Shown here: positions 1-64,000 of the stretch, one piece after another
Layout: every line of letters begins with the position of its first letter
Position numbering within the stretch: position 1 is the first letter of the stretch
NCBI RefSeq assembly: GCF_003752135.1
Contig: NZ_RJVK01000003.1
Coordinates: 124,001 to 188,000, forward strand
Origin: Caminibacter pacificus
Lineage (GTDB): Bacteria; Campylobacterota; Campylobacteria; Campylobacterales; Nautiliaceae
Reading direction: 5' to 3'
DNA: 64,000 nt
Notes under the pieces: generated by a model
Database searches by the model: none
What the model was told of the DNA's origin: nothing
What the model saw: only the letters and a program-made list of their open reading frames with translations
Made by a program: the position numbers and the translations under genes

Positions 1-1
1 T

Positions 2-2920
2 TATTATGAAATTACTGCTTATGATCTTTATTATTTAGGAGACCCAAAAGCGGAAAAATATCTCAAAACACTATACAACTCGACAGGAAACATAGAATAT
101 GCAAAAAAACTCTTAGATTTTTATTTGATAAATAGAGACATTCAAAACGCAAAAAAACTACTGCTTAGCTTATCTCACACAACAAAAAATAAAAAATTAA
201 TAAAAGAATATCAACAAAAAATTGCAAAAATTCAAAAAGAGTATATCGATTCTCTTTATCAAAAATATAAAGACAACCCGACTTTTGATAACCTAAAACC
301 ACTTATATTAGCCATTTATAACACCGATAAACAAAAAGCTTATAAACTTCTTCAAGAATATATTAAAAACAATCCTGCGGACAATAAAGCAAAAATTTTC
401 TTCGCTCAAATCCTAACATGGGACGGAGATACCGTAAAAGCTCTGAAATATTTAAAGGAATTTCAAAACAATATAAAAGCCAAACTTTTAATTGGAAAAA
501 TACTTGCATGGCAAGGAGATTATGAAAAAGCAATAATCTATCTCAGTGACGTATACGACCACGGAAATCCGGAAGAAAAATATGAAGCGTTAAAAATGCT
601 CGGATTTATTGCAATGTGGAAAAACGAAAACCAAAAAGCAAAAGAAATTTTCCAAAAACTTCTAAAACAAAACCCAAATGACGAAGAAGTAAAAGAAGCT
701 TTAATGATTCTAAACGGGAACATAAAACCCGTTATTGCAAAATACGAAAAACTCTTAAAAAAAGACCCTGGTAACGAACAATATATTTTAAAACTCGCCG
801 ACCTTTACTATATGGATAAAAACTACCAAAAAGCTGCTTACTATTACGAAAAATATCTCCAACTTCATCCTGAAAAAATAGAAATTTATAAAACACTTGG
901 GGATATTTATTTGGAATTGAAAAATTATTATAAAGGTTTTGGAGATTGGGAATATTATGCAAACTATAAAAATACAAAAGAGGCATATTTAGAACTAGCT
1001 CAAAGATATTATTGGAACGGCTTTAATAAAGAAGCTTTAAAAGTACTTGACGAACTTTTAAAGCGATATCCTAATTTCAAAAAAGCTGCTATTTTAAAAG
1101 CTAAAATTTTAAAAATCAACCCTCGTTTTGTCGATTCTTCTAGTGCGGCTACTATAGACGAGTATTTTAACAATAGAGCGAAAAAACTTCTGGTTTACGG
1201 AGATAGGGCTTATTTCAATAATCTTTATGCAACTGCTAAAGATTATTATCATGAATATTTATCTCTAAATCCTGATGATTATGACGTAAGAGAAAAGTAT
1301 GCTTATACTTTAGAAAAAACGGGAGATTATGCCAACGCAGCAGGTGAGTTTTTCTTACTTATGTGGGCTAAAAAAACTCCGTTAATAGAATATCATTATG
1401 CTTACAATCTTCAAAAAAGCGGAAAAATCCAAGAGGCTAAAAAAATTTATGAAAAACTTCTAAGTTCTCTACCTAAACCTCTTCCTCCAAAACTAAAAGC
1501 GTTTATAGAAGATTGGAAAAAAGCTTGGGAGGGTATGAACTTTGAAAAATATGCGAAATTTTACGACAAAAAAATTTCAAATAACACCTATTGGAGATTA
1601 AGAAAACAAAACATTTTTAAAAATGCAGGATTTATAAGTGTGGGTATTTATAATCCGCTTCTAATCAAAAAAGAAGGCGACGTTTACGTCGTAAGATTTT
1701 ATCAGGTTTATGCTTCTCAAAAAAGAAAAGACAAAGGTTATAAAACTTTATGGATTAAATGCAAAAACGGAGTTTGTAAAATTATCAAAGAAAAATGGGA
1801 AGCAGGAGAATATACTCCCTATAATCCGAATAATTCACTTGAGAAATATATAAAAGAAAACCTGAATAAAATCAAAAAGAAACAAACTCCTAAACTGGAA
1901 GTCGTACCGACAATAAACAAAACCAAAGAAAACACTACCAAAGAAACAAAAAAATATACAAAAAACACTGAAAAAATAGCACTTGCCCCTGGGCTTAAAA
2001 AAAGAATAAAACCTCAAAACGAAGTATTAAATATATCGGAACTAAAAGTAGTTAAACTAACTCCAAAAACGATTACAATAAACGAATATCAACAAAAGGC
2101 CTTGCCCTGGCAAATTGATATAGATTATGATTATTTTAGCGATAATCAAAATACCACTATGCACACTTTAGGAGCAAAGTTTTATAAAAATAATGACTTT
2201 TATTCCGTTTTTGCACTTTTTAAGTGGTATCACTTAAAAGAAAAAGGAACAAAAAACGCTTCTTTAGCCGGTATAGGATACAAAAACGATAAATTCACGG
2301 CAGATATCTTTTATGACACTTCTACTAAAAAATCAATCGGTTTTGATTTTCATACGAAAGTAAATGATTTCAATCTTTTCATAAACAAGCACAATATGGT
2401 CTATTCAAGAAGAACGGTTTGTTCTACAAATCATACTAAAATAAAAACGGAAATCACAAAATATACTCAGCTTGACGCTTTAAGAGGACTTTGGTGGTCG
2501 CTTGCTTATGAAAAGGTTGATGATAACAATAACGTAATCACTCCTCAAATAGATTATGATTTCTACGGATTTAAAAATAAAAAATTTACCGGTACGTTTT
2601 ATTTTTCAGGATGGTATCAATTCAATTCCAAAACAACAACTTGTTATTATTCTCCGAAAAAAACCGATTCTAATATAGTTGGAGTAAAATTGAATAAAAA
2701 TTTAAACAAAAACTTAAAAGCTCATATGCAAGGTGGAATCGGCTATAGTTTTTGGGATAAAACATACCTTTATTCGTTAAAGGGATACGTAAAAACTATT
2801 AATTATAAAACGTTTTTTTCAAAATTAGGCTGTGAAATAAGCAATTCTTCCACCTCATCTGTAACTACTAAAGGATATCAAAGTATCGAATGTATATGGG
2901 AGCTAAGTAAAAAATGGTAA
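2..2920 (+). CDS. TPR-rich outer-membrane polysaccharide export protein (partial, 5' end cut by window)
   Basis: The reading frame is open to the left edge with no stop and no ATG in the first 40 codons, so the gene starts outside the window; the TTG near 125 is not a credible start. Visible: a long run of tetratricopeptide helices (to about 1480), an NTF2-like segment (about 1495-1830, DWKKAWEG...YAKFYDK pattern), a Lys/Thr-rich linker, and a C-terminal part (about 2095-2917) of alternating aromatic beta strands ending in Trp, typical of an outer-membrane beta-barrel. TPR plus barrel is the architecture of PgaA, BcsC and PelB exporters. It overlaps the downstream synthase by 7 bases. Inferred role: periplasmic scaffold and outer-membrane pore for an exopolysaccharide. 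The NTF2-like insert is not part of the textbook exporters. Confidence 0.75.
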   Translation, partial: YYEITAYDLYYLGDPKAEKYLKTLYNSTGNIEYAKKLLDFYLINRDIQNAKKLLLSLSHTTKNKKLIKEYQQKIAKIQKEYIDSLYQKYKDNPTFDNLKPLILAIYNTDKQKAYKLLQEYIKNNPADNKAKIFFAQILTWDGDTVKALKYLKEFQNNIKAKLLIGKILAWQGDYEKAIIYLSDVYDHGNPEEKYEALKMLGFIAMWKNENQKAKEIFQKLLKQNPNDEEVKEALMILNGNIKPVIAKYEKLLKKDPGNEQYILKLADLYYMDKNYQKAAYYYEKYLQLHPEKIEIYKTLGDIYLELKNYYKGFGDWEYYANYKNTKEAYLELAQRYYWNGFNKEALKVLDELLKRYPNFKKAAILKAKILKINPRFVDSSSAATIDEYFNNRAKKLLVYGDRAYFNNLYATAKDYYHEYLSLNPDDYDVREKYAYTLEKTGDYANAAGEFFLLMWAKKTPLIEYHYAYNLQKSGKIQEAKKIYEKLLSSLPKPLPPKLKAFIEDWKKAWEGMNFEKYAKFYDKKISNNTYWRLRKQNIFKNAGFISVGIYNPLLIKKEGDVYVVRFYQVYASQKRKDKGYKTLWIKCKNGVCKIIKEKWEAGEYTPYNPNNSLEKYIKENLNKIKKKQTPKLEVVPTINKTKENTTKETKKYTKNTEKIALAPGLKKRIKPQNEVLNISELKVVKLTPKTITINEYQQKALPWQIDIDYDYFSDNQNTTMHTLGAKFYKNNDFYSVFALFKWYHLKEKGTKNASLAGIGYKNDKFTADIFYDTSTKKSIGFDFHTKVNDFNLFINKHNMVYSRRTVCSTNHTKIKTEITKYTQLDALRGLWWSLAYEKVDDNNNVITPQIDYDFYGFKNKKFTGTFYFSGWYQFNSKTTTCYYSPKKTDSNIVGVKLNKNLNKNLKAHMQGGIGYSFWDKTYLYSLKGYVKTINYKTFFSKLGCEISNSSTSSVTTKGYQSIECIWELSKKW

Positions 2921-4233
2921 AAAACATCCTCATAATAGGATTCAGCCTATTTTTAATCGTACTTTTAGGATTCGTTTTATATAGTTTTTATTATAATTTT
3001 TACACGATTAATAATATCGTCGTAAAAATAGGCGTGGGCGTTATTTTAGTTTTTACTTCTCTTGTTATTTTAAGATATATGCTTTTACTATTCTTTTCAA
3101 TTCTTAAAACTATATTCAAAACCGCAGACGAACAACATCTTGAAAGGATAAATAAAACTTTAAATCATAGAGTAAGCATAATCGTTCCGGCATATAATGA
3201 AGAGGTCGTAATAGGTAAATCTCTTGAATCGTTAGTTAATCAGTCATATCAAAACCTTGAAATTATCGTAGTAGATGACGGCTCTACGGATAGAACGAGC
3301 GAAGTGGCAAAATATTACGAAAAGCATTCAAAAGGCAAAAAAGTAAAAGTCTTAAGAAAACCAAACGGCGGAAAAGCAAACGCTATAAACTTCGGTATTC
3401 ATCACTCAACAGGCGAACTAATTATGGTAGTTGATGCCGATTCAAAGCTGGAAAAAGACGCCGTTACTTTAATGGAGAGATACTTTATCGACCCGAATAT
3501 CGCAGCTGTTGCCGGTTCTGTTTATGTAAGTAATCAGACTAACCTTTTAACAAAACTTCAAGCCCTGGAATATATCGAAGGGCTTAATATGGTAAGAAAC
3601 GGTCAAGCTCTTTTAAAACTTGTAAATATTATCCCGGGACCTATTGGAATGTTTAGAAAAGACGCTCTTTACGAAGTAGGATTATACGACAGCGATACTT
3701 TTGCGGAAGATTGCGACGTTACGTTAAAATTAATCACAAGAGGATACAAAATCGATTTCGAATCGGACGCCGTAGCATATACCGAAGCTCCGGAACATCT
3801 GCTAGATTTGATAAAACAGAGATATCGCTGGACAAGAGGTATATTACAAGCGATAAAAAAACATAAAGGGCTTTTGTGGAACATTAGAAAAAATCCTGCC
3901 GCTTCTTTTACGATGTGGTATATGCTTTTTGAATCTGTATTTTGGCCTTTTATGGACGTATGGACGAATATGTTTATTATCTATTTATCTCTATTTTCCG
4001 GAGTAAGTATTTTGATTTTTTATTGGTGGAGTATTTTCACGATTCTAGATATGGCGGGCGCACTTTATTGTATACTTATAACCAACGAAAAACTTTCACT
4101 AGTTTTTTATGCGGTATTTTACAGACTGTTTTTTATTACAATAATAAATATTGCAAAAATTTTCTCAACCATAGAAGAGTGGTTCGGTATAAAAATGACT
4201 TGGGGAAAACTTGAAAGGAAAGGAAACTTATGA
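2914..4233 (+). CDS. Processive family 2 glycosyltransferase, PgaC/NodC-like polysaccharide synthase
   Basis: Inner-membrane synthase expected to polymerise a beta-linked hexosamine-type polymer from UDP-sugar. Two N-terminal membrane segments (about residues 4-28 and 36-67) precede the GT-A domain with DDGSTD (121-126), DAD (174-176), AED (264-266) and QRYRW (302-306), the full D, DxD, (T)ED, QxxRW set of processive GT2 enzymes; about three membrane segments follow. Length 439 aa fits PgaC-type synthases. The start overlaps the exporter stop by 7 bases with GGGAG upstream. Polymer identity cannot be read from the sequence; poly-N-acetylglucosamine is the closest model. Confidence 0.85.
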   Translation: MVKNILIIGFSLFLIVLLGFVLYSFYYNFYTINNIVVKIGVGVILVFTSLVILRYMLLLFFSILKTIFKTADEQHLERINKTLNHRVSIIVPAYNEEVVIGKSLESLVNQSYQNLEIIVVDDGSTDRTSEVAKYYEKHSKGKKVKVLRKPNGGKANAINFGIHHSTGELIMVVDADSKLEKDAVTLMERYFIDPNIAAVAGSVYVSNQTNLLTKLQALEYIEGLNMVRNGQALLKLVNIIPGPIGMFRKDALYEVGLYDSDTFAEDCDVTLKLITRGYKIDFESDAVAYTEAPEHLLDLIKQRYRWTRGILQAIKKHKGLLWNIRKNPAASFTMWYMLFESVFWPFMDVWTNMFIIYLSLFSGVSILIFYWWSIFTILDMAGALYCILITNEKLSLVFYAVFYRLFFITIINIAKIFSTIEEWFGIKMTWGKLERKGNL

Positions 4234-4412
4234 ATTTACTTGCATTTTTATCTATGTTAATATTAATCATCACGATTATTACGCTGGTTTTCGGAGTAAT
4301 AACATACTTCTTATATAAAACCAGAGAAAGAGTTAAAAAAAACATATCCAAAGAGTTAATATACGAGGAGGTACTGGAAGATGTCGGCGGCAAATACATA
4401 TTTTTCGAATAA
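4230..4412 (+). CDS. Small one-TM peptide in the polysaccharide operon (PgaD-position)
   Basis: A 60-residue protein with one long hydrophobic helix (about residues 3-28) followed by a charged cytoplasmic-type tail. Its ATG overlaps the synthase TGA (ATGA) and has AGGAAAGGA upstream, so it is translationally coupled. It sits where pgaD, the small membrane partner of PgaC, sits in pga operons, but it has one rather than two membrane segments and I see no sequence motif that proves homology. Possible role: accessory subunit of the synthase. Its 3' end overlaps the next gene by 32 bases. Confidence 0.6.
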   Translation: MNLLAFLSMLILIITIITLVFGVITYFLYKTRERVKKNISKELIYEEVLEDVGGKYIFFE

Positions 4413-6198
4413 AATATATCCACTTTTTGCGTTTTTATCTTTAATTTTAATGATACTGGTTTCAGGATATATTTTTTATCAATTATGGCCTAAAACCGCA
4501 CCTAATTTTTCATTTATTCCAACGATAAAAAATTCTAAGACGATCTATTTATTAAAAAGTGAGGATAACGTAGAATATTTTTTTAATAAAATGAAACTAT
4601 CTCCAAAAAACTATTTAACTAACTTAGAAAAATTAAAACAAAAATTTGAAAAAATAGGTTACAACGTCAAATACATTTCGAATGAAAAAGTTTCAGAACT
4701 AAAAAAAGGAGATATTTTATTAATTTTTGACGATTACGCAATAAGTAATAAAAACTTCAAAAGAATAAAAGAGTTTTTAAAAAAAGGCGGTAATATAGTT
4801 TTCAACTATCATTTCGGCTATTTTGATAAAAACCGCTTTGTGAAGTCAAAAAGAATTACAAAAATAACATCCTTAAAAGAATTAAAAGAGACTATTACGA
4901 AAACCCACCCTCTTTTTTACATTCCAAAAGTATTATCACCTATCGGTATGTCATCTCAAAAAACAAAACGTCACGATTTAGTATTATACGGAAACGACAC
5001 TTTGCCTCTATTTCAATCAAAAAGCATTCCTGATGCAATTTTAACGAACTGGGCTATAACATCCACCCCCGAAATAAATTCAACTCCTCTTCCAGTAAAC
5101 GATGCGGGAATAATATGGCACGGTTTTTACGGCAACGGAAAATGGTTTTATTTTAGTTTTCCTCAATATGTATTAATAGATATGCCTATTAATGATTTTA
5201 AATTTCTTTTTAACAATATTTTCAATTATTTTCAAAATCATATTACTATCGTACCTTATCCGTATATAGACCAAAAATCTGTAATTTTTATATCTGAAGA
5301 CACAGAATACAAATACGAAAATATGATACATTTCGCACGCCTTGCAAAACAAAAAGACATAAACGTAACTCTGTTTTGCGTAGCCGACCTTGCGATGAAA
5401 CATCCTAAAATTACGCGAGAAGCTGCAACTTTTCCGAATGTTGAAATAGGCTCTCATAGTTTGACTCACTCTAAAATTTTAGGAGCAAGTGAAGAAAAAG
5501 TAAAAAAAGAGATTTTAGGCTCAAAAGAAGTACTTGAAAAAATTACCGGCAAACAAATATACGGTTTTAGACCTCCAAGAGAAGAGATAGACAAATTAAT
5601 GGAAAAATGGCTAAGAAAAGCCGGTTATATTTATGTTATGGAAAAAATCAAACCTCATCTTTTACCAAGAGAAGATTATAAAGGCTTAATCACTATTCCT
5701 AGACACGGAACCGATGACTATACTTATGTAATCGAACTCAACTGGGATAAAAAACAGATATTAAACAAAATTATCCAAGAAACGTATATGCTTACGAAAA
5801 TGAACGCACTCTTTACATTAAGCGTTCACACCCATCTTTTAAGCTATAAAACAAATCTTGACGTCAGTGCCAAATATTTCGATTATTTAAACAAACATCC
5901 TGAAATTTCCCCTATGAAAGGGATTGACATAGCTAAAAGAGCAATTATTCTTAAAAATTTAAAAATAGATACTGAAAATTTCGCTAACAAAACCGTAATT
6001 AAAATTTCAAACAATTCAAATTACCCGATAATAAACGGAAAATTTAGAGTTTATCATCCTGATACCGTAATTAAAAAAATAATTCCGGAATTAATTCAAA
6101 CAAAAGTTAAGATAATTAAAAAAACGAGAGAATACAGCGATGTTGAAATCAATAAAATCCCTCCTAAAACTACCGTTATTCTTTTTGTTAGCTTCTAA
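4381..6198 (+). CDS. Membrane-anchored GATase-like plus CE4-like polysaccharide deacetylase
   Basis: One N-terminal membrane anchor (about 10-35), then a Rossmann-like class I glutamine-amidotransferase-type fold without an obvious catalytic Cys (about 50-285, GDILLIFDDY and KGGNIVFNYHFG strands), then a NodB/CE4-like domain (about 295-500). CE4 motifs: SED at 305-307 in the TFDD position (Glu replaces the usual first Asp), HSLTH with H359 and H363 as metal ligands, RPPRE at 397, and SVHTHL with H483/H485. The GATase-then-deacetylase order resembles the middle of PelA rather than PgaB. The start at 4381 has GAGGAGGT 8 bases upstream. Inferred role: periplasmic modification (deacetylation) of the secreted polymer; catalytic competence is uncertain because of the Asp-to-Glu change. 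Confidence 0.75.
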   Translation: MSAANTYFSNKIYPLFAFLSLILMILVSGYIFYQLWPKTAPNFSFIPTIKNSKTIYLLKSEDNVEYFFNKMKLSPKNYLTNLEKLKQKFEKIGYNVKYISNEKVSELKKGDILLIFDDYAISNKNFKRIKEFLKKGGNIVFNYHFGYFDKNRFVKSKRITKITSLKELKETITKTHPLFYIPKVLSPIGMSSQKTKRHDLVLYGNDTLPLFQSKSIPDAILTNWAITSTPEINSTPLPVNDAGIIWHGFYGNGKWFYFSFPQYVLIDMPINDFKFLFNNIFNYFQNHITIVPYPYIDQKSVIFISEDTEYKYENMIHFARLAKQKDINVTLFCVADLAMKHPKITREAATFPNVEIGSHSLTHSKILGASEEKVKKEILGSKEVLEKITGKQIYGFRPPREEIDKLMEKWLRKAGYIYVMEKIKPHLLPREDYKGLITIPRHGTDDYTYVIELNWDKKQILNKIIQETYMLTKMNALFTLSVHTHLLSYKTNLDVSAKYFDYLNKHPEISPMKGIDIAKRAIILKNLKIDTENFANKTVIKISNNSNYPIINGKFRVYHPDTVIKKIIPELIQTKVKIIKKTREYSDVEINKIPPKTTVILFVSF

Positions 6199-7138
6199 TC
6201 TCCACGCCTTTTACATTGGCGTAGGAGGTTTTAACGTTTGTATGAGTGCAAACGGAAGCCAATATTATAAAAAATGCCCTTTTTCAAAAAGAATACCGCT
6301 CTCTTACGCACTAAAAAACGAAGCAAAAAACGTAAACGCAATATCAATGTGGATTACGAGAAATTGGCAAGAAAATTGGTATCCGTCGAATACTATCAAC
6401 AAAGATTTTGTACAAAAAGGATATACTCCTATTTTTATTTTTTATTGGTTTGCAGACGATATTTCACCTAAGTTCGTACAAAAAAATAAAACTAAATATT
6501 TTGATACTTTAAAAAAATTCGCAAAATATTTACAAAAAATAAAAGGCAAAAAAATCGTTATTTTAAATCCGGAATACAACGAAAACGGAATGAATGATAG
6601 TGAAGATTTTGATATATTACAAGCTCAATCCATTCTCCTAATAAAAAAATACGACAAAAACGCAAAAGTGGGAGTATGTCTAGGGGATTTTGGCGACTAT
6701 AATAAAATTTGGGATGAATATAATTGGAATTTAAATAGTAAATCGCTTAAATACAGCGCAAAACTTAGTGATTTTATTGCTTTTCAAGAAATGAGAGCCG
6801 TTACTCGTAATAAAAAAGAGCAAATCTTAAATACACCTTATAGAGCACTCGCATTTGCAGAGTATCTACACCAAAAATATAACAAACCTACTTTTTTAGC
6901 TTATATTGCCATCTCAAGCTACAAAGCACAAAACATACAAAAAGAAGTTTTTGCAACATTTCAAAAAGTACTACCGATAATGAAAAATTCTGCAAATCTT
7001 TTAGGTATAAATCTTTTTAATTACATTGATGTACCAAATCACAAAGGATATTTTAAAACTGCGGAAAAATATTTCGGAATCAAAAATGCCGACGGAAAGA
7101 AAAAAGTATCCTTTAGCGAATTTATAAAACTTAAATAA
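6140..7138 (+). CDS. Secreted TIM-barrel glycoside-hydrolase-like protein
   Basis: A clear signal peptide (about residues 1-23, Leu-rich core ending in HA) precedes a 300-residue domain with alternating strands and helices typical of a TIM barrel. LNPEYNENG places a Glu (E145) at the end of a strand, as in clan A glycosidases, and FQEM later offers a second acid; the exact family is not recognised. The start overlaps the deacetylase by 59 bases, so it belongs to the same transcript. PelA and PgaB carry a hydrolase domain fused to the deacetylase; here a separate protein may do that job. It ends tail-to-tail with rdgB, sharing 8 bases. Confidence 0.6.
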
Positions 7139-7715
7139 TATCCAATATATATTTTGCCAAGCTCAAAGCTTTTGAGCGATGTGAAAAACTTTTCTTAACT
7201 TCCTCTTCAAGTTCACCTAAAGTCTTATCATAACCTTTAGGAATAAACATAGGGTCATATCCAAAGCCCTTATCACCTCTCGCTTCATCTATCACTTCAC
7301 CTCTCATAAATCCGTGAGTCGTAAATATTCCGTATGGAGTATATATCGCTATTGCAGCAGTATAAAATGCCGGTGTTTTTTTGATTCCTCTTTTTTTAAG
7401 CTCTTCAATAAGTTTATAAAGATTATCTTTATCACTTGCTCCCTCGCCGGCAAATCTTGCCGAATATATTCCGGGGATTCCCCCAAAAGCCGGCACGCTT
7501 ATTCCGCTGTCATCTGCTAAAACTATTTCGTTTTTTAATCTTTCTCCTACAGCTTTTGCTTTAATAATCGCATTTTCTTTAAAAGTGTTTCCGTTTTCTT
7601 CAATTTCGAATTTATCTATCAAATCGGTATAAGGAATTACTTCATAATCTTTTAAAAGTTCTTTAATTTCTCTTATTTTACCTTTATTACCGCTTGCTAA
7701 AACCACTCTTCTCAT
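7131..7715 (-). CDS. rdgB: Non-canonical purine NTP pyrophosphatase (RdgB/HAM1 family)
   Basis: Removes ITP, dITP and XTP from the nucleotide pool by hydrolysis to monophosphates, in the cytoplasm. The N-terminal [15 protein letters not shown] signature, the LADDSGI motif and the C-terminal FSHRSKAL segment are all present, and 194 aa is the usual length. It lies 2 bases after the upstream EAL-protein gene and is the last gene of the leftward run. Family assignment is firm. Confidence 0.95.
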
Positions 7716-7717
7716 TT

Positions 7718-9793
7718 TTATCCTTCAATATCGGGTTTTGGAGGAGAGAAATAATATCCTTGGAAGTAATCAACTCCCATATCCCTTAACATCTCAAAAA
7801 TTTCTCTATTTTCAACAAACTCCGCAACAATGAATATTTCACTCTCTTTTGCGAAATTAATTAAAGTTTTTACCATAACTTGAGAATTCTTATCTGTCAA
7901 AATATTTTTTATAAGACTTCCGTCTATTTTTACACCGTCAGGATGTAATTTTAACAAATAATCAAAATTTGCATAACCGCTACCGAAATCATCAATAAAT
8001 AAACTAACACCCTTTGCTCTTAAAGAATCCAAAAATCCTTTTATTACCTCACTCTCTCTTATATCTTCGTTTTCAACGATTTCAAATGTTACTTTATCTT
8101 TGTAAATACATTCGTCTATTTTTTTAATTATAAACTCCCTCATCTCTTCGTCTTCCATATCCTCAAGAGTAATATTTATAGAAATCGATACGTTTTTGTC
8201 TCTTATAGCTTTTAGTGATTTCGAAAGCATAATTTTAGTAATCTCTAGATAAAGTCTAGATTTTTTAGCAACTTCAAGAAAGAAAAACGGACTTATAACT
8301 TTTCCGTCCTCGTCAATCATTCTAACAAGAGCTTCATATTTGACTATTTTTTCATTCTTATCGTAAATAGGTTGAAAAAACGGAACTATTCTATCATGTT
8401 CTATAGCATTTTTAAGTTTTTTAAGCCACTTAATATGTTCTCCGTAATTTTCTTTAGTTTCAAAAGCATCCGTACCGAATACGATATCTTTTTTTATCTC
8501 TTTTGCTTTATTTAATGCCATTTCAGCTCTTAAGTATTCTTTTTTCTTATAACTGATTCCCATTCTAAATCTAACTAAAATTTCATTATTAAAAATAAAA
8601 TACGGCTCTTCAAGCTCTTTTAAAATATCTTCGGCAAATTTTTTAATTACTTCTTTATCTTCCGCAATATTCATAGGTACGATTGCAAATTCATCAATAT
8701 CCAGATGAAAAATTTTTATATTAAATTTAGTTCTTAATTTTTTTAATCTCTTTGCTATTTGTTTAATAAGTTCATCACCGACTTCCGTATTAAAATAACT
8801 GTTGATTTCTCTAAATTTATCGACATTCACAACCATAATAGGTTTTTTGTTTTTTTCAATATATTCGAAAAACTGCATTCTGTTAGGAAGTTTTGTAATA
8901 GGATTTCTTTTTAATTTTTCTTGATAATCTTTAATAGTTTTTATCGTTTTATTTATTTCTTGTTTCAACTTCTCAAACTCTATAAAGTTCATTTTTTTAC
9001 GTAATATGGAATAGTCGTTGTTTGCTATTTTTCTTTTAAAGAATTGTAAAATCTTATCTATATCGTCGGTAATATTCTTACTTAATTTTACAAAAATAAA
9101 CGTACCTATCAAAAATGCTATAAATAAAATGGTACTAATAACCAAAAACACCGAAAAAATCTTCTCTTGAACCTGTTGATAAGGTAATCTTATAGAAATA
9201 ATTCCTCTAAGTTCGCCGAGTTTATAATAAAATGCCCTATTTCCATACTCTTTTAGCAAAATTTTATAAAGTTTAGGTGGAACGTCTTTTTTAGGGTCTC
9301 CATGACAAACCAAACACGATTTTTCAATATAAAGAGGATAAGCATAAAAAATATGTTTTAAATTCCCACCCATTGAAACATTTTTATGCGGGTCGTGTAT
9401 TTCCCAAAATTCTTTTGCTTTAGGATGTGTTTTAAAATAATTTATAGCTTTTAATTCATGAGAATTTGGTTTGTCATAAGGACTTCTCCATCTATCCGAA
9501 ACTTGTCTGATATACAAATGTTCTTTGTCTCTTATCATTTTTGCCACTTGATTAGTAGCAAATGCGGGAGTACATGAAAAATAGGAAAGATTATTATCTT
9601 TTACCAAAATATTCGGAGAAACTTTAGCAAGATATTCCCTGTAGTAATAAATAGTTTTACTCTCAAGTCTAGCTTTAGCTACCTCTTGTAAAACAACGAT
9701 ATGGTTTATGTATTTATACAAAATAACAAGGACTAATAATATACCGAAACTACTTAATATAATCGTAAAAGCAATTCTGTTTTTTAAACTCAC
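7718..9793 (-). CDS. Heme-c sensor (DUF3365) GGDEF-EAL protein, probable c-di-GMP phosphodiesterase
   Basis: N-terminal membrane helix (about 8-28), a periplasmic DUF3365/Tll0287-like domain with a CLVCH heme-c attachment motif near residue 159, a second membrane helix (about 217-240), a short HAMP-like linker, then GGDEF and EAL domains. The GGDEF signature is replaced by DIDEF, so cyclase activity is unlikely. The EAL domain keeps EALVR (about 487), [12 protein letters not shown] and AEFVEN, so phosphodiesterase activity is plausible. Inferred role: redox or gas sensing through a covalent heme that sets c-di-GMP level. It lies 34 bases after the RND pump gene. A paralogous GGDEF-EAL half occurs at 29241-31613 with a different sensor. 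Confidence 0.88.
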
Positions 9794-9827
9794 CTTTTTC
9801 CTTATTTTTAAAAAAGAGAAAAGGAGG

Positions 9828-12800
9828 TTAAATTTCCTCCATACCGTATCTTACTTTTTTCTCTTTTTTCTCTTGTGATTTTAAATATCTCCAATACAAT
9901 ATCGGCACAACTACGACAGAAAGTAGTGTTGAAGCTAAAACTCCGAAAATTAATGCTACCGCTAGTCCTTGCCATACCGGATCGAGTACGATAACCGTAG
10001 ATGCCAAAATAATAGCAAGTGCGGTTAAAATAATCGGTCTGAATCTCGTTGCCGCCGCTTCGATTACAGCTTCGTTTATACTTCTTCCTTGTTTTATTAA
10101 ATCGTTTGTAAAGTCAATTAGTAATAGTGAGTTTCTAACAACAATACCCGCAAGCGCAATAAATCCGATCATACTTGTTGCGGTAAAGTATGTTTTTGAA
10201 TGGAAAAACGCCAACGTAATCCAGTTCATAATCGCATGCCCAGGAAGCACCCCGATAAATGTTAAAGGTACCGCCGCAAGAACGATTCTCGGTACTCTGA
10301 AGTTTTTATAATAAGCTACCATCAATAGATAAATAAGGATTACCGCTACACCAAACGCGCTACCTAAGTCTCTAAATACGTCGAATGTAAGCTCCCACTC
10401 ACCTCCCCAAATAAGGTCGTATTTTTTACCTGTTTTAAGGTCGATTGCTTGAAGATTTAGTCTCGGATTTCCGTCATAAATAATTTTATATCCAGGAATT
10501 CCTTTATCTTTAAGTTCACTAAATACATCAAGAAGTGCATATAAACTACCTCTTTTATCCATTTCTCCCGTTACCATAACCATAGGTCTTAAGTCTTTGC
10601 TTGTAATCATACCGTCATACGCTACAGGCACTACTTTTACCACTTCTTTTAACGGTACTAATCTATGAGTCGTTATAGACATAAGTTTGATTTTATCAAG
10701 AGCCTCGATATTATCTCTTGCTTGTTTGTCAAATCTTACGAATATTCCCACTTGCTCTTTTTCACTTGGAATATGAGCTACACTTACAACCGCTCCTTTT
10801 AATCCCATTCCTAAAACATTTGCAATTTGATCTACGCTAATTCCAAGAAGTGCCGCTTTTTCTCTATCAGGAATAATCTTATATTTTACGATTTGTCTAT
10901 CTCTCATAATATCGATATCGACAACTCTTGGTGTTTTTTTGTAAATTTCTTCTATGTAATTCGCAAGTTTTAGTCTTCCTTGCTCGTCACCACCGAATAC
11001 TTGCATTAATAGTGTCGCAATTACAGGTGGTCCAGGAGGGTCTTCTACAAGTTTAATATTAGCATTATGAAAACTACATTTACTTTGAATAATAGGTCTT
11101 AATCTACTAACCATATCGATTGAACTTTCGATTCTTCCTTTTTCTTTAGGATAGAGATTTACTCTAATTTCTCCGTAATTTTCGCCTTGTTTCATAGAAG
11201 TACCTCTAAGTAACCCGTTAAAATCAACAACTCCACTTATACCGATAAATTGCTCGAAATCGTGAATTTCAGGCTCTTTTTTTAAGATACTCGCCACACA
11301 ATTACTAACTTCCGTAGTAGCTTTAATCGAACTACCTTTTGGTAAGTCTATAGTTATGTTGAAAGTATTTTTATTCGCACTCGGAAGCATTTTGAAAAGT
11401 ACGATTTTAAACGCAGGCAATGCCATACTTCCAAGAAGCGCCAAAATAAGTACCGTAAAGAATACCGCTCTTTTAAACGTTGAATTTAATAACGGATCTA
11501 AAATACCGTGGAATATTTTAAACGTTTTTGTTTTTCTGATATCAAACGGTTCGTGATGTTCGTCTTTTTTGTGTTCCGGTAAGAATTTAACAGCTGCCCA
11601 CGGCGTAAAGATATAAGCAACAACAAGCGAAGCTATCATAGCAATAGGCACGTTAAACGGAATAGGTCTCATATATGGACCCATCATTCCCGTTACGAAA
11701 AACATAGGAACGAAAGCCAAAATAATCGCTAAAGTCGCAATATTTGTAGGATTTCCGATTTCGTTTGTCGCATATACGGCCGCATATTCTCTTGGTTTAT
11801 CGCCTATTTCAAAGTGTCTATGAATATTTTCGATAACGATAATCGCACTATCGACCAATAATCCTAAGGATAAGATAAGAGCGAATAAAGTAATTCTGTT
11901 AATTGTCTGACCTGCAAGCATACCGATAAATAATGTAATCGATAAAATCAAAGGTACTGTAAATGCAACGATTAAAGCTTCTCTCCAACCGAGCATAATA
12001 ATTAAAAGAATTACGATAATCCCAAGTGAAATAAACAAGTGATAAATAAGCTCGTTAACCGCATGGTTTGCTTTTTCACCGTCGTTTCTCGTTACGTAAA
12101 TATGCACGTCTTTTGGAAGGTCTTTTTTAAGTTCTTCTACTTTTTTGAGAACGTCTTCAGCTACGAAAACGGCATTACTTCCTCTTTTTTTACCTACGAA
12201 AATAGTAACTTGAGTAAGTTTTTTACCTACAGGGAATTTATTAATTTCTTTTCCGCTAAGTTTAGGATCGTCATAAAAAGCTTTACCGCCTATAAACGTA
12301 GTTTTGTGTTTGTTTTGATAATCAACTCCGTCAACAACTTTTGCGATATCTTTTACATAAATAGGTCTTCCCATATAGTTTGCAACGATTAGATTTTCAA
12401 CATCTTTTACGTTTCTGATAAATCCGTCGAACTCTACAGGAATAGCTACTTTTCCTTTTTCGACTCCTCCTAAAGGATAGTCTTTATTACTTCCTGTCAG
12501 AGCCATTGCGATTTGACCGAGTGAAAGATGATAAGCCGCAAGTTTTTCAGGGTCTATAATAATATTAAACTGTCTTTTATGTCCCCCTTTTATACCGATA
12601 ATACTTACATTTTTTACTTCGGCGATAGGAGACAACAATCTTTGAGCTATTCTATAAAGCTGTGCATCGTTATATTTATCGCTCGATAAAGCCAACGTAA
12701 CAATAGGCACTTCGTCGATATCGATAGGTTTTACAAGAGGCGGCATTACGCCTTTAGGAAGTTTATCCATATTTTGCATTACTCTATCGTAAAGCTTAGA

Positions 12801-13346
12801 CATACTTCTAACTTTATCCTGACCGATTTTAAATCTAACGGTTACTATACCTACACTGTTCATAGCCATTCCGTAAACGTGTTTAACACCGGTCATGGCT
12901 TTAAGAGTTCTCTCAAGCGGATCGACGATAACGTTTTGAACTTCTTTTGAGCTCGCTCCCGGATATACAACTATTACGTTTGCGGCAGGTACGTCGATTT
13001 GAGGGTTTTCTTCTCTAGGTGTAAATAATACGGCAATAAGTCCCATTAGCATAAATACTATTGCAAGAACAGGTGTTAGAGGGTTTTTTAGAAAAGTTCT
13101 CGCAAGTTTACCCGCGATATTTAATTGTAGCTCTTCTTCTACGTGTTTTAATTCCTCTTCTTTTTCTTTTACTTCTTTTTCAAAAGCGTTAAGCTCCGCT
13201 TCTTTGGCTTTAATTTCGGCTTCCAAAGAAGCAAGCTCGGCTTCAAGAGCTTTTAATTCGTTTATATCGCAAGCGGAATTTCTTTTCGATTCAAGCTCTT
13301 TTCTTTTCGCTTCCAAAAGAGCTTTTAGCTGTTTGAGTCTCTCCAT
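9828..13346 (-). CDS. RND efflux permease with N-terminal coiled-coil extension
   Basis: Inner-membrane proton-driven pump of the AcrB/ACR_tran superfamily: first membrane helix at about residues 87-107, two large periplasmic loops, and a second half repeating the fold. The fourth-helix motif reads LLVDSAIIVIEN, keeping one acidic residue of the usual VDDA/VDGA relay. At 1172 aa it is over 100 residues longer than AcrB; about 75 of these form a Lys/Glu/Leu/Ala coiled coil before the first helix. No alternative Met lies between coiled coil and helix, and the ATG overlaps the adaptor stop (TAATG) with GAGGAG upstream, so the extension is genuine. Substrate unknown. Confidence 0.92.
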   Translation of the reverse strand: MERLKQLKALLEAKRKELESKRNSACDINELKALEAELASLEAEIKAKEAELNAFEKEVKEKEEELKHVEEELQLNIAGKLARTFLKNPLTPVLAIVFMLMGLIAVLFTPREENPQIDVPAANVIVVYPGASSKEVQNVIVDPLERTLKAMTGVKHVYGMAMNSVGIVTVRFKIGQDKVRSMSKLYDRVMQNMDKLPKGVMPPLVKPIDIDEVPIVTLALSSDKYNDAQLYRIAQRLLSPIAEVKNVSIIGIKGGHKRQFNIIIDPEKLAAYHLSLGQIAMALTGSNKDYPLGGVEKGKVAIPVEFDGFIRNVKDVENLIVANYMGRPIYVKDIAKVVDGVDYQNKHKTTFIGGKAFYDDPKLSGKEINKFPVGKKLTQVTIFVGKKRGSNAVFVAEDVLKKVEELKKDLPKDVHIYVTRNDGEKANHAVNELIYHLFISLGIIVILLIIMLGWREALIVAFTVPLILSITLFIGMLAGQTINRITLFALILSLGLLVDSAIIVIENIHRHFEIGDKPREYAAVYATNEIGNPTNIATLAIILAFVPMFFVTGMMGPYMRPIPFNVPIAMIASLVVAYIFTPWAAVKFLPEHKKDEHHEPFDIRKTKTFKIFHGILDPLLNSTFKRAVFFTVLILALLGSMALPAFKIVLFKMLPSANKNTFNITIDLPKGSSIKATTEVSNCVASILKKEPEIHDFEQFIGISGVVDFNGLLRGTSMKQGENYGEIRVNLYPKEKGRIESSIDMVSRLRPIIQSKCSFHNANIKLVEDPPGPPVIATLLMQVFGGDEQGRLKLANYIEEIYKKTPRVVDIDIMRDRQIVKYKIIPDREKAALLGISVDQIANVLGMGLKGAVVSVAHIPSEKEQVGIFVRFDKQARDNIEALDKIKLMSITTHRLVPLKEVVKVVPVAYDGMITSKDLRPMVMVTGEMDKRGSLYALLDVFSELKDKGIPGYKIIYDGNPRLNLQAIDLKTGKKYDLIWGGEWELTFDVFRDLGSAFGVAVILIYLLMVAYYKNFRVPRIVLAAVPLTFIGVLPGHAIMNWITLAFFHSKTYFTATSMIGFIALAGIVVRNSLLLIDFTNDLIKQGRSINEAVIEAAATRFRPIILTALAIILASTVIVLDPVWQGLAVALIFGVLASTLLSVVVVPILYWRYLKSQEKKEKKVRYGMEEI

Positions 13347-14389
13347 TATTGCTCCTCTATTTTTTGTCCGTCTTCAAGGTTTGCAGGCGGATATAAAATA
13401 ACTTCCTCTCCACCGACTAAGCCGGTAACAGCAATATTATCTCCAACTTGTCCTACTTGTTTTACAGGTACGAATCTCGCAACTCCGTTATCGTTTACAA
13501 AAACACCGACAATTCCGGCTCTTGTAGTAAGTGCTGAAAACGGTACGACTACAGCTTCTTTTTTACCGACTACGATTTTTGCTTTTGCATACATACCAGG
13601 TAAAAGTCCTTGATGATTTTCAAAAGTATATTTAATAACGAAAGAATGAGTCATATTATCACCTGCCGGAATAATAGTCGAAACTTCAGCAGGGAAAGAT
13701 TTTTTAAGTGCAGGTACGTAAATATTTACAGGCATACCGATTTTAAATTTATCGATATCGCTCTCTTTTACCGTACTTTTCGCTTTTAATACGTGAATAT
13801 CGCTAAGAACTACCACCGGATACCCAGGTAGTGCCATTTCGGCTACTTTTTTCATTTTCATCGTAACCACACCGTCAATCGGAGAAGTTACTTTTGCATA
13901 TTTAAGTTGAGCTTCGGCTCTTGCAAGTCCGGCTTCTGCTTGTTTTAACATTCCTTTAGCCATATCGACTTGTTTTTTTCTGATATTTTTCATTAAAGTC
14001 ATTTTCTCGAAATCTCTTTTACTAACTGCTCCGTTTTTATATAGATTTTTGAATCTTTCATAATCTTTCAATGCATCGGCATATGCCATTTCGGCCATTA
14101 AAACACCGCTTTTAGCTTGTAAAACGGCACCTCTTGCTTGATTTAGCATCGAATAGATATCTGCAGGGTCAACCTCAAAAAGCAGTTGTCCTTTTTTTAC
14201 AACATCACCCTCTTCAACGGGCATAGATTTAATATACCCCATAAGTCTAGTAGCTACCATTACTTGCTTTGGAGAATATACATTTGCAACGTAATCTCTT
14301 GTGATATTGATAGTCTCTTTTTTTGCAGTGGCATACTCAAACGCAAAAAGCGCCCCAACACTTAACGCTAAAGCTAATATTTTTTTCAT
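13346..14389 (-). CDS. RND periplasmic adaptor (membrane fusion protein)
   Basis: Links the RND permease to the outer-membrane channel in the periplasm. Signal peptide at 1-18 (MKKILALALSVGALFAF), a biotinyl-lipoyl half motif around EEGDVVKKGQLLFEVD, an alpha-helical hairpin (about 75-150), the second lipoyl half around VTSPIDGVVTMK, then beta-barrel and membrane-proximal domains. 347 aa is normal. It starts within the TolC-gene stop (ATGA overlap) and shares one base with the pump gene, so the three are one operon. Confidence 0.92.
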   Translation of the reverse strand: MKKILALALSVGALFAFEYATAKKETINITRDYVANVYSPKQVMVATRLMGYIKSMPVEEGDVVKKGQLLFEVDPADIYSMLNQARGAVLQAKSGVLMAEMAYADALKDYERFKNLYKNGAVSKRDFEKMTLMKNIRKKQVDMAKGMLKQAEAGLARAEAQLKYAKVTSPIDGVVTMKMKKVAEMALPGYPVVVLSDIHVLKAKSTVKESDIDKFKIGMPVNIYVPALKKSFPAEVSTIIPAGDNMTHSFVIKYTFENHQGLLPGMYAKAKIVVGKKEAVVVPFSALTTRAGIVGVFVNDNGVARFVPVKQVGQVGDNIAVTGLVGGEEVILYPPANLEDGQKIEEQ

Positions 14390-15819
14390 TTACTCTCCTT
14401 TACTAAATCTCCAAGTGCTTCTTTTAGTTTCGCAGCGGCAAGCGCTTCGTCATATCTTGCTTTTATCAGTTCGGCTCTGGCTTTTCTAGCTTCCGCTTCT
14501 TTCATAAGTAAGATCGTAATGTTTATCATCCCTTGCTTATACATATAAGTGTATTTTTTTAGGATTTCTTCGGCTAATTCTTTATTTGTAAGTTTTTCAT
14601 TAACTACGGCTTTTTTCGCTTTGTAATCTAAATATTTTTGCTCAACATCAAGTTTGATACCTTTTTTCATATATCCGTAATACAAAGCGACTTGATTCGC
14701 TTCGATTTTACTTTTTTCTACCTTAGCATCGGTAGATTTATCCAAAATATTCCATTTAAGTCCGGCAGCAATTAGATAATAATCTTTATCCGCCGAAATG
14801 TTATTTAAAGCGTTATCGTTCCATCCGTACTCAAGATGAGCTCCGACCATCGGATATTTATCGGCTTTATCGAATTTTACTTTTTTCTCCATAGTTTTTA
14901 AATTGCTCTTCATCCATTTCAAGTCGTTTCTGTTTTGAAGAGCGATTTTTTGAAGTTCTTTTAAAGAAGCGTTTTGAGGAATAATAATTTTAAAATCCCC
15001 TACATCGCTAATTTCATTATCGTCAGTCAAAAATCTCAAATATGCAAGCGCCAATTTATATTTGTTTTTGGCTTCTATTAGCATTGCGTTTACTTCATTA
15101 TCTCTTTTTTTTGCCTCTAAAAGATCGGTTTTAGTAGCCATTCCGTTTTTATAAAACGCACTAATCATATTTATAAAAGAAGTTGTTGTTTTTTTAGCGG
15201 TCTCAAGTGCATTTACAAAACTTTTAGCGGCGACCGCTCCGTTGTACGCTTTTAAAACTTCGATAGCGAGTTTATTTTTATCGTGTGCGTATTTATATTT
15301 GTTCGCTTTTATTTGAAGTTTAGCCATCTCTTTTGCATATGTTAGCTTATATCCCGTAAAAAGCGGCACTTCATACACGAATTTAGTCTTAAAATTCGTT
15401 CTGCTCCCCGGATAATTCAAATCTTTAGGCGCAGTATTTAATAATTGTGCAGCCATAGCAGGATTCGTCATATAACTTTTAAACGTATCATAATCAGGAG
15501 ATGCTTGAAGAACTTGAGCTACTCCTCCTAAAAAATCCGCAAATCCGAAATCTCTAAAAGTTGCTTCACGGCTTTCGAGCTTCATTCCGAACACATACAT
15601 TGCGTTATTGGTTCTGCTGATTTCTTCAGAGAAAGTAAGCTTCCCCCAGTCCATACCTTTTGCTTGCTTTAAATCAGCTTTTGCTTTGTCAATATTAAGC
15701 TTTTTAGCTTTTAATTCCAGGTTGTTGCTTAAAGCTTCCTTTAACGCCTCATCAAACGTTATAGTTTTTGCTAAAAGCATACTTGACAAAGCGGCTGAGA
15801 GTAATAAGAATTTTTTCAT
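14386..15819 (-). CDS. TolC-family outer-membrane efflux channel
   Basis: Signal peptide (1-17) then the TolC repeat pattern: TFDEALKEALSNNLELKA at the mature N-terminus, long amphipathic helices and two internally homologous halves (second half from about residue 285, ELQKIALQNRNDLKWM). 477 aa fits the outer-membrane factor family. It is the first gene of the tripartite efflux operon with GGAGCGG before the ATG. The pump class (drug, metal or other) is not decidable from this subunit. Confidence 0.92.
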   Translation of the reverse strand: MKKFLLLSAALSSMLLAKTITFDEALKEALSNNLELKAKKLNIDKAKADLKQAKGMDWGKLTFSEEISRTNNAMYVFGMKLESREATFRDFGFADFLGGVAQVLQASPDYDTFKSYMTNPAMAAQLLNTAPKDLNYPGSRTNFKTKFVYEVPLFTGYKLTYAKEMAKLQIKANKYKYAHDKNKLAIEVLKAYNGAVAAKSFVNALETAKKTTTSFINMISAFYKNGMATKTDLLEAKKRDNEVNAMLIEAKNKYKLALAYLRFLTDDNEISDVGDFKIIIPQNASLKELQKIALQNRNDLKWMKSNLKTMEKKVKFDKADKYPMVGAHLEYGWNDNALNNISADKDYYLIAAGLKWNILDKSTDAKVEKSKIEANQVALYYGYMKKGIKLDVEQKYLDYKAKKAVVNEKLTNKELAEEILKKYTYMYKQGMINITILLMKEAEARKARAELIKARYDEALAAAKLKEALGDLVKESK

Positions 15820-15844
15820 ACCGCTCCTTTAAACTGTTTTGCGA

Positions 15845-15870
15845 ATTTTAACAAATTAATTATTAATTAA
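15845..15870 (-). promoter_or_regulatory. Candidate promoter and AT palindrome upstream of the efflux operon
   Basis: On the minus strand TAAAAT (15845-15850) lies about 26 bases before the tolC-like start, and a perfect 15-base palindrome TTAATTAATAATTAA (15856-15870) sits just upstream where a repressor could act. The palindrome is all A/T and could arise by chance in this genome. No repressor gene is adjacent. Confidence 0.3.
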
Positions 15871-15931
15871 CACATGTTATAAGAAAAAATTATGGGAGAA
15901 TTTTTATCCGATTTGAAGAAGAGAAAAAGAA

Positions 15932-17743
15932 TTATTTATCTTTTTTTCTGCTCATTCTTTTTCTCTCGGTAGGGTCAAGATATTTTTTTCTAACACGAAT
16001 TGATTTTGGAGTAACTTCTACAAGCTCGTCATCTTCAATCCACTCTAAGGCTCTCTCAAGCGTCATCTCTACAGGAGGTACGAGTTTAATAGCCTCGTCA
16101 CTACCGCTTGCCCTTACGTTTGTGAGGTTTTTACCTCTAATAGGGTTTACTTCAAGGTCGTTACTTCTGCTATGCTCTCCGACAATCATTCCGTTATATA
16201 CTTTATCTCCCGGTTTAATAAACATTTTCCCTCTCTCTTGAAGGTTAAATATAGCATACCCGGTCGCTGTTCCGTTTTCCATAGAGATTAAAGCTCCGTT
16301 TTTTCTCGTGTAAGGTTTTGTAGTTGCAGGTCTGAAATCTAAAAACGAGCTGTTTAAAACACCCTCACCTTTAGTATCGGTCATAAACTCACCTCTATAT
16401 CCGATAAGTCCGCGCGCAGGCATTTCAAATTCTATTCTCGTAGTTCCGTCGCTTAGAGGCATCATATTTTTCATAATCCCGCCTCTTGTACCTAATTTTT
16501 CAATTACGGCACCGCTGTACTCGTCAGGTACGTCAACCACTACGTATTCGTAAGGCTCCAACTTAACTCCGTTTTCTTCTTTAATAATAACTTCAGGTCT
16601 TGATAAAGAAAACTCGAAATCTTCTCTTCTTAAATTCTCAGCCAAAATAGCGATTTGAAGTTCCCCTCTTCCGCTAACTTTAAATTTACCCTCACCAAGC
16701 TCTTCGATTTTCATTGCGATATTCGTTTGCATCTCTTTAAATAATCTGTCTCTTAGTTTCGGAGCGGTAACGTTTTTACCCTCAGTCCCGGCAAGTGGCG
16801 AATCGTTTACGCTTAAAATAACACTGATTGTCGGCTCTTCGATATGTAGAGGGTCAAGTCCTACAGGATTATCTTTATCCGCTACCGTATCACCTACATC
16901 AAGGGCTTCAAATCCAGCTATTGCTACGATGTCTCCGGCTTTTGCTTCATCAATCTCCATTCTATCAAGCCCCAAGAATCCCATAAGCTTAGTAATTCTT
17001 CCGGGAATTTTCTCTCCGTTGGCTTTTACAAGAGTAACGGCTTCACCTTTTTTTACCGTTCCGTTAAAAATTCTCGCAATACCGATTCTTCCGACGTAAT
17101 TGTCATAATCAAGTGTAAATACTTGCATTTGAAGAGGTTTGTCTTCTTCACCAGCAGGCGCAGGGATATATTTTGTAATCGCTTCGAAAATCGGAGTCAT
17201 ATCTTCATTATCGTCTTCCAAATCCCATTTTGCTATTCCGTTTTTAGCGGCTGCGTAAATAATAGGAAAATCGAGTTGGTCTTCATTTGCTCCCATACTT
17301 ACGAAAAGATCGAAAACCTCATCCACCACTCTGTCCGGCTCTGCTGCGGGTTTGTCGATTTTATTCACTACAAGGATAGGTTTAAGCCCTAATGAAAGTG
17401 CTTTTTTAACAACGAATTTAGTTTGAGGCATTACACCCTCTTGCGCATCAACAAGCAAAAGTACCCCGTCAACCATTTTTAAAACCCTCTCGACTTCTCC
17501 ACCAAAGTCGCTGTGTCCCGGGGTATCGATGATATTGATTTTATAATCTCCCCATCTGATTGCCGTATTTTTAGAAAGAATAGTAATTCCTCTTTCTTTT
17601 TCCAAATCGTTACTATCCATAACTCTCTCACCAAGCTCTTTTCTTGCGTCAAGAGTGTTGGATTGTTTTAGAAGTTCGTCTACAAGTGTAGTTTTACCGT
17701 GGTCAACGTGAGCGATAACCGCAATATTTCTAATGTTTTTCAT
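15932..17743 (-). CDS. typA: Ribosome-associated translational GTPase TypA/BipA
   Basis: Elongation-factor-type GTPase needed for stress-related ribosome assembly and function. G1 AHVDHGKTT (11-19), G2 ERGIT, G3 DTPGH, G4 NKID, followed by EF-G-like domains II, III and V and the TypA-specific C-terminal domain. 603 aa is the family length. It is transcribed alone and divergently from fliK. Confidence 0.97.
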
Positions 17744-17769
17744 TAATTGCCTTTAAAAAATTTTCTGGA

Positions 17770-17775
17770 ATTATA
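17770..17775 (-). promoter_or_regulatory. Candidate -10 box of typA
   Basis: The minus strand reads GGATATAATTCC, with TATAAT 27 bases before the typA start codon. A good vegetative -10 match for Campylobacterota; no clear -35, as is usual in that group. Confidence 0.45.
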
Positions 17776-17809
17776 TCCAATAAACTCATCTTAGTATAGA
17801 AGCGAAAAA

Positions 17810-17823
17810 GGAACGGATTTTGC
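17810..17823 (+). promoter_or_regulatory. Sigma-54 (RpoN) promoter of fliK
   Basis: GGAACGGATTTTGC followed by TT: GG and GC separated by exactly 10 bases, matching the -24/-12 consensus. The expected transcript start is near 17835, which rules out the in-frame TTG at 17828 and fixes the fliK start at the ATG at 17849. Confidence 0.85.
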
Positions 17824-17848
17824 TTCTTTGGTAAAAAAAGGCTTTTTA

Positions 17849-19141
17849 ATGATAGAGGCACTGCTAAAAATCACCGAAAATCAAGAGATTAAAGGCTTAA
17901 GTAAAACAAACGAAAATTTTTTACTGAAACTTTTTGATGAAAGCGAAGATAAAAATCAATTTCTCAATTTACTAAAATCTCTAAACATCTCAAAAGAGGA
18001 TTTAAAAGAGATACTAAAAAAACTTCCGCAAAAAGACAAAGAAAAATTCGAAAAAATAATCTCTCTTTTCGAAAATCAAAAGCCCAAAATCAAAACCACT
18101 GCCGAACCAAAAAAAGAAAAAAAAGTCACTTCCATAAGCGACCTTTTGGAAAACACTCAAATCCAACCTCAAACACAAAAAATAGAAATATCCGAATTTG
18201 AAGTCAAAACAAAAGAAAAAAATTACAAAAAAGTAGAGATAATAAAAAAACAACTAAAAAGCGTTTTTGAAAAAGAAAACATAAAATTATCGAAAACGGA
18301 AATAAAAGAGTTTAAAAAAATAAAATCTCTAAAAGAGTTAATAACTTTTGCCAACAAAAAAGGTCTGAATATCGAAAAAGTAAAAATATCAAAAGATATT
18401 CAAAAATACACAATCTCAAAAAACGCACCTCAAAAAAACCCTGAGCCTATCGTTGTTTCAAACTTGCCAAAGCCTAAAATAAACCTATCTCAAAAAACAA
18501 AACCTCTAAACCCGACACAAACTATAAATACGAAAACAAAAAAATCTCCTATTTCGGAAATTGTCTCAAAACATATAAAAACCCAACAAATACAACCTCA
18601 AAACGAGCATATCAAAATATCAAAAGAGCCTAAAATCTCCCAAAAAATATCTCTTGAAACTCTATTAAACGACAAACCTCAAGAAAAGAAAGAAAAAAAA
18701 CACGACTCCATAAACCAAACAATAGCCCAAAGCGTACAAACACAAATAAAACACGACATAATAAAAGCGAAACAATCGATCCAAAAATTCTCAAACGACT
18801 TACATGAAGCGATAAAAGATTACAAACCGCCTCTATCCAAAATATCTATAGAAATGAACCCTAAAGATTTGGGTAAAGTGGAAGTGACTCTGATTCATAG
18901 AGGGGAAAATCTACAAATAAAAATCAATTCAAACACCACCCAAACCCTAAATTTCATCCAAACGCATCAAAACGAACTGAAACAAAACCTTATTAATATG
19001 GGATATAGCGAAGTAAATATGAGCTTTAATACCAATCAACAAAATCAACAGCAACACCAAAGACAAAACCAACAAAAATACAAACAAACTCAAGACAATT
19101 TAGAAGAAATAGTAATCGAAGTTCCTTACACATACGCTTAG
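17849..19141 (+). CDS. fliK: Flagellar hook-length control protein FliK
   Basis: Secreted molecular ruler that ends hook growth and switches export substrate. The first 300 residues are Lys/Gln/Ser/Thr-rich low-complexity sequence with little fold; the C-terminal part (about 325-405) is the conserved Flg_hook domain, with ISIEMNPKDLGKVEVTL and LKQNLINMGYSEVNMSF. A Gln-rich tail follows. The ATG at 17849 is chosen because the RpoN promoter lies at 17810-17823 and AAAAAGG precedes it. flgD and the hook genes follow, the order known from Campylobacter. Confidence 0.88.
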   Translation: MIEALLKITENQEIKGLSKTNENFLLKLFDESEDKNQFLNLLKSLNISKEDLKEILKKLPQKDKEKFEKIISLFENQKPKIKTTAEPKKEKKVTSISDLLENTQIQPQTQKIEISEFEVKTKEKNYKKVEIIKKQLKSVFEKENIKLSKTEIKEFKKIKSLKELITFANKKGLNIEKVKISKDIQKYTISKNAPQKNPEPIVVSNLPKPKINLSQKTKPLNPTQTINTKTKKSPISEIVSKHIKTQQIQPQNEHIKISKEPKISQKISLETLLNDKPQEKKEKKHDSINQTIAQSVQTQIKHDIIKAKQSIQKFSNDLHEAIKDYKPPLSKISIEMNPKDLGKVEVTLIHRGENLQIKINSNTTQTLNFIQTHQNELKQNLINMGYSEVNMSFNTNQQNQQQHQRQNQQKYKQTQDNLEEIVIEVPYTYA

Positions 19142-19154
19142 GAACGACTTTTGC
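19141..19154 (+). promoter_or_regulatory. Sigma-54 promoter of flgD
   Basis: GGAACGACTTTTGC then TT, with a 10-base GG-GC spacing. The first G is the last base of the fliK stop codon, so promoter and gene end overlap. It lies 25 bases upstream of the flgD start. Confidence 0.85.
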
Positions 19155-19178
19155 TTATATTTAAAAAAAGGATCGAAA

Positions 19179-19850
19179 ATGGCAATTACATCAGTTTCCA
19201 ACACCGTCACACAATCCGATAACGATTTCGTTTATAACCCAAACTCCCAACTCGACAAAGACGCGTTTATGCAACTATTTTTAAAAGAGCTTGAAATGCA
19301 AGACCCTACAGACCCGATGGATACGGATAAAATGCTTGAACAAACCGCTTATCTTTCGACAATGGAGATGAATCAAAATATGCAAACGACTCTTGATAAT
19401 CTCTCAAAAACACTCCAAACAAACTCCGAACTCGGCGCAATTAGCGCTATCGGAAAAATCGGTGATACCGGATATAGATACATAAACGTCACCGACGACG
19501 ATAACAGCGTAAGTTTCGATTTGTATTTCGGAGACGATATCTCAAGCGGTAAAGTCGAAATTAAGGACAAAAACGGAAATGTCGTAAGAACTTTCCCTCT
19601 TGAAGCGCACACGAAAGGCGTATTGAATTTTGATTGGGATTTGACAAACGACGCGGGTGAGAGAGTACCGAGCGACACATATGAAGTCACAGCCACCTAC
19701 ACTTCGCCTGACGGTAGCGAGCATACTACGGCTCTTGGGGCGTATCCGATTGAATCTATCAAATTCGAAAACGGAGAACCTTACGCAAAACTCGGTAGCA
19801 ATTATCTTCCGTTTAGCGAAATAAAAGAAATATACGAATGGCAAGGATGA
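19179..19850 (+). CDS. flgD: Flagellar hook cap / scaffolding protein FlgD
   Basis: Caps the growing hook and directs hook subunit assembly; it is exported through the flagellar type III system. Early residues carry the FlgD signature LDKDAFMQLFLKELEMQDP and TDKMLEQTAYLSTMEMNQ (about 23-68), followed by a FlgD Ig-like/Tudor region (about 85-190, ending DGSEHTTALGAYPIESI). 223 aa is normal. It has its own RpoN promoter and is followed 4 bases later by a hook-type gene. Confidence 0.93.
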   Translation: MAITSVSNTVTQSDNDFVYNPNSQLDKDAFMQLFLKELEMQDPTDPMDTDKMLEQTAYLSTMEMNQNMQTTLDNLSKTLQTNSELGAISAIGKIGDTGYRYINVTDDDNSVSFDLYFGDDISSGKVEIKDKNGNVVRTFPLEAHTKGVLNFDWDLTNDAGERVPSDTYEVTATYTSPDGSEHTTALGAYPIESIKFENGEPYAKLGSNYLPFSEIKEIYEWQG

Positions 19851-19854
19851 TGAA

Positions 19855-21762
19855 ATGACAACCTCATTTTACAATTCAATTGCGGGTCTTATGAGTTTTC
19901 AACAAGGAATCGATGTATGGGGCGATAATATCTCAAACATAAATACAATCGGTTTTAAAGAAAAAACTCCCGATTTTTCAACTATTTTTTCAACCACTCT
20001 CGTAGGAACCCAAAGTAGCGATACGGGAATGGGCTCCACTATCACCTCAACTTCTCTTGATACGTCTCAAGGTAGTATCATAAACACCGAAAATCCTTTT
20101 GATTTGGCAATAGGCGGTAACGGATGGTTCGGAGTAAAACACGGAGATATGACTTTTTATACAAGAAACGGAGCATTTAATAGAGACGCTCAAGGATATT
20201 TGGTAAATGATTCGGGAGATTATCTTTTGGTAGCAAATGCCAATAACTTAATAAAACAAGACGACGGAAGCTATATCGTTGATACGACAAAACAGGTTCC
20301 CGATATTTTAAATACGACATTCACTCCAATCTCTCTTCCTGATAACGTGATTTTACCGGCGGTGGCGACTAAAAACGTAAACCTCACTTCAAACCTAAAC
20401 GACGACACTCAAATTACAACAACAAAACCCGCTACCGAAAACCTATATTTCAGTGCTCTTTATAACAAAGACGGAGAAGATATGCAAATTAGAGATTCTC
20501 AAAATTTGGTATTCGGTTTTGGAAACGATGTAAAATACGATTCTGGAATTTTATCTTCTACTTTTTGTATTCCAAACGACGAAAAAGACGGAAAAGACGT
20601 TAATATAGATTTTACACTAAACGGAAAAGAGATTAAATTCACACTTCCCGACGGCTCTACAAGCGAAGAGATTTTACAAAAACTATCAAGCGAACTGACT
20701 AAAAACGGATTTACAAACTCAATCTCAAACGACACCATCACTATAAGCACTCCTAATGAATTTATCTTAAAATCAAACGATAATATAATGCAAAGCACGG
20801 CGGCTGCCGTTTTGACATACAAAACGGACCCTAAAAACCGATACGACTTCGCAACTCCGAAAGATTTCGTAGAAAAACTAAAATCCCTTGCTGATGTAGC
20901 GTATCCAAACGAAACTAAAATAGGATTTGAAAACGGAGAATTTTATATTTCGAATTTAAGTAATGAAACTCTAAACGCTTACTCTCACGCGGCAAACAAT
21001 TCCAACGAAAAATTCCTAACAAACCTCGATAGACTCGGAAACGTGATAATTCCTCAAACGGACGCTAAAAGTCTTCAGTTTTTAAGCAATACTCAAGATT
21101 TCGGAGGAAACATTATCGAAGCAAACGGAAATAAAGACACTATTACGTTTGAATTTACAAAACAAAAAGTCGAGCCCGATAAAATTACCTGGCTTGGAAA
21201 CATCAAAATAACAAACGAAAACGGAGAAGTTACGAATCTAACAAAAGAGTTCGTTTTCGATTCTAACGGAGCTTTGTTATCACCAAAAACCATAACCCTA
21301 AACGAACCGCAACAAATCGATATTAATTTCAACCTAACATCCTATGCAAAACCCGATAAAGCTCTTAGCTATTCGTTTAATCAAGACGGAATAGAAAAAG
21401 GATATCTCCAACACTATCAAATAGAACAAAACGGAAACATTATCGCTACATTTTCAAACGCAAAACAAGCCGTTTTGGGACAAATTCCTATTTTTCATTT
21501 TCAAAACGACCAAGGGCTCGATAGTGTAGGAGGTAATCTTTTCACTCCTACTTCAAATTCAAAAGAAGCGTTTTTATATCAAAACAACGGAGAATACATC
21601 CAAGGCGCTCAAATTTTATCCGGAAGTCTTGAAAATTCAAACGTTTCGATGACTACGGCAATGACCGAACTAATTATTACTCAAAAAGCATTCAGTGCAA
21701 GCGCAAAAACAGTCACGACAAGTGACGAAATGATTCAAAAAGCGATAAATTTAAAAAGATAG
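19855..21762 (+). CDS. Flagellar hook / hook-basal-body protein, first FlgE paralogue
   Basis: Rod-hook axial protein. The N-terminal heptad region with GLMSFQQGIDVWGDNISNIN is the flagellar basal-body rod signature, GGNGWFGV is the FlgE/F/G core motif, and the C-terminal end (NSNVSMTTAMTELIITQKAF) is the axial C-terminal domain. 635 aa, with a variable D2/D3-type insert in the middle. Start has AAGGATGATGAA upstream and follows flgD by 4 bases without its own promoter. A second, larger hook protein follows. Which paralogue forms the main hook is not certain; the next gene has the more classical termini. Confidence 0.85.
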   Translation: MTTSFYNSIAGLMSFQQGIDVWGDNISNINTIGFKEKTPDFSTIFSTTLVGTQSSDTGMGSTITSTSLDTSQGSIINTENPFDLAIGGNGWFGVKHGDMTFYTRNGAFNRDAQGYLVNDSGDYLLVANANNLIKQDDGSYIVDTTKQVPDILNTTFTPISLPDNVILPAVATKNVNLTSNLNDDTQITTTKPATENLYFSALYNKDGEDMQIRDSQNLVFGFGNDVKYDSGILSSTFCIPNDEKDGKDVNIDFTLNGKEIKFTLPDGSTSEEILQKLSSELTKNGFTNSISNDTITISTPNEFILKSNDNIMQSTAAAVLTYKTDPKNRYDFATPKDFVEKLKSLADVAYPNETKIGFENGEFYISNLSNETLNAYSHAANNSNEKFLTNLDRLGNVIIPQTDAKSLQFLSNTQDFGGNIIEANGNKDTITFEFTKQKVEPDKITWLGNIKITNENGEVTNLTKEFVFDSNGALLSPKTITLNEPQQIDINFNLTSYAKPDKALSYSFNQDGIEKGYLQHYQIEQNGNIIATFSNAKQAVLGQIPIFHFQNDQGLDSVGGNLFTPTSNSKEAFLYQNNGEYIQGAQILSGSLENSNVSMTTAMTELIITQKAFSASAKTVTTSDEMIQKAINLKR

Positions 21763-21775
21763 GAACGATAATTGC
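21762..21775 (+). promoter_or_regulatory. Sigma-54 promoter of flgE
   Basis: GGAACGATAATTGC then TT, with GG and GC 10 bases apart. The first G is the last base of the preceding TAG stop. It lies 38 bases before the flgE ATG. Confidence 0.83.
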
Positions 21776-21812
21776 TTAACTTTATAAATAAAAAATCGAA
21801 AAAGGATTAACC

Positions 21813-24413
21813 ATGATGAGAAGTTTATGGAGCGGGGTTAGCGGACTTAACGCTCATCAAATAGCTATGGACGTAGAAGCCAACAACATCGCTAACGTAA
21901 ATACCGTGGGATTTAAGTACAGCCGTACGAATTTTCAAAACCTACTTAGCCAAACCGTAAAAAGCGCAACTGCTCCTCAAGGAAACTTAGGAGGTAAAAA
22001 CTCGCTTCAAATAGGTCTTGGTACGAGTGTAAGCTCGGTTGAAACGATTTTTAAGCAAGGAAGTATTCAAAATACCGATAAAAATACGGATATGGCTATA
22101 AACGGAGACGGGTTTTTTATCGTAAGCGGCGACGGAGGAAAAACATACCGCTACACAAGAGCCGGTGATTTTACTTTTGACGCAAACGGAAATTTCGTAG
22201 ACCCTAACGGATATATCGTTCAAGGTTGGCTGGCAGACCCTGAAACTCACAACATAGATACCGCAAAAGGTCTTCAACCGATATCAATTCCTCCCGGACT
22301 AACGACTCCGGCAAATCCTACCAGCAAAATTTCTATAAAAGCCAACCTAAATAGCGGCGATCATATAGTAGAAAAAGCCGGAACAAGACCTACAGTAGAT
22401 CAAACGGCCGATATGAACGGAATTTACGATGCCAACGGAAACAAAATAAACCTAACTCCCGATGTCGATAAATTACAACTCGGAATCGATATAAATAACG
22501 ACGGAACTATCGATACCGCAACGGAAGTTTTTACGTTCGTATACGGGAAAAGCACTTCGCCTGACGATAACAAATTTACTACGATTAAAGAATTAATGGA
22601 TAAAATCAACGCTAAAATTTTAGAATCTACGGGTGATACTCCGGATGCCTACAACGCAAAAGTATACCTAAACGGAGACGGACAAATCGTAGACCCTAAA
22701 AACAAAATCGTAGTTAGCGACTCTGTTTTCGCCTCTACAAACCAAGTTTTAGGTGACGTTTTCAAAGGTTTACAAGGACCTTCTATCACTACCGGTTCTT
22801 TAAAAGCTATTCAAAACAGCTTTATAGGCGCCGATGACGTAGGAGAGCTTTTTAACAACAACGGAGACGCCTTTAATCTTGAAGACGGACAAGGAATTAG
22901 CGTAAATATCAACGGTCTTGGAGAAACAAGAAAATTCATCTACACAAAAGACCCTATTAATTCGAGTGAGGGTTGCGGTACGGCAACAGGTTCTTATCAA
23001 CCTGCAAAACCTATCACGGCAGATTCAAACGAAGGATTCCATTGGCTCTTTTATTCCGACGCTTCAAGCGATGCGGATAATAGAGCGTATCTAAGTACGA
23101 ATCAACAACTATCGTTCGTACTCTCAAACGGTGATACGGTAACTTATACATACGGAAAAGATTTTCAAACTATAAGTGATTTATGCTGTTTATTAAACAC
23201 TGACCTTACAAATAGAAACATCAACGATATAATCTCATTTAAAGACGGTAAAATAGTCGAATCAAGCGGTAGCGGAATCCAAGACGCTCAGGTGAGAGAC
23301 TCAAACGGAAACGTAATCGCTGCAGATACTACGACGGTACTCGGAAGACTTGCGAAAATGATGGACGGTCTTGACGGAACGGGAAGTGAAACATCTACTT
23401 TTTATAAAAACGATATCTATTATTTCCATGATATCCAAGATTTGGCAAATCTATGGCAAATGGCGGTTGATGCAAGCGGAGACCCTGCTAACTCGACAAC
23501 AGGAAACAGCGGTATCGTATCTATAACCGACAACGGTGAAATAAATGTCAAAAACACTTCACCTAGTTCGTTTAATATCACCGTAAACGGTTATCCTAGC
23601 GACGAACAGGACAATCAACTATTTACAGACGCTTTTTCACCTATTAACGGAACCGTAGCAGCTGGAGGCAGTGCTTTTTCACAAGCAATGAACGCAGCAG
23701 TTCATACCACAAGCATGGATATTTTCGACTCACTTGGCGCAAAACACACACTAACGTTTCATTTTAGAAAAACCCATACTTCCACTTCACCAAACGACCC
23801 GACCGTATGGAAATGGTATGCTGAGGTGCCTGCTCCTTCAAGCTTGGACCAACCGGCATACGGATACGTAAAATTCAATAGTGACGGAAGTATCAATTCA
23901 TTCAATCCTCCAAGCTTGATTTTCAACCCGAATAACGGAGCGACTACAGGTCAAGCGGTACAGTTGGATTTCGGAGACCCTAACAAATTCAACGGCCTAA
24001 CATCTTTTGAAGCACCAAGTACCACAAGCGGACAAACACAAGACGGATACCCGGGAGGTGATTTACAACAACTCGTAGTAGACCAAACAGGTACGATTAT
24101 CGGCGTATTTACAAACGGAAGAAGCTACAGCCTCGCTCAAGTGGCTCTTGCTAAATTCGTAAATAACGAAGGTTTGATGAACGAAGGAGGAACGTTATTC
24201 GCCGCCTCTCCTAACTCCGGAGACCCGATAGTAGGAACGGCCGGAACGGGCGGTAGAGGAAGTATTCAACCAAGCTCTCTTGAAATGAGTAACGTCGACT
24301 TAAGCAGAAGCTTAACTCAATTAATCGTAATTCAAAGAGGTTTCCAAGCAAACTCAAAAACGATAACGACATCCGACCAAATGCTAAACACCTTGCTTCA
24401 ACTCAAACAATAA
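21813..24413 (+). CDS. flgE: Flagellar hook protein FlgE
   Basis: Main subunit of the flagellar hook. Starts MMRSLWSGVSGLNAHQIAMD and continues DVEANNIANVNTVGFKYSR, the hook signature, with INGDGFFIVSGDGG and FTFDANGNFVDPNGYIVQGW as the FlgE core. The C-terminus (SNVDLSRSLTQLIVIQRGFQ, ending LLQLKQ) is canonical. 866 aa is far longer than enteric FlgE (about 400) but typical of Campylobacterota, where extra outer domains are inserted. It has its own RpoN promoter. A hairpin directly follows the stop. Confidence 0.95.
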   Translation: MMRSLWSGVSGLNAHQIAMDVEANNIANVNTVGFKYSRTNFQNLLSQTVKSATAPQGNLGGKNSLQIGLGTSVSSVETIFKQGSIQNTDKNTDMAINGDGFFIVSGDGGKTYRYTRAGDFTFDANGNFVDPNGYIVQGWLADPETHNIDTAKGLQPISIPPGLTTPANPTSKISIKANLNSGDHIVEKAGTRPTVDQTADMNGIYDANGNKINLTPDVDKLQLGIDINNDGTIDTATEVFTFVYGKSTSPDDNKFTTIKELMDKINAKILESTGDTPDAYNAKVYLNGDGQIVDPKNKIVVSDSVFASTNQVLGDVFKGLQGPSITTGSLKAIQNSFIGADDVGELFNNNGDAFNLEDGQGISVNINGLGETRKFIYTKDPINSSEGCGTATGSYQPAKPITADSNEGFHWLFYSDASSDADNRAYLSTNQQLSFVLSNGDTVTYTYGKDFQTISDLCCLLNTDLTNRNINDIISFKDGKIVESSGSGIQDAQVRDSNGNVIAADTTTVLGRLAKMMDGLDGTGSETSTFYKNDIYYFHDIQDLANLWQMAVDASGDPANSTTGNSGIVSITDNGEINVKNTSPSSFNITVNGYPSDEQDNQLFTDAFSPINGTVAAGGSAFSQAMNAAVHTTSMDIFDSLGAKHTLTFHFRKTHTSTSPNDPTVWKWYAEVPAPSSLDQPAYGYVKFNSDGSINSFNPPSLIFNPNNGATTGQAVQLDFGDPNKFNGLTSFEAPSTTSGQTQDGYPGGDLQQLVVDQTGTIIGVFTNGRSYSLAQVALAKFVNNEGLMNEGGTLFAASPNSGDPIVGTAGTGGRGSIQPSSLEMSNVDLSRSLTQLIVIQRGFQANSKTITTSDQMLNTLLQLKQ

Positions 24414-24422
24414 ACTATAATA

Positions 24423-24450
24423 CCCTAAAAATCTCTTCCGATTTTTAGGG
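24423..24450 (+). terminator. Hairpin between flgE and the Maf gene; terminator or translational switch
   Basis: Perfect 11-bp inverted repeat CCCTAAAAATC / GATTTTTAGGG around a 6-base loop (TCTTCC). It begins 9 bases after the flgE stop. No T-tract follows, so it is not a standard intrinsic terminator. The 3' arm contains the AGGGG that would serve as ribosome binding site for the ATG at 24457, so folding would hide that site. Confidence 0.6.
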
Positions 24451-24456
24451 GCGTAT

Positions 24457-26184
24457 ATGCAAAAACTTTTTGAAAAAAACCTGAAATTTTTTTATGAAAA
24501 TATTCCAAGTTATTACAAACTGATAACATCCATAAAAAAAAGAAATTTCCAAATAAAAAACGATAATCTCTACCATAACGGAAATCCGGTATATCCCAAT
24601 TCAATCACAATCGATTCAAAAACAATTTCGACTAATCCCTTAAAAAACCCTCTGTGGGAAAAAAGCTTTTTTATAAATCCCGACTTTTGGGATGAAAAAG
24701 AGTTTTATGCTACCGGAAAAGTTATCAATTCATTTATGAGCAAAGAAAAAAACTACGCTTTTGAAAGCGATTTTTTGCCTACAACCATACTTTTCGGGCT
24801 CCTTAGCGGAAAACATCTTCAAAATTTAGTAGAAAAATACTATTTTCAATCTCTATTTATCTACGAACCGAATCCGGAATTTTTTGCAATCAGTCTCTAT
24901 TTTGTGGATTATGAAAAACTATACACCAAACTCGATAAAAGACTTTTTTTATGGATAGGTGGAGAGATAGACTATTTTGCAATCGAAAAATTCTTTTATG
25001 AAAGAGTCGTTACTTCAAGCTTTTTAAATATCTACTACAAAGCTTACGAACACCCTTTAATTAATGACGCAATTGCAAAATTTTCAAACATACAAGCCAG
25101 CAAACTAAGAGGCTGGGGAACATATGAAGATGAAATGAAAGGTATAAAAAAACACAAAAAAAACATAAACAAATATCCGATTTTGGAAGAAAAAAGAAAA
25201 ATTAACGCTCCGATATGCGTTATTGCAAACGGAAAAAGTTTGGAAGATTCGATCGAATTTATCAAAAAAAACAGAGATTCGATAATTTTAGTATCGGTAG
25301 GTACTGCAATAAAACCTCTTTTAAAACACGACATCCAGCCCGATTTTCATATAGAACAAGAGAGAATAGATATTTTGCCGGATGTATTAAAAGATACGCT
25401 GCCGTTTTTTAATGGGTATTTTTTAGGTGCAAGCGTAGTGGATGAAAAAGTTTTTAAAATGGCTAAAAAACCGCTGATGTTTATAAGAGAAGCTTTTACT
25501 CTTGAGGATTGCTATAAACCTCTTATCGGATCATCACCTATAGTCGGAAACGCAGGGTTTGCTTTTGCAGCGAATTTTACGGACGAAATATATCTTTGCG
25601 GTATGGATTTAGGCTTTAAAATAGGTCAAAAAAAACACGCAAGCGGCAGTTTTTATGACGATAGAGACGACACGGCAAAAAGCGGAATAAAAATAAAAGG
25701 AAATTTTGACGAATACGTTTATACCGACTCTCTTTTTCTCTCTTCAAAAGACAAAATAGAAAAAATGATAGAAATGTTTAATTTAAAAGTTTACAACCTA
25801 AGTAAAGGAGCGTATATCAAAGGCGCACAACCTCTAAAAAACAAAAATTTACCTAAAATCGACAAAGAAAAAGTTATCTCTCAAATGCTAAAAGCGTTTA
25901 AAACAAAAAAATACCCTCCTTGCAACGTCGATACGAAACCTCTTATTAAAGCATTAAAAGAAGCCTTTAAGCTAAAAATATCAAACCAAAAAGAACTCAC
26001 GGGTGCCGTTGATTTTATTGAAGATTTAGTAAAAGAGTATGCAAAAATAGACAAAAAAACCTTCACTCTTTTAAAGGGATCGATTTTTCATATACTTATA
26101 AATTTCTACGCTCTTTCGTTCTCAAAAGACCCGAAAGAGATGCAAGAGACTATTTCCGAAAACTTAGACGTTTTTAGCAAATAA
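24457..26184 (+). CDS. Motility accessory factor (Maf, DUF115/MAF_flag10) flagellin glycosyltransferase
   Basis: Member of the Maf family, which transfers nonulosonic acids such as pseudaminic or legionaminic acid to flagellin Ser/Thr. The central DUF115 domain (about 225-430) includes APICVIANGKSLEDSIEFIK, VGTAIKPLLKHDIQPDFHIE and GNAGFAFAANF; N- and C-terminal helical regions complete a 575-aa protein of family length. It directly follows the hook genes. Sugar donor and target are unknown; no flagellin or nonulosonate gene is in this window. It ends tail-to-tail with the next gene, sharing 11 bases. Confidence 0.85.
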   Translation: MQKLFEKNLKFFYENIPSYYKLITSIKKRNFQIKNDNLYHNGNPVYPNSITIDSKTISTNPLKNPLWEKSFFINPDFWDEKEFYATGKVINSFMSKEKNYAFESDFLPTTILFGLLSGKHLQNLVEKYYFQSLFIYEPNPEFFAISLYFVDYEKLYTKLDKRLFLWIGGEIDYFAIEKFFYERVVTSSFLNIYYKAYEHPLINDAIAKFSNIQASKLRGWGTYEDEMKGIKKHKKNINKYPILEEKRKINAPICVIANGKSLEDSIEFIKKNRDSIILVSVGTAIKPLLKHDIQPDFHIEQERIDILPDVLKDTLPFFNGYFLGASVVDEKVFKMAKKPLMFIREAFTLEDCYKPLIGSSPIVGNAGFAFAANFTDEIYLCGMDLGFKIGQKKHASGSFYDDRDDTAKSGIKIKGNFDEYVYTDSLFLSSKDKIEKMIEMFNLKVYNLSKGAYIKGAQPLKNKNLPKIDKEKVISQMLKAFKTKKYPPCNVDTKPLIKALKEAFKLKISNQKELTGAVDFIEDLVKEYAKIDKKTFTLLKGSIFHILINFYALSFSKDPKEMQETISENLDVFSK

Positions 26185-27529
26185 CTCTGTTTTTTCCTTC
26201 TCTTTTAGCCTTATATAGCTTTTCATCCACTTCGAGCAAGAAATATTTCAAATCCCCTCCCGCATACTCGCTAACTCCGAAGCTGCAAGTCACTGCTCTA
26301 TTAATACCGAAATTGTGTTTTTCTATTTTTTTTCTTATATTTTCGGCAATACTGCAAGCTTCGTCGATTTTGCAATTTTCAAGAATTATCATAAATTCTT
26401 CCCCGCCCCATCTGCCGAAAATATCTCTTTTTCTGATACTGCTTTGAATTATGGAGCTTATCTCTACAAGTACGATATCTCCTACCTGATGACCGAAATC
26501 GTCGTTTATTTTTTTAAAATTATCCACATCAAAAAATATTACGCTAAAAGGCTCATTGTTTATTTGATAAACACTTGCAAACATTTCCAAAAATTCTTCG
26601 AGTTTTTGGCGGTTGTAAATACCTGTGAGTTTATCGTAACTAGCAAGTTTTTCAAGCATTATTTCGTATTCATGTTCATATTTTAATTTGATCTTGAGTT
26701 TAACGACCCAAATAATAAGCATTACGATTATAGCGGCTAAAATTATGATAATAACGATTTGAAAATAATTCGGTTTTGACTTTTGAGCCGTAATCCATTT
26801 TTTATAAATATTTTCTCTCTCATCAAACGTTATTTCGTCAATCGCTTTATTAATAATCGGCACAAGTTCTTTTTCACTTTTATTTATCATAAACCTAACA
26901 GGAAACTTTATATCAAGCTGTCCTGAAATTTTTAAATTATCGTATTGGTATTTGTTGATTTTGTAAGCAATTACCGGCAAAATATCTATAGCGGCATAAA
27001 CTTTGCCCTCTTTTACCATTTTTAAAGCTTCATCAATCGTGGGTACGCTTATGACGTTTAGATTGGGATAATTTTTTTTAAGTAACGCTTCTGCCGTATA
27101 TCCTTTACCGACAGCTATTATTTTATTTCTTAAAAAAGTGATATTGGGAATAAATCCTACATCGTTTCTTGTGGCGATTACAAGAGGAAAAGTAACGTAA
27201 GGCTTAGTAAAAACTGCATATTTTTCCCTCTCTTTAGTTTTTCCGGCACCAAGAGCCAAATCGGCATCGCCGTATTCTATAGCTTGCAATACTTCTATCC
27301 AAGTAGGCTTTATTAAAAATTTATAATTAATCCCCGTTTTTTTAGCTATAAGTTTCCAATAATCAACGGCTATTCCGACAAGTTTTCCGTCGATTTCGGT
27401 ATTAAACGGTTCCCACTTCGTAGTTGTTGCAATATTAAATACTCTCGTATTTAAATACTCTCTTTGAGTGGAGTTTAAATCGACGGCGAATAAAAGTTTT
27501 ATTAACACAAAAAAAATCAAAAATCTCAT
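26174..27529 (-). CDS. Periplasmic solute-binding-domain diguanylate cyclase (SBP_bac_3-GGDEF)
   Basis: Signal peptide, then a type 3 solute-binding domain (about 30-250; WEPFNTEIDGKLVGIAVDYW, DADLALGAGKTKEREKYAVF), one membrane helix (about 255-278), and a cytoplasmic GGDEF domain with an intact GGEEF (375-379). An RKRD inhibitory I-site (366-369) lies five residues upstream, so product feedback is likely. Inferred role: makes c-di-GMP in response to a periplasmic amino-acid-like ligand. Its ATG overlaps the polX stop by 4 bases. Confidence 0.92.
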   Translation of the reverse strand: MRFLIFFVLIKLLFAVDLNSTQREYLNTRVFNIATTTKWEPFNTEIDGKLVGIAVDYWKLIAKKTGINYKFLIKPTWIEVLQAIEYGDADLALGAGKTKEREKYAVFTKPYVTFPLVIATRNDVGFIPNITFLRNKIIAVGKGYTAEALLKKNYPNLNVISVPTIDEALKMVKEGKVYAAIDILPVIAYKINKYQYDNLKISGQLDIKFPVRFMINKSEKELVPIINKAIDEITFDERENIYKKWITAQKSKPNYFQIVIIIILAAIIVMLIIWVVKLKIKLKYEHEYEIMLEKLASYDKLTGIYNRQKLEEFLEMFASVYQINNEPFSVIFFDVDNFKKINDDFGHQVGDIVLVEISSIIQSSIRKRDIFGRWGGEEFMIILENCKIDEACSIAENIRKKIEKHNFGINRAVTCSFGVSEYAGGDLKYFLLEVDEKLYKAKREGKNRVIC

Positions 27530-29244
27530 TCTCTAAGCATTCCTTTTAATTCTTTTAAAGAAAGCGTATTTATAACATTTTTTTTCTCGCACCAGCCTCT
27601 TCTTGCCTGATTTATTCCGTATTTTACGAAATTTAGCGATTTTAAATTATGGGCATCGCTGTTTATGACGAGTTTTACGCCTTTTTCGATTGCCTGTTTT
27701 ATCAAAACGTCGTTTAAATCGAGTCTGTCGGGTTGAGAATTTATCTCTAAGAAGACTCCGTTTTTTACAGCTTCGCTAAAAATAAGTTCAAAATCCAAAC
27801 TCATCTCTTCTCTTTTGTGCAGAATTCTACCTGTGGGATGTGATATTGTGGTGACAAAAGGATTATTTATCGCTTTTATTACTCTTTTTGTCTGTAATTC
27901 TCTTGGTAAATCGAATTTATAATGAATAGCCGCATTTACAATTTCACATTTTTCTAAAATCTCTTCATCATAATCCAAAGAGCCGTCTTCTAAAATATCA
28001 ACTTCGCACCCTTTGAAAATATAAATTTTTCCCTTAAACTTCTCATTTAACCTATCAATCTCCTCAAATTGCCTAAGAATTTTCTTTTCATCCATTCCGT
28101 TTGCGACTTTAAGCCTTTTTGAGTGGTCTGTAATTGCAATATATTCATATCCAAGCTCAATCGCTTTTTTCGCTATCTCTTCTATCGTATTCGCTCCGTC
28201 GCTGTAATTTGAATGAATATGCAAATCCCCTCTTAAATCCTCCCTTTTTATAAGTTTCGGAAGTCTGTTTTCCCTGCAAGCCTCTATTTCACCTCTATTT
28301 TCCCTAAGCTCGGGCTCTATATAACAAAGTCCAACCGCTTTATAAACCTCTTCTTCGCTCTCACCGGCTATTTTTTTATCGTCTTTATAAACTCCGTATT
28401 CATTAACTTTCATACCTAAAGAAATAGCTATTTTTCTAATTTCGATATTATGAGCTTTACTTCCCGTAAAATAGTGCAAAGCAGCCCCGTAGCTCTCATG
28501 ACTCACGGCTCTTAAGTCAACCTGTAGTCCGTTTTGTAAAAAGACGGTCGAGCGAGTAAGACCTGCGGAATGGACCTCTTTTACTTCGGGATATTTTATG
28601 AAATATTCACTAACTTTGGGATAATCTTTTGCCACAACCAAAATATCCAAATCCCCTACAGTCTCTTTTTTTCTTCTGTAACTTCCCGCAATTTCCACAA
28701 TCTCCACACCCTCGAATTTCAACAAATACTCTCTCAAATCCTCCGCAATATCCTCAACCTCAGCCCACAAAAATCTAATACCGGCTTTTTTTAGTTGTTT
28801 TATGCCTTTTAGGATTTTTTCAATAAGCTTAGGCCCAAACCCCGGTAACTTATCAAGTTCTCCGCTTTGAGCGTATTTTTTTAGCTCCTCTAAAGACGTA
28901 ACGCCGAATGCGTCATAAATTTGTTTGACCCTTTTAGGTCCTAAGCCTTCGATACTTAGCATATCAACCAAGCCTTGAGGAATCTCCTTTTTAAGCTCCT
29001 CCAATTTATGAAATTTGCCCGTATTTACAATCTCTTTTATATATTCGCTCAAATCTTTACCGATTCCCGGAAGTCTAGTTAAATCAAATCCCTCTTTTAC
29101 CAATTTGTCAAAATCTTTACTTGAATTTTCCACAATCCTCGCAGCGTTTCTGTATGCTCTGACTTTAAAAGGGTTTTCACCTTTAATCTCAAGCAAATCC
29201 GCGGTCATTGCAAGCATTTTAGCAATTTCGCCGTTTGTCATCAT
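27526..29244 (-). CDS. polX: Family X DNA polymerase / PHP exonuclease (PolX)
   Basis: DNA repair polymerase with 3'-5' exonuclease. Order: Pol beta-like 8-kDa helical domain and helix-hairpin-helix repeats (about 1-150; TRLPGIGKDLSEYI, SIEGLGPKRVKQIY, LPGFGPKLIEKI), nucleotidyl-transfer palm with GSYRRKKETVGDLDILV (about 186-202), and a C-terminal PHP domain starting DLHIHSNYSDG with later TDHS and NSDAH metal motifs. 572 aa is the bacterial PolX length. Start: ATGATG at the preceding stop, after AAAGGA. Both neighbours in the operon are c-di-GMP enzymes, which is unusual. Confidence 0.95.
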   Translation of the reverse strand: MMTNGEIAKMLAMTADLLEIKGENPFKVRAYRNAARIVENSSKDFDKLVKEGFDLTRLPGIGKDLSEYIKEIVNTGKFHKLEELKKEIPQGLVDMLSIEGLGPKRVKQIYDAFGVTSLEELKKYAQSGELDKLPGFGPKLIEKILKGIKQLKKAGIRFLWAEVEDIAEDLREYLLKFEGVEIVEIAGSYRRKKETVGDLDILVVAKDYPKVSEYFIKYPEVKEVHSAGLTRSTVFLQNGLQVDLRAVSHESYGAALHYFTGSKAHNIEIRKIAISLGMKVNEYGVYKDDKKIAGESEEEVYKAVGLCYIEPELRENRGEIEACRENRLPKLIKREDLRGDLHIHSNYSDGANTIEEIAKKAIELGYEYIAITDHSKRLKVANGMDEKKILRQFEEIDRLNEKFKGKIYIFKGCEVDILEDGSLDYDEEILEKCEIVNAAIHYKFDLPRELQTKRVIKAINNPFVTTISHPTGRILHKREEMSLDFELIFSEAVKNGVFLEINSQPDRLDLNDVLIKQAIEKGVKLVINSDAHNLKSLNFVKYGINQARRGWCEKKNVINTLSLKELKGMLRE

Positions 29245-31613
29245 ATATCCTTTGAAGGAATATGAATAAAATAGCCCTGCATTCCGTCAATCCCGAGTTT
29301 TTTACATATTTCGTAAATTTTCTCGTCTTTGACGAATTCGGCAATGACTCTGATATCCATCTCCTTAGCAAACTCGACTATCGTCTTTACTATTTTATAA
29401 AATTTTTCATTCTCATCCAAAGACTTAATCAAACTTCCGTCGATTTTTATATAATCGGGCTTTATATTCGCAAGATAGATAAAATTGCTATAACCGCTAC
29501 CAAAATCGTCAATCGCAATTTCAACGCCGTATTTTTTGACTTTTTTTACAAAATTTTCAAAAACGTCGTACTCGCTTATCGAATCGGTCTCCAATACTTC
29601 TATAATCACTCTATTTTGCATATTGAATTTTTCTATTTTTTCTAATAAAAACTCCACAGTCTTTTCGTTTTGAATATCTTCGTATGAAAAATTTATAGAA
29701 AGTTTATGTGGTAGGTCTTGAAAGATTTTAAAGCTTTTTTCTATCATTATTCTCGTAATTTCATCGTAATATCTCGTATTTTTTATGGAATCCAAGAAGT
29801 AAAAAGGAGAAACTAATTTTCCATCTTCATCAATTATTCTAACAAGCGCTTCAAAACTCAAATCATCTTTTTGAATCATCTGAAATACCGGAATCACCCT
29901 ATTTTCCATTATCGCTTTTTTTACGAAATTTAATATTTCAATCTCTTTATTGATCTTTTCTTCTATTTTTAAATCTTTTGAATATTTTACGATATTTTCT
30001 TTTGTAACTTTTGCGTAATGTAAAGCCATATCTGCTTTGATTTTTATTTTCCTACCCTCAACCCCCTCTACCAACGCCGCATATAAATCCAAATCTATCT
30101 CATACTCTTCATCTTTGATTTTGATTTTTAAAGGATTATTATAAAAATACTCGATTACGCTATAAGCAAACATTCCTAAATTACATTTTTCAAAAAAAAG
30201 CACTATAAAATAATCCGCACTTATTCTATAAAGTTTAGCATTTTTGATAATAAATTTTTGCAAAATCTTCGCAAGATTTTTTAAAACTTCATCCCCAACT
30301 TCCTCACCGTATTTATCATTAATATTAGAAAATTTTTTTATATCGAAAAGCACCGCACCGTAAGGGTTTCTAAGTACGTCTTCATCAAATGCGGCTTTAT
30401 TAGGAAGCTGAGTTACGTTATCGATATATAATTTTTGCCTCACTTCGTTAAAAGCCACATCGACAAGATGTATTAAAGATTCTATCGTAGTAACTTTGTC
30501 GTTTTTGGGGATATAGAGCTCTTTATTTTCTAAATCTCCCCCCTCGCTTAAAGCCAAAACGTTTAAAGTTTGGTTTAAAAATCTGCCGTTAAAAAACTCC
30601 CCGTATCCGAAAAACCCGGTATTGGGGATGTTTTTTAACATCTGAAGCTCTAAAAAAGAGAGTTTTTCGACAAAACGTCTTCTTGCCATACACGAAAACA
30701 CAAAAAGAGCTTCTATTTTATGTCTTAAAAGTTTTTGAAAAATCCTTTTTGAATTTTCAAGTACTTTAGAAATTTCAGCAATTCCGAAATTTACTATTTC
30801 ACCTTCATTCAAAGCTCCGGCGAAGATAAGCGCTTTATCCCTAATCCCTACAACCGCTCTTGCGACATCCAAATTATTAATTGTCTTTATCAATGGAAAC
30901 TCGACTCCGATTTGAGGAAAGTAATTTTTTATTTCGGTTCCTAAATAGTAGCTATAAACATCAAATGCATTTTTTTCATCAATTTCATATACGATATTTT
31001 TATCGCTTTTTGTAATTTTCATACGTCTTCCGAATTTCACCCATCCAAAAGAACTGTCGATATAAACATCTAAACCGGAAGAATTAAAAAAAACTCCTAA
31101 AACACCGTTTTCAGTAATTTCATTTTCATAAAAAACATAAGTTTTTCTAAATTTCGCATTATCTCCGGCCAACGCTCCAATAACGGGAACGTTATCATTT
31201 ATAAAATTTATCCCTTCTATTAAATCATCCGCGTTAAATTCTATTCCCGAAGCAAAAATTATTAAAAGTTTTGTATCTTTTTTTATTTTTGAGGCAAGCC
31301 TTTTCCCATCTTCAAATAAATTGCCTTTTTGAAAAAATTCAATCTCAATATCAGTATTTTCAAAAAAAGAAAAAGACAAAACAACATCGTTTTGAGTTAT
31401 TTTAGAATTTATAATTTCGCCATCGGTAGTTATACCGACTATTTTTGCATTGGGAAAATACTCTTTTACAGTCGATACGACACCTAAAATATACGACTTT
31501 ATCACAACCCCGCAATAAATTTGAACCAAAAGTGTTTTATAGTTTAAGTTTTTTGTTTTTTCGAATATCTCTTTTATATTTCTTTCATCAAACGTACATG
31601 AGTATTGTTTCAT
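29241..31613 (-). CDS. FIST-sensor GGDEF-EAL protein, probable c-di-GMP phosphodiesterase
   Basis: The first about 370 residues form FIST_N and FIST_C domains (VGITTDGEI, PVIGALAGDNAKF, FVFSCMARRRF, GFFGYGEF), a cytoplasmic small-ligand sensor thought to bind amino acids. Then a GGDEF domain degenerate at the signature (SADYF) and an EAL domain with [14 protein letters not shown] and KIDG. The AEGVE-type loop reads AEFVKD, so one commonly acidic position is Lys. Phosphodiesterase activity is likely but not certain. No membrane segment is evident. Start overlaps the DUF167 stop by 4 bases. Its GGDEF-EAL half is paralogous to that at 7718-9793. Confidence 0.88.
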   Translation of the reverse strand: MKQYSCTFDERNIKEIFEKTKNLNYKTLLVQIYCGVVIKSYILGVVSTVKEYFPNAKIVGITTDGEIINSKITQNDVVLSFSFFENTDIEIEFFQKGNLFEDGKRLASKIKKDTKLLIIFASGIEFNADDLIEGINFINDNVPVIGALAGDNAKFRKTYVFYENEITENGVLGVFFNSSGLDVYIDSSFGWVKFGRRMKITKSDKNIVYEIDEKNAFDVYSYYLGTEIKNYFPQIGVEFPLIKTINNLDVARAVVGIRDKALIFAGALNEGEIVNFGIAEISKVLENSKRIFQKLLRHKIEALFVFSCMARRRFVEKLSFLELQMLKNIPNTGFFGYGEFFNGRFLNQTLNVLALSEGGDLENKELYIPKNDKVTTIESLIHLVDVAFNEVRQKLYIDNVTQLPNKAAFDEDVLRNPYGAVLFDIKKFSNINDKYGEEVGDEVLKNLAKILQKFIIKNAKLYRISADYFIVLFFEKCNLGMFAYSVIEYFYNNPLKIKIKDEEYEIDLDLYAALVEGVEGRKIKIKADMALHYAKVTKENIVKYSKDLKIEEKINKEIEILNFVKKAIMENRVIPVFQMIQKDDLSFEALVRIIDEDGKLVSPFYFLDSIKNTRYYDEITRIMIEKSFKIFQDLPHKLSINFSYEDIQNEKTVEFLLEKIEKFNMQNRVIIEVLETDSISEYDVFENFVKKVKKYGVEIAIDDFGSGYSNFIYLANIKPDYIKIDGSLIKSLDENEKFYKIVKTIVEFAKEMDIRVIAEFVKDEKIYEICKKLGIDGMQGYFIHIPSKDI

Positions 31614-31891
31614 TCCAAACTTTCTAAAAATTTTTTTAGTTTTTCATTTAAAGGCAAAATAAGCTGTTTTCTTTTGCTCGTTTCACCTTTTAATTCGATT
31701 TCGCTTTTTGGTATTTTGAATTCTTTGCTAATAAATTTAATTAACTCTTTATTCGCAGCTCCTTCGACCGCCGGAGCTTTTATGTTTATTTTTAAACTCT
31801 CGCCGTATATTCCGGCAATCTTGTTTTTTGACGAGTTCGGCTGAGCTTTTACGTTTATAATTACTTTACCGTTTTTTATTTCATAAACCAT
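31610..31891 (-). CDS. DUF167 (YggU family) small protein
   Basis: A 93-residue YggU/DUF167 protein. The family signature VKAQPNSSKNKIAG and the IKAPAVEGAANKELIKFIS segment are both present. The biochemical role is unknown. First gene of a four-gene leftward operon in which every junction is a 4-base overlap; the start has AAAGGAGATGAA upstream. Confidence 0.9.
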   Translation of the reverse strand: MVYEIKNGKVIINVKAQPNSSKNKIAGIYGESLKINIKAPAVEGAANKELIKFISKEFKIPKSEIELKGETSKRKQLILPLNEKLKKFLESLE

Positions 31892-31933
31892 TTCATCTCC
31901 TTTAAATCGGCTATATTTAATTTTTTTTTATGG

Positions 31934-31939
31934 TATTAT
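31934..31939 (+). promoter_or_regulatory. Candidate -10 box of the secreted-protein gene
   Basis: TATTAT within GGTATTATATG, 22 bases before the ATG at 31962, after an A/T tract. Reasonable vegetative -10 for this group. Confidence 0.35.
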
Positions 31940-31961
31940 ATGAAAAACCAAAGGAGAAAGA

Positions 31962-32387
31962 ATGAAAAAATTTTTAGCAATTGCCGCTGCCGCCATAACA
32001 TTAAATGCCGGAATTTATACCAATCAATTAATTCAATGTATGGTAAATCACTCTTCTCAAAACGATATTAAAGTTTTAAAAACCTGGATGTTTTTTGCAT
32101 TCGCTCAAGACCCGGACCTCGCAAAATACGCAACAATTTCAAAATCACAAAAAATACAAATAAATAAAGCTATGGGAAATTATGTAACGAGATTATTAAC
32201 GGTGGATTGTAAAAACGAATTCAAAAACGCAGTAAAATACGAAGGAAACCAAGCGATTTCCCAATCATTCGAATATTTAGGAAGAGTAGCTGGCGCAGCA
32301 ATTACAAGCACTCCTGAAGTTAGAGCATATTTTAAAGAATTCGCAAAATACGTAGATACGAAAAAACTTGACGAACTTACGAAATAA
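31962..32387 (+). CDS. Small secreted protein of unknown function
   Basis: A 141-residue protein with an Ala-rich signal peptide (about 1-17, cleavage after NAG or LNA) and a mostly helical mature part. Two Cys residues (in IQCMV and VDCKN) could form a disulfide in the periplasm. It has AAAGGAGAAAGA before the ATG and its own likely promoter. I recognise no family. It stands alone between two leftward operons and overlaps waaA tail-to-tail by 11 bases. Confidence 0.75.
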   Translation: MKKFLAIAAAAITLNAGIYTNQLIQCMVNHSSQNDIKVLKTWMFFAFAQDPDLAKYATISKSQKIQINKAMGNYVTRLLTVDCKNEFKNAVKYEGNQAISQSFEYLGRVAGAAITSTPEVRAYFKEFAKYVDTKKLDELTK

Positions 32388-33498
32388 CTCTTAAAATCTC
32401 TTTCAAATCAGCTCTGTTTTTAATAAAAGTAGGCTTTAAGTCTTTTAAAGCCTCTTTTAACTCTTTAACATCTACAATTTTTATGTTTTCCACCTCTTTA
32501 TAAAGAGCTTTTTGATTAAAGATATGCCTTCCGCTAATCAAAGGTTTATTAAAATATGCAACTTCTATAGGATTGTGACCTCCGACATTTTCTACAAAAC
32601 TTCCCCCTAAAATCACAACATCCGACACGGCATACAAATTAATAAGCTCACCCAAAACGTCATCCAAAATAATATCTGCCTTTAATTCCTCATCTGATTG
32701 TGAAAGTTTAGAAAAACTAAGAGAATTTTTTGTAGCGAAATCTTTTAGGAATTTTTCTACTTCTTTAAATCTTTCGGGATGTCTTGGTGCTACGACTATT
32801 TGATATTCAAGAGGTATGTTTTTTAATATTATCTCCTCTTCGTTTTCATGCGTTGAAGCGATAACCAAAAGTTTTTTTCTTTTTTTGTAGTTTTTCGTAA
32901 CTTTAAAATCGGTTATAGTTTTAATATTTCCTATAACCTTTACGTTTTTCGCTCCAAGTTTTAAAAGTCTTTTTTTATCCGTTTCGCTTTGAGCCAAAAC
33001 AATATCGATATTTTCGAATATTTTCTTATAAAACCACCTGAACTTCATATATTTAGGAAAACTTCTATCGCTTATTCTCGCATTTAAAAGTATAGTTTTT
33101 TCACATCTTCTTTTTGCAACGTAAAAAAGCATATACCAAAGCTCCGCTTCCATTACCACCAAACTTTTACAAGGCCTTATCCAAAAAGGCAAAAATATCT
33201 CATAAGGTAAAAATCTTACATGAGCGTTTTTGTGTCTTTCGGCTTCGTTAAATCCCGTTTGAGTAATAACCGATAAATTTATCTCTTCAAAATTTTTTAT
33301 TATCGGATTTAGCGCTTTAGTTTCTCCAAGAGAGCAGGCGTGAAACCAATGAAGCTTTTTAGAAAAAGGGGGATTTTTATATAGAAAAAATCTTGCGGGA
33401 ATTGATTTTTTATATTTTTGTTTAAAACTTAAAAAAATCAAAAAAGGAAGAGAAATAAGATAGATAAAAAGTGCGAAGATATAATAAATTACAACCAT
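32377..33498 (-). CDS. waaA: Kdo transferase WaaA (KdtA)
   Basis: Adds 3-deoxy-D-manno-octulosonic acid to lipid A precursor at the inner membrane. N-terminal membrane anchor, HACSLGET with the catalytic Glu, MEAELWYMLFYVA and SDRSFPKYMKFRWFYKKIF are all family motifs; the C-terminal GT-B half has APRHPERF, GGSFVENVGGHNPIE. 373 aa is slightly shorter than E. coli WaaA. It shares one base (TAATG) with the upstream zinc-ribbon gene. Confidence 0.95.
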   Translation of the reverse strand: MVVIYYIFALFIYLISLPFLIFLSFKQKYKKSIPARFFLYKNPPFSKKLHWFHACSLGETKALNPIIKNFEEINLSVITQTGFNEAERHKNAHVRFLPYEIFLPFWIRPCKSLVVMEAELWYMLFYVAKRRCEKTILLNARISDRSFPKYMKFRWFYKKIFENIDIVLAQSETDKKRLLKLGAKNVKVIGNIKTITDFKVTKNYKKRKKLLVIASTHENEEEIILKNIPLEYQIVVAPRHPERFKEVEKFLKDFATKNSLSFSKLSQSDEELKADIILDDVLGELINLYAVSDVVILGGSFVENVGGHNPIEVAYFNKPLISGRHIFNQKALYKEVENIKIVDVKELKEALKDLKPTFIKNRADLKEILRVIS

Positions 33499-34220
33499 TA
33501 ATCTTGTGATTTATCCTCATCTTCAACGAAAAGTACTCTTCCGCAGTGTGGACACGTTACGATTTCTTCACCTTTTAAAACTTCAGCGTAAATTTTGTCG
33601 TTAATTCTCATATTACATCCCGTACATGCCTGTTTTTTAATAGGAGCCACAGCCGTAACTCCGGCCCATTTTTTGATTTTTTCATAGAATCTATAAATAT
33701 TAGGATTCATCTCTTTAATAAGCTCGTCTCTTTTTTTATAAAGTTCTTCTTTTTGTTTTTCAACAGTTTCTAGTTTTTTCTCAACATCCATTTTAGTAAT
33801 AGTAATATCTGCTTCAATTTTTTCAATCTCTTTTAAAAGCTCAGCTTTTTCTTCCTCTTTTTGTTCTATCATTTTTTCAAATCTTGCAATCTCTTCATTT
33901 GCGCTTTCTATTTGTTCTCTTGCAAGTTCTTCTTCGATTTGAAGCGCTTTAAACTCTTTTTCAGTTTTTACTTTGTTTTGTTTCTCTTCGATATCTTTTA
34001 GTTTTTCTTTAAGTTCCGCAATTAAAAGTTCGTTTTTGCTTTTTTTAAGTTTGATATTTTTAATCTCGTCTTCAAGTTTTTCAAGTCTCTCTTCAAGCGA
34101 AGCTTTTTGATTTTCAAGCTTAATCAAAGGGGCTTTTATATTCGCTTCTACAGGCTCAAGCTCTTTTAATTTTCTCTCTAATCTATTCAGTTCAATTAGC
34201 TCTTTTAGGAATTTGTTCAT
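33498..34220 (-). CDS. Coiled-coil zinc-ribbon protein (CdsZ-like)
   Basis: About 180 residues of uninterrupted Lys/Glu/Leu coiled coil followed by a C4 zinc ribbon: CTGCNMRIN and CPHCGRVLF. 240 aa. This family (zf-RING_7/C4-type) is widespread in Campylobacterota between nif3-like and waaA genes; the function is not established here. Confidence 0.88.
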   Translation of the reverse strand: MNKFLKELIELNRLERKLKELEPVEANIKAPLIKLENQKASLEERLEKLEDEIKNIKLKKSKNELLIAELKEKLKDIEEKQNKVKTEKEFKALQIEEELAREQIESANEEIARFEKMIEQKEEEKAELLKEIEKIEADITITKMDVEKKLETVEKQKEELYKKRDELIKEMNPNIYRFYEKIKKWAGVTAVAPIKKQACTGCNMRINDKIYAEVLKGEEIVTCPHCGRVLFVEDEDKSQD

Positions 34221-34240
34221 TCTCTGCCTTTTTTAATGAA

Positions 34241-34246
34241 ATTATA
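34241..34246 (-). promoter_or_regulatory. Candidate -10 box between the nif3-like and zinc-ribbon genes
   Basis: The minus strand reads GATATAATTTC, TATAAT about 21 bases before the zinc-ribbon start. This may give the last two genes of the leftward operon separate transcription. Confidence 0.4.
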
Positions 34247-34975
34247 TCAAATTAACGAAAACGGATTTTGAGAATTTATTTTTATAATCTCCACATCAAA
34301 TCCGATTTCGCCATCAATCGCTTTATATAAAACGTCCGTAAAATATTTTTCACTATCGTAATGACCGATATCAATCAGTGAAATTCCGCGGGCTTTTGCA
34401 TCCATAGCTTCGTGATATTTAATATCACCCGTTAAAAAACAATCAGCTTTAATACCGCTAAGTAAACTCATCCCCGCACCCGTCGTAATTGCAACCTTTT
34501 CAATAAAATCTTTTGTTTTTACAACTTTTATTTTTTCCAAATTCATCTTATCTTTTACTAAATTTACAAGCTCGTCAAAACTCATAAAAACATCGCTATA
34601 AAAAACGAAATCTTCCGCAACTCCGCTAAGTCCCAATACTTTAGTCGCAAAATAGTTGTTAAGATGAGTTTTGTCAAAATTGGTATGCATTGCAATTAAC
34701 GATACGTTTTTTCGAATCAGTTTAATTAAAAATTTAGTAGAAAAAGAATTAGGCACCACTCTTTTAATTCCTCTAAAAATCAAAGGATGATGAGTGATAA
34801 TCAACGAATTATCTTCTACTTTTTCAATTACACTCTCGTCAATATCTAAAGAGAGATAAATTTTTTTAACCTCTTGATTGTAATCACCTACGTTAAGACC
34901 GCTATTGTCCCACTCTTCTTGATATTCAAAAGGCGAAACTTCGTTTAAAAAATCATAAATCGTTCTTACTTTCAT
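34247..34975 (-). CDS. Nif3-like dinuclear metal-center protein
   Basis: Nif3/YbgI family (formerly called GTP cyclohydrolase type 2). Metal-site motifs: [12 protein letters not shown] near the N-terminus, [17 protein letters not shown], and the C-terminal [13 protein letters not shown] and DIGHYDSE. 242 aa, usual length without the long PII-like insert. Function in the cell is unsettled. ATGA overlap with glyQ. Confidence 0.92.
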
Positions 34976-35826
34976 TTCTCTTGCTTTTCTTGGATTTCAA
35001 CATACAATTCGGCAACCGCTTTTGCAAGCTCTCTTATTTTTAAAATATAGTTTTGTCTCTCGGTTTGAGAGATGGCTTTTCTCGCATCAAGCACGTTAAA
35101 AATATGACTCGCAAAAATCGTATAATCATACGCCGGAAGCGGAAGTTTTGCTTCTATACATCTTTTGGCTTCGTTTCTGCTGTCTTCAAACCATCTAAAA
35201 AGCATATCCGTATTTGCGACTTCAAAATTATATTTTGAAAATTCAAATTCACCCTCTTTATGCATATCCCCATAAGTCGTATTTTCGTTCCATTTAATAT
35301 CATATACGTTATCCACCCCTTGAAGATACATAGCAAGTCTTTCGGTACCGTAGGTTATCTCAACAGGTACCGGGAAAGTCTTTAAACCTCCTACTTGTTG
35401 AAAATAGGTAAACTGCGTAACTTCCATACCGTCAAGCCAAACTTCCCATCCAAGCCCCCAAGCTCCGAGAGTCGGGCTCTCCCAGTTGTCTTCTACAAAT
35501 CTCACATCGTGATTTTTCAAATCAAGTCCTAAATATTCAAGACTCTCAAGATACATCTCTTGAATATTGTCGGGACTCGGTTTCATAATAACCTGAAACT
35601 GATAATAACTCCCGAGCCTATTGGGATTTTCTCCGTATCTTCCGTCTGTCGGACGACGACTCGGCGCAACATACGCCACATTCCAAGGTCTGTTTTCAAG
35701 ACTTCTAAGTAGAGTTGCGGGATGAAACGTCCCCGCCCCGCTTGGAAAATCGTAAGGCATAACGATATTACATCCTTTGTTTTTCCAAAATTCCTGAAGT
35801 TTCAAAAGTAAATCACTAAAATACAT
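34972..35826 (-). CDS. glyQ: Glycine--tRNA ligase alpha subunit
   Basis: Catalytic alpha chain of the heterotetrameric glycyl-tRNA synthetase. [38 protein letters not shown] and [12 protein letters not shown] are diagnostic. The start is placed at the ATG at 35826 because AAAGGAG lies 6 bases upstream; an in-frame GTG at 35847 precedes that site and is rejected. The product is 284 aa. The beta subunit gene (glyS) is not in the window. Confidence 0.96.
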
Positions 35827-35836
35827 CAACGCTCCT

Positions 35837-36700
35837 TTATTTTTCACCTTTATAAATCATATATTCGCCAAGCTTTGATTTGCTCGCTCTTGCCACTACG
35901 TTGCACTTTACTTTGTAAAAATAAAACACTTCTCTTTCACACTCTCCAAAAAGACATTCGAAATTTCCCATTCCTTTGCTGATTACCAAATTGCTCGTTT
36001 GGAAAATATCTTTTGCTTTTTTGTTAGCAAAAGGAATACAAAATCCCGGTGTCGGCACTCCGCTATCCACCACTTCCGCCAAATCCCAAATCTCAAGACC
36101 TTCCAAATCTTTTAAAGTTACGTCGTTAATAATCGGCTTTCCTCTAACAAAATAAAAAACTTGAATTTCAGGATTAAAACGTCTTATCTCTTTAATAAAA
36201 ATTTCGTCAAATACGTTTTCTCCGGCATTATCAGCAAGATAACAAAGAGTTTTTGCATTTTTGAGTTTTTCTCTAAACTCATTAAAATCGTTTTTAAAAA
36301 ATTTCATTTCAAAAATATTTTTAATCTCTTTTTCTAAATTATACTCCTGATGAACTCCGAGGTCTATAACATTGCCGGCTACGGAAATTTTCGCAGCATC
36401 AAACAGCGGGTCTTTGCTTTTTTTTATTCTTTTTTCAAGAATCTCTTTAAACTTCAACGCTTCTTTTATCGCTTCTTTTTTCTCTTTTTCAAATAAATCT
36501 TCAATTCCCAAAATTTCGGATATCTTTTTATAAACATCCGCCGCAATTACGGGCGGCATATATGTTAGGTCGTATTTGGAGAGAATTTTAGCTCCGACCC
36601 TTAAAACCTCGCTTGCTTTTTCATCATTCAAATTCAAACGCTCGGTTATTTTAAAAACCTGATTATAAATGCATAAATAACACTCTTTGCTTATATGCAT
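35837..36700 (-). CDS. DUF89/ARMT1-like damage-control phosphatase family protein
   Basis: 287 aa with the DUF89 signature: an N-terminal CYLC pair, [17 protein letters not shown] (metal and phosphate site), [15 protein letters not shown] and [10 protein letters not shown]. Family members hydrolyse damaged or side-product phosphometabolites with a divalent metal; the substrate here is unknown. It shares one base with the glutaredoxin-like gene and lies between purE-side and glyQ-side genes that are adjacent in C. jejuni. Confidence 0.88.
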
Positions 36701-36939
36701 TATTTAATTCCAAGTTCTTTTTTAATTACAGGCTCGTTAAATCCACAAATCCATCTGCTGCCTATAAGAATTACAGGCACTCCTCTACATCCGTGTCTTT
36801 CGCAATCTTTTGCCGCTCTTTGGTCTTTGCTTATATCGATTTTCTTGTATTTTACTTTGTTTTTTCTAAAAAACTGCTCGGCTTTAGTACACCACACACA
36901 ACCGGGAGCGGTAAAAAGCACAACTCTTTTTTGAGCCAT
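36700..36939 (-). CDS. Glutaredoxin-family thiol-disulfide protein
   Basis: 79-residue thioredoxin-fold protein with a CVWC redox motif (about 11-14), the cis-Pro GVPVI loop and a C-terminal WICGFNEP in place of the usual TVGGFD. It also carries two extra Cys in DCERHGCRG. Start is the ATG at 36939 (GGAGG upstream; the TTG three bases earlier is not needed). Its position next to a DUF89 phosphatase may be functional or only operonic. Confidence 0.85.
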   Translation of the reverse strand: MAQKRVVLFTAPGCVWCTKAEQFFRKNKVKYKKIDISKDQRAAKDCERHGCRGVPVILIGSRWICGFNEPVIKKELGIK

Positions 36940-37397
36940 CAATCCTCCTTATTCTCTTTTTTTAATACTTGTCCCCACATAAGTTTATATTTTCTTCTGC
37001 AAAACTCAAGCTCTTCTTGACAAATTTCAAGCTGTTTTTGAAGTCTTTCGATTGTCTTTTTTTGATTTTCGTAATCTTCTTGAATAGCGTAAATAGACTC
37101 TTTTAAAAACTGATTTTCTTCTTTTAAAGTTTCGATAGTCTCATCTTTACTCATCAAAACTTTTTCATGCAACGTCAAAAGCATACCGATTGTTCTCTCG
37201 GCAATCGATTGCTCTTTTTCGATTATTTGAAGTTCGGGCAAAGGCACAAGAGCCTTCGCCATCGATTCGACTTCAACATAAATTGTATCTTCTTGTTTTT
37301 TACATTTAAGTTTTTTTTCTTTACAGAGTTTAATTATCTCTTTGCGCGTTTTTCCGCTAAGCTTACTAAACTCCTCGATACTTAGCCAAGTTTGCAT
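36939..37397 (-). CDS. DUF3972-type helix-turn-helix / coiled-coil protein
   Basis: 152 aa. The N-terminus (TWLSIEEFSKLSGKTRKEII) looks like a MerR/excisionase-type winged helix; from about residue 75 it is a long coiled coil with several Cys. It fits the DUF3972 proteins found beside purE in Campylobacterota. Function unknown; the shape suggests a DNA- or protein-binding adaptor. One-base overlaps on both sides. Confidence 0.7.
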   Translation of the reverse strand: MQTWLSIEEFSKLSGKTRKEIIKLCKEKKLKCKKQEDTIYVEVESMAKALVPLPELQIIEKEQSIAERTIGMLLTLHEKVLMSKDETIETLKEENQFLKESIYAIQEDYENQKKTIERLQKQLEICQEELEFCRRKYKLMWGQVLKKENKED

Positions 37398-37894
37398 TAA
37401 TCGAGTCTTACCTCAACTTCTTTTGAATCAAGTTCCACTTTTTTAGCTTGAGCGATTCTGTCTTCTTCAAGTTTCGCTTTTAGCTCGTCATCGCTGTTTG
37501 CCAAAATCTGAAGCGCAAGATATGCGGCGTTTTTAGCTCCCGCTTTTCCTACCGCAACAGTCGCAACCGGCATACCTCCGGGCATCTGTACAGTAGATAA
37601 TAAAGCGTCAAGCCCGTCCATCATTCCGGTAGGCATAGGTACACCGATAACCGGTCTTGTAGTTAATGATGCTACAACCCCCGCTAAGTGAGCCGCCATT
37701 CCCGCACCACAAATAAACACTTTACAACCTCTCTCTTCGGCTTCTTTTACATACGAATGAGTTCTATCCGGAGTTCTGTGAGCCGAAGTAATTATCAGCT
37801 CGTAAGGAATTTGGAATTTTTCAAAAATTTTTACAGCTTCTCTCATTATCTCATAATCGCTCTTACTTCCCATAAGCACGCTAACAAATCTCAT
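37397..37894 (-). CDS. purE: N5-carboxyaminoimidazole ribonucleotide mutase PurE
   Basis: Purine biosynthesis: converts N5-CAIR to CAIR. SVLMGSKSDYEIM, ITSAHRTPDRTHSYVKEAEE, FICGAGMAAHLAGVVAS and GVPMPTG are class I PurE motifs including the catalytic His. 165 aa is normal. No purK is seen nearby. Confidence 0.96.
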   Translation of the reverse strand: MRFVSVLMGSKSDYEIMREAVKIFEKFQIPYELIITSAHRTPDRTHSYVKEAEERGCKVFICGAGMAAHLAGVVASLTTRPVIGVPMPTGMMDGLDALLSTVQMPGGMPVATVAVGKAGAKNAAYLALQILANSDDELKAKLEEDRIAQAKKVELDSKEVEVRLD

Positions 37895-37904
37895 TTTTCT
37901 CTCC

Positions 37905-39188
37905 TTATACGCCGTTTGGGCTATATTCTACTTTTTTTCTCAAAAAGGTAAGCGGCGGCAATTTGCAAGGAAGCATAATCGGATTTTGGTTCCCGCTATG
38001 CACCGCGTTTAATTCTTTACCGCTTTTTGTAACTATTTTATTAAATTTTAAATACCACTTGCCATCTTCTTGCCAAATTTTACCTATCTCGTTTTCACAA
38101 GGTGAAATTTTAGCATTTTTAGGTAGTAAAATTTCAACAACGTCACCCGGAAAAGTTTTATATTTACACATAAAACTATCACCCTCTTGCGTAACTACTC
38201 CGCTTACCTGCCACTCTCCGTGAGTCAAAGAAGTCTCAAGATTTTGCGTATCGTCTCTTTCATAAGGTCTTTTAACTAAATACGCATCCGTCAAGCCTCT
38301 ATTTTTGGTCGTTAAAATCTCTTTATAATATTTTTCGCAATCGCATTTTCCGCTGCTTAAATATTCGTCAATCGCATCTCTATAAGCTTTTGTAACCACC
38401 GCGACGTAATAAGGCGCTTTGGTTCTACCTTCTATTTTCAAACTATCCACAACTCCGGCATCCAAAATTTCCGGAATATGTTTAATAAGACATAAATCCT
38501 TAGCGTTCATTATATAAGTGCCGTCTTCATATTCTTCCATTTTAAACATAGTACCGGTCTCCGGATTTTCGGCATATAAAACATACGGATACCTACAATC
38601 GTTGGCACAACTTCCTTTGTTCGGGTTTCTTCCGAATTGCACGGCACTTAAAAGACATCTTCCGCTATACGCAAAACACATAGCACCATGAACGAAAATC
38701 TCTATTTCCACATCGGGTACTTTTTCTTTTATTTTTATCAAATCCTTAAGACTTGTCTCCCTTGCCGCAATAATTCTCTTTACTCCGAAATCCCTATACG
38801 CTTTATAATCCCAAGAATTAAGAGCGTTTGCTTGAGTTGAGAGATGAATATCTATTTCGGGTGCTATCTCTTTTGCTTTTGCAATAACCCCGAGTGTCGA
38901 AATAATCATCGCATCAACGCCGATTTCTTTTAATTTTTTAATATGAGACTCGACTAAAGGAAGCTGATTTTCAAAAGGAAAGGAATTTACAGTAGCATAT
39001 ACCTTTACGCCTCTTTCATGAGCATAATCCACCGCTTCTTTAAACGTTTCGTAATCAAACTCTTTTCCGCTGTGACAACGCAAAGAAAAATGACTCACTC
39101 CCGCATAAACGGCATCCGCTCCGTATTCTATTGCGATTTTAAGCTTTTCGAAATCACCGGCCGGTGCTAAAAGTTCAGGTTTTTTCAT
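37905..39188 (-). CDS. U32 family protein, TrhP/YegQ-like tRNA hydroxylation factor
   Basis: PELLAPAGDFEKLKIAIEYGADAVY start, FVHGAMCFAYSGRCLLS and GSCANDCRYPY are U32 signatures, with Cys residues that fit an iron-sulfur site; the C-terminal barrel-like domain completes 427 aa. Earlier named collagenase/PrtC; YegQ-type members (TrhP) are now tied to 5-hydroxyuridine formation in tRNA, so a tRNA-modifying role is more likely than proteolysis. Follows cheZ by 3 bases. Confidence 0.88.
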   Translation of the reverse strand: MKKPELLAPAGDFEKLKIAIEYGADAVYAGVSHFSLRCHSGKEFDYETFKEAVDYAHERGVKVYATVNSFPFENQLPLVESHIKKLKEIGVDAMIISTLGVIAKAKEIAPEIDIHLSTQANALNSWDYKAYRDFGVKRIIAARETSLKDLIKIKEKVPDVEIEIFVHGAMCFAYSGRCLLSAVQFGRNPNKGSCANDCRYPYVLYAENPETGTMFKMEEYEDGTYIMNAKDLCLIKHIPEILDAGVVDSLKIEGRTKAPYYVAVVTKAYRDAIDEYLSSGKCDCEKYYKEILTTKNRGLTDAYLVKRPYERDDTQNLETSLTHGEWQVSGVVTQEGDSFMCKYKTFPGDVVEILLPKNAKISPCENEIGKIWQEDGKWYLKFNKIVTKSGKELNAVHSGNQNPIMLPCKLPPLTFLRKKVEYSPNGV

Positions 39189-39191
39189 ACA

Positions 39192-39890
39192 TCACACTCC
39201 GAACTGCTCGAGTAACGCTTCGATATCTTCGTCGCTAACGGTCTCACTTTCGTCTCCATGAATATGATTTGCGCTTTTAACTCTCTCTTCATCGTCGATT
39301 TTTCCTTCGAATAATTTATTCATATATTTTATCAATGCTCTCATAATATTTATAACTCTTTCTATTTTTTGACGATGGATGTCTTGATATTGCATAATCT
39401 CCATCGCCGTCATTATTTTATCTTGAGTCTCTTCGTTGCTTTCTATAGCTTTTTTGACTTTTTCAATCATTTCGTCAATTTTTTCAAGCTCGGTTTTAAA
39501 AGTTTTAATATGAGGAAACTTTTCGACAAGCTTGGAAAAAAGCTCTTTTTGGTGAACGAAAAAATCAAGTACGTCGTTTAGGTCTTCATTTGCGTAGCTT
39601 ACGGCTTCGGATATTTCATCCATGATGTCTATAACCTGAGAGGCTTTTTCTTCGCTCTCTTTTGTTACTTCGTCAAGCTGAGCTACGACTCTGTGCTTAT
39701 CATCCGCAGGCGGAGGATATATCTCTTCGCTATCTTCATCTTTTGGCTCGCTATCTTCTACCGCTTCATCCAAAATTCCCTCAAGCAAATCATCTTCGCT
39801 TTGGTCGTTTTGATTTTCTTCGCTCTCTTCAAGAGCGTCGATACCCTCGATATCACCGTCCATTAAAGCGTCAAGTTCCTCTTGTGTCAT
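39192..39890 (-). CDS. cheZ: Remote CheZ-type CheY-phosphate phosphatase
   Basis: 232 aa, start at the ATG at 39890 (GAGGTGGCTT upstream). Long four-helix-type hairpin in the second half with YQDIHRQ, which supplies the DxxxQ catalytic pair (D170, Q174) of CheZ. The acidic Pro-containing linker (about 22-64) is low complexity. The C-terminal SDEDIEALLEQFGV matches the CheZ CheY-binding tail in pattern. The N-terminal TQEELDALMDG looks like the FliM CheY-binding peptide. The neighbour order cheZ-U32-purE matches C. jejuni from memory. Inferred role: dephosphorylates CheY-P to reset motor switching. Confidence 0.87.
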   Translation of the reverse strand: MTQEELDALMDGDIEGIDALEESEENQNDQSEDDLLEGILDEAVEDSEPKDEDSEEIYPPPADDKHRVVAQLDEVTKESEEKASQVIDIMDEISEAVSYANEDLNDVLDFFVHQKELFSKLVEKFPHIKTFKTELEKIDEMIEKVKKAIESNEETQDKIMTAMEIMQYQDIHRQKIERVINIMRALIKYMNKLFEGKIDDEERVKSANHIHGDESETVSDEDIEALLEQFGV

Positions 39891-39912
39891 AAGCCACCTC
39901 TTTTTTTGATAT

Positions 39913-39924
39913 ATTATATATAAT
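39913..39924. promoter_or_regulatory. Divergent -10 boxes between cheZ and hisJ
   Basis: TATAAT on the plus strand (39919-39924) precedes hisJ by about 20 bases, and TATAAT on the minus strand (39913-39918) precedes cheZ by about 22. The two boxes abut, so the two transcripts probably compete for polymerase. Confidence 0.45.
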
Positions 39925-39944
39925 TTCACTAAAAAAGGCAAAAA

Positions 39945-40724
39945 ATGGTCGATTTACACAACCACACCCCGCTTTGCAACCACGCCGAAGGTACACCTGA
40001 TGAGTACATTCAAGAAGCGATCAAAAAAGGAATAAAAGTTTACGGATTCGCAGACCACGCTCCTATGAATTTCGACCCACAATATCGTATGGAATTTAGC
40101 GATATGCAAACCTATGAAAAAGAGATTAAAATTCTAAAAGAAAAGTATAAAAACGATATAAAGATATTACTCGGATACGAAGTCGATTTCACACCGAAAA
40201 AATACCTCGACAAAAGAGTTTTGAATGCCGATGTCGATTATTTGATAGGAAGCGTTCATTTTTTGGATAATTGGGGGTTTGATAATCCGGAGTTTATAAA
40301 AGAGTGGGACAAAAGAGACGTTGATGACGTTTATAAAGAGTATTTCAAATACATAAAAGAACTTGCCGAATCAAAACTTTTCAATATCGTAGGACACTTG
40401 GATTTGGTAAAAGTATTCGGTCACAAACCTAAAAAAAATATAAAAGATTTGGCAAAAGAAGCGATAAAAGCCATAAAAAAATCGAATATAGCGGTAGAAA
40501 TCAATACGGCAGGTCTTAGAAAACCGGTAAAAGAAGCTTATCCCTCAGACGAACTCCTTGAAATGATACTCGAAGAAAATATCGACCTAACGACTTCAAG
40601 CGACGCTCATTCGCCAAACCAAGTAGGATTTATGCTAAAAGAGACCACTCAAAAACTTAAAAAAATGGGAGTTGAGAAGTTGGTATATTTTGAAAAAAAA
40701 GAGAAAAGAGAGTTTAAAATTTAA
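39945..40724 (+). CDS. hisJ: PHP-family histidinol-phosphatase
   Basis: Histidine biosynthesis: dephosphorylates histidinol phosphate. PHP metal motifs: VDLHNHTPLCNHAEG at the N-terminus, FADHAP, GYEVDFTP, IGSVHFLD, IVGHLDLVK and SSDAHSP. 259 aa is normal for the HisJ/HisK type. No other his genes are in the window. Ends tail-to-tail with the lipoprotein gene, sharing TTAA. Confidence 0.9.
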   Translation: MVDLHNHTPLCNHAEGTPDEYIQEAIKKGIKVYGFADHAPMNFDPQYRMEFSDMQTYEKEIKILKEKYKNDIKILLGYEVDFTPKKYLDKRVLNADVDYLIGSVHFLDNWGFDNPEFIKEWDKRDVDDVYKEYFKYIKELAESKLFNIVGHLDLVKVFGHKPKKNIKDLAKEAIKAIKKSNIAVEINTAGLRKPVKEAYPSDELLEMILEENIDLTTSSDAHSPNQVGFMLKETTQKLKKMGVEKLVYFEKKEKREFKI

Positions 40725-42280
40725 TGGATAGGTTTGTTAGAACCTAAAATAGCCACCTCTTTTCCGTCTCTAATTGCGATTTGTGCGAAGATTCCGTTAT
40801 CCCCGTCAATAATACTCGCACCCGTAACGTCACCGCTGCTTAAAGCCACCGAATTAAGAGTGATATAATTTCCGTTGATTTCCATAGTCGGATTAATCAA
40901 AGCCATATAACTAATAGGCTCTTCAGCAGGAACTTCTTCAAAAAATACGGCATTTACGTTCGTATTGATATAAACCATAAAACATTTTGAATCTCTCTCG
41001 TCAATTTGAGCATGAGTGTCGTCTATTTTTTTAACTCTCAAATTACCAAGACAAATCTCGTTTTTATTCTCTCCTACGTTTTGAATGAATTTAATATACC
41101 CGTAACCCGTAAAGTCGCTTGCGCTCATAGGCTCGCTCTCAACCCCTAAACCGAAACCTCCGTTTACGAAATCGGCAATTGCAATACTTTGAAGATATCC
41201 TTTTTTTACCGCCATAATCATAAAGTCATTTCCGTTTGAGTCTTTTAAATATACTTTATTATCCGTAAAATTCCAGGTACCGAGTACTGAAATTACGTTT
41301 CCGTTAGAATCTTTTGTAGCAAAAGTAAAAGTGTTATCGTCATTTAGCGTTACCGTAGCGATTGAAGTTATCGATTCGTTTGCGATTTTTACGCCTCTAA
41401 GCAAAATATTGTAAGTTTTTCCCGCTACGTCGCTTGCACTTAAAGCAATAAAGTTTTTCGGAATACCTACAACGGTATAAGGACTTCCGTTTTGCATAAT
41501 CGTAGAAAACATAATTCCCGCTGTTAAATAATAAAAGTTGCTTCCGTCGTTATTGACAAATAGCATATTATTATACATGTTGTAAATTTTTGATTTCGAT
41601 GCCACTTTACCTAATACGTTACCTTTAATCTGATAATTTACAACATCGTCTTTCAAATCGAAAGTAAATTCGGCATAATCACCAAGAGTCATCGCACCTT
41701 GATAAGTAATTTCACCTCTTCCGCTTATAATAGGATTTGCCGTAACGTACGCATCAACGTCGCTTAAAGTAACGTTAACGTCTTTTCCGTCCACTTTTGC
41801 GTAAAGTTCTCCGTCTTTTACGGCTTTAGTAATCATATCTACAAGCGTATCACCGCTTGCGTTTAAATCAAAAGACTTAACTTTTGACAAATCGCAATAA
41901 CTAGATGTCACGCTACATCCGCCAGCTTTATGCAAAAGCGAACCTAAGTATGCTGCAAGAGTTACGTTATTATCCGCTAAAAGAGCAGGTGTAATATCGG
42001 TATTTCCGGTTACTTCGACATCTCCGAGTTTCGTATCCCCCACACTGATTTCAAGATTTGCGGGATACGTCGTATCCAAACTGAATTTTCCGTTTGAATC
42101 GGTTATATCACAAACATTCGTCCCTTTTAGACAAACTTTGACTCCTTTTAAAACACTCGCTTGAACGCTTCCTTCCACTTTTTGGACTTCACTGCTTCCT
42201 CCGCTTCCACCGCCGCATCCTATTAAAAACGCACTAATAGCAATCGCTCCAACAATCGGTTTTAATCCTGTCGCTTTCAT
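40721..42280 (-). CDS. Putative surface lipoprotein of unknown function
   Basis: 519 aa. Start at the ATG at 42280 (AAGGATG upstream), giving a type II signal peptide with lipobox LIGC and a Gly/Ser spacer GGGSGGSS. Then a short carboxypeptidase-regulatory-like beta segment (about 35-85, GVKVCLKGTNVCDITDSNGK) with a likely Cys pair, followed by repeated beta-strand patterns with lipocalin-like features. I recognise no family for the main body. Expected to sit in the outer membrane facing periplasm or surface. Confidence 0.75.
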   Translation of the reverse strand: MKATGLKPIVGAIAISAFLIGCGGGSGGSSEVQKVEGSVQASVLKGVKVCLKGTNVCDITDSNGKFSLDTTYPANLEISVGDTKLGDVEVTGNTDITPALLADNNVTLAAYLGSLLHKAGGCSVTSSYCDLSKVKSFDLNASGDTLVDMITKAVKDGELYAKVDGKDVNVTLSDVDAYVTANPIISGRGEITYQGAMTLGDYAEFTFDLKDDVVNYQIKGNVLGKVASKSKIYNMYNNMLFVNNDGSNFYYLTAGIMFSTIMQNGSPYTVVGIPKNFIALSASDVAGKTYNILLRGVKIANESITSIATVTLNDDNTFTFATKDSNGNVISVLGTWNFTDNKVYLKDSNGNDFMIMAVKKGYLQSIAIADFVNGGFGLGVESEPMSASDFTGYGYIKFIQNVGENKNEICLGNLRVKKIDDTHAQIDERDSKCFMVYINTNVNAVFFEEVPAEEPISYMALINPTMEINGNYITLNSVALSSGDVTGASIIDGDNGIFAQIAIRDGKEVAILGSNKPIH

Positions 42281-42347
42281 TTTTACATCCTTGTTTTTAT
42301 TTGCAACTAAATCGGCACAATAAAAGAAAAAATTAATCTTAGTGTTG

Positions 42348-42353
42348 TATAAT
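42348..42353 (+). promoter_or_regulatory. Candidate -10 box of the MFS gene
   Basis: TATAAT within TTGTATAATTCG. It overlaps the region of any start upstream of 42360 and supports the TTG at 42381 as the real start. Confidence 0.5.
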
Positions 42354-42380
42354 TCGCCCAAAACAGAAAAAGGAGAAAAA

Positions 42381-43640
42381 TTGATTTATTTAAGCCTGCT
42401 TATGGCAATCAGATTTTTAGGGCTTTTTATAGTAATGCCCGTACTTGCACTTTATGCCATGCATTTAAAAGGCGCCAGTGAATTCAGTGTCGGGGTAGCG
42501 CTTGGTGCATATGCCCTCTCTCAAGTATTTTTACAAATTCAATTCGGAAAACTCGCTGATAGATACGATAAGAAAAAAATCCTTATTTTCGGACTTTTTT
42601 TACTATTTTTAGGTAGTTTGGTCTGTGCTTTTTCAGACAACATCTATACACTTATTTTCGGTCGTCTACTCCAAGGTGCCGGAGCTATCGGAGGAGTGAT
42701 TTTGGCTTACATGTCGGATTTGAGCGACGAAAACAACAGAGCTAAAATTTTTGCGAGAATGGGACAATTTATCGCTTTAAGTTTTGCGATTTCTATGATT
42801 TTAGGACCTACAATCGGAACTAAATGGGGAGTTGACAAACTCTTTTTATTAACGGCTATACTTGCTTTGATTTCTATATATTTGGTAATTGCAAAAGTAC
42901 CTCCAGCTCCTAAAATCGTGCACCATACCGATTCGAAAGTTTCTCTAAAAGATATTTTCGCTCACAAAGAGTTATTAAAACTATTTTTCAGCGGTTTTAT
43001 GCAAAAAGGCCTTATGAGCGTATTTTTCTTACTGATTCCTCTTGTATTCACCCAAACTTTTCATTGGGAAAAAACCTCACTTTGGAAAGTATATATCCCA
43101 GCTTTGGTATTCGGATTTTTCGCACTTCCTTTAGGTGCGATATTGGCCGAAAAAAAAGGAAAAGGAAAAGCCGTATTTATTATAAGCGCTCTTAGTATCA
43201 CCTTAGCTTTAATACTTTTCTTAATAGGTCTAAACACTCAAAACTATCTTTTTGCACTTATCGCAGTTATAGTATTTTTCTTCGGATTCAACCTGCTTGA
43301 GCCGGTACTTCAAAGTTTCGTTAGTAAAGTCGCGTACGCAAACCAAAAAGCCACCGCTCTTTCAACTTCCAACACCATTCAATATTTAGGAATTTTCTTA
43401 GGCGGTGCGGTAGCGGGATATTTTATGAAACACGGTATGCTAAAAAGCTTTTTGATTATCTCAATCATCATCGCTTTTTTGTGGGTATTCGCTCTTATAA
43501 AAATGAAACCTGTAAAAAAATTCAAAATCGTCGAATATACCGAATTTGACAAAGATTTTATCGAAGAGTTGAAAACCGAAAAAAACGTATATGATTTTTA
43601 TGAAAAAGAAGGCGTTTTAATAGTCAGATACATCGACTAA
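42381..43640 (+). CDS. Major facilitator superfamily transporter, YajR-like
   Basis: Twelve hydrophobic segments with the MFS loop motif GKLADRYDKKKIL between helices 2 and 3 and FGRLLQGAGAIGGV in helix 4. A 40-residue C-terminal tail after the last helix (KFKIVEYTEFDKDFI...) may be a small ferredoxin-like YAM domain as in YajR. Start is TTG at 42381 with AAAAGGAG five bases upstream and a TATAAT just before. 419 aa. Substrate unknown. Confidence 0.88.
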   Translation: MIYLSLLMAIRFLGLFIVMPVLALYAMHLKGASEFSVGVALGAYALSQVFLQIQFGKLADRYDKKKILIFGLFLLFLGSLVCAFSDNIYTLIFGRLLQGAGAIGGVILAYMSDLSDENNRAKIFARMGQFIALSFAISMILGPTIGTKWGVDKLFLLTAILALISIYLVIAKVPPAPKIVHHTDSKVSLKDIFAHKELLKLFFSGFMQKGLMSVFFLLIPLVFTQTFHWEKTSLWKVYIPALVFGFFALPLGAILAEKKGKGKAVFIISALSITLALILFLIGLNTQNYLFALIAVIVFFFGFNLLEPVLQSFVSKVAYANQKATALSTSNTIQYLGIFLGGAVAGYFMKHGMLKSFLIISIIIAFLWVFALIKMKPVKKFKIVEYTEFDKDFIEELKTEKNVYDFYEKEGVLIVRYID

Positions 43641-43649
43641 AACATTTTC

Positions 43650-43663
43650 GGAACGCCTTTTGC
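43650..43663 (+). promoter_or_regulatory. Sigma-54 promoter of flgI
   Basis: GGAACGCCTTTTGC then TT, with 10 bases between GG and GC. It lies 24 bases before the flgI ATG and just after the MFS stop. The core AACGCCTTTT is also the left arm of an inverted repeat ending at 43684. Confidence 0.85.
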
Positions 43664-43684
43664 TTGATATGGCAAAAAGGCGTT
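43652..43684. repeat. Inverted repeat spanning the flgI promoter and ribosome binding site
   Basis: AACGCCTTTT (43652-43661) is repeated inverted as AAAAGGCGTT (43675-43684), a perfect 10-bp stem. The left arm lies in the -24/-12 region and the right arm holds the AAAAGG that precedes the flgI ATG. In read-through RNA it would fold; in RpoN transcripts the left arm would be absent. Confidence 0.6.
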
Positions 43685-43687
43685 TAG

Positions 43688-44650
43688 ATGAACATCTTTA
43701 AATCGGTTTTAATCCTGTCGCTTCTTTTCTCTTTTGCCTTTTCGCAAAAAATCAAAGAAATCTCCTCAATCGTAGGAGTTAGAAGTAACCAGCTTTTCGG
43801 TTACGGAGTTGTTGGAGGACTTGACGGAACGGGTGATTCCTCCACAAAATTCACAAAGCAGTTCTTATCCAACTTTCTTAAAAATACAAACCTAAAAATC
43901 GACCCTCAAGACATCAAATCCAAAAACGTAGCGGCTGTAATAGTAACTGCTACGCTTCCGCCGTTTGCAAGAGAAGGAGATAAAATCGACGTAACCGTCT
44001 CCTCAATCGGTGATGCGAAATCTCTTCAAGGAGGGGTATTGCTTATCACTCCTTTAATAGGAGTTGACGGAAAAATCTACGCCTTGGCTCAAGGACCTAT
44101 TACGATGGGCGGATTCAATACAAAAGGCGGCAAAAAACAAAAACACTTCACTACAACCGTCAAAGTTATCAAAGGTGCAACCGTCGAAAGAGCCGTAGTA
44201 TGGGATATTTATCACAAAAAATTCGCCACTCTTTCTTTAAATACGAGCGATTTCAATCTCGCAATAAACGTGCAAAAAACGATCAATTCATTTTTTAAAC
44301 AAAACGTAGCGATAGCAATAGACCCAAGAACCGTAAAACTAAAAAAACCAAAAAACCTCTCAATGCCTGAATTTTTGGCAATGGTTGAAAATCTAAACGT
44401 AAAAGTACCTCACGAGCCGGTTATCGTAATTGACGAAAGAACCGGAACGGTAATTGCTGGTAGTGATATAAAGGTGCAGCCGACAGTGATCGTATACGGA
44501 AACTTTACGATCAAAATAGACAAAGAGACAAGCGTTTTGGAATTGACATCGAATTTACAACGAGTAAAAGCTACGCCTCAGGATGTAATCGCAATTCTTG
44601 AAAACCTTAGGGCTTCAAGAGCGATTAGCGCTAAAATTGTCGTAAATTAA
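43688..44650 (+). CDS. flgI: Flagellar P-ring protein FlgI
   Basis: Periplasmic ring around the rod. Signal peptide (1-19, ending FAFS), then IKEISSIVGVRSNQLFGYGVVGGLDGTGD, ATLPPFAREGDKIDVTVSSIGDA and GGVLLITPLIGVDG, all diagnostic. 320 aa, slightly shorter than enteric FlgI. First gene of flgI-flgJ-flgM-flgN-flgK. Confidence 0.96.
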   Translation: MNIFKSVLILSLLFSFAFSQKIKEISSIVGVRSNQLFGYGVVGGLDGTGDSSTKFTKQFLSNFLKNTNLKIDPQDIKSKNVAAVIVTATLPPFAREGDKIDVTVSSIGDAKSLQGGVLLITPLIGVDGKIYALAQGPITMGGFNTKGGKKQKHFTTTVKVIKGATVERAVVWDIYHKKFATLSLNTSDFNLAINVQKTINSFFKQNVAIAIDPRTVKLKKPKNLSMPEFLAMVENLNVKVPHEPVIVIDERTGTVIAGSDIKVQPTVIVYGNFTIKIDKETSVLELTSNLQRVKATPQDVIAILENLRASRAISAKIVVN

Positions 44651-44660
44651 GGAGCTTAAA

Positions 44661-44933
44661 ATGAAAACACAACTTATAACGAGTCTGCTTCACAAACACT
44701 CCGAATCGAAATCGCAAACATTAAAAGAGCTAAAAAAAGTTTGTGATGATTTCGAGAGTGAAATTTTAAATTTTTTCTTAAAAGAAGCAATGGATAGCAA
44801 TAACGCTCTTTTCCCCGAATCTCCGGGCGAGAAGATATACAAATCGATGTATCAAGAACAACTATCAAAAGAACTTAGCGGCAATTTCGGCTATTCTAAG
44901 CTTTTATTCGACTATTTGAAAGAAAAAGTTTAG
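44661..44933 (+). CDS. flgJ: Rod-binding protein, FlgJ N-terminal domain only
   Basis: 90 aa with LKKVCDDFESEILNFFLKEAMDS and YKSMYQEQLSKELS, matching the rod-capping half of FlgJ. The muramidase half of enteric FlgJ is absent, as is usual in Campylobacterota, so wall opening must be done by another enzyme. Start with AAGGAGCTTAAA upstream. Confidence 0.88.
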   Translation: MKTQLITSLLHKHSESKSQTLKELKKVCDDFESEILNFFLKEAMDSNNALFPESPGEKIYKSMYQEQLSKELSGNFGYSKLLFDYLKEKV

Positions 44934-44949
44934 TAAATGAATAAAAAGA

Positions 44950-44955
44950 CGATGT
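44950..44955 (+). promoter_or_regulatory. Possible sigma-28 (FliA) -10 element before flgM
   Basis: CGATGT lies 35 bases upstream of the flgM start, resembling the CGATWT core used by FliA in Campylobacterota. The -35-like TAAA at 44934 is spaced too closely, so this is weak. Confidence 0.25.
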
Positions 44956-44989
44956 TATTGGGTAGAAAACTAAAAATAAGAAGGACAAA

Positions 44990-45184
44990 ATGATTAGAAA
45001 AATCTCTATCGGATTTAAAACGTTTGTCTCTACCCAACAAAACGAAACCAAAAAAACACAAAAAACCCAAGAGGTGCAAAAATTATCCAGGGTGGAGGAG
45101 ATAAAACAGCAAATCCAAAAAGGCGAATATAAAATCGACCTCAGAAAAACCGCTGAAGCTATGGCAAAGGCTCTTTTGTTTTAA
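44990..45184 (+). CDS. flgM: Anti-sigma-28 factor FlgM
   Basis: 64 aa. The C-terminal half LSRVEEIKQQIQKGEYKIDL followed by RKTAEAMAKALL is the FliA-binding region of FlgM. The N-terminal half is Gln/Thr/Lys-rich and disordered, as expected for an exported anti-sigma factor. It holds FliA inactive until the hook is complete. Start with AAGGACAAA upstream. flgN and flgK follow. Confidence 0.9.
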   Translation: MIRKISIGFKTFVSTQQNETKKTQKTQEVQKLSRVEEIKQQIQKGEYKIDLRKTAEAMAKALLF

Positions 45185-45213
45185 TCTTCCACCCTGACTA
45201 AAAGGAAGGGACA

Positions 45214-45627
45214 ATGCTTACTCAAAAACTAAACGACATAATAAACGTGCTAAATCAATTAATAGAAATGACAACTCAAGATATAGAAAATATCAAAGCA
45301 GCAAATCACGAAAAAGTATTTGCAAACACCGCTAAAAAAGAAGAATTGGCAGTGAAATTCAGCAATCTAAAAAGCGAAATAGATAATATTTTGGTCTCAA
45401 GAAACAAGCCGATAGAAGAGATTTTTTCAAAAGAAGAAGAGATACTTTTTGATGAATTCAGAAATAAACTAAGCGAATTTCACACTCTTCACAAAAAATT
45501 TTCGAAACTCGCTTTAAGTGTCGCAAATTTCTATAACGCTTTGATGAAAGAAATAAAACAGGAATCTCCCAAAATTGACTATAAAGATTCCCAATTACCA
45601 AAATCATTTCTTAAATTAAAGGCGTAA
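45214..45627 (+). CDS. flgN: FlgN-like export chaperone for FlgK/FlgL
   Basis: 137 aa, almost entirely helical, with LNDIINVLNQLIEMTTQDIENIK at the N-terminus, the pattern of FlgN. It sits between flgM and flgK, which is its usual place. Expected to bind hook-filament junction proteins in the cytoplasm and bring them to the export gate. GGAAGGG precedes the ATG. Confidence 0.82.
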   Translation: MLTQKLNDIINVLNQLIEMTTQDIENIKAANHEKVFANTAKKEELAVKFSNLKSEIDNILVSRNKPIEEIFSKEEEILFDEFRNKLSEFHTLHKKFSKLALSVANFYNALMKEIKQESPKIDYKDSQLPKSFLKLKA

Positions 45628-45629
45628 AA

Positions 45630-47789
45630 ATGGCAATCTCAACAGCATACTCAACCGCTCTAACAGGACTAAAAGCACACCAAACAGCGCTTGATGTGAC
45701 ATCAAACAACATCTCAAACGCCTCAAATCCAGATTACGTAAGAGAAAGAGCGATTTTCACGACATATGACGGAATCAACTCTATTCCCGGCGATATCGGT
45801 ATAGGAGTCAAGATTCAAAGCGTTATGAGAATTACTGATACTTTTTTATTCAACAGATTCACTCAAACTTCGGCAAACGTTAAAAACTTAACCACAAAAG
45901 AACAATACCTAAATGAAATAGCGACTTATTTTCCGGATGTGGAAGACCAAGGACTAAATAAAGACATCAAAGATTTTTTTGACGCATGGCAAACTTTTGC
46001 AAGCAACCCCAACGACGGAGCGGTAAAAGTAGACCTTGCGTACAAAACCCAAAAAATGACCGACGATATCAAAACTTTAAGAGGAAAATTAAAAGATATC
46101 CAAAAAAGCCTAAATGAAGAGGTTAAAACAAGAGTGGACGAAATTAATTCGATTGTAAAAGAGATAGCGGATATAAACGCTAAAATTACGGCTCACGAAG
46201 CAAACGGCTCTTCTCATGCAAACGAACTTAGAGACAAAAGAGACGCCCTTGAAAAAAGATTAAAAGAGATTGCCGACGTTAAAATCTACAAATCCGGCGT
46301 AACTTCTCAAGACGCTCAAGGCACTACTACCGTCGATTATACCGAAAACTATCAAATAAGTATCGGAGGATACGTACTGCTTGATAACTCCACTTCAAAC
46401 GAATTGGTATTGCAAGATAATTATCAAAACTACAATATCGCACTAAAATCCAATACCGAAATAAACGACGTAACCGATGCTATTAAAGGCGGAGAGTTAG
46501 GCGCGCTTCTTGATGTAAGAGGAAGAGAATTCAACTCCAATACCGACCCAAAAGACGGAGTTATTGGAGATATGCTAAGCTCTCTTGACGCTTTTGCACA
46601 AGGAATGATAAGAAGCGTAAACTCAATCTATTCATATTCCGCTCAAGAATCCGTAGAAACGGATACTATAAACAAACCTATTTCCGTATCTCCGGATATG
46701 GCGGACAAACCTCTTCCTTTGATAGAAAAATATTTGGCTCATCCGGTAAGAGACGGAAATATGATTTTGCAAGTATATGACAACAGCGGAAATCCGACTC
46801 AAGAAGTAAAAGTTTCAATCGATTCACAAAAAAGCATTAACGACATAATAAGCGACATCAACACTTCCTTACAAAATGCGGGAGTTACCGATACTCAAGC
46901 AAAACTTGTCAACGGACAGATAAAATTCGTAGATTCAAACGGCAATGAAAGCCCGAATGTCCTCGTAAAAGACGACGGAAGTTTGCTTTTTAGCGCTCTA
47001 AACGAAATAGAATATATGCCTCTATCAAAAATAGACGATACAAAACTCCCTATTCCGATGGATAACGGAACCTTTGACGTAGTGGTATACGACAGCAACG
47101 GAGAAGAAAAAGCAAGAAGAACCATAACCGTAAATATGGACTCTAAAGACCCGAGATATTCGACAATCGAAGGTATTATGGCTCAAATAAATACGCCCAA
47201 TATCGACGACAACCAAAACAACAACCCGAATGATGACGTTGACGATTATTATCAAGCGAAGTTTTTAAACGGAAAATTCATTCTTGCACCTAAACAAGAA
47301 GACACTTTCGTAGGGCTCGATAACGACACGGCGAATTTCGGAGGGAGTTTCGGAGTAAATAAATTTTTTGACGGAACCGACAGCTCCAATATCTCTTTAA
47401 GACAAGAATTTATCGACGACCCGAGTAAAATTCACGCTTATAAAGCTCCTAACGAGGGTAATAACGAAGTGGCAAACGAAATATTACAACTTCAATTCCA
47501 AGATATTACATTTTATAAAGGCGATACGAAAATAACAAATACCATTACAGGATTTTACAGAACGATGACCTCTTCTTTGGCAAACGAAGCGAAAAATACG
47601 ACCGACCAAAAAGAAGCTGCCGAAACTCTTTATAAATCGGTCTCTAACGAATACTATTCTCTAAGCGGCGTCAATATCGACGAAGAGCTTATAAACCTTG
47701 AAAAATTCCAAAGAGGCTATCAAGCCAACGCAAGAGTTATAACTACAATCAACAATATGCTCGACGCCCTATTTGCGATTAAGCAATAG
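45630..47789 (+). CDS. flgK: Hook-filament junction protein FlgK (HAP1)
   Basis: AYSTALTGLKAHQTALDVTS with NNISNASNPDYVRERA at the N-terminus, the FlgK helical domain DFFDAWQTFASNPNDGAVK (about 115-133), and the C-terminal SGVNIDEELINLEKFQRGYQ with ANARVITTINNMLDALFAIKQ. 719 aa, longer than enteric FlgK (547) owing to an inserted central region, as in other Campylobacterota. It is exported after the hook is complete. Follows flgN by 2 bases. Confidence 0.95.
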   Translation: MAISTAYSTALTGLKAHQTALDVTSNNISNASNPDYVRERAIFTTYDGINSIPGDIGIGVKIQSVMRITDTFLFNRFTQTSANVKNLTTKEQYLNEIATYFPDVEDQGLNKDIKDFFDAWQTFASNPNDGAVKVDLAYKTQKMTDDIKTLRGKLKDIQKSLNEEVKTRVDEINSIVKEIADINAKITAHEANGSSHANELRDKRDALEKRLKEIADVKIYKSGVTSQDAQGTTTVDYTENYQISIGGYVLLDNSTSNELVLQDNYQNYNIALKSNTEINDVTDAIKGGELGALLDVRGREFNSNTDPKDGVIGDMLSSLDAFAQGMIRSVNSIYSYSAQESVETDTINKPISVSPDMADKPLPLIEKYLAHPVRDGNMILQVYDNSGNPTQEVKVSIDSQKSINDIISDINTSLQNAGVTDTQAKLVNGQIKFVDSNGNESPNVLVKDDGSLLFSALNEIEYMPLSKIDDTKLPIPMDNGTFDVVVYDSNGEEKARRTITVNMDSKDPRYSTIEGIMAQINTPNIDDNQNNNPNDDVDDYYQAKFLNGKFILAPKQEDTFVGLDNDTANFGGSFGVNKFFDGTDSSNISLRQEFIDDPSKIHAYKAPNEGNNEVANEILQLQFQDITFYKGDTKITNTITGFYRTMTSSLANEAKNTTDQKEAAETLYKSVSNEYYSLSGVNIDEELINLEKFQRGYQANARVITTINNMLDALFAIKQ

Positions 47790-48426
47790 GGTCGTCGTAA
47801 TCGACTTGAATCAAATCTTCAAATAAATCCCACCCGAAATGCAGCATATCGATTTCGGCTATTTTTTCGAGATATTTACCTCCGTCTTCTCTTACGATAT
47901 AAACTTCACCTACCATCGTATCTTTCGGATAGAAATTACTTGCTTTTATTTCAAGTTTTTCTTCACCTTTTAATACCATATCTGGAAGCATCAAATCACA
48001 AAAGAAATCATAAATAGGCTCTTGCGGTGCGTCGATATCACAAGCCGTATATCCGATTTTCAAGTCGTTGATATCAGGATTTTCGTCATATTCGAAATAC
48101 CCATCACCATTTGCTTGCAATAAAAGAAGTACGTCGCCTTCATTAAAATTTTCACTAATAAGCTCGTCTACGCTTGTATTTTTATATTCGATATCCTCAA
48201 ACGTATAAGTTTTATCTTCTATCTCAATCTCCGCCCCGTCAGGTAAAACACCCATAAGTTCCGTAGGCAAATCAACGGCTTCGGCTTCTCCGCTGTCAAT
48301 ATAACTTGCCACTACTTCTTGAAATCTTTCGATATCTTTGGTTTCGCTCAAATCATAACTTTCGATATCCACAATCGGAGTCAAATCATACACTTTTATA
48401 AGATTTGTTTCCCCTCTAATAACCAT
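47779..48426 (-). CDS. Acidic protein of unknown function
   Basis: 215 aa, very rich in Asp and Glu, with no signal peptide and no membrane segment. Predicted mixed alpha/beta with several short strands (VYDLTPIVDIESYD, GDVLLLLQANGDGYFEYDE). I recognise no family. It runs opposite to flgK and overlaps its stop by 11 bases. It has AAAAAAGGAGACGTA before the ATG and TATAAT on the same strand, so it is likely expressed. Confidence 0.7.
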   Translation of the reverse strand: MVIRGETNLIKVYDLTPIVDIESYDLSETKDIERFQEVVASYIDSGEAEAVDLPTELMGVLPDGAEIEIEDKTYTFEDIEYKNTSVDELISENFNEGDVLLLLQANGDGYFEYDENPDINDLKIGYTACDIDAPQEPIYDFFCDLMLPDMVLKGEEKLEIKASNFYPKDTMVGEVYIVREDGGKYLEKIAEIDMLHFGWDLFEDLIQVDYDDPIA

Positions 48427-48480
48427 TACGTCTCCTTTTTTATTATAATTATATCACATAATCTTATAAAAAGGGACTCA

Positions 48481-49197
48481 ATGGATATAAAATCAAAACT
48501 TGATAAACTTATTGAAGAGAATATTTACGAAGTAAACGAAGAAAAATTGGACCCGATTTTAATTGCAAAAAAATATAACGACGAATATATAAGCCTCGTA
48601 GCCGCTTTGTTTGCATACGGAAACGTAAAAGCGATACTTAAGTTTTTAAATTCTTTGGATTTGGAAAATCTAAACTCAAACGGAGCATACTATAGATTTC
48701 AAACGAAAAAGGATGTTGAAGAATTTTTATATACTCTTAAAAAAATGAAAGAAAAATACTCTTTAAACGAAATTTTTTTAAAAGGTTACGAAAAAACGAA
48801 AAACCCTATCGACGGAATAAGAGAAATCATCAAAACGATGTACGAAATAAACCCTTATAATTCGGATGGATATCAATTTTTGATAGGGAAAATTCCCCCT
48901 AAAAAAACAAAAGGAGTTAGTCCTTATAAAAGATGGAATATGTTTTTGAGATGGATGGTTAGAGACGACTCTTTGGATTTAGGGCTTTGGAGAGGAGTTG
49001 AAAAAAGCGATTTGATAATTCCGCTTGATACTCACACCCATAAAGTATCGTTAAAATTAGGTCTGTTAAAAAGAAAAACCTACGATTTACAATCGGCTAT
49101 GGAGCTTACGGAAAAACTAAAAGAATTCGATCCTAAAGACCCTTTAAAATACGACTTCGCACTCTATAGAATCGGTCAGATGGATATAAAAATATAA
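48481..49197 (+). CDS. TIGR02757 / DUF2400 family protein
   Basis: 238 aa with DPILIAKKYNDEYISLVAALFAYGNV, SPYKRWNMFLRWMVRDDSLDLGLW, LIIPLDTHTHKVSLKLGL and DPLKYDFALYRIGQMD, the TIGR02757 pattern. The fold is distantly related to helix-hairpin-helix DNA glycosylases, but the function is not established. The start at 48481 is chosen over an upstream in-frame ATG that lies inside the neighbouring opposite gene; AAAAGGGACTCA precedes it. Confidence 0.9.
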   Translation: MDIKSKLDKLIEENIYEVNEEKLDPILIAKKYNDEYISLVAALFAYGNVKAILKFLNSLDLENLNSNGAYYRFQTKKDVEEFLYTLKKMKEKYSLNEIFLKGYEKTKNPIDGIREIIKTMYEINPYNSDGYQFLIGKIPPKKTKGVSPYKRWNMFLRWMVRDDSLDLGLWRGVEKSDLIIPLDTHTHKVSLKLGLLKRKTYDLQSAMELTEKLKEFDPKDPLKYDFALYRIGQMDIKI

Positions 49198-49253
49198 CCA
49201 AAAGTTACAATTTTTCTTTTTTTCACATTTCACTATTAAATAAAAATTAATAA

Positions 49254-49259
49254 TATGAT
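49254..49259 (+). promoter_or_regulatory. Candidate -10 box of atpB
   Basis: TATGAT within ATATGATACAATTTC, 28 bases before the ATG and followed by AAAAAAGGAT as ribosome binding site. It lies in the longest plus-strand intergenic stretch of this region (90 bases). Confidence 0.4.
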
Positions 49260-49286
49260 ACAATTTCACTAAAAAAGGATATTTAC

Positions 49287-49967
49287 ATGAATGAATTGTG
49301 GCTCTTTTTTGGATTTTTAGGGCATAATCAGTATGTTCAACTTATCGTTCATACCATTATCGCAGCTTTATTATCTGTAATCGTGGCTAAACTCGCTACA
49401 AGAAAACTTCAAATCGTACCAAGCGGTTGCCAAAACGTTATGGAAGCGACTGTCAGCGGTATTTTATACATCGGAAAAGACGTGGCAAACGAAGAAATCG
49501 CAAGAAAATATTTAACACTTGCAGGAAGTTTGGCTATTTTCATTTTTATGGGTAACTTCATCGGTATTATTCCTGGATTCGAAGCTCCTACGGCAAACGT
49601 AAACTTAACTCTATCACTTGCAATTTTAGTATTCCTTTACTATCATTTCGAAGGTATCAGAGCACAAGGTTTAGGACATTATATCGCTCACTTCGCAGGT
49701 CCTGTTAAATGGCTGGCACCATTAATGTTCCCTGTTGAAATTCTTTCTCACTTCTCAAGAATCATTTCACTTGCTTTCAGGTTATTCGGTAACATCAAAG
49801 GGGACGACTTATTCTTAGCGGTATTGTTAATGCTTGCACCTTGGGTATTCCCGTTAGCAGGTTTTGCATTACTTACATTCTCTGCATTCTTACAAGCATT
49901 CGTTTTCATGGTACTTACATACGTATACATCTACGGTGCGGTTACGGGACAAGAAGAAGCTCTTTAA
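49287..49967 (+). CDS. atpB: F-type ATP synthase subunit a
   Basis: Membrane proton channel subunit of FoF1. 226 aa, about five hydrophobic helices, with the essential Arg in IISLAFRLFGNIKGDD and the C-terminal LQAFVFMVLTYVYIYGAV. Stand-alone, away from the rest of the atp genes, as is common in Campylobacterota. Followed 4 bases later by a thiE-like gene. Confidence 0.95.
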   Translation: MNELWLFFGFLGHNQYVQLIVHTIIAALLSVIVAKLATRKLQIVPSGCQNVMEATVSGILYIGKDVANEEIARKYLTLAGSLAIFIFMGNFIGIIPGFEAPTANVNLTLSLAILVFLYYHFEGIRAQGLGHYIAHFAGPVKWLAPLMFPVEILSHFSRIISLAFRLFGNIKGDDLFLAVLLMLAPWVFPLAGFALLTFSAFLQAFVFMVLTYVYIYGAVTGQEEAL

Positions 49968-49970
49968 TAA

Positions 49971-50492
49971 ATGGCTTCTTTTCTCTCTTATTTTATAACA
50001 GACCCTTCATATTCTCTACAACAAATAAAAGAAGCTATAAAAAAACACAAACCCACTTTCGTATGCTATAGAAACAAAGAATATTTTGACAAAAACGAAA
50101 TTATGGATTTTGCAAATTTCGCAAAAAATTATTCAAAAGTATTTATTAATTTAGATTCTTTAAAAGATGATTCTCTACTTGAACATTTTGACGGAGTACA
50201 TATTCCAAGCTCAAGACTTGACGAAATCACCGAATATAAAAACAAAATAATTATAGCTTCAACCCACAACCCTTTAGAAGTTCAAAAAGCTCAAAAAGCC
50301 GACTACATTACCTTTTCGCCTATATTCAAATCAAAAAACAGATGCGGGCTCGGTACGGAAGTGCTTAATCATATATGCAATATGCACCCTAAAGTAATAG
50401 CTCTCGGCGGAATTATAAGCGATAAGGAAGTAGAAAAGATAAAAAACACAAAAGCGGTGGGATTCGGAAGTATCAGGTATTTTTTTACATAA
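49971..50492 (+). CDS. Thiamine phosphate synthase / TenI-like TIM-barrel protein
   Basis: 173 aa, with FITDPSYSLQQIKEAI, a strand ending in GVHIPSSRLDE, IIASTHNPLEVQKAQKADYITFSPIFKSK and the phosphate loop VIALGGI...AVGFGSIRYF. These are ThiE/TenI motifs. It is shorter than typical ThiE (about 210) and lacks the usual QLRxK near the N-terminus (CYRNKEYFDK instead), so either a short ThiE or a TenI-like protein is possible. Confidence 0.8.
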   Translation: MASFLSYFITDPSYSLQQIKEAIKKHKPTFVCYRNKEYFDKNEIMDFANFAKNYSKVFINLDSLKDDSLLEHFDGVHIPSSRLDEITEYKNKIIIASTHNPLEVQKAQKADYITFSPIFKSKNRCGLGTEVLNHICNMHPKVIALGGIISDKEVEKIKNTKAVGFGSIRYFFT

Positions 50493-51312
50493 TTTTATGC
50501 AATTGATTTCCGGTTTTCATCCACTCTTCAAGTTCTTCCCATTTTTCGTTTTCAATCATATCTTTTGCTTTTTTCAGCTCACTCTTAAACGCTTCTATCG
50601 AATCTAAAAGATTTTTTTTATTTTCTTTGAATATATCTTTCCACATATGAGGATTGCTTTTTGCCAGACGACTCATATCCCTAAATCCGCCCGCAGCAAG
50701 AGTAACGATATGGTCTTTATCTTCTTGTTTTAAAACTGAGTTTGCTATGGAGAAACTCACGATATGAGGCATATGCGAGATAAAAGCGGCATGTCTGTCG
50801 TGTTCTTTTGCGTCCATTATTTTTATTTGCATTTTTAAATAATTATAAATATCAAAAGCTCTTTTTACCTGCTCTTCTCCGCTATCTTCTATATTACAAA
50901 CAACCATAACTTTATTGTAATACAAATCGGCTATTGCAGCTTGCGGACCGGAATATTCCGTCCCGGCCATAGGATGAGAAGCTACGAGATTTTTTCTTAT
51001 GTTTTTAGGACATTCGTTTACGATACTCTCTTTTGTAGAGCCGAAATCAATGATTAAAGAATCTTTTTTGAGGTTTAGTTTCGAGAGATGATTAAGTGCG
51101 TTAATTATACCTCTAATAGGTATTGCAAGTACGATAACGTCGGCTTGTTTTAAATCTTCAAAAGTTCCTATCTCATCCACAAGCCCTAATTTCAAAGCAT
51201 CTTCTTGATGTTGGATGTTATGGTCTATGCCTATAATTTTATCGAAATATCCCTTACAGGCAAGACCGAAACTTCCTCCCATAAGCCCGAGTCCCACTAT
51301 ACCGCAAACCAT
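50485..51312 (-). CDS. tyrA: Prephenate dehydrogenase
   Basis: Tyrosine biosynthesis: NAD-dependent oxidation of prephenate. Rossmann motif GIVGLGLMGGSFGLA at the N-terminus, VLAIPI, DFGSTKESIV, ASHPMAGTEYSGP with the catalytic His, and AFISHMPHIVSFSIA in the helical domain. 275 aa, no chorismate mutase or ACT domain. Divergent from bamA. Confidence 0.94.
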   Translation of the reverse strand: MVCGIVGLGLMGGSFGLACKGYFDKIIGIDHNIQHQEDALKLGLVDEIGTFEDLKQADVIVLAIPIRGIINALNHLSKLNLKKDSLIIDFGSTKESIVNECPKNIRKNLVASHPMAGTEYSGPQAAIADLYYNKVMVVCNIEDSGEEQVKRAFDIYNYLKMQIKIMDAKEHDRHAAFISHMPHIVSFSIANSVLKQEDKDHIVTLAAGGFRDMSRLAKSNPHMWKDIFKENKKNLLDSIEAFKSELKKAKDMIENEKWEELEEWMKTGNQLHKIM

Positions 51313-51332
51313 TTAACCTCTTTTTAATAAAA

Positions 51333-51356
51333 ATTATACCACATTTACGCTATAAT
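51333..51356. promoter_or_regulatory. Divergent -10 boxes between tyrA and bamA
   Basis: Plus-strand TATAAT at 51351-51356, 27 bases before bamA; minus-strand TATAAT at 51333-51338, about 20 bases before tyrA. Both match the preferred vegetative -10 exactly. Confidence 0.5.
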
Positions 51357-51383
51357 TTTACCCAAATCACAAGAAGGGATAAT

Positions 51384-53564
51384 ATGAAGAGACTATTAAT
51401 ATTTTTATTGCCTATAATTATTTTCGCACAAACGATTACGAAAGTAGATTACAAAGGTTTAATCCACATTTCACCGATAACAGCTTCAACAATCACACAA
51501 ATCACACCAAACTCTCAATTCGATATAGAAAAAATAGACAAAGCCATAAAAAATCTATACAAAACCGGATATTTTGAAGAAATAAAAGCAGATTTTTCAA
51601 ACGGAGTTTTAACTTTTATATGTAAAGAAAAACCTACAATTGCAAAAATTCATTTAACAAACGTTTCGGAAGATGTAAAAAAATTATTAAAACAAGAAAT
51701 GATTTTACCTAAAAAAGGTGAATTATTATCAAAACAAAAACTTGAAAAGCTTAAAGAATTCATAAAACAATATTACACAGCAAAAGGATACTACAATACG
51801 GTAGTTGCAACAGAAATAGAACATTTAAACCAAAATAGAATCGTATTACATATAATCGTAAACAAAGGTAAAGAAGTATACATCAGAAACGTAAACTTTT
51901 ACGGTACTACAATTCCAAAAAGCGACCTTCTTGACGAAATAGAAAACAGACCTCGTACTTTTTGGAGTTGGATTCCTTTTACTAACGCAGGAAAATTAAA
52001 AGTTTATGATTTACCAAAAGACAGACAAGCTCTTCAAGATTATCTTTTAAATAAAGGTTACATGGATTCAAGAGTAAACCTTCCTTTGGCAAAAACAAAT
52101 CTTGACAGTTATTTTGCGGATATAGATTATCAAATATATCAAGGGAAAAGATATATAGTAAAAGAGATAAAAATAGATTATCCTAAAAACATAAAAGTAA
52201 AACTCCCTGAATTAAAACTCAAAAAAGACAAATACTTCAACGTCTCGGCCCTTAGAAAAGACCTTCTTGATATTTCACATGCCTTCATGAACGAAGGATA
52301 TGCCTTTGTAAAAGTTTATCCTCAAATAAAAAAAGAAAAAACAGACGTTTATTTAACATATAAAGTAATTCCGGGTGAAATTGTTTATATTAACAACGTA
52401 ATTATTTCAGGAAACAATAAAACTCTTGATAGAGTAGTCAGAAGAAACATTTATTTAGCTCCGGGAGACAAATACTCATATAAAGACATGAGAGATTCTC
52501 AAAACGCTTTAAAAAGAACCGGTTACCTTGAAAATGTAAAAATTAAAATGAAAAAAATATCTCCGAATAAAGTAAACTTACTTGTAAATGTTAAAGAAGG
52601 ACTAAGCGGAACTTTAAGAGCCGGAATTAGCTACGGAAGTTATACGAAATTAGGATTTAATTTAGCATTAAGTGAAAAAAACGTATTCGGTAGCGGGCAA
52701 AGTTTATCTATTAATGCAGACGTAAGTGCTGTAAACAGAACATATAAAATCACTCTTTTCAATCCAAGAGTTTTAGACAGTAAATATTCTCTTAGTACTT
52801 CAATTTACGATACTTCTTTTGAGGGTATTTCGTATACTTCTAAAGAGAGAGGTTTTAGCATAGGGTTAGGTAAACAATTAAATAGATTCACAAGTGCAAG
52901 TATCACTTACGGATACGTAAGAACCAAACTGAGCGATTATAATACTACCGAATATATTATGCCTAAAAGTACGAAAAGTTATATCACTTTGGCTCTCGGT
53001 TATAACGATACGGATGATTATTTCTTCCCGACTACCGGAATAAAAGCGGGAATCAGCTCTGAATTCGCAGGTATAGGCGGAGATGAAAAGTTTATAAAAA
53101 CACTCGCTAATTTTAAATACTTTTATCCTCTAACGGATAAAACATATCAAACGGTAGCGGTATTAAAATATAGGGTAAAAGGCGGAGCGATAGCCAAAAA
53201 CGGATATCTACCTATAAATGAAAAATTTTATTTAGGTGGAACTTCTACCGTTAGAGGTTTTAGTTGGTATTCAATAGCTCCTAAAGATAGTGAAGGAAAC
53301 GAAATTGGAGGTAAATACGAATTTATCACTGGAGCCGAAATTTCTACTCCGCTTAGCAGAAAAAACAGAATGTGGTTGACCGGATTTATCGATTACGGAG
53401 CAGTCGGTGAAGATAAATTAAACATCACAAGAAGTTCGTACGGGTTCCAAATAGACTGGATTACACCTATGGGACCTTTAAGTTTTATTTGGGCATGGCC
53501 TATTAAAAGTGAAAAAGGTGATGATTTACAAAGATTCGAATTTACTATAGGAACTACTTTCTAA
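51384..53564 (+). CDS. bamA: Outer-membrane protein assembly factor BamA
   Basis: Essential barrel-insertion factor. Signal peptide (1-16), five POTRA domains (about 18-395; e.g. KNLYKTGYFEEIKADF, DLLDISHAFMNEGYAFVKVYP, GNNKTLDRVVRRNI), then the 16-strand barrel with the lid motif LGGTSTVRGF (VRGF) and a C-terminal strand ending in Phe. 726 aa is normal. It inserts the TolC, TPR-barrel and other outer-membrane proteins of this window. Confidence 0.96.
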   Translation: MKRLLIFLLPIIIFAQTITKVDYKGLIHISPITASTITQITPNSQFDIEKIDKAIKNLYKTGYFEEIKADFSNGVLTFICKEKPTIAKIHLTNVSEDVKKLLKQEMILPKKGELLSKQKLEKLKEFIKQYYTAKGYYNTVVATEIEHLNQNRIVLHIIVNKGKEVYIRNVNFYGTTIPKSDLLDEIENRPRTFWSWIPFTNAGKLKVYDLPKDRQALQDYLLNKGYMDSRVNLPLAKTNLDSYFADIDYQIYQGKRYIVKEIKIDYPKNIKVKLPELKLKKDKYFNVSALRKDLLDISHAFMNEGYAFVKVYPQIKKEKTDVYLTYKVIPGEIVYINNVIISGNNKTLDRVVRRNIYLAPGDKYSYKDMRDSQNALKRTGYLENVKIKMKKISPNKVNLLVNVKEGLSGTLRAGISYGSYTKLGFNLALSEKNVFGSGQSLSINADVSAVNRTYKITLFNPRVLDSKYSLSTSIYDTSFEGISYTSKERGFSIGLGKQLNRFTSASITYGYVRTKLSDYNTTEYIMPKSTKSYITLALGYNDTDDYFFPTTGIKAGISSEFAGIGGDEKFIKTLANFKYFYPLTDKTYQTVAVLKYRVKGGAIAKNGYLPINEKFYLGGTSTVRGFSWYSIAPKDSEGNEIGGKYEFITGAEISTPLSRKNRMWLTGFIDYGAVGEDKLNITRSSYGFQIDWITPMGPLSFIWAWPIKSEKGDDLQRFEFTIGTTF

Positions 53565-53574
53565 GGATTTAAAA

Positions 53575-54876
53575 ATGAGAAAAATAGGCTTCCTCGAAGC
53601 TTTCAGTATCGGGGTTGGAGGAATGGTCGGCGGCGGAATTTTCGCCGTTTTGGGTCTTACAATCGATCTTGCAAAAGGTGCCGCACCTATCGCCTTTTTA
53701 ATCGCCGGGACTATCGCTCTTATTACAGCTTACTCTTACGCAAAATTATCCGTTAAATTTCCGAGTGAGGGTGGAAGTATCGAATATATAGTGCAGGCTT
53801 TCGGAAACAATCTTTTTTCAGCTACGGTAAATAATCTTCTTTTGGTTTCTTATGTAATAATGCTCGCTCTATACGCTTCGGCATTCGGAGCATACGGAAG
53901 CGCTCTTTTTTTAGGACACGACGTAACATGGCTTCATAAACTTTTAGCGGTAGGTGTTATAGGTATTTTTACTTTTATTAATCTTTTGGGAGCTTTTTTA
54001 ACCGGAAAAGCCGAAGATATTTTAGTATATACGAAAGTGGCGATTCTTTTAATTTTCGTCGCAATTGGCTTTTATACGGGTACTCATTATGAAAGATTAG
54101 AGCCTCAGTTTTGGGAATCATACCTAAAAATCATAACCGGAGGACTTATTATTTTCTTGGCTTACGAAGGATTCGAGCTTATCGCAAATTCGGCAAAAGA
54201 CGTTATTAATCCTCAAAAAACACTACCAAGAGCGTTTTATGCAAGCGTTATTTTTGTAATTGCTTTATATGTAAGTATTGCAGTCGTAACAATTTTAAAC
54301 GTTGATTTCGAAACGGCAAAAAAAGCTCAAGATTATGTTTTGGCAATTGCAGCGGAACCTCTTCTTGGAAAATTAGGATTCGTTATTATTGCCGTAGCCG
54401 CCATGCTCTCAACCGCAAGCGCTATAAACGCTACAATTTACGGAGCCGGTAGAGCCGGATATTTGATTGCAAAGCTCGGAGAAATTCCAAAAGATTTCGC
54501 AAAAAAAATAAAAAACGGATATGAGGGAATGATAATTTTAGGTCTTTTGGGAGTTATTTTCGCTACGAGTTTTAATATAGAAAATATCTCGGTAGCGGGA
54601 AGTTTCGGGTTTTTAGTAATTTTCGGACTTGTAAACTATGCAAACTTCAAACTTAGAAAAATAACGAACTCTAATCCTTTTATTTCTCTCTTAGGAGCTT
54701 TTTTATGTCTCGTTTCAGCTGCTATTTTAATCGGATACAATCTATTTCATAACCCAAGCGCCCTTGAAAGCAGTGCTTGGGTCGTAGTAATAGTGGTGGC
54801 TATCACTATAATCTACCATAAACTCGGCGGAAAAATGAAAAAAGTTCTTGATGAGGATTTAAGAGAAAAAATTTAA
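53575..54876 (+). CDS. APC-superfamily amino acid permease
   Basis: 433 aa with twelve hydrophobic segments. Helix 1 has SIGVGGMVGGGIFAVLG, the substrate-backbone binding GGG(I/F) motif of APC carriers, and helix 6 has FLAYEGFELIANSAKDV. Substrate unknown. Start has AAGGATTTAAAA upstream, 10 bases after bamA. Ends tail-to-tail with the ppx/gppA gene, sharing TTAA. Confidence 0.92.
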   Translation: MRKIGFLEAFSIGVGGMVGGGIFAVLGLTIDLAKGAAPIAFLIAGTIALITAYSYAKLSVKFPSEGGSIEYIVQAFGNNLFSATVNNLLLVSYVIMLALYASAFGAYGSALFLGHDVTWLHKLLAVGVIGIFTFINLLGAFLTGKAEDILVYTKVAILLIFVAIGFYTGTHYERLEPQFWESYLKIITGGLIIFLAYEGFELIANSAKDVINPQKTLPRAFYASVIFVIALYVSIAVVTILNVDFETAKKAQDYVLAIAAEPLLGKLGFVIIAVAAMLSTASAINATIYGAGRAGYLIAKLGEIPKDFAKKIKNGYEGMIILGLLGVIFATSFNIENISVAGSFGFLVIFGLVNYANFKLRKITNSNPFISLLGAFLCLVSAAILIGYNLFHNPSALESSAWVVVIVVAITIIYHKLGGKMKKVLDEDLREKI

Positions 54877-56336
54877 TTATTCACAATCTCCAAATCAAAA
54901 AAGAGCTCTCTTGTTTTTGAGCGCTCTTTTGCAAGATAAAGGTTTTCACCTTTAATAATAATTTTTTTATCTTTTTTAGAAAAAGTTATCTCGACTTGAG
55001 GCATCGAAAGATTGATATTTATAAGCTTTGCAACCCAAAAGATATTACAAAGTTTTTCTACTATATCCTTTTTAGGAAGAAGACATTTGAATTTTTCTAT
55101 CTCTTTTTTCTTGATTTTTTTTCTTTTATGAAAACGGATAATTTTAGAAATCAACAACCTATCGCAATGTCTGAATCCGTAATGTAGAGAGTTTAACAAA
55201 ATATAATCGGTATGTTTGTGAGCTTCGTAAAAATCTACAAGCTCACCCGCACGAGATAGTTTTATAGCGTAAGTTAGGTGCATTTTATATTTATCGTCAA
55301 GTTTAAATTCTTCTTTTAATAAATCGAAAACTTCAAGAGCTATTTTTGTCTCATATGACGCTATTTTTCTATCGATTTGATATACGTCTATAATCGTTCT
55401 GACCGACGGGTTAAAATTATCGGGAAATCTATAGTTGTCGTTTCTTAAAAGGTCCGTTAAAAATACACCTTCCCTAACCCCCACACCGCTGGTAATCACT
55501 TCTTTTGCACCTAAATATTTTAACGCTTCAAGAAAAATTAAAGTCCCGGGTCTTATAACGTCAAGTCTTTCGGGTTTAATACCGGCTTTTAGAAGCTCTT
55601 CATCACTCATTTTTATAATTTTTTCAAGAAAATCTTTGTGCTCTTTTATTTCATACGTAAAGCCGTGAAGAATATCAAGAGGATATTCTATTTTTTTCAT
55701 AATAGCTTGAGAAAGCGCCCTAATAGTCCCACCGATACCGAAGACTTTTTTTGAATCGAAAACTTTTCCTAATTTTTCAAGTTCGTTTTTAATATATTTT
55801 TTAGCCCCTTCGATATCGCCTTTATCAAAAAAGAGCTCTTTTAATCTGACGGTACCGAGTTTCAAAGATATCGTAGCTTCGATTCTTTTATCCACAATCA
55901 ACGCAAACTCGGTAGAACCCCCACCGATATCGATAGTAACGCCGTTTTTTTCATATAAAAGATTTGCCGCAGCTACACCGCCGTAAAAAGCTTCTTTATC
56001 TCCGTCTATTACTTTGATTTTCAGTCCCAATTCGTCTTTTACACGCTTTAGAAATTCGGCTTTATTAGGAGCGTCTCTAACGGCACTTGTAGCGACACAG
56101 AGGATTTTTCGAGTTTTTAAAGATTTTGCTATTAAAAGAAACTCTCTTAACGCTTTAATAGCTCTTTCAATAGCAAAATCTTGCAAATTTCCCCCGTTTT
56201 CATAAGCACCTTCACTGATTCTTACTTTGCTTTTCTCTTCTCTTAAAAGATAAAAGCCAAAACGGCTGGTTTTTTTGAACACAGCCATTCTGGCTGAGTT
56301 CGATCCAATATCAATAACGGCCGTTACTTTTGCCAT
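54873..56336 (-). CDS. Ppx/GppA-family phosphatase
   Basis: Exopolyphosphatase or pppGpp phosphohydrolase of the actin-like ATPase fold. DIGSNSARMAVF at the N-terminus, ATSAVRDAPN, TIDIGGGSTEFAL, KLGTVRLKELF and GIGGTIRALSQ are the phosphate-loop motifs. The C-terminal HD-like helical region (about 310-440) is present, giving 487 aa. Polyphosphate versus pppGpp activity cannot be told apart from sequence alone. One-base overlap with the ferredoxin gene. Confidence 0.92.
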   Translation of the reverse strand: MAKVTAVIDIGSNSARMAVFKKTSRFGFYLLREEKSKVRISEGAYENGGNLQDFAIERAIKALREFLLIAKSLKTRKILCVATSAVRDAPNKAEFLKRVKDELGLKIKVIDGDKEAFYGGVAAANLLYEKNGVTIDIGGGSTEFALIVDKRIEATISLKLGTVRLKELFFDKGDIEGAKKYIKNELEKLGKVFDSKKVFGIGGTIRALSQAIMKKIEYPLDILHGFTYEIKEHKDFLEKIIKMSDEELLKAGIKPERLDVIRPGTLIFLEALKYLGAKEVITSGVGVREGVFLTDLLRNDNYRFPDNFNPSVRTIIDVYQIDRKIASYETKIALEVFDLLKEEFKLDDKYKMHLTYAIKLSRAGELVDFYEAHKHTDYILLNSLHYGFRHCDRLLISKIIRFHKRKKIKKKEIEKFKCLLPKKDIVEKLCNIFWVAKLININLSMPQVEITFSKKDKKIIIKGENLYLAKERSKTRELFFDLEIVNN

Positions 56337-56590
56337 TACTCTTCGTCTTTATGAATAAGTTCCGCTTTTAGTTTTAATTCTTTTGCCGTTTCTACGTTAT
56401 CCGGGTCCGGAACAATCGCGTCAACAGGACATGCCGGTACGCATTGAGGCTCTCCTCCGTATTCGATACACTCGGTACACAAATCAGGATCAATTTCATA
56501 AATAGGATCACCCGGTTCGATTGCTCCGTTTGGGCATTCGTCAACACAAGCATCACATGCAATGCATTCCTCAGTAATCTTTAATGACAT
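56336..56590 (-). CDS. fdx: YfhL-type 2[4Fe-4S] ferredoxin
   Basis: 84 aa with two clusters: CIACDACVDECP and CTECIEYGGEPQCVPACP; the second has the spacer insert typical of YfhL/Alvin-type ferredoxins. Start at the ATG at 56590 with AAAGGAG upstream; a longer frame would run into the cosR/hsrA gene. Acidic C-terminal helix. Position between a CosR/HsrA regulator and a Ppx/GppA protein matches C. jejuni Cj0353c-Cj0355c as I recall it. Confidence 0.93.
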   Translation of the reverse strand: MSLKITEECIACDACVDECPNGAIEPGDPIYEIDPDLCTECIEYGGEPQCVPACPVDAIVPDPDNVETAKELKLKAELIHKDEE

Positions 56591-56591
56591 G

Positions 56592-57260
56592 CTACTCCTT
56601 TGGATAACAAAATTTATAGCCTCTTCGGCGAATGGTCTTAATTGTATCAATTTTAAAAACTTTGTCAACCTTTTGACGTATTTGATTTATTGCAACTTCT
56701 ATAACGTTAGGAGTTACGAGTTCCGGTTCTTCCCAAATAGCATCCAAAAGCTGTTCTTTTGAGATAACTTGATTAGGATATCTCGCAAGATGCATAAAAA
56801 CTTCAAACGCTTTGCCTTTTAAATAAGTCTCTTTTCCTTGATAAATAATCTTCTCTTCGTCTTTTACGATAATCAAGTCTTTAATTTTTATCTGAGACTC
56901 TTTTCCGCTTCTTAAAGCCACGTTGATTCTCGTAATTAACAAATCGAAATTAAGAGGCTTTTTTATATAATCGTCCGCTCCCATTCTAAGAGTTTTAATC
57001 TCGCTCTCAACCGAAACGTCATCGGAGATGACTATGATTTTTATTAAAGGATATATATCTTTTGCATAGTCTATAAATTTAAATAGCTCGCTCATTCCGA
57101 AATTAGCATCCACCACTACCAAATTGTAATGTCTGATATCCAAAAAATATTTGGCATCTTTTATGGTATAGGCTTCGTCAGTTTTATACCCCGCTTCGTG
57201 TAACGATTTTTTTATAAGCTCATTTAAAGTTTCATCCCTCTCGACAATTAAAAGACGCAC
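56592..57260 (-). CDS. Orphan OmpR-family response regulator, CosR/HsrA-like
   Basis: 222 aa: atypical receiver (1-120) and winged-helix DNA-binding domain. The C-terminal half DEEKIIYQGKE, LKGKAFEVFMHLARYPNQVI, SKEQLLDAIWEEPE and VTPNVIEVAINQIRQK is nearly the same as Helicobacter pylori HP1043 (HsrA) and C. jejuni CosR as I recall them. No histidine kinase gene is adjacent. The receiver keeps an Asp (D51) at the strand 3 end but the acidic pocket is ERD. In the known members this is an essential regulator of oxidative stress and growth genes. Confidence 0.92.
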   Translation of the reverse strand: MRLLIVERDETLNELIKKSLHEAGYKTDEAYTIKDAKYFLDIRHYNLVVVDANFGMSELFKFIDYAKDIYPLIKIIVISDDVSVESEIKTLRMGADDYIKKPLNFDLLITRINVALRSGKESQIKIKDLIIVKDEEKIIYQGKETYLKGKAFEVFMHLARYPNQVISKEQLLDAIWEEPELVTPNVIEVAINQIRQKVDKVFKIDTIKTIRRRGYKFCYPKE

Positions 57261-57286
57261 ATATACTCCTTTTTCAAACTGACAAA

Positions 57287-57292
57287 ATTATA
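57287..57292 (-). promoter_or_regulatory. Candidate -10 box of the cosR/hsrA-like gene
   Basis: Minus strand GTTATAATTTTG; TATAAT lies about 27 bases before the start, in the 40-base gap after folB. It suggests separate expression of regulator, ferredoxin and phosphatase. Confidence 0.45.
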
Positions 57293-57300
57293 ACAAAAAA

Positions 57301-57627
57301 TTAAAATTTTCTTAAAGTTTCCACTCCTACTAAAGCATTCTTTAAAATTTCGGGTTTTCTAATTTTTAAATGTATGGATTTCATTTGAGGGAATTCGTTT
57401 TTGAGTTTTTCAATTATTACGTCGATTGCGTCTTCTATTAAAGCAAACTTTCCTTCGATAATTATATTTTGAATAATATCGCATACTTTTGCATAATCGA
57501 TAAAGTTTTTTTTGTCTTCGTATTCGATTTGAGCGCATACGACTACGAGCTGTTCTTCGTTTCTCTCTTTTTCCAAAAGTCCTAAAATCGCTTTAAAACT
57601 CAAATCCTCGATTACTATTTTATACAT
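57301..57627 (-). CDS. folB: Dihydroneopterin aldolase (FolB family)
   Basis: 108 aa tunnel-fold protein. IEDLSFKAILGLLEKERNEEQ with the pterin-contacting Glu and the C-terminal LKIRKPEILKNALVGVET fit FolB. Folate biosynthesis: dihydroneopterin to hydroxymethyl-dihydropterin. ATG at 57627 preferred (AGGAGG upstream), three bases after an in-frame GTG. Lies 8 bases after plsY. Confidence 0.87.
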   Translation of the reverse strand: MYKIVIEDLSFKAILGLLEKERNEEQLVVVCAQIEYEDKKNFIDYAKVCDIIQNIIIEGKFALIEDAIDVIIEKLKNEFPQMKSIHLKIRKPEILKNALVGVETLRKF

Positions 57628-57635
57628 CACTCCTC

Positions 57636-58244
57636 CTAAACTACGCGTTTTTCTTGACCTGTTACGAGTCTATAAATATTTTCTTTGTGTTTATAAATAA
57701 CTATAAAAGCAATAATCCAAAGCGGCGCGTGAGATTGGATAGATAGATTCGGATATAAAATATAAGTACTCGCAATACCTACGATTATGGCGGTAAGTGA
57801 GCTTAATGAAGAAATTCTTACATATTTAGCCATCAAATACCAAACCACAAGTGCCACAAGTACGGCTTTTGGTACGAGTACGAGTAAAACTCCCGCCGTC
57901 GTTGCCACACCTTTTCCGCCTTCGAATTTCAAAAACGGAGAAAAACAGTGCCCTATTACCGCAAGAACCGCCAAAGTCCAAAGAGTAGCGTCACATACTC
58001 CGGCAAACTTTGCCGCCAAAACCACAGCAGCACCTTTAAATGCATCCAAAAAAAGCGTTAATGCTGCAAGTTTTTTCGCTTTTTTAGGGTCTTTTTGTTT
58101 CAAAACTCTAAGTACGTTCGTAGCACCGATATTACCGCTTCCGTGCTCTTTGATATTAATTCCGGCCGCGTATTTAGCTATCAGATACCCAAAAGGAATA
58201 CCGCCTACGAGATAAGCGATTATATACCAGATAATGTTACTCAT
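57636..58244 (-). CDS. plsY: Acyl-phosphate glycerol-3-phosphate acyltransferase PlsY
   Basis: Inner-membrane enzyme for the first step of phospholipid synthesis, using acyl phosphate. 202 aa, about five membrane segments. GGIPFGYLIAKY, SGNIGATNVLRVL and FEGGKGVATTAGVLL are the three PlsY motifs. No plsX in this window. Confidence 0.95.
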   Translation of the reverse strand: MSNIIWYIIAYLVGGIPFGYLIAKYAAGINIKEHGSGNIGATNVLRVLKQKDPKKAKKLAALTLFLDAFKGAAVVLAAKFAGVCDATLWTLAVLAVIGHCFSPFLKFEGGKGVATTAGVLLVLVPKAVLVALVVWYLMAKYVRISSLSSLTAIIVGIASTYILYPNLSIQSHAPLWIIAFIVIYKHKENIYRLVTGQEKRVV

Positions 58245-58263
58245 TAAATCCCTTTTTTATGAA

Positions 58264-58287
58264 ATTATACTTTAAATTTGGTAAAAT
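58264..58287. promoter_or_regulatory. Divergent -10 boxes between plsY and nadA
   Basis: Minus-strand TATAAT (58264-58269) before plsY and plus-strand TAAAAT (58282-58287) before nadA, within a 61-base intergenic region. Confidence 0.42.
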
Positions 58288-58305
58288 ACTACAAAAAGGC
58301 TTTGA

Positions 58306-59277
58306 ATGGTAAATAAAGTCAAAGAATTACTAAAAAAGCATAACATCACCTTAGCGGCACACTATTACCAAAAAGACGAGATATTCGAACTTGCCGACTT
58401 AACGGGCGATAGTTTGGAACTTGCAAAAAAAACGAAAGCTCTTAAAAACCCTCTTATTTTCTGCGGTGTAAGTTTTATGGGAGAGAGCGCTAAAATCCTA
58501 AATCCCGACATTGACGTTTACATGCCTAAACTTGCGAGCTGTTCGATGGCAAGAATGGCTGAAGAAGGAAAAGTGGAAGAAAACATTAAACTTCTAAAAG
58601 AAAAAAATATCGATTTTATTCCTATTACATACATCAACTCAAGTGCTAAAGTTAAAGCTATCGTAGGAGAAAACGGAGGTCTTACATGTACGAGCTCAAA
58701 CGCTAAAAAAATCGTATCTTGGGCTCTTAATCAAGGGAAAAAAGTCTTTTTCCTGCCGGATAAAAACTTAGGACAAAACGTAGCGAGTATGATGGGGGTG
58801 AGCTCGTCTATCATCGGAGAAAAAGATTGGGAAAAAGCAGATATTATCTGCTACGACGGACACTGCTCGGTTCATCAGCTTTTTATGCCAGAACACGTAG
58901 AATTTTTCAAAAACAGATACCCTGATATCAAAATCGTAGTTCATCCGGAATGTTCTCCCGAAGTAGTTAAATTAGCCGATTTCGTAGGAAGCACAAGCCA
59001 GATTTTAAAATATGTAAAAGAACATCCAAACGAGCCTATGGCTATAGGAACCGAATTTAATTTCGTAAACAGAATGAAAAAAGAAATAAACCCGAATATT
59101 TTCATCCTAAGCTCGACAAAACCGGAGTGTCCTTCTATGAACGAAACCACTCTAAAAGAGCTTTACGATTTGCTTGTGGCAATTGATGAGGGCAGAGCCT
59201 ACAACGTCGTAAACGTAGATGAAAACGTAAAAGAAAACGCGCTAAAAGCGCTAAATCGTATGATGGAGTTATCATGA
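58306..59277 (+). CDS. nadA: Quinolinate synthase NadA
   Basis: De novo NAD synthesis: condenses iminoaspartate with dihydroxyacetone phosphate on a [4Fe-4S] cluster. LAAHYYQKDEIFELADLTGDS at the N-terminus, ASCSMARMAEE, GHCSVHQLF, HPECSPEV and TKPECPSMN supply the conserved His/Cys residues. 323 aa, slightly compact. ATGA overlap with nadC. No nadB in this window. Confidence 0.96.
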   Translation: MVNKVKELLKKHNITLAAHYYQKDEIFELADLTGDSLELAKKTKALKNPLIFCGVSFMGESAKILNPDIDVYMPKLASCSMARMAEEGKVEENIKLLKEKNIDFIPITYINSSAKVKAIVGENGGLTCTSSNAKKIVSWALNQGKKVFFLPDKNLGQNVASMMGVSSSIIGEKDWEKADIICYDGHCSVHQLFMPEHVEFFKNRYPDIKIVVHPECSPEVVKLADFVGSTSQILKYVKEHPNEPMAIGTEFNFVNRMKKEINPNIFILSSTKPECPSMNETTLKELYDLLVAIDEGRAYNVVNVDENVKENALKALNRMMELS

Positions 59278-60101
59278 ATCTAATGAAACATCAAATAGTC
59301 GACTTTCTAAAACAAGTCCTAAACGAGGATATTGGCAGAGGTGATTTGGCAAGAGAACTTATCAAAGGTAACACTAAAGCCAAAATAGTTGCAAAAAGTG
59401 AAGGTATTATCGCCGGAATAGAATATATTAAATATTTTAGCGAACTTGCTGATGTTAAATTTGATTTTAATTTCGAAGACGGAAGCGAATATAAAAAAGG
59501 CGACATTATTTTTGAAGTGTACGGAAGTGCAAAAGATATATTATCAATAGAAAGAAGTATGCTAAATATTCTCCAACACGCAAGCGGTATAGCCAGCAAT
59601 GCTTTTGAATTCATAAAAAAAATAGACGGACATTTAAAAATTTTAGATACGAGAAAAACAAGACCTCTTTTAAGAACATTCGAAAAATACGCCGCAAAAT
59701 GCGGTGGAGTCACAAACCACAGACTCGGACTTGACGATTGTCTGATGCTCAAAGACACTCACTTAGCGACTTTTAGGTCTATTGCTGATGCTATCACTAT
59801 TGCAAGAGAGCATATTCCGTTTACTACGAAAATAGAAGTGGAATGCGAAACCGAACGCCAAGCAAGAGAAGCTATGGCAGCCGGTGCCGATATCGTAATG
59901 TGCGATAATATGGACTTCGATACGATAAAAAGAGTCGTAGAATTCAGAGACCAAACATACCCTTACGTATTACTTGAAGCCAGCGGAAACGTAACACTTG
60001 ATAACATAGACGAATTCATCAAAACGGGAGTTGACGCAATAAGCAGCGGCGCTATTATTCACCAAGCGACATTCAAAGATTTTTCAATGAAAATCATATA
60101 A
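59274..60101 (+). CDS. nadC: Nicotinate-nucleotide pyrophosphorylase NadC
   Basis: Decarboxylating transfer of phosphoribose to quinolinate. EDIGRGDLARE, ERSMLNILQHASGIA, LDTRKTRPLLRTFEKYAAKCG, VEVECETERQAREAMAAGAD, ASGNVTLDNI and SSGAIIHQA are family motifs. 275 aa. Directly follows nadA with a 4-base overlap, so the last two steps of quinolinate use are coupled. Confidence 0.96.
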   Translation: MNLMKHQIVDFLKQVLNEDIGRGDLARELIKGNTKAKIVAKSEGIIAGIEYIKYFSELADVKFDFNFEDGSEYKKGDIIFEVYGSAKDILSIERSMLNILQHASGIASNAFEFIKKIDGHLKILDTRKTRPLLRTFEKYAAKCGGVTNHRLGLDDCLMLKDTHLATFRSIADAITIAREHIPFTTKIEVECETERQAREAMAAGADIVMCDNMDFDTIKRVVEFRDQTYPYVLLEASGNVTLDNIDEFIKTGVDAISSGAIIHQATFKDFSMKII

Positions 60102-60111
60102 AGGAGCGAAA

Positions 60112-60969
60112 ATTTTAATAGAAGATAAAAATTTCGAACTTCCCCATTTTATGGGTATAGGACCCGTTAAAGAATTCAAAGAATACGTAAAAAATAAATT
60201 TAACAAAGACTTACAACCTTGGGATTTCCTAATTACAAACGACGGAATGAGAGACCTTGCATACTGCTATAACCCTAACAAAGGTATCGAAAGAATTGAC
60301 AATATTCCCGAAACCAGCAAACTCAGAATCAAAAACGCCAAAATTTTCGAACCGCTTGATATTTATCAAAAATGCGCTATTTACGCAATGGTAGAAGCTC
60401 CCGCTTCATTAATTACAGGAAGATTCGGAAGCGGAAAAACACTTCTTGCAACAGCCACAGCTTTAGCGTTGACTAAAAAAAAGATATTCATAACAAGACC
60501 GCCTATCGGTATCAGCAGTGATTACGACATCGGATTTTTACCGGGAAGCAAAGATGAAAAAATGCTCGAATGGGCTGGAGGATTTTTGAGTGCGTTAAAT
60601 TACCTATTTAGAGATATAAAAGGCTACAACTACGACAATATCAAATCCCAACTTTTCTTTGAAAAATTCGAAATAATCCCTTTAAATATGATTCAGGGGG
60701 TATCGATTTTAGAAGGCGAGATTTTAATAGTTGACGAAGTTCAGCTCGTTACGCGCGAATATATGAGTATGATTTTGTCGCGTATGAGTGAGGGAAGCAA
60801 ACTCTTTTTACTTGGAGACTTACACCAAACCTACTCCACTATAGACAAACAAGACAGTGGTCTGTTTAGACTCCAACAAGTACTCCCTCACGAAGCGCTT
60901 GCGTGGGTTGATTTGCAAAAAATATACAGAAACAAACTAACCGAAATAGCAATAAAACTTTTAGAGTAA
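60112..60969 (+). CDS. PhoH-family ATPase, probable ATT start
   Basis: P-loop protein: LITGRFGSGKTLLATATALAL (Walker A), EILIVDEVQLVT (Walker B), and LLGDLHQTY (motif III-like). A PhoH/YlaK-type fold, possibly an RNA- or nucleotide-dependent ATPase; the role is not settled. In-frame codons run up to the nadC stop. AAGGAG at 60101-60106 has no ATG/GTG/TTG at the right distance, but an ATT at 60112 lies 5 bases after it; the first ATG (60151) has no ribosome site. I therefore place the start at ATT 60112 (286 codons). Confidence 0.8.
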   Translation: MLIEDKNFELPHFMGIGPVKEFKEYVKNKFNKDLQPWDFLITNDGMRDLAYCYNPNKGIERIDNIPETSKLRIKNAKIFEPLDIYQKCAIYAMVEAPASLITGRFGSGKTLLATATALALTKKKIFITRPPIGISSDYDIGFLPGSKDEKMLEWAGGFLSALNYLFRDIKGYNYDNIKSQLFFEKFEIIPLNMIQGVSILEGEILIVDEVQLVTREYMSMILSRMSEGSKLFLLGDLHQTYSTIDKQDSGLFRLQQVLPHEALAWVDLQKIYRNKLTEIAIKLLE

Positions 60970-62175
60970 TTTCTCTTTCATTATTTTTACGACTTCCTCA
61001 TCAACTCCGCTCATCTTTTCTTTTATACCTTTTAAGGCTTTTATTGTTTTCGTAACATCCTCAAACATTATACCGTCTTCATACACCTGCATTGCGTTTA
61101 AGACGAATTTGGCGCTATCATATCCTACCGACGCACCTTGCAATACTTTTAGCGAACAAGCCATTTTTCCGCCGTCACACAAAAGGGTACTGATGTTTTG
61201 AATCACGTGTTTTACCGCTTTTTTTGAAGTTTCTCTATCACTCTCAAGATAAGCGATAGCTCCTGCCACTCCGCATCCGCTAGCAACCGCCGCACCGCAT
61301 ATTACCGAGAGTCTTCCGATAAAAAGCTTAACGTAAATAGTTATAAGCATACTTAAAGCAACCGCTTTTAACGCCTCCTCTTCTCTAAAACCTTTTTCTT
61401 TCGCATACACCCACACCGGAAGCGTCGCACTTATCCCGTGATTGCCACTTCCTGTGAGACTCATAGCGGGCATATTCACACCATCCATTCTCGAATCGCT
61501 CGCACTCGTAGTTATTTTGCATATTTTATCTTTTAAAGAATCGCCTGAAAATTGTTTTGAGACGTTTATTCCTACATCGTGATTCATCCCATATTCGGCC
61601 AACGCCATATTAAGTTCAACAGCCTCTCTTACAAACTCGAAACTTTTCTCTTGCTCTATCAAATCATAAACGATATCAAAAGGTTTATCTTCAAGTACAT
61701 AACTTTTAACTTCAACCTCTTCTTGATGATTTTCAAACTCTTTTAATTCACCTTTTGAAATTACATATTCGATATTGTCGTGAAATTTAATCGTTACGGC
61801 CTCGGCATAGGTATTTTCGCTTTTTATAAAAAGCTCGCTTCCTTCAATCAATTCAACTTTTACTTTTTCACTGAATTTTAAGGCCTTTTTTACTTTTTCT
61901 TCGTTTAAATTTTTAAATATATTAAGTTCGTCATTTACATCTCCGAAAAGATACCCCAAAGCAAAGGCAAGTTTCACACCAAATCTTTTAGAGGTATTGG
62001 GGATAGGTACGTACATTGCGTTTTTTAGAAGGTTAGTATTAATGGTTAGCTTTAAATTTTCATCATAAACCCCATACTCTCTTAGATAAGCGGCATTTAA
62101 AGCAATAGCGGCAGGTTCGGTACAACCAAGTGCAGGTTTGATTTCGCTTAGAATTATCTCTTTTGCGCCATACAT
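60961..62175 (-). CDS. cyuA: L-cysteine desulfidase family protein (CyuA/YhaM)
   Basis: [4Fe-4S] enzyme family that splits cysteine to sulfide, ammonia and pyruvate. ALGCTEPAAIALNAAYLR (cluster Cys), TTSASDSRMDGVNMPAMSL, GSGNHGISATLP, CGAAVASGCGVAGAI and LCDGGKMACSLK are the conserved motifs. 405 aa fits CyuA. Start is the ATG at 62175. Sulfide release would suit a sulfur-metabolising organism, but could also serve cysteine detoxification. Confidence 0.9.
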   Translation of the reverse strand: MYGAKEIILSEIKPALGCTEPAAIALNAAYLREYGVYDENLKLTINTNLLKNAMYVPIPNTSKRFGVKLAFALGYLFGDVNDELNIFKNLNEEKVKKALKFSEKVKVELIEGSELFIKSENTYAEAVTIKFHDNIEYVISKGELKEFENHQEEVEVKSYVLEDKPFDIVYDLIEQEKSFEFVREAVELNMALAEYGMNHDVGINVSKQFSGDSLKDKICKITTSASDSRMDGVNMPAMSLTGSGNHGISATLPVWVYAKEKGFREEEALKAVALSMLITIYVKLFIGRLSVICGAAVASGCGVAGAIAYLESDRETSKKAVKHVIQNISTLLCDGGKMACSLKVLQGASVGYDSAKFVLNAMQVYEDGIMFEDVTKTIKALKGIKEKMSGVDEEVVKIMKEKLL

Positions 62176-62235
62176 CAAAAATCCTTTTTTCAGAAGTATA
62201 AAACAAAAGATTTTTTAAGGATAGAAAAAAATTGC

Positions 62236-63084
62236 TTATATTTTATTTAGAAGTGTAATTAGATAAGAAGGATTGACTATTACGCCATCAAGCCACATGG
62301 AAAAATGCAAATGAGGCCCCGTAACTCTGCCGGTTTGCCCGCTTAAGCCGACAATCTCGCCTTTTTTTACTTTTTGAGCTTTTTTTACGACTATTTTACT
62401 TAGATGATAATAACAGCTATACACTCCTCTTCCGTGAGAAACCACAACTGAATTACCGGCAAAATACCTCTTTTTTGCAAGCACTACTACTCCGTCATTC
62501 ACCGCTTTTATAGGTGTACCTTTTTTAGCTTTGTAATCTATTCCGGTATGATAACTTCTCAACACTCCGTTAAACATCCTTGCATTTCCAAACGATGAAG
62601 TTACGGAAGATTTAATCGGCAAAACGAACTTATCGTGCCAATATATATGTTTATCGAAAGTATTGTAGATTTTCATCGCTTCTTTGTATTCGGATTTTAT
62701 TCTTTTGATTAAGCTTTTAGGAGGAGAGACATGTTTTTTTGCTACTTTTAAAAACTCTTTTTTGTAATTTCCTTTTTTAACAACTAACTTTTTTGTATCA
62801 ATTTCATTTTTAAAAACGGCTTTAATTTCATAAACACCGCTTTTTTGATAGTAACTGACGGGAATTAAAGTATAAAATTTATATTTTTTATTCGTAATTG
62901 TAGGGAAAAACTGATATTTTTTATTAAAAACTTTTATAAATTCAGGCTTTTGATTACTAAAAATCAAAACCGCTTCACCGTTTTTAACAACTGGATTGTA
63001 AATGAAAATTTCGGCAAATAAGAAAACTGGAATAAATAGAAGAAAAAGAAGGATTTTATAATCCTTTTTGTTTTTTGTATTCAA
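62236..63084 (-). CDS. Secreted M23 (LytM) peptidoglycan endopeptidase
   Basis: 282 aa. Signal peptide (residues about 10-24, basic NTKNKKDYK before the hydrophobic core). C-terminal M23 domain with YHTGIDY (HxxxD) and GPHLHFSMW (HxH), a complete zinc site, and an N-terminal beta-rich domain. TTG start at 63084, overlapping the DUF465 gene by 29 bases; this start gives the proper positively charged signal region. Likely role: trims peptide crosslinks, as in cell-shape endopeptidases of Campylobacterota. Confidence 0.88.
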   Translation of the reverse strand: MNTKNKKDYKILLFLLFIPVFLFAEIFIYNPVVKNGEAVLIFSNQKPEFIKVFNKKYQFFPTITNKKYKFYTLIPVSYYQKSGVYEIKAVFKNEIDTKKLVVKKGNYKKEFLKVAKKHVSPPKSLIKRIKSEYKEAMKIYNTFDKHIYWHDKFVLPIKSSVTSSFGNARMFNGVLRSYHTGIDYKAKKGTPIKAVNDGVVVLAKKRYFAGNSVVVSHGRGVYSCYYHLSKIVVKKAQKVKKGEIVGLSGQTGRVTGPHLHFSMWLDGVIVNPSYLITLLNKI

Positions 63085-63295
63085 GCACCGCTTGATATAC
63101 TTCGTCTTTTATATGAAGTTTTTCTTTTTTTAGTTTTTCAAGTTCAAGCTCTTCCATATGTTCTCTACCGGCTTCAACTTCGTCGATGATTTTATTAAGT
63201 TCCGCGTGTCTTTGGATTAGTTTATCGATATGAGGATTTTCTTTTGCAAGTTCTTCCATTACGGGGATTAATTCAGGGCAACATTCTTTAAACAT
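63056..63295 (-). CDS. DUF465 / YdcH-like small coiled-coil protein
   Basis: 79 aa, start at 63295 with AAAAAAGGAG upstream. NPHIDKLIQRHAELNKIIDEVE followed by LEKLKKEKLHIKDEVYQAV is the DUF465 pattern. Function unknown. The M23 gene overlaps it by 29 bases. Confidence 0.88.
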   Translation of the reverse strand: MFKECCPELIPVMEELAKENPHIDKLIQRHAELNKIIDEVEAGREHMEELELEKLKKEKLHIKDEVYQAVLEYKKQKGL

Positions 63296-63320
63296 TTCTT
63301 CTCCTTTTTTTCTTATTATA

Positions 63321-63623
63321 TCAAAATATATCACACCTGGTAGAGTCTATGTCTTCATCTTCGTCGAATTCTTCGTAAAAATCGTCATATTCTTCATCCA
63401 AAACGTCTCTGTTTTCTTTAGGTTTGCACTCTTCGCACTCGATAACTTCATAATTTTCGTGATTTTTCAAAAACTCTTCAATCTCTTCAAAAAGATTAAA
63501 AGTAATATACAAAACATTATTATTAAATTCCACGTCCTCTTTTTTTCCTATTAACACATCGCATTCATCACTGTGAAGCTCGATTGTTTTTTCGTTATCA
63601 TTGACTATAATTTCATACGCCAT
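63321..63623 (-). CDS. Small acidic protein of unknown function
   Basis: 100 aa. First half has a beta-rich pattern (YEIIVNDNEKTIELHSDE) with CDVLIG; a CEEC pair lies near residue 64, and the last 30 residues are almost all Asp/Glu with Tyr and Phe. Cytoplasmic; no family recognised. ATG preceded by AAAGGATAAAG. TATAAT for the next gene overlaps its 3' side. Confidence 0.65.
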   Translation of the reverse strand: MAYEIIVNDNEKTIELHSDECDVLIGKKEDVEFNNNVLYITFNLFEEIEEFLKNHENYEVIECEECKPKENRDVLDEEYDDFYEEFDEDEDIDSTRCDIF

Positions 63624-63632
63624 CTTTATCCT

Positions 63633-64000
63633 TTATACTCTTTTTATATCGATATGATACAATGTTTTATAATCGTTTTTGATATGAAATCTCAAATTAT
63701 TAAAATGAAAACTTCTCCAATTCAAATTAACTCCGTGAGGTACTATAAAATCCCCTCTTTGACCTTCGATACTAACTACTTTTATCTCGCTTTTAGAAGG
63801 AACTTTTAGTAATTTCGAATATGTTAAAATCTCTTTTTTTCCGTTTATCTCAAGAGTAATTTTTGGTTTTTTGAGTCTGTTTAATTTATCGATATTATCA
63901 ACTAAATAGTCGATTCCTCCATCAAGTTCGATATTATATATTTTAAAAAATTCTCTTAACATTACAAGATGAGTATGGATTTTATCGTGAATGGACGGCA
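63633..64000 (-). CDS. Unknown protein, 5' part cut by the right window edge
   Basis: The minus-strand frame is open from 63633 to the window end. The internal ATG at 63962 lacks a ribosome site, and in-frame codons before it read HDKIHTHLVMLREFF, so the start lies outside. The visible 122 codons mix helix and strands (KPKITLEINGKKEILTYSKL, DFIVPHGVNL). I recognise no family. It precedes the acidic protein gene by 9 bases and is probably in the same transcript. Confidence 0.6.
   Translation of the reverse strand, partial: PSIHDKIHTHLVMLREFFKIYNIELDGGIDYLVDNIDKLNRLKKPKITLEINGKKEILTYSKLLKVPSKSEIKVVSIEGQRGDFIVPHGVNLNWRSFHFNNLRFHIKNDYKTLYHIDIKRV

Follow-up and report, generated by a model that had tools for sequence, protein, structure and literature searches.

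Does a CheY-P phosphatase that opens with the N-terminal peptide of the motor switch protein FliM carry a second docking site for CheY? The gene that raises this question, cheZ, occupies positions 39192–39890 of the minus strand of the window (the whole stretch of 64,000 nucleotides from Caminibacter pacificus analysed here) and encodes 232 amino acids plus a stop codon, the coding sequence of a CheZ of the F3 chemotaxis class. The protein reads MTQEELDALMDG...SDEDIEALLEQFGV, and translation of the plus strand at 39192–39890 is interrupted by stops. It matches NF041271 (Phos_CheZ, protein phosphatase CheZ) with an E-value of 1.9e-55 over positions 1–240 of the 242-position profile and residues 1–231 of the protein, and the Pfam family CheZ (PF04344) with an E-value of 0.0026. 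Both scores fall below the cut-offs (188 bits against 350 and 18.1 bits against 30.7, respectively), which are tuned to other lineages, that of NF041271 to Helicobacter, and are not biological features. Using phmmer against PDB sequences, we found no relevant match to the window CheZ. Directly downstream on the same strand is the ORF 37905–39188, presumably a member of the U32 peptidase family (trhP), an assignment that follows published gene order and marks the context of an F3-class cheZ. This arrangement fits the cheZ–trhP order, which an excerpt of PMC9321776 gives as conserved in F3-class Campylobacterota. A divergent gene at 39945–40724 (plus strand) starts only 54 bases from cheZ. The stretch just upstream of cheZ (39891–39950), which is similar in some relatives of the same family, contains gaggtgg just 5′ of the ATG as a likely ribosome-binding site. 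Among the best 80 of the 402 matches in a species-level scan, the closest named loci to the window cheZ are Nautiliaceae assemblies. Judged by its sequence, the window gene is an F3-class CheZ of the Campylobacterota and a predicted CheY-P phosphatase.

The protein begins MTQEELDALMD (residues 1–11). Sequence, conservation and a predicted helix mark residues 2–11, TQEELDALMD (39858–39887, minus strand, as for all features of the protein), as a FliM-like motif of the CheY-docking type. Behind it lies an acidic, variable and probably disordered linker (residues 12–58; 39717–39857), recognized by composition, conservation and pLDDT; Asp and Glu make up 48% of residues 11–58 and Lys and Arg 2%. 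The AlphaFold2 model of the single chain, built on a 47-row alignment (mean pLDDT 73.2, pTM 0.50), predicts the helical hairpin of CheZ, with a first long helix at residues 68–124 (39519–39689) and a second, which bears the active site, at residues 129–195 (39306–39506). In known CheZs such hairpins pair into a four-helix bundle, and the window CheZ is presumably dimeric too. Fold searches with the hairpin returned generic long-helix hairpins only, none with an E-value below 0.001 and 1KMI not among them, and are uninformative for a single hairpin. In the translation, the catalytic DxxxQ (D170-I-H-R-Q174; 39369–39383) lies within MQYQDIHRQK, with the codons of D170 and Q174 at 39381–39383 and 39369–39371, and both residues are invariant in the 47 rows. 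The C-terminal tail SDEDIEALLEQFGV (residues 219–232; 39195–39236) is assigned to the CheY-binding type by its likeness to the E. coli CheZ tail and by a predicted last helix, residues 220–231, that contains SDEDIEALLEQFG. The catalytic pair, the acidic linker between the two ends and the CheZ-like C-terminus had all been proposed in an earlier note on this DNA, and each is borne out. At the N-terminus, a helix is predicted at residues 3–11 (mean pLDDT 69 over residues 1–10), followed by pLDDT below 50 at residues 13–57, which in the model has the look of a tethered short helix, the model being silent on its partner.

The note had also likened the N-terminus to the FliM peptide, and this likeness holds: all 30 fetched FliMs begin with [ST]Q[EDN]EIDALL, and the CheZ peptide is identical to the FliM of its own genome at six of nine residues. 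Both peptides stand at the extreme N-terminus, share the consensus S/T-Q-x-E-hydrophobic-D-A-L and have a flexible stretch behind them, and the window CheZ carries the form S/T-Q-[ED]-E-[IL]-D-A-L in this position. Almost throughout, however, CheZ replaces the I of FliM by L and its second L by M (TQEELDALM compared to SQEEIDALL), and the motif is located on the phosphatase in CheZ but on the motor in FliM. The strict DNA pattern Q[ED][ED]-hydrophobic-DA[LF] matches the 1.86-Mb genome twice, in FliM (MADILSQEEIDALL) and at the N-terminus of CheZ only, and gives no match when read backwards. A looser six-residue pattern, with 85 matches compared to 30 backwards, was unspecific and was dropped as evidence.

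The known partner of the FliM N-terminal peptide is CheY, and FliM and CheZ bind an overlapping face of it. From the CheY–FliM structure we chose CheY positions 92, 95, 106, 108, 109, 111, 116, and 119 (E. coli numbering) as those presumably relevant for docking. Ten of 10 CheYs, that of the window's genome included, are identical to E. coli CheY at positions 92, 106, 108, 109, 111, 116, and 119 and have Val at position 95; the face to which FliM and the tail of CheZ bind is conserved. The CheY of this genome (L383, G000:C5 near 137961–138173) has an insertion of ~17 residues between α3 and β4, which is absent in the nine other aligned CheYs. On balance, we consider it probable that the N-terminus of CheZ serves as an additional, FliM-type docking helix for CheY, held on a long acidic tether.

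TQEELDALM is nevertheless not identical to SQEEIDALL, and a receiver domain other than CheY could be the partner. The main rival to CheY docking is docking elsewhere for placement: the N-terminal helix would bind the CheA receiver, CheV or ChePep, which we take to have a receiver-like domain, and would bring CheZ to the pole or the array rather than capture CheY-P. We regard this as unlikely, given the known partner of the FliM peptide and the two CheV-type receivers (L380 and L390), which lack matching docking residues in that they differ from CheY at positions 92, 95, and 119. One CheA receiver (L377, the single CheA row that aligned) differs at the same three positions. A 2015 H. pylori paper reportedly mapped polar placement of CheZ to the central domain, which counts against placement by the N-terminus. 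However, polar placement of H. pylori CheZ depends on ChePep according to excerpts of PMC11237671 and PMC7750401, CheO binds CheZ in C. jejuni (excerpt of PMC9665402), and phosphatase activity survives loss of the N-terminus, a result to which we return below.

The earlier note had named homologues lacking the motif as one result that would refute its reading. We assembled 207 CheZ loci: 48 from relatives (CheZ was matched in 48 of 60), the 80 best named of 402 confirmed matches from the species-level scan, the 30 best from a phylum draw of 397 genomes, 20 chosen as weak or odd, and 30 chosen for Helicobacter-, Campylobacter- and Arcobacter-like genera and as pattern-negative cases, with L231 shared with the phylum draw; the set is biased toward close relatives and deliberate exceptions. 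CheZ-like ORFs were obtained from 206 of the 207 loci, 187 of them distinct, and the expressions for the N motif, the catalytic motif, and the C motif were matched by 176, 179, and 176 of these, respectively. As L250 has Lys in place of the catalytic Gln, DxxxQ is intact in 178 of 187. Within these 178 ORFs the N motif is present in 172 and the C motif in 174, so that homologues without the N motif did not appear in the way the note had envisaged. Three of the six misses are close variants (TQAELDAL in L231, TDAELAAL in L043, and TKEELDRL in L039); in the others the stretch is masked in the source (L018/L141), the frame starts after the N-terminal part (L287), or the protein is a short 132-aa form (L258). 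In L274 (G276), the full CheZ frame opens at TQEELDAL right after a stop codon, and the usual ATG start is absent.

In the 47-row alignment, the commonest residue has a mean share of 0.91 over residues 1–10, compared to 0.28 over the linker (11–57), 0.85 over the catalytic stretch (160–196), and 0.70 over the tail (218–230). The strict pattern, the ORF counts and these shares each speak against chance as the source of the N-terminal motif, whose conservation matches that of the catalytic helix while the linker next to it drifts. The motif is shared by almost all of the phylum and is not a peculiarity of the window's genome. Across 130 distinct proteins, the peptide TQEELDAL is spelled out in 89 different DNA sequences, which places the selection on the amino acids. 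This freedom of synonymous codons argues against a signal for translation, stability or N-terminal processing unrelated to CheY, which would otherwise fit a motif that opens the protein; the conserved residues are also those of the FliM peptide, and similar copies occur far inside the chain in the Arcobacteraceae-like proteins described below. We give such a signal very little credence.

In the phylum draw, CheZ was found in 328 of 397 genomes and a start-anchored DNA pattern in 342 (17 when read backwards), with matches in 313 of the 328 CheZ genomes and 29 of the 69 genomes without CheZ. Among the 15 genomes with CheZ but no pattern match, nine (G078, G110, G116, G233, G271, G276, G281, G306, and G309) have variants that the DNA pattern cannot match, for example TQEELNALL or translation starting at GTG. 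The frame is cut in one genome (G181), and the remaining five (G261, G321, G347, G382, and G383) have solely degenerate or short CheZ-like ORFs. We examined 23 of the 29 CheZ-less, pattern-positive genomes, and at 28 of 29 loci the match was inside a longer unrelated ORF; in L316 it opens an unrelated 201-aa ORF, and one further match has no locus. Pattern counts alone therefore overstate the motif, and the ORF-based counts are the trustworthy ones.

Eight ORFs lack the catalytic expression, and the N motif is absent from five of them (L254, L255, L256, L259, and L260) and kept in three (L252, L253, and L257). Retention of the motif without an active site would fit docking without catalysis, or slow decay. 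L252–L255, from the Helicobacter-like genus g42, and L256, L259, and L260, from genus g68, are degenerate CheZ-like proteins in which the motif is kept in two and lost in the rest. On the more doubtful collector reading given below, the catalytically decayed Helicobacter CheZs that keep it (L252 and L253) could be pure CheY-P buffers.

The strongest contrary fact to docking comes from H. pylori. Excerpts of PMC11237671 describe the N-terminal region of H. pylori CheZ as ‘of unknown function’ and report that its deletion leaves phosphatase activity and the role in biofilm intact. As the phosphatase survives this deletion, the motif is evidently not needed for catalysis there, and it would tune capture, competition or placement instead. 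The same excerpts report no phosphatase defect for N-terminal deletions, as expected if the motif had no function and were a relic of common descent; the motif is as well conserved as the catalytic helix, next to a linker at 0.28, which makes a relic the least credible of the explanations considered here, with next to no chance of being right.

Further evidence for docking comes from one lineage in which the motif is multiplied. In 14 CheZs of family f9, further motif copies, e.g. VSTDDIDELLASID and MSDDDIEAMLASIG, lie in the arm that precedes the core. In three of three genomes checked, cheY lies directly before cheZ, and because an excerpt of PMC9321776 gives this order for Arcobacter, we refer to the family as Arcobacteraceae-like. 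The strict seven-residue form occurs in 17 copies in 10 of the 14 proteins, compared to 0.9 in whole shuffles (maximum 5), 1.0–1.2 in block shuffles (maximum 6), and 5 in the reversed sequence, and a looser form occurs in 30 copies in 12 of 14, compared to ~4.5 in shuffles and 18 reversed; the 14 proteins are related, so these copy counts are not independent. Partial palindromy of the motif explains the high reversed-sequence control. In the L295 model (mean pLDDT 65.5, 14-row alignment), predicted helices at residues 5–12, 65–77, 89–102, 116–127, and 140–151 coincide with five N-terminal copies and a helix at 347–358 with the tail, while a helix at 170–181 has no motif copy. Extra copies were also sought in the ordinary CheZ linkers of 160 other proteins and were dropped, with 2 found compared to 1.9 in shuffles. 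Two genomes of this family encode a second, short CheZ-like protein of 155–162 aa with MTQEELDALMAG at its start and with both the catalytic motif and the tail retained (L262/L269 in G234 and L263/L268 in G166), and other f9 genomes have CheZ-like forms of 116–132 aa without the N motif.

These arrays bear on whether the motif acts in cis. In that case the N-terminal helix would mimic FliM or the tail of CheZ, fold back onto a CheY already bound at the active site and regulate release or dimer exchange without a net increase in affinity. Such a regulator would suit the likeness of the N- and C-terminal motifs, which would be rivals for a single CheY face, and the long, flexible linker. A larger number of docking sites, however, accounts for the arrays more readily than a single cis regulator does, and we consider action in cis distinctly improbable. 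A role of the motif as the mark of a motor-localized CheZ pool was also considered and was dropped for want of evidence.

Docking to CheY is thus favoured by the near-invariant motif, its FliM likeness, the conserved CheY face, a helix between disordered stretches, the multiplication in the Arcobacteraceae-like proteins, and the absence of the motif from five of eight catalytic-negative ORFs. From these comparisons we infer binding, phospho-preference, avidity, and competition with FliM. The N-terminal helix would grip CheY at its α4–β5–α5 face, with a preference for CheY-P like that of FliM, and each CheZ dimer would then offer four docking helices rather than two. On its acidic arm it would capture CheY-P and hold it close to the active site or apart from FliM, while the CheZ tail would present CheY to DxxxQ. 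Extra CheY-P held near the active site would raise the local concentration, and CheZ would compete with FliM for the CheY-P signal. We regard this avidity model, which the note had suggested, as plausible. A broader and more doubtful possibility, which we offer tentatively, is that Campylobacterota CheZ is a multivalent collector of CheY-P, with two docking helices per protomer across the phylum and, in the Arcobacteraceae-like arrays, up to five N-terminal helices plus the tail (~12 per dimer), such that the CheY-P level would be set not by catalysis alone but also by capture, buffering, and competition with FliM. A FliM-like helix may explain a region of Helicobacter and Campylobacter CheZ whose role excerpts of PMC11237671 report as unknown. 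If true, a second CheY-P tether would set how the signal is shared between phosphatase and motor. The number of docking sites would vary naturally, with two in most lineages, arrays in the Arcobacteraceae-like proteins, and decay in some Helicobacter, providing material for asking how this number affects switching.

We finally compared the window CheZ with known systems. The gammaproteobacterial CheZ of E. coli (PDB 1KMI) has in common with it DxxxQ, a helical hairpin (predicted here), a flexible linker, and a C-terminal helix, which in 1KMI binds CheY. A weak whole-profile match to chain Z of 1kmi (E-value 0.031) covers the active site and tail, with the tails aligned, and the window tail SDEDIEALLEQFGV resembles the E. 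coli tail SQDQVDDLLDSLGF at the sequence level. In an outgroup consisting of E. coli CheZ and six from 75 plasmid records (Cupriavidus, Halomonas, Pantoea, Pseudomonas, Photobacterium, and Proteus), none of the seven beta- and gammaproteobacterial CheZs has a FliM-like N-terminus, whereas all seven have a tail of the QDxVDDLLxSLG type. As judged by this small outgroup of seven, the motif at the N-terminus seems to have been gained in the Campylobacterota lineage. H. pylori CheZ (HP0170; NF041271) belongs to the same protein family and has the same N-terminal motif: the H. pylori-like L278, which starts MTQEELDALMNGG, scores 503 bits, above the Helicobacter-tuned cut-off, compared to the 188 bits of the window CheZ below it. 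Bacillus subtilis FliY is, like CheZ, a CheY-P phosphatase, although it is a switch protein of the CheC/FliN type whose fold is unrelated to that of CheZ. It also carries an N-terminal CheY-binding motif, as given in an excerpt of PMC8809382, while the FliY of the window's genome has no FliM-like N-terminus. A statement of an N-terminal CheY motif in CheZ was not found in the open-licence PMC literature and may be in print elsewhere. Relative to the known CheZ family, the new elements suggested by these comparisons are a second putative docking motif and one lineage in which it appears to be expanded into arrays.
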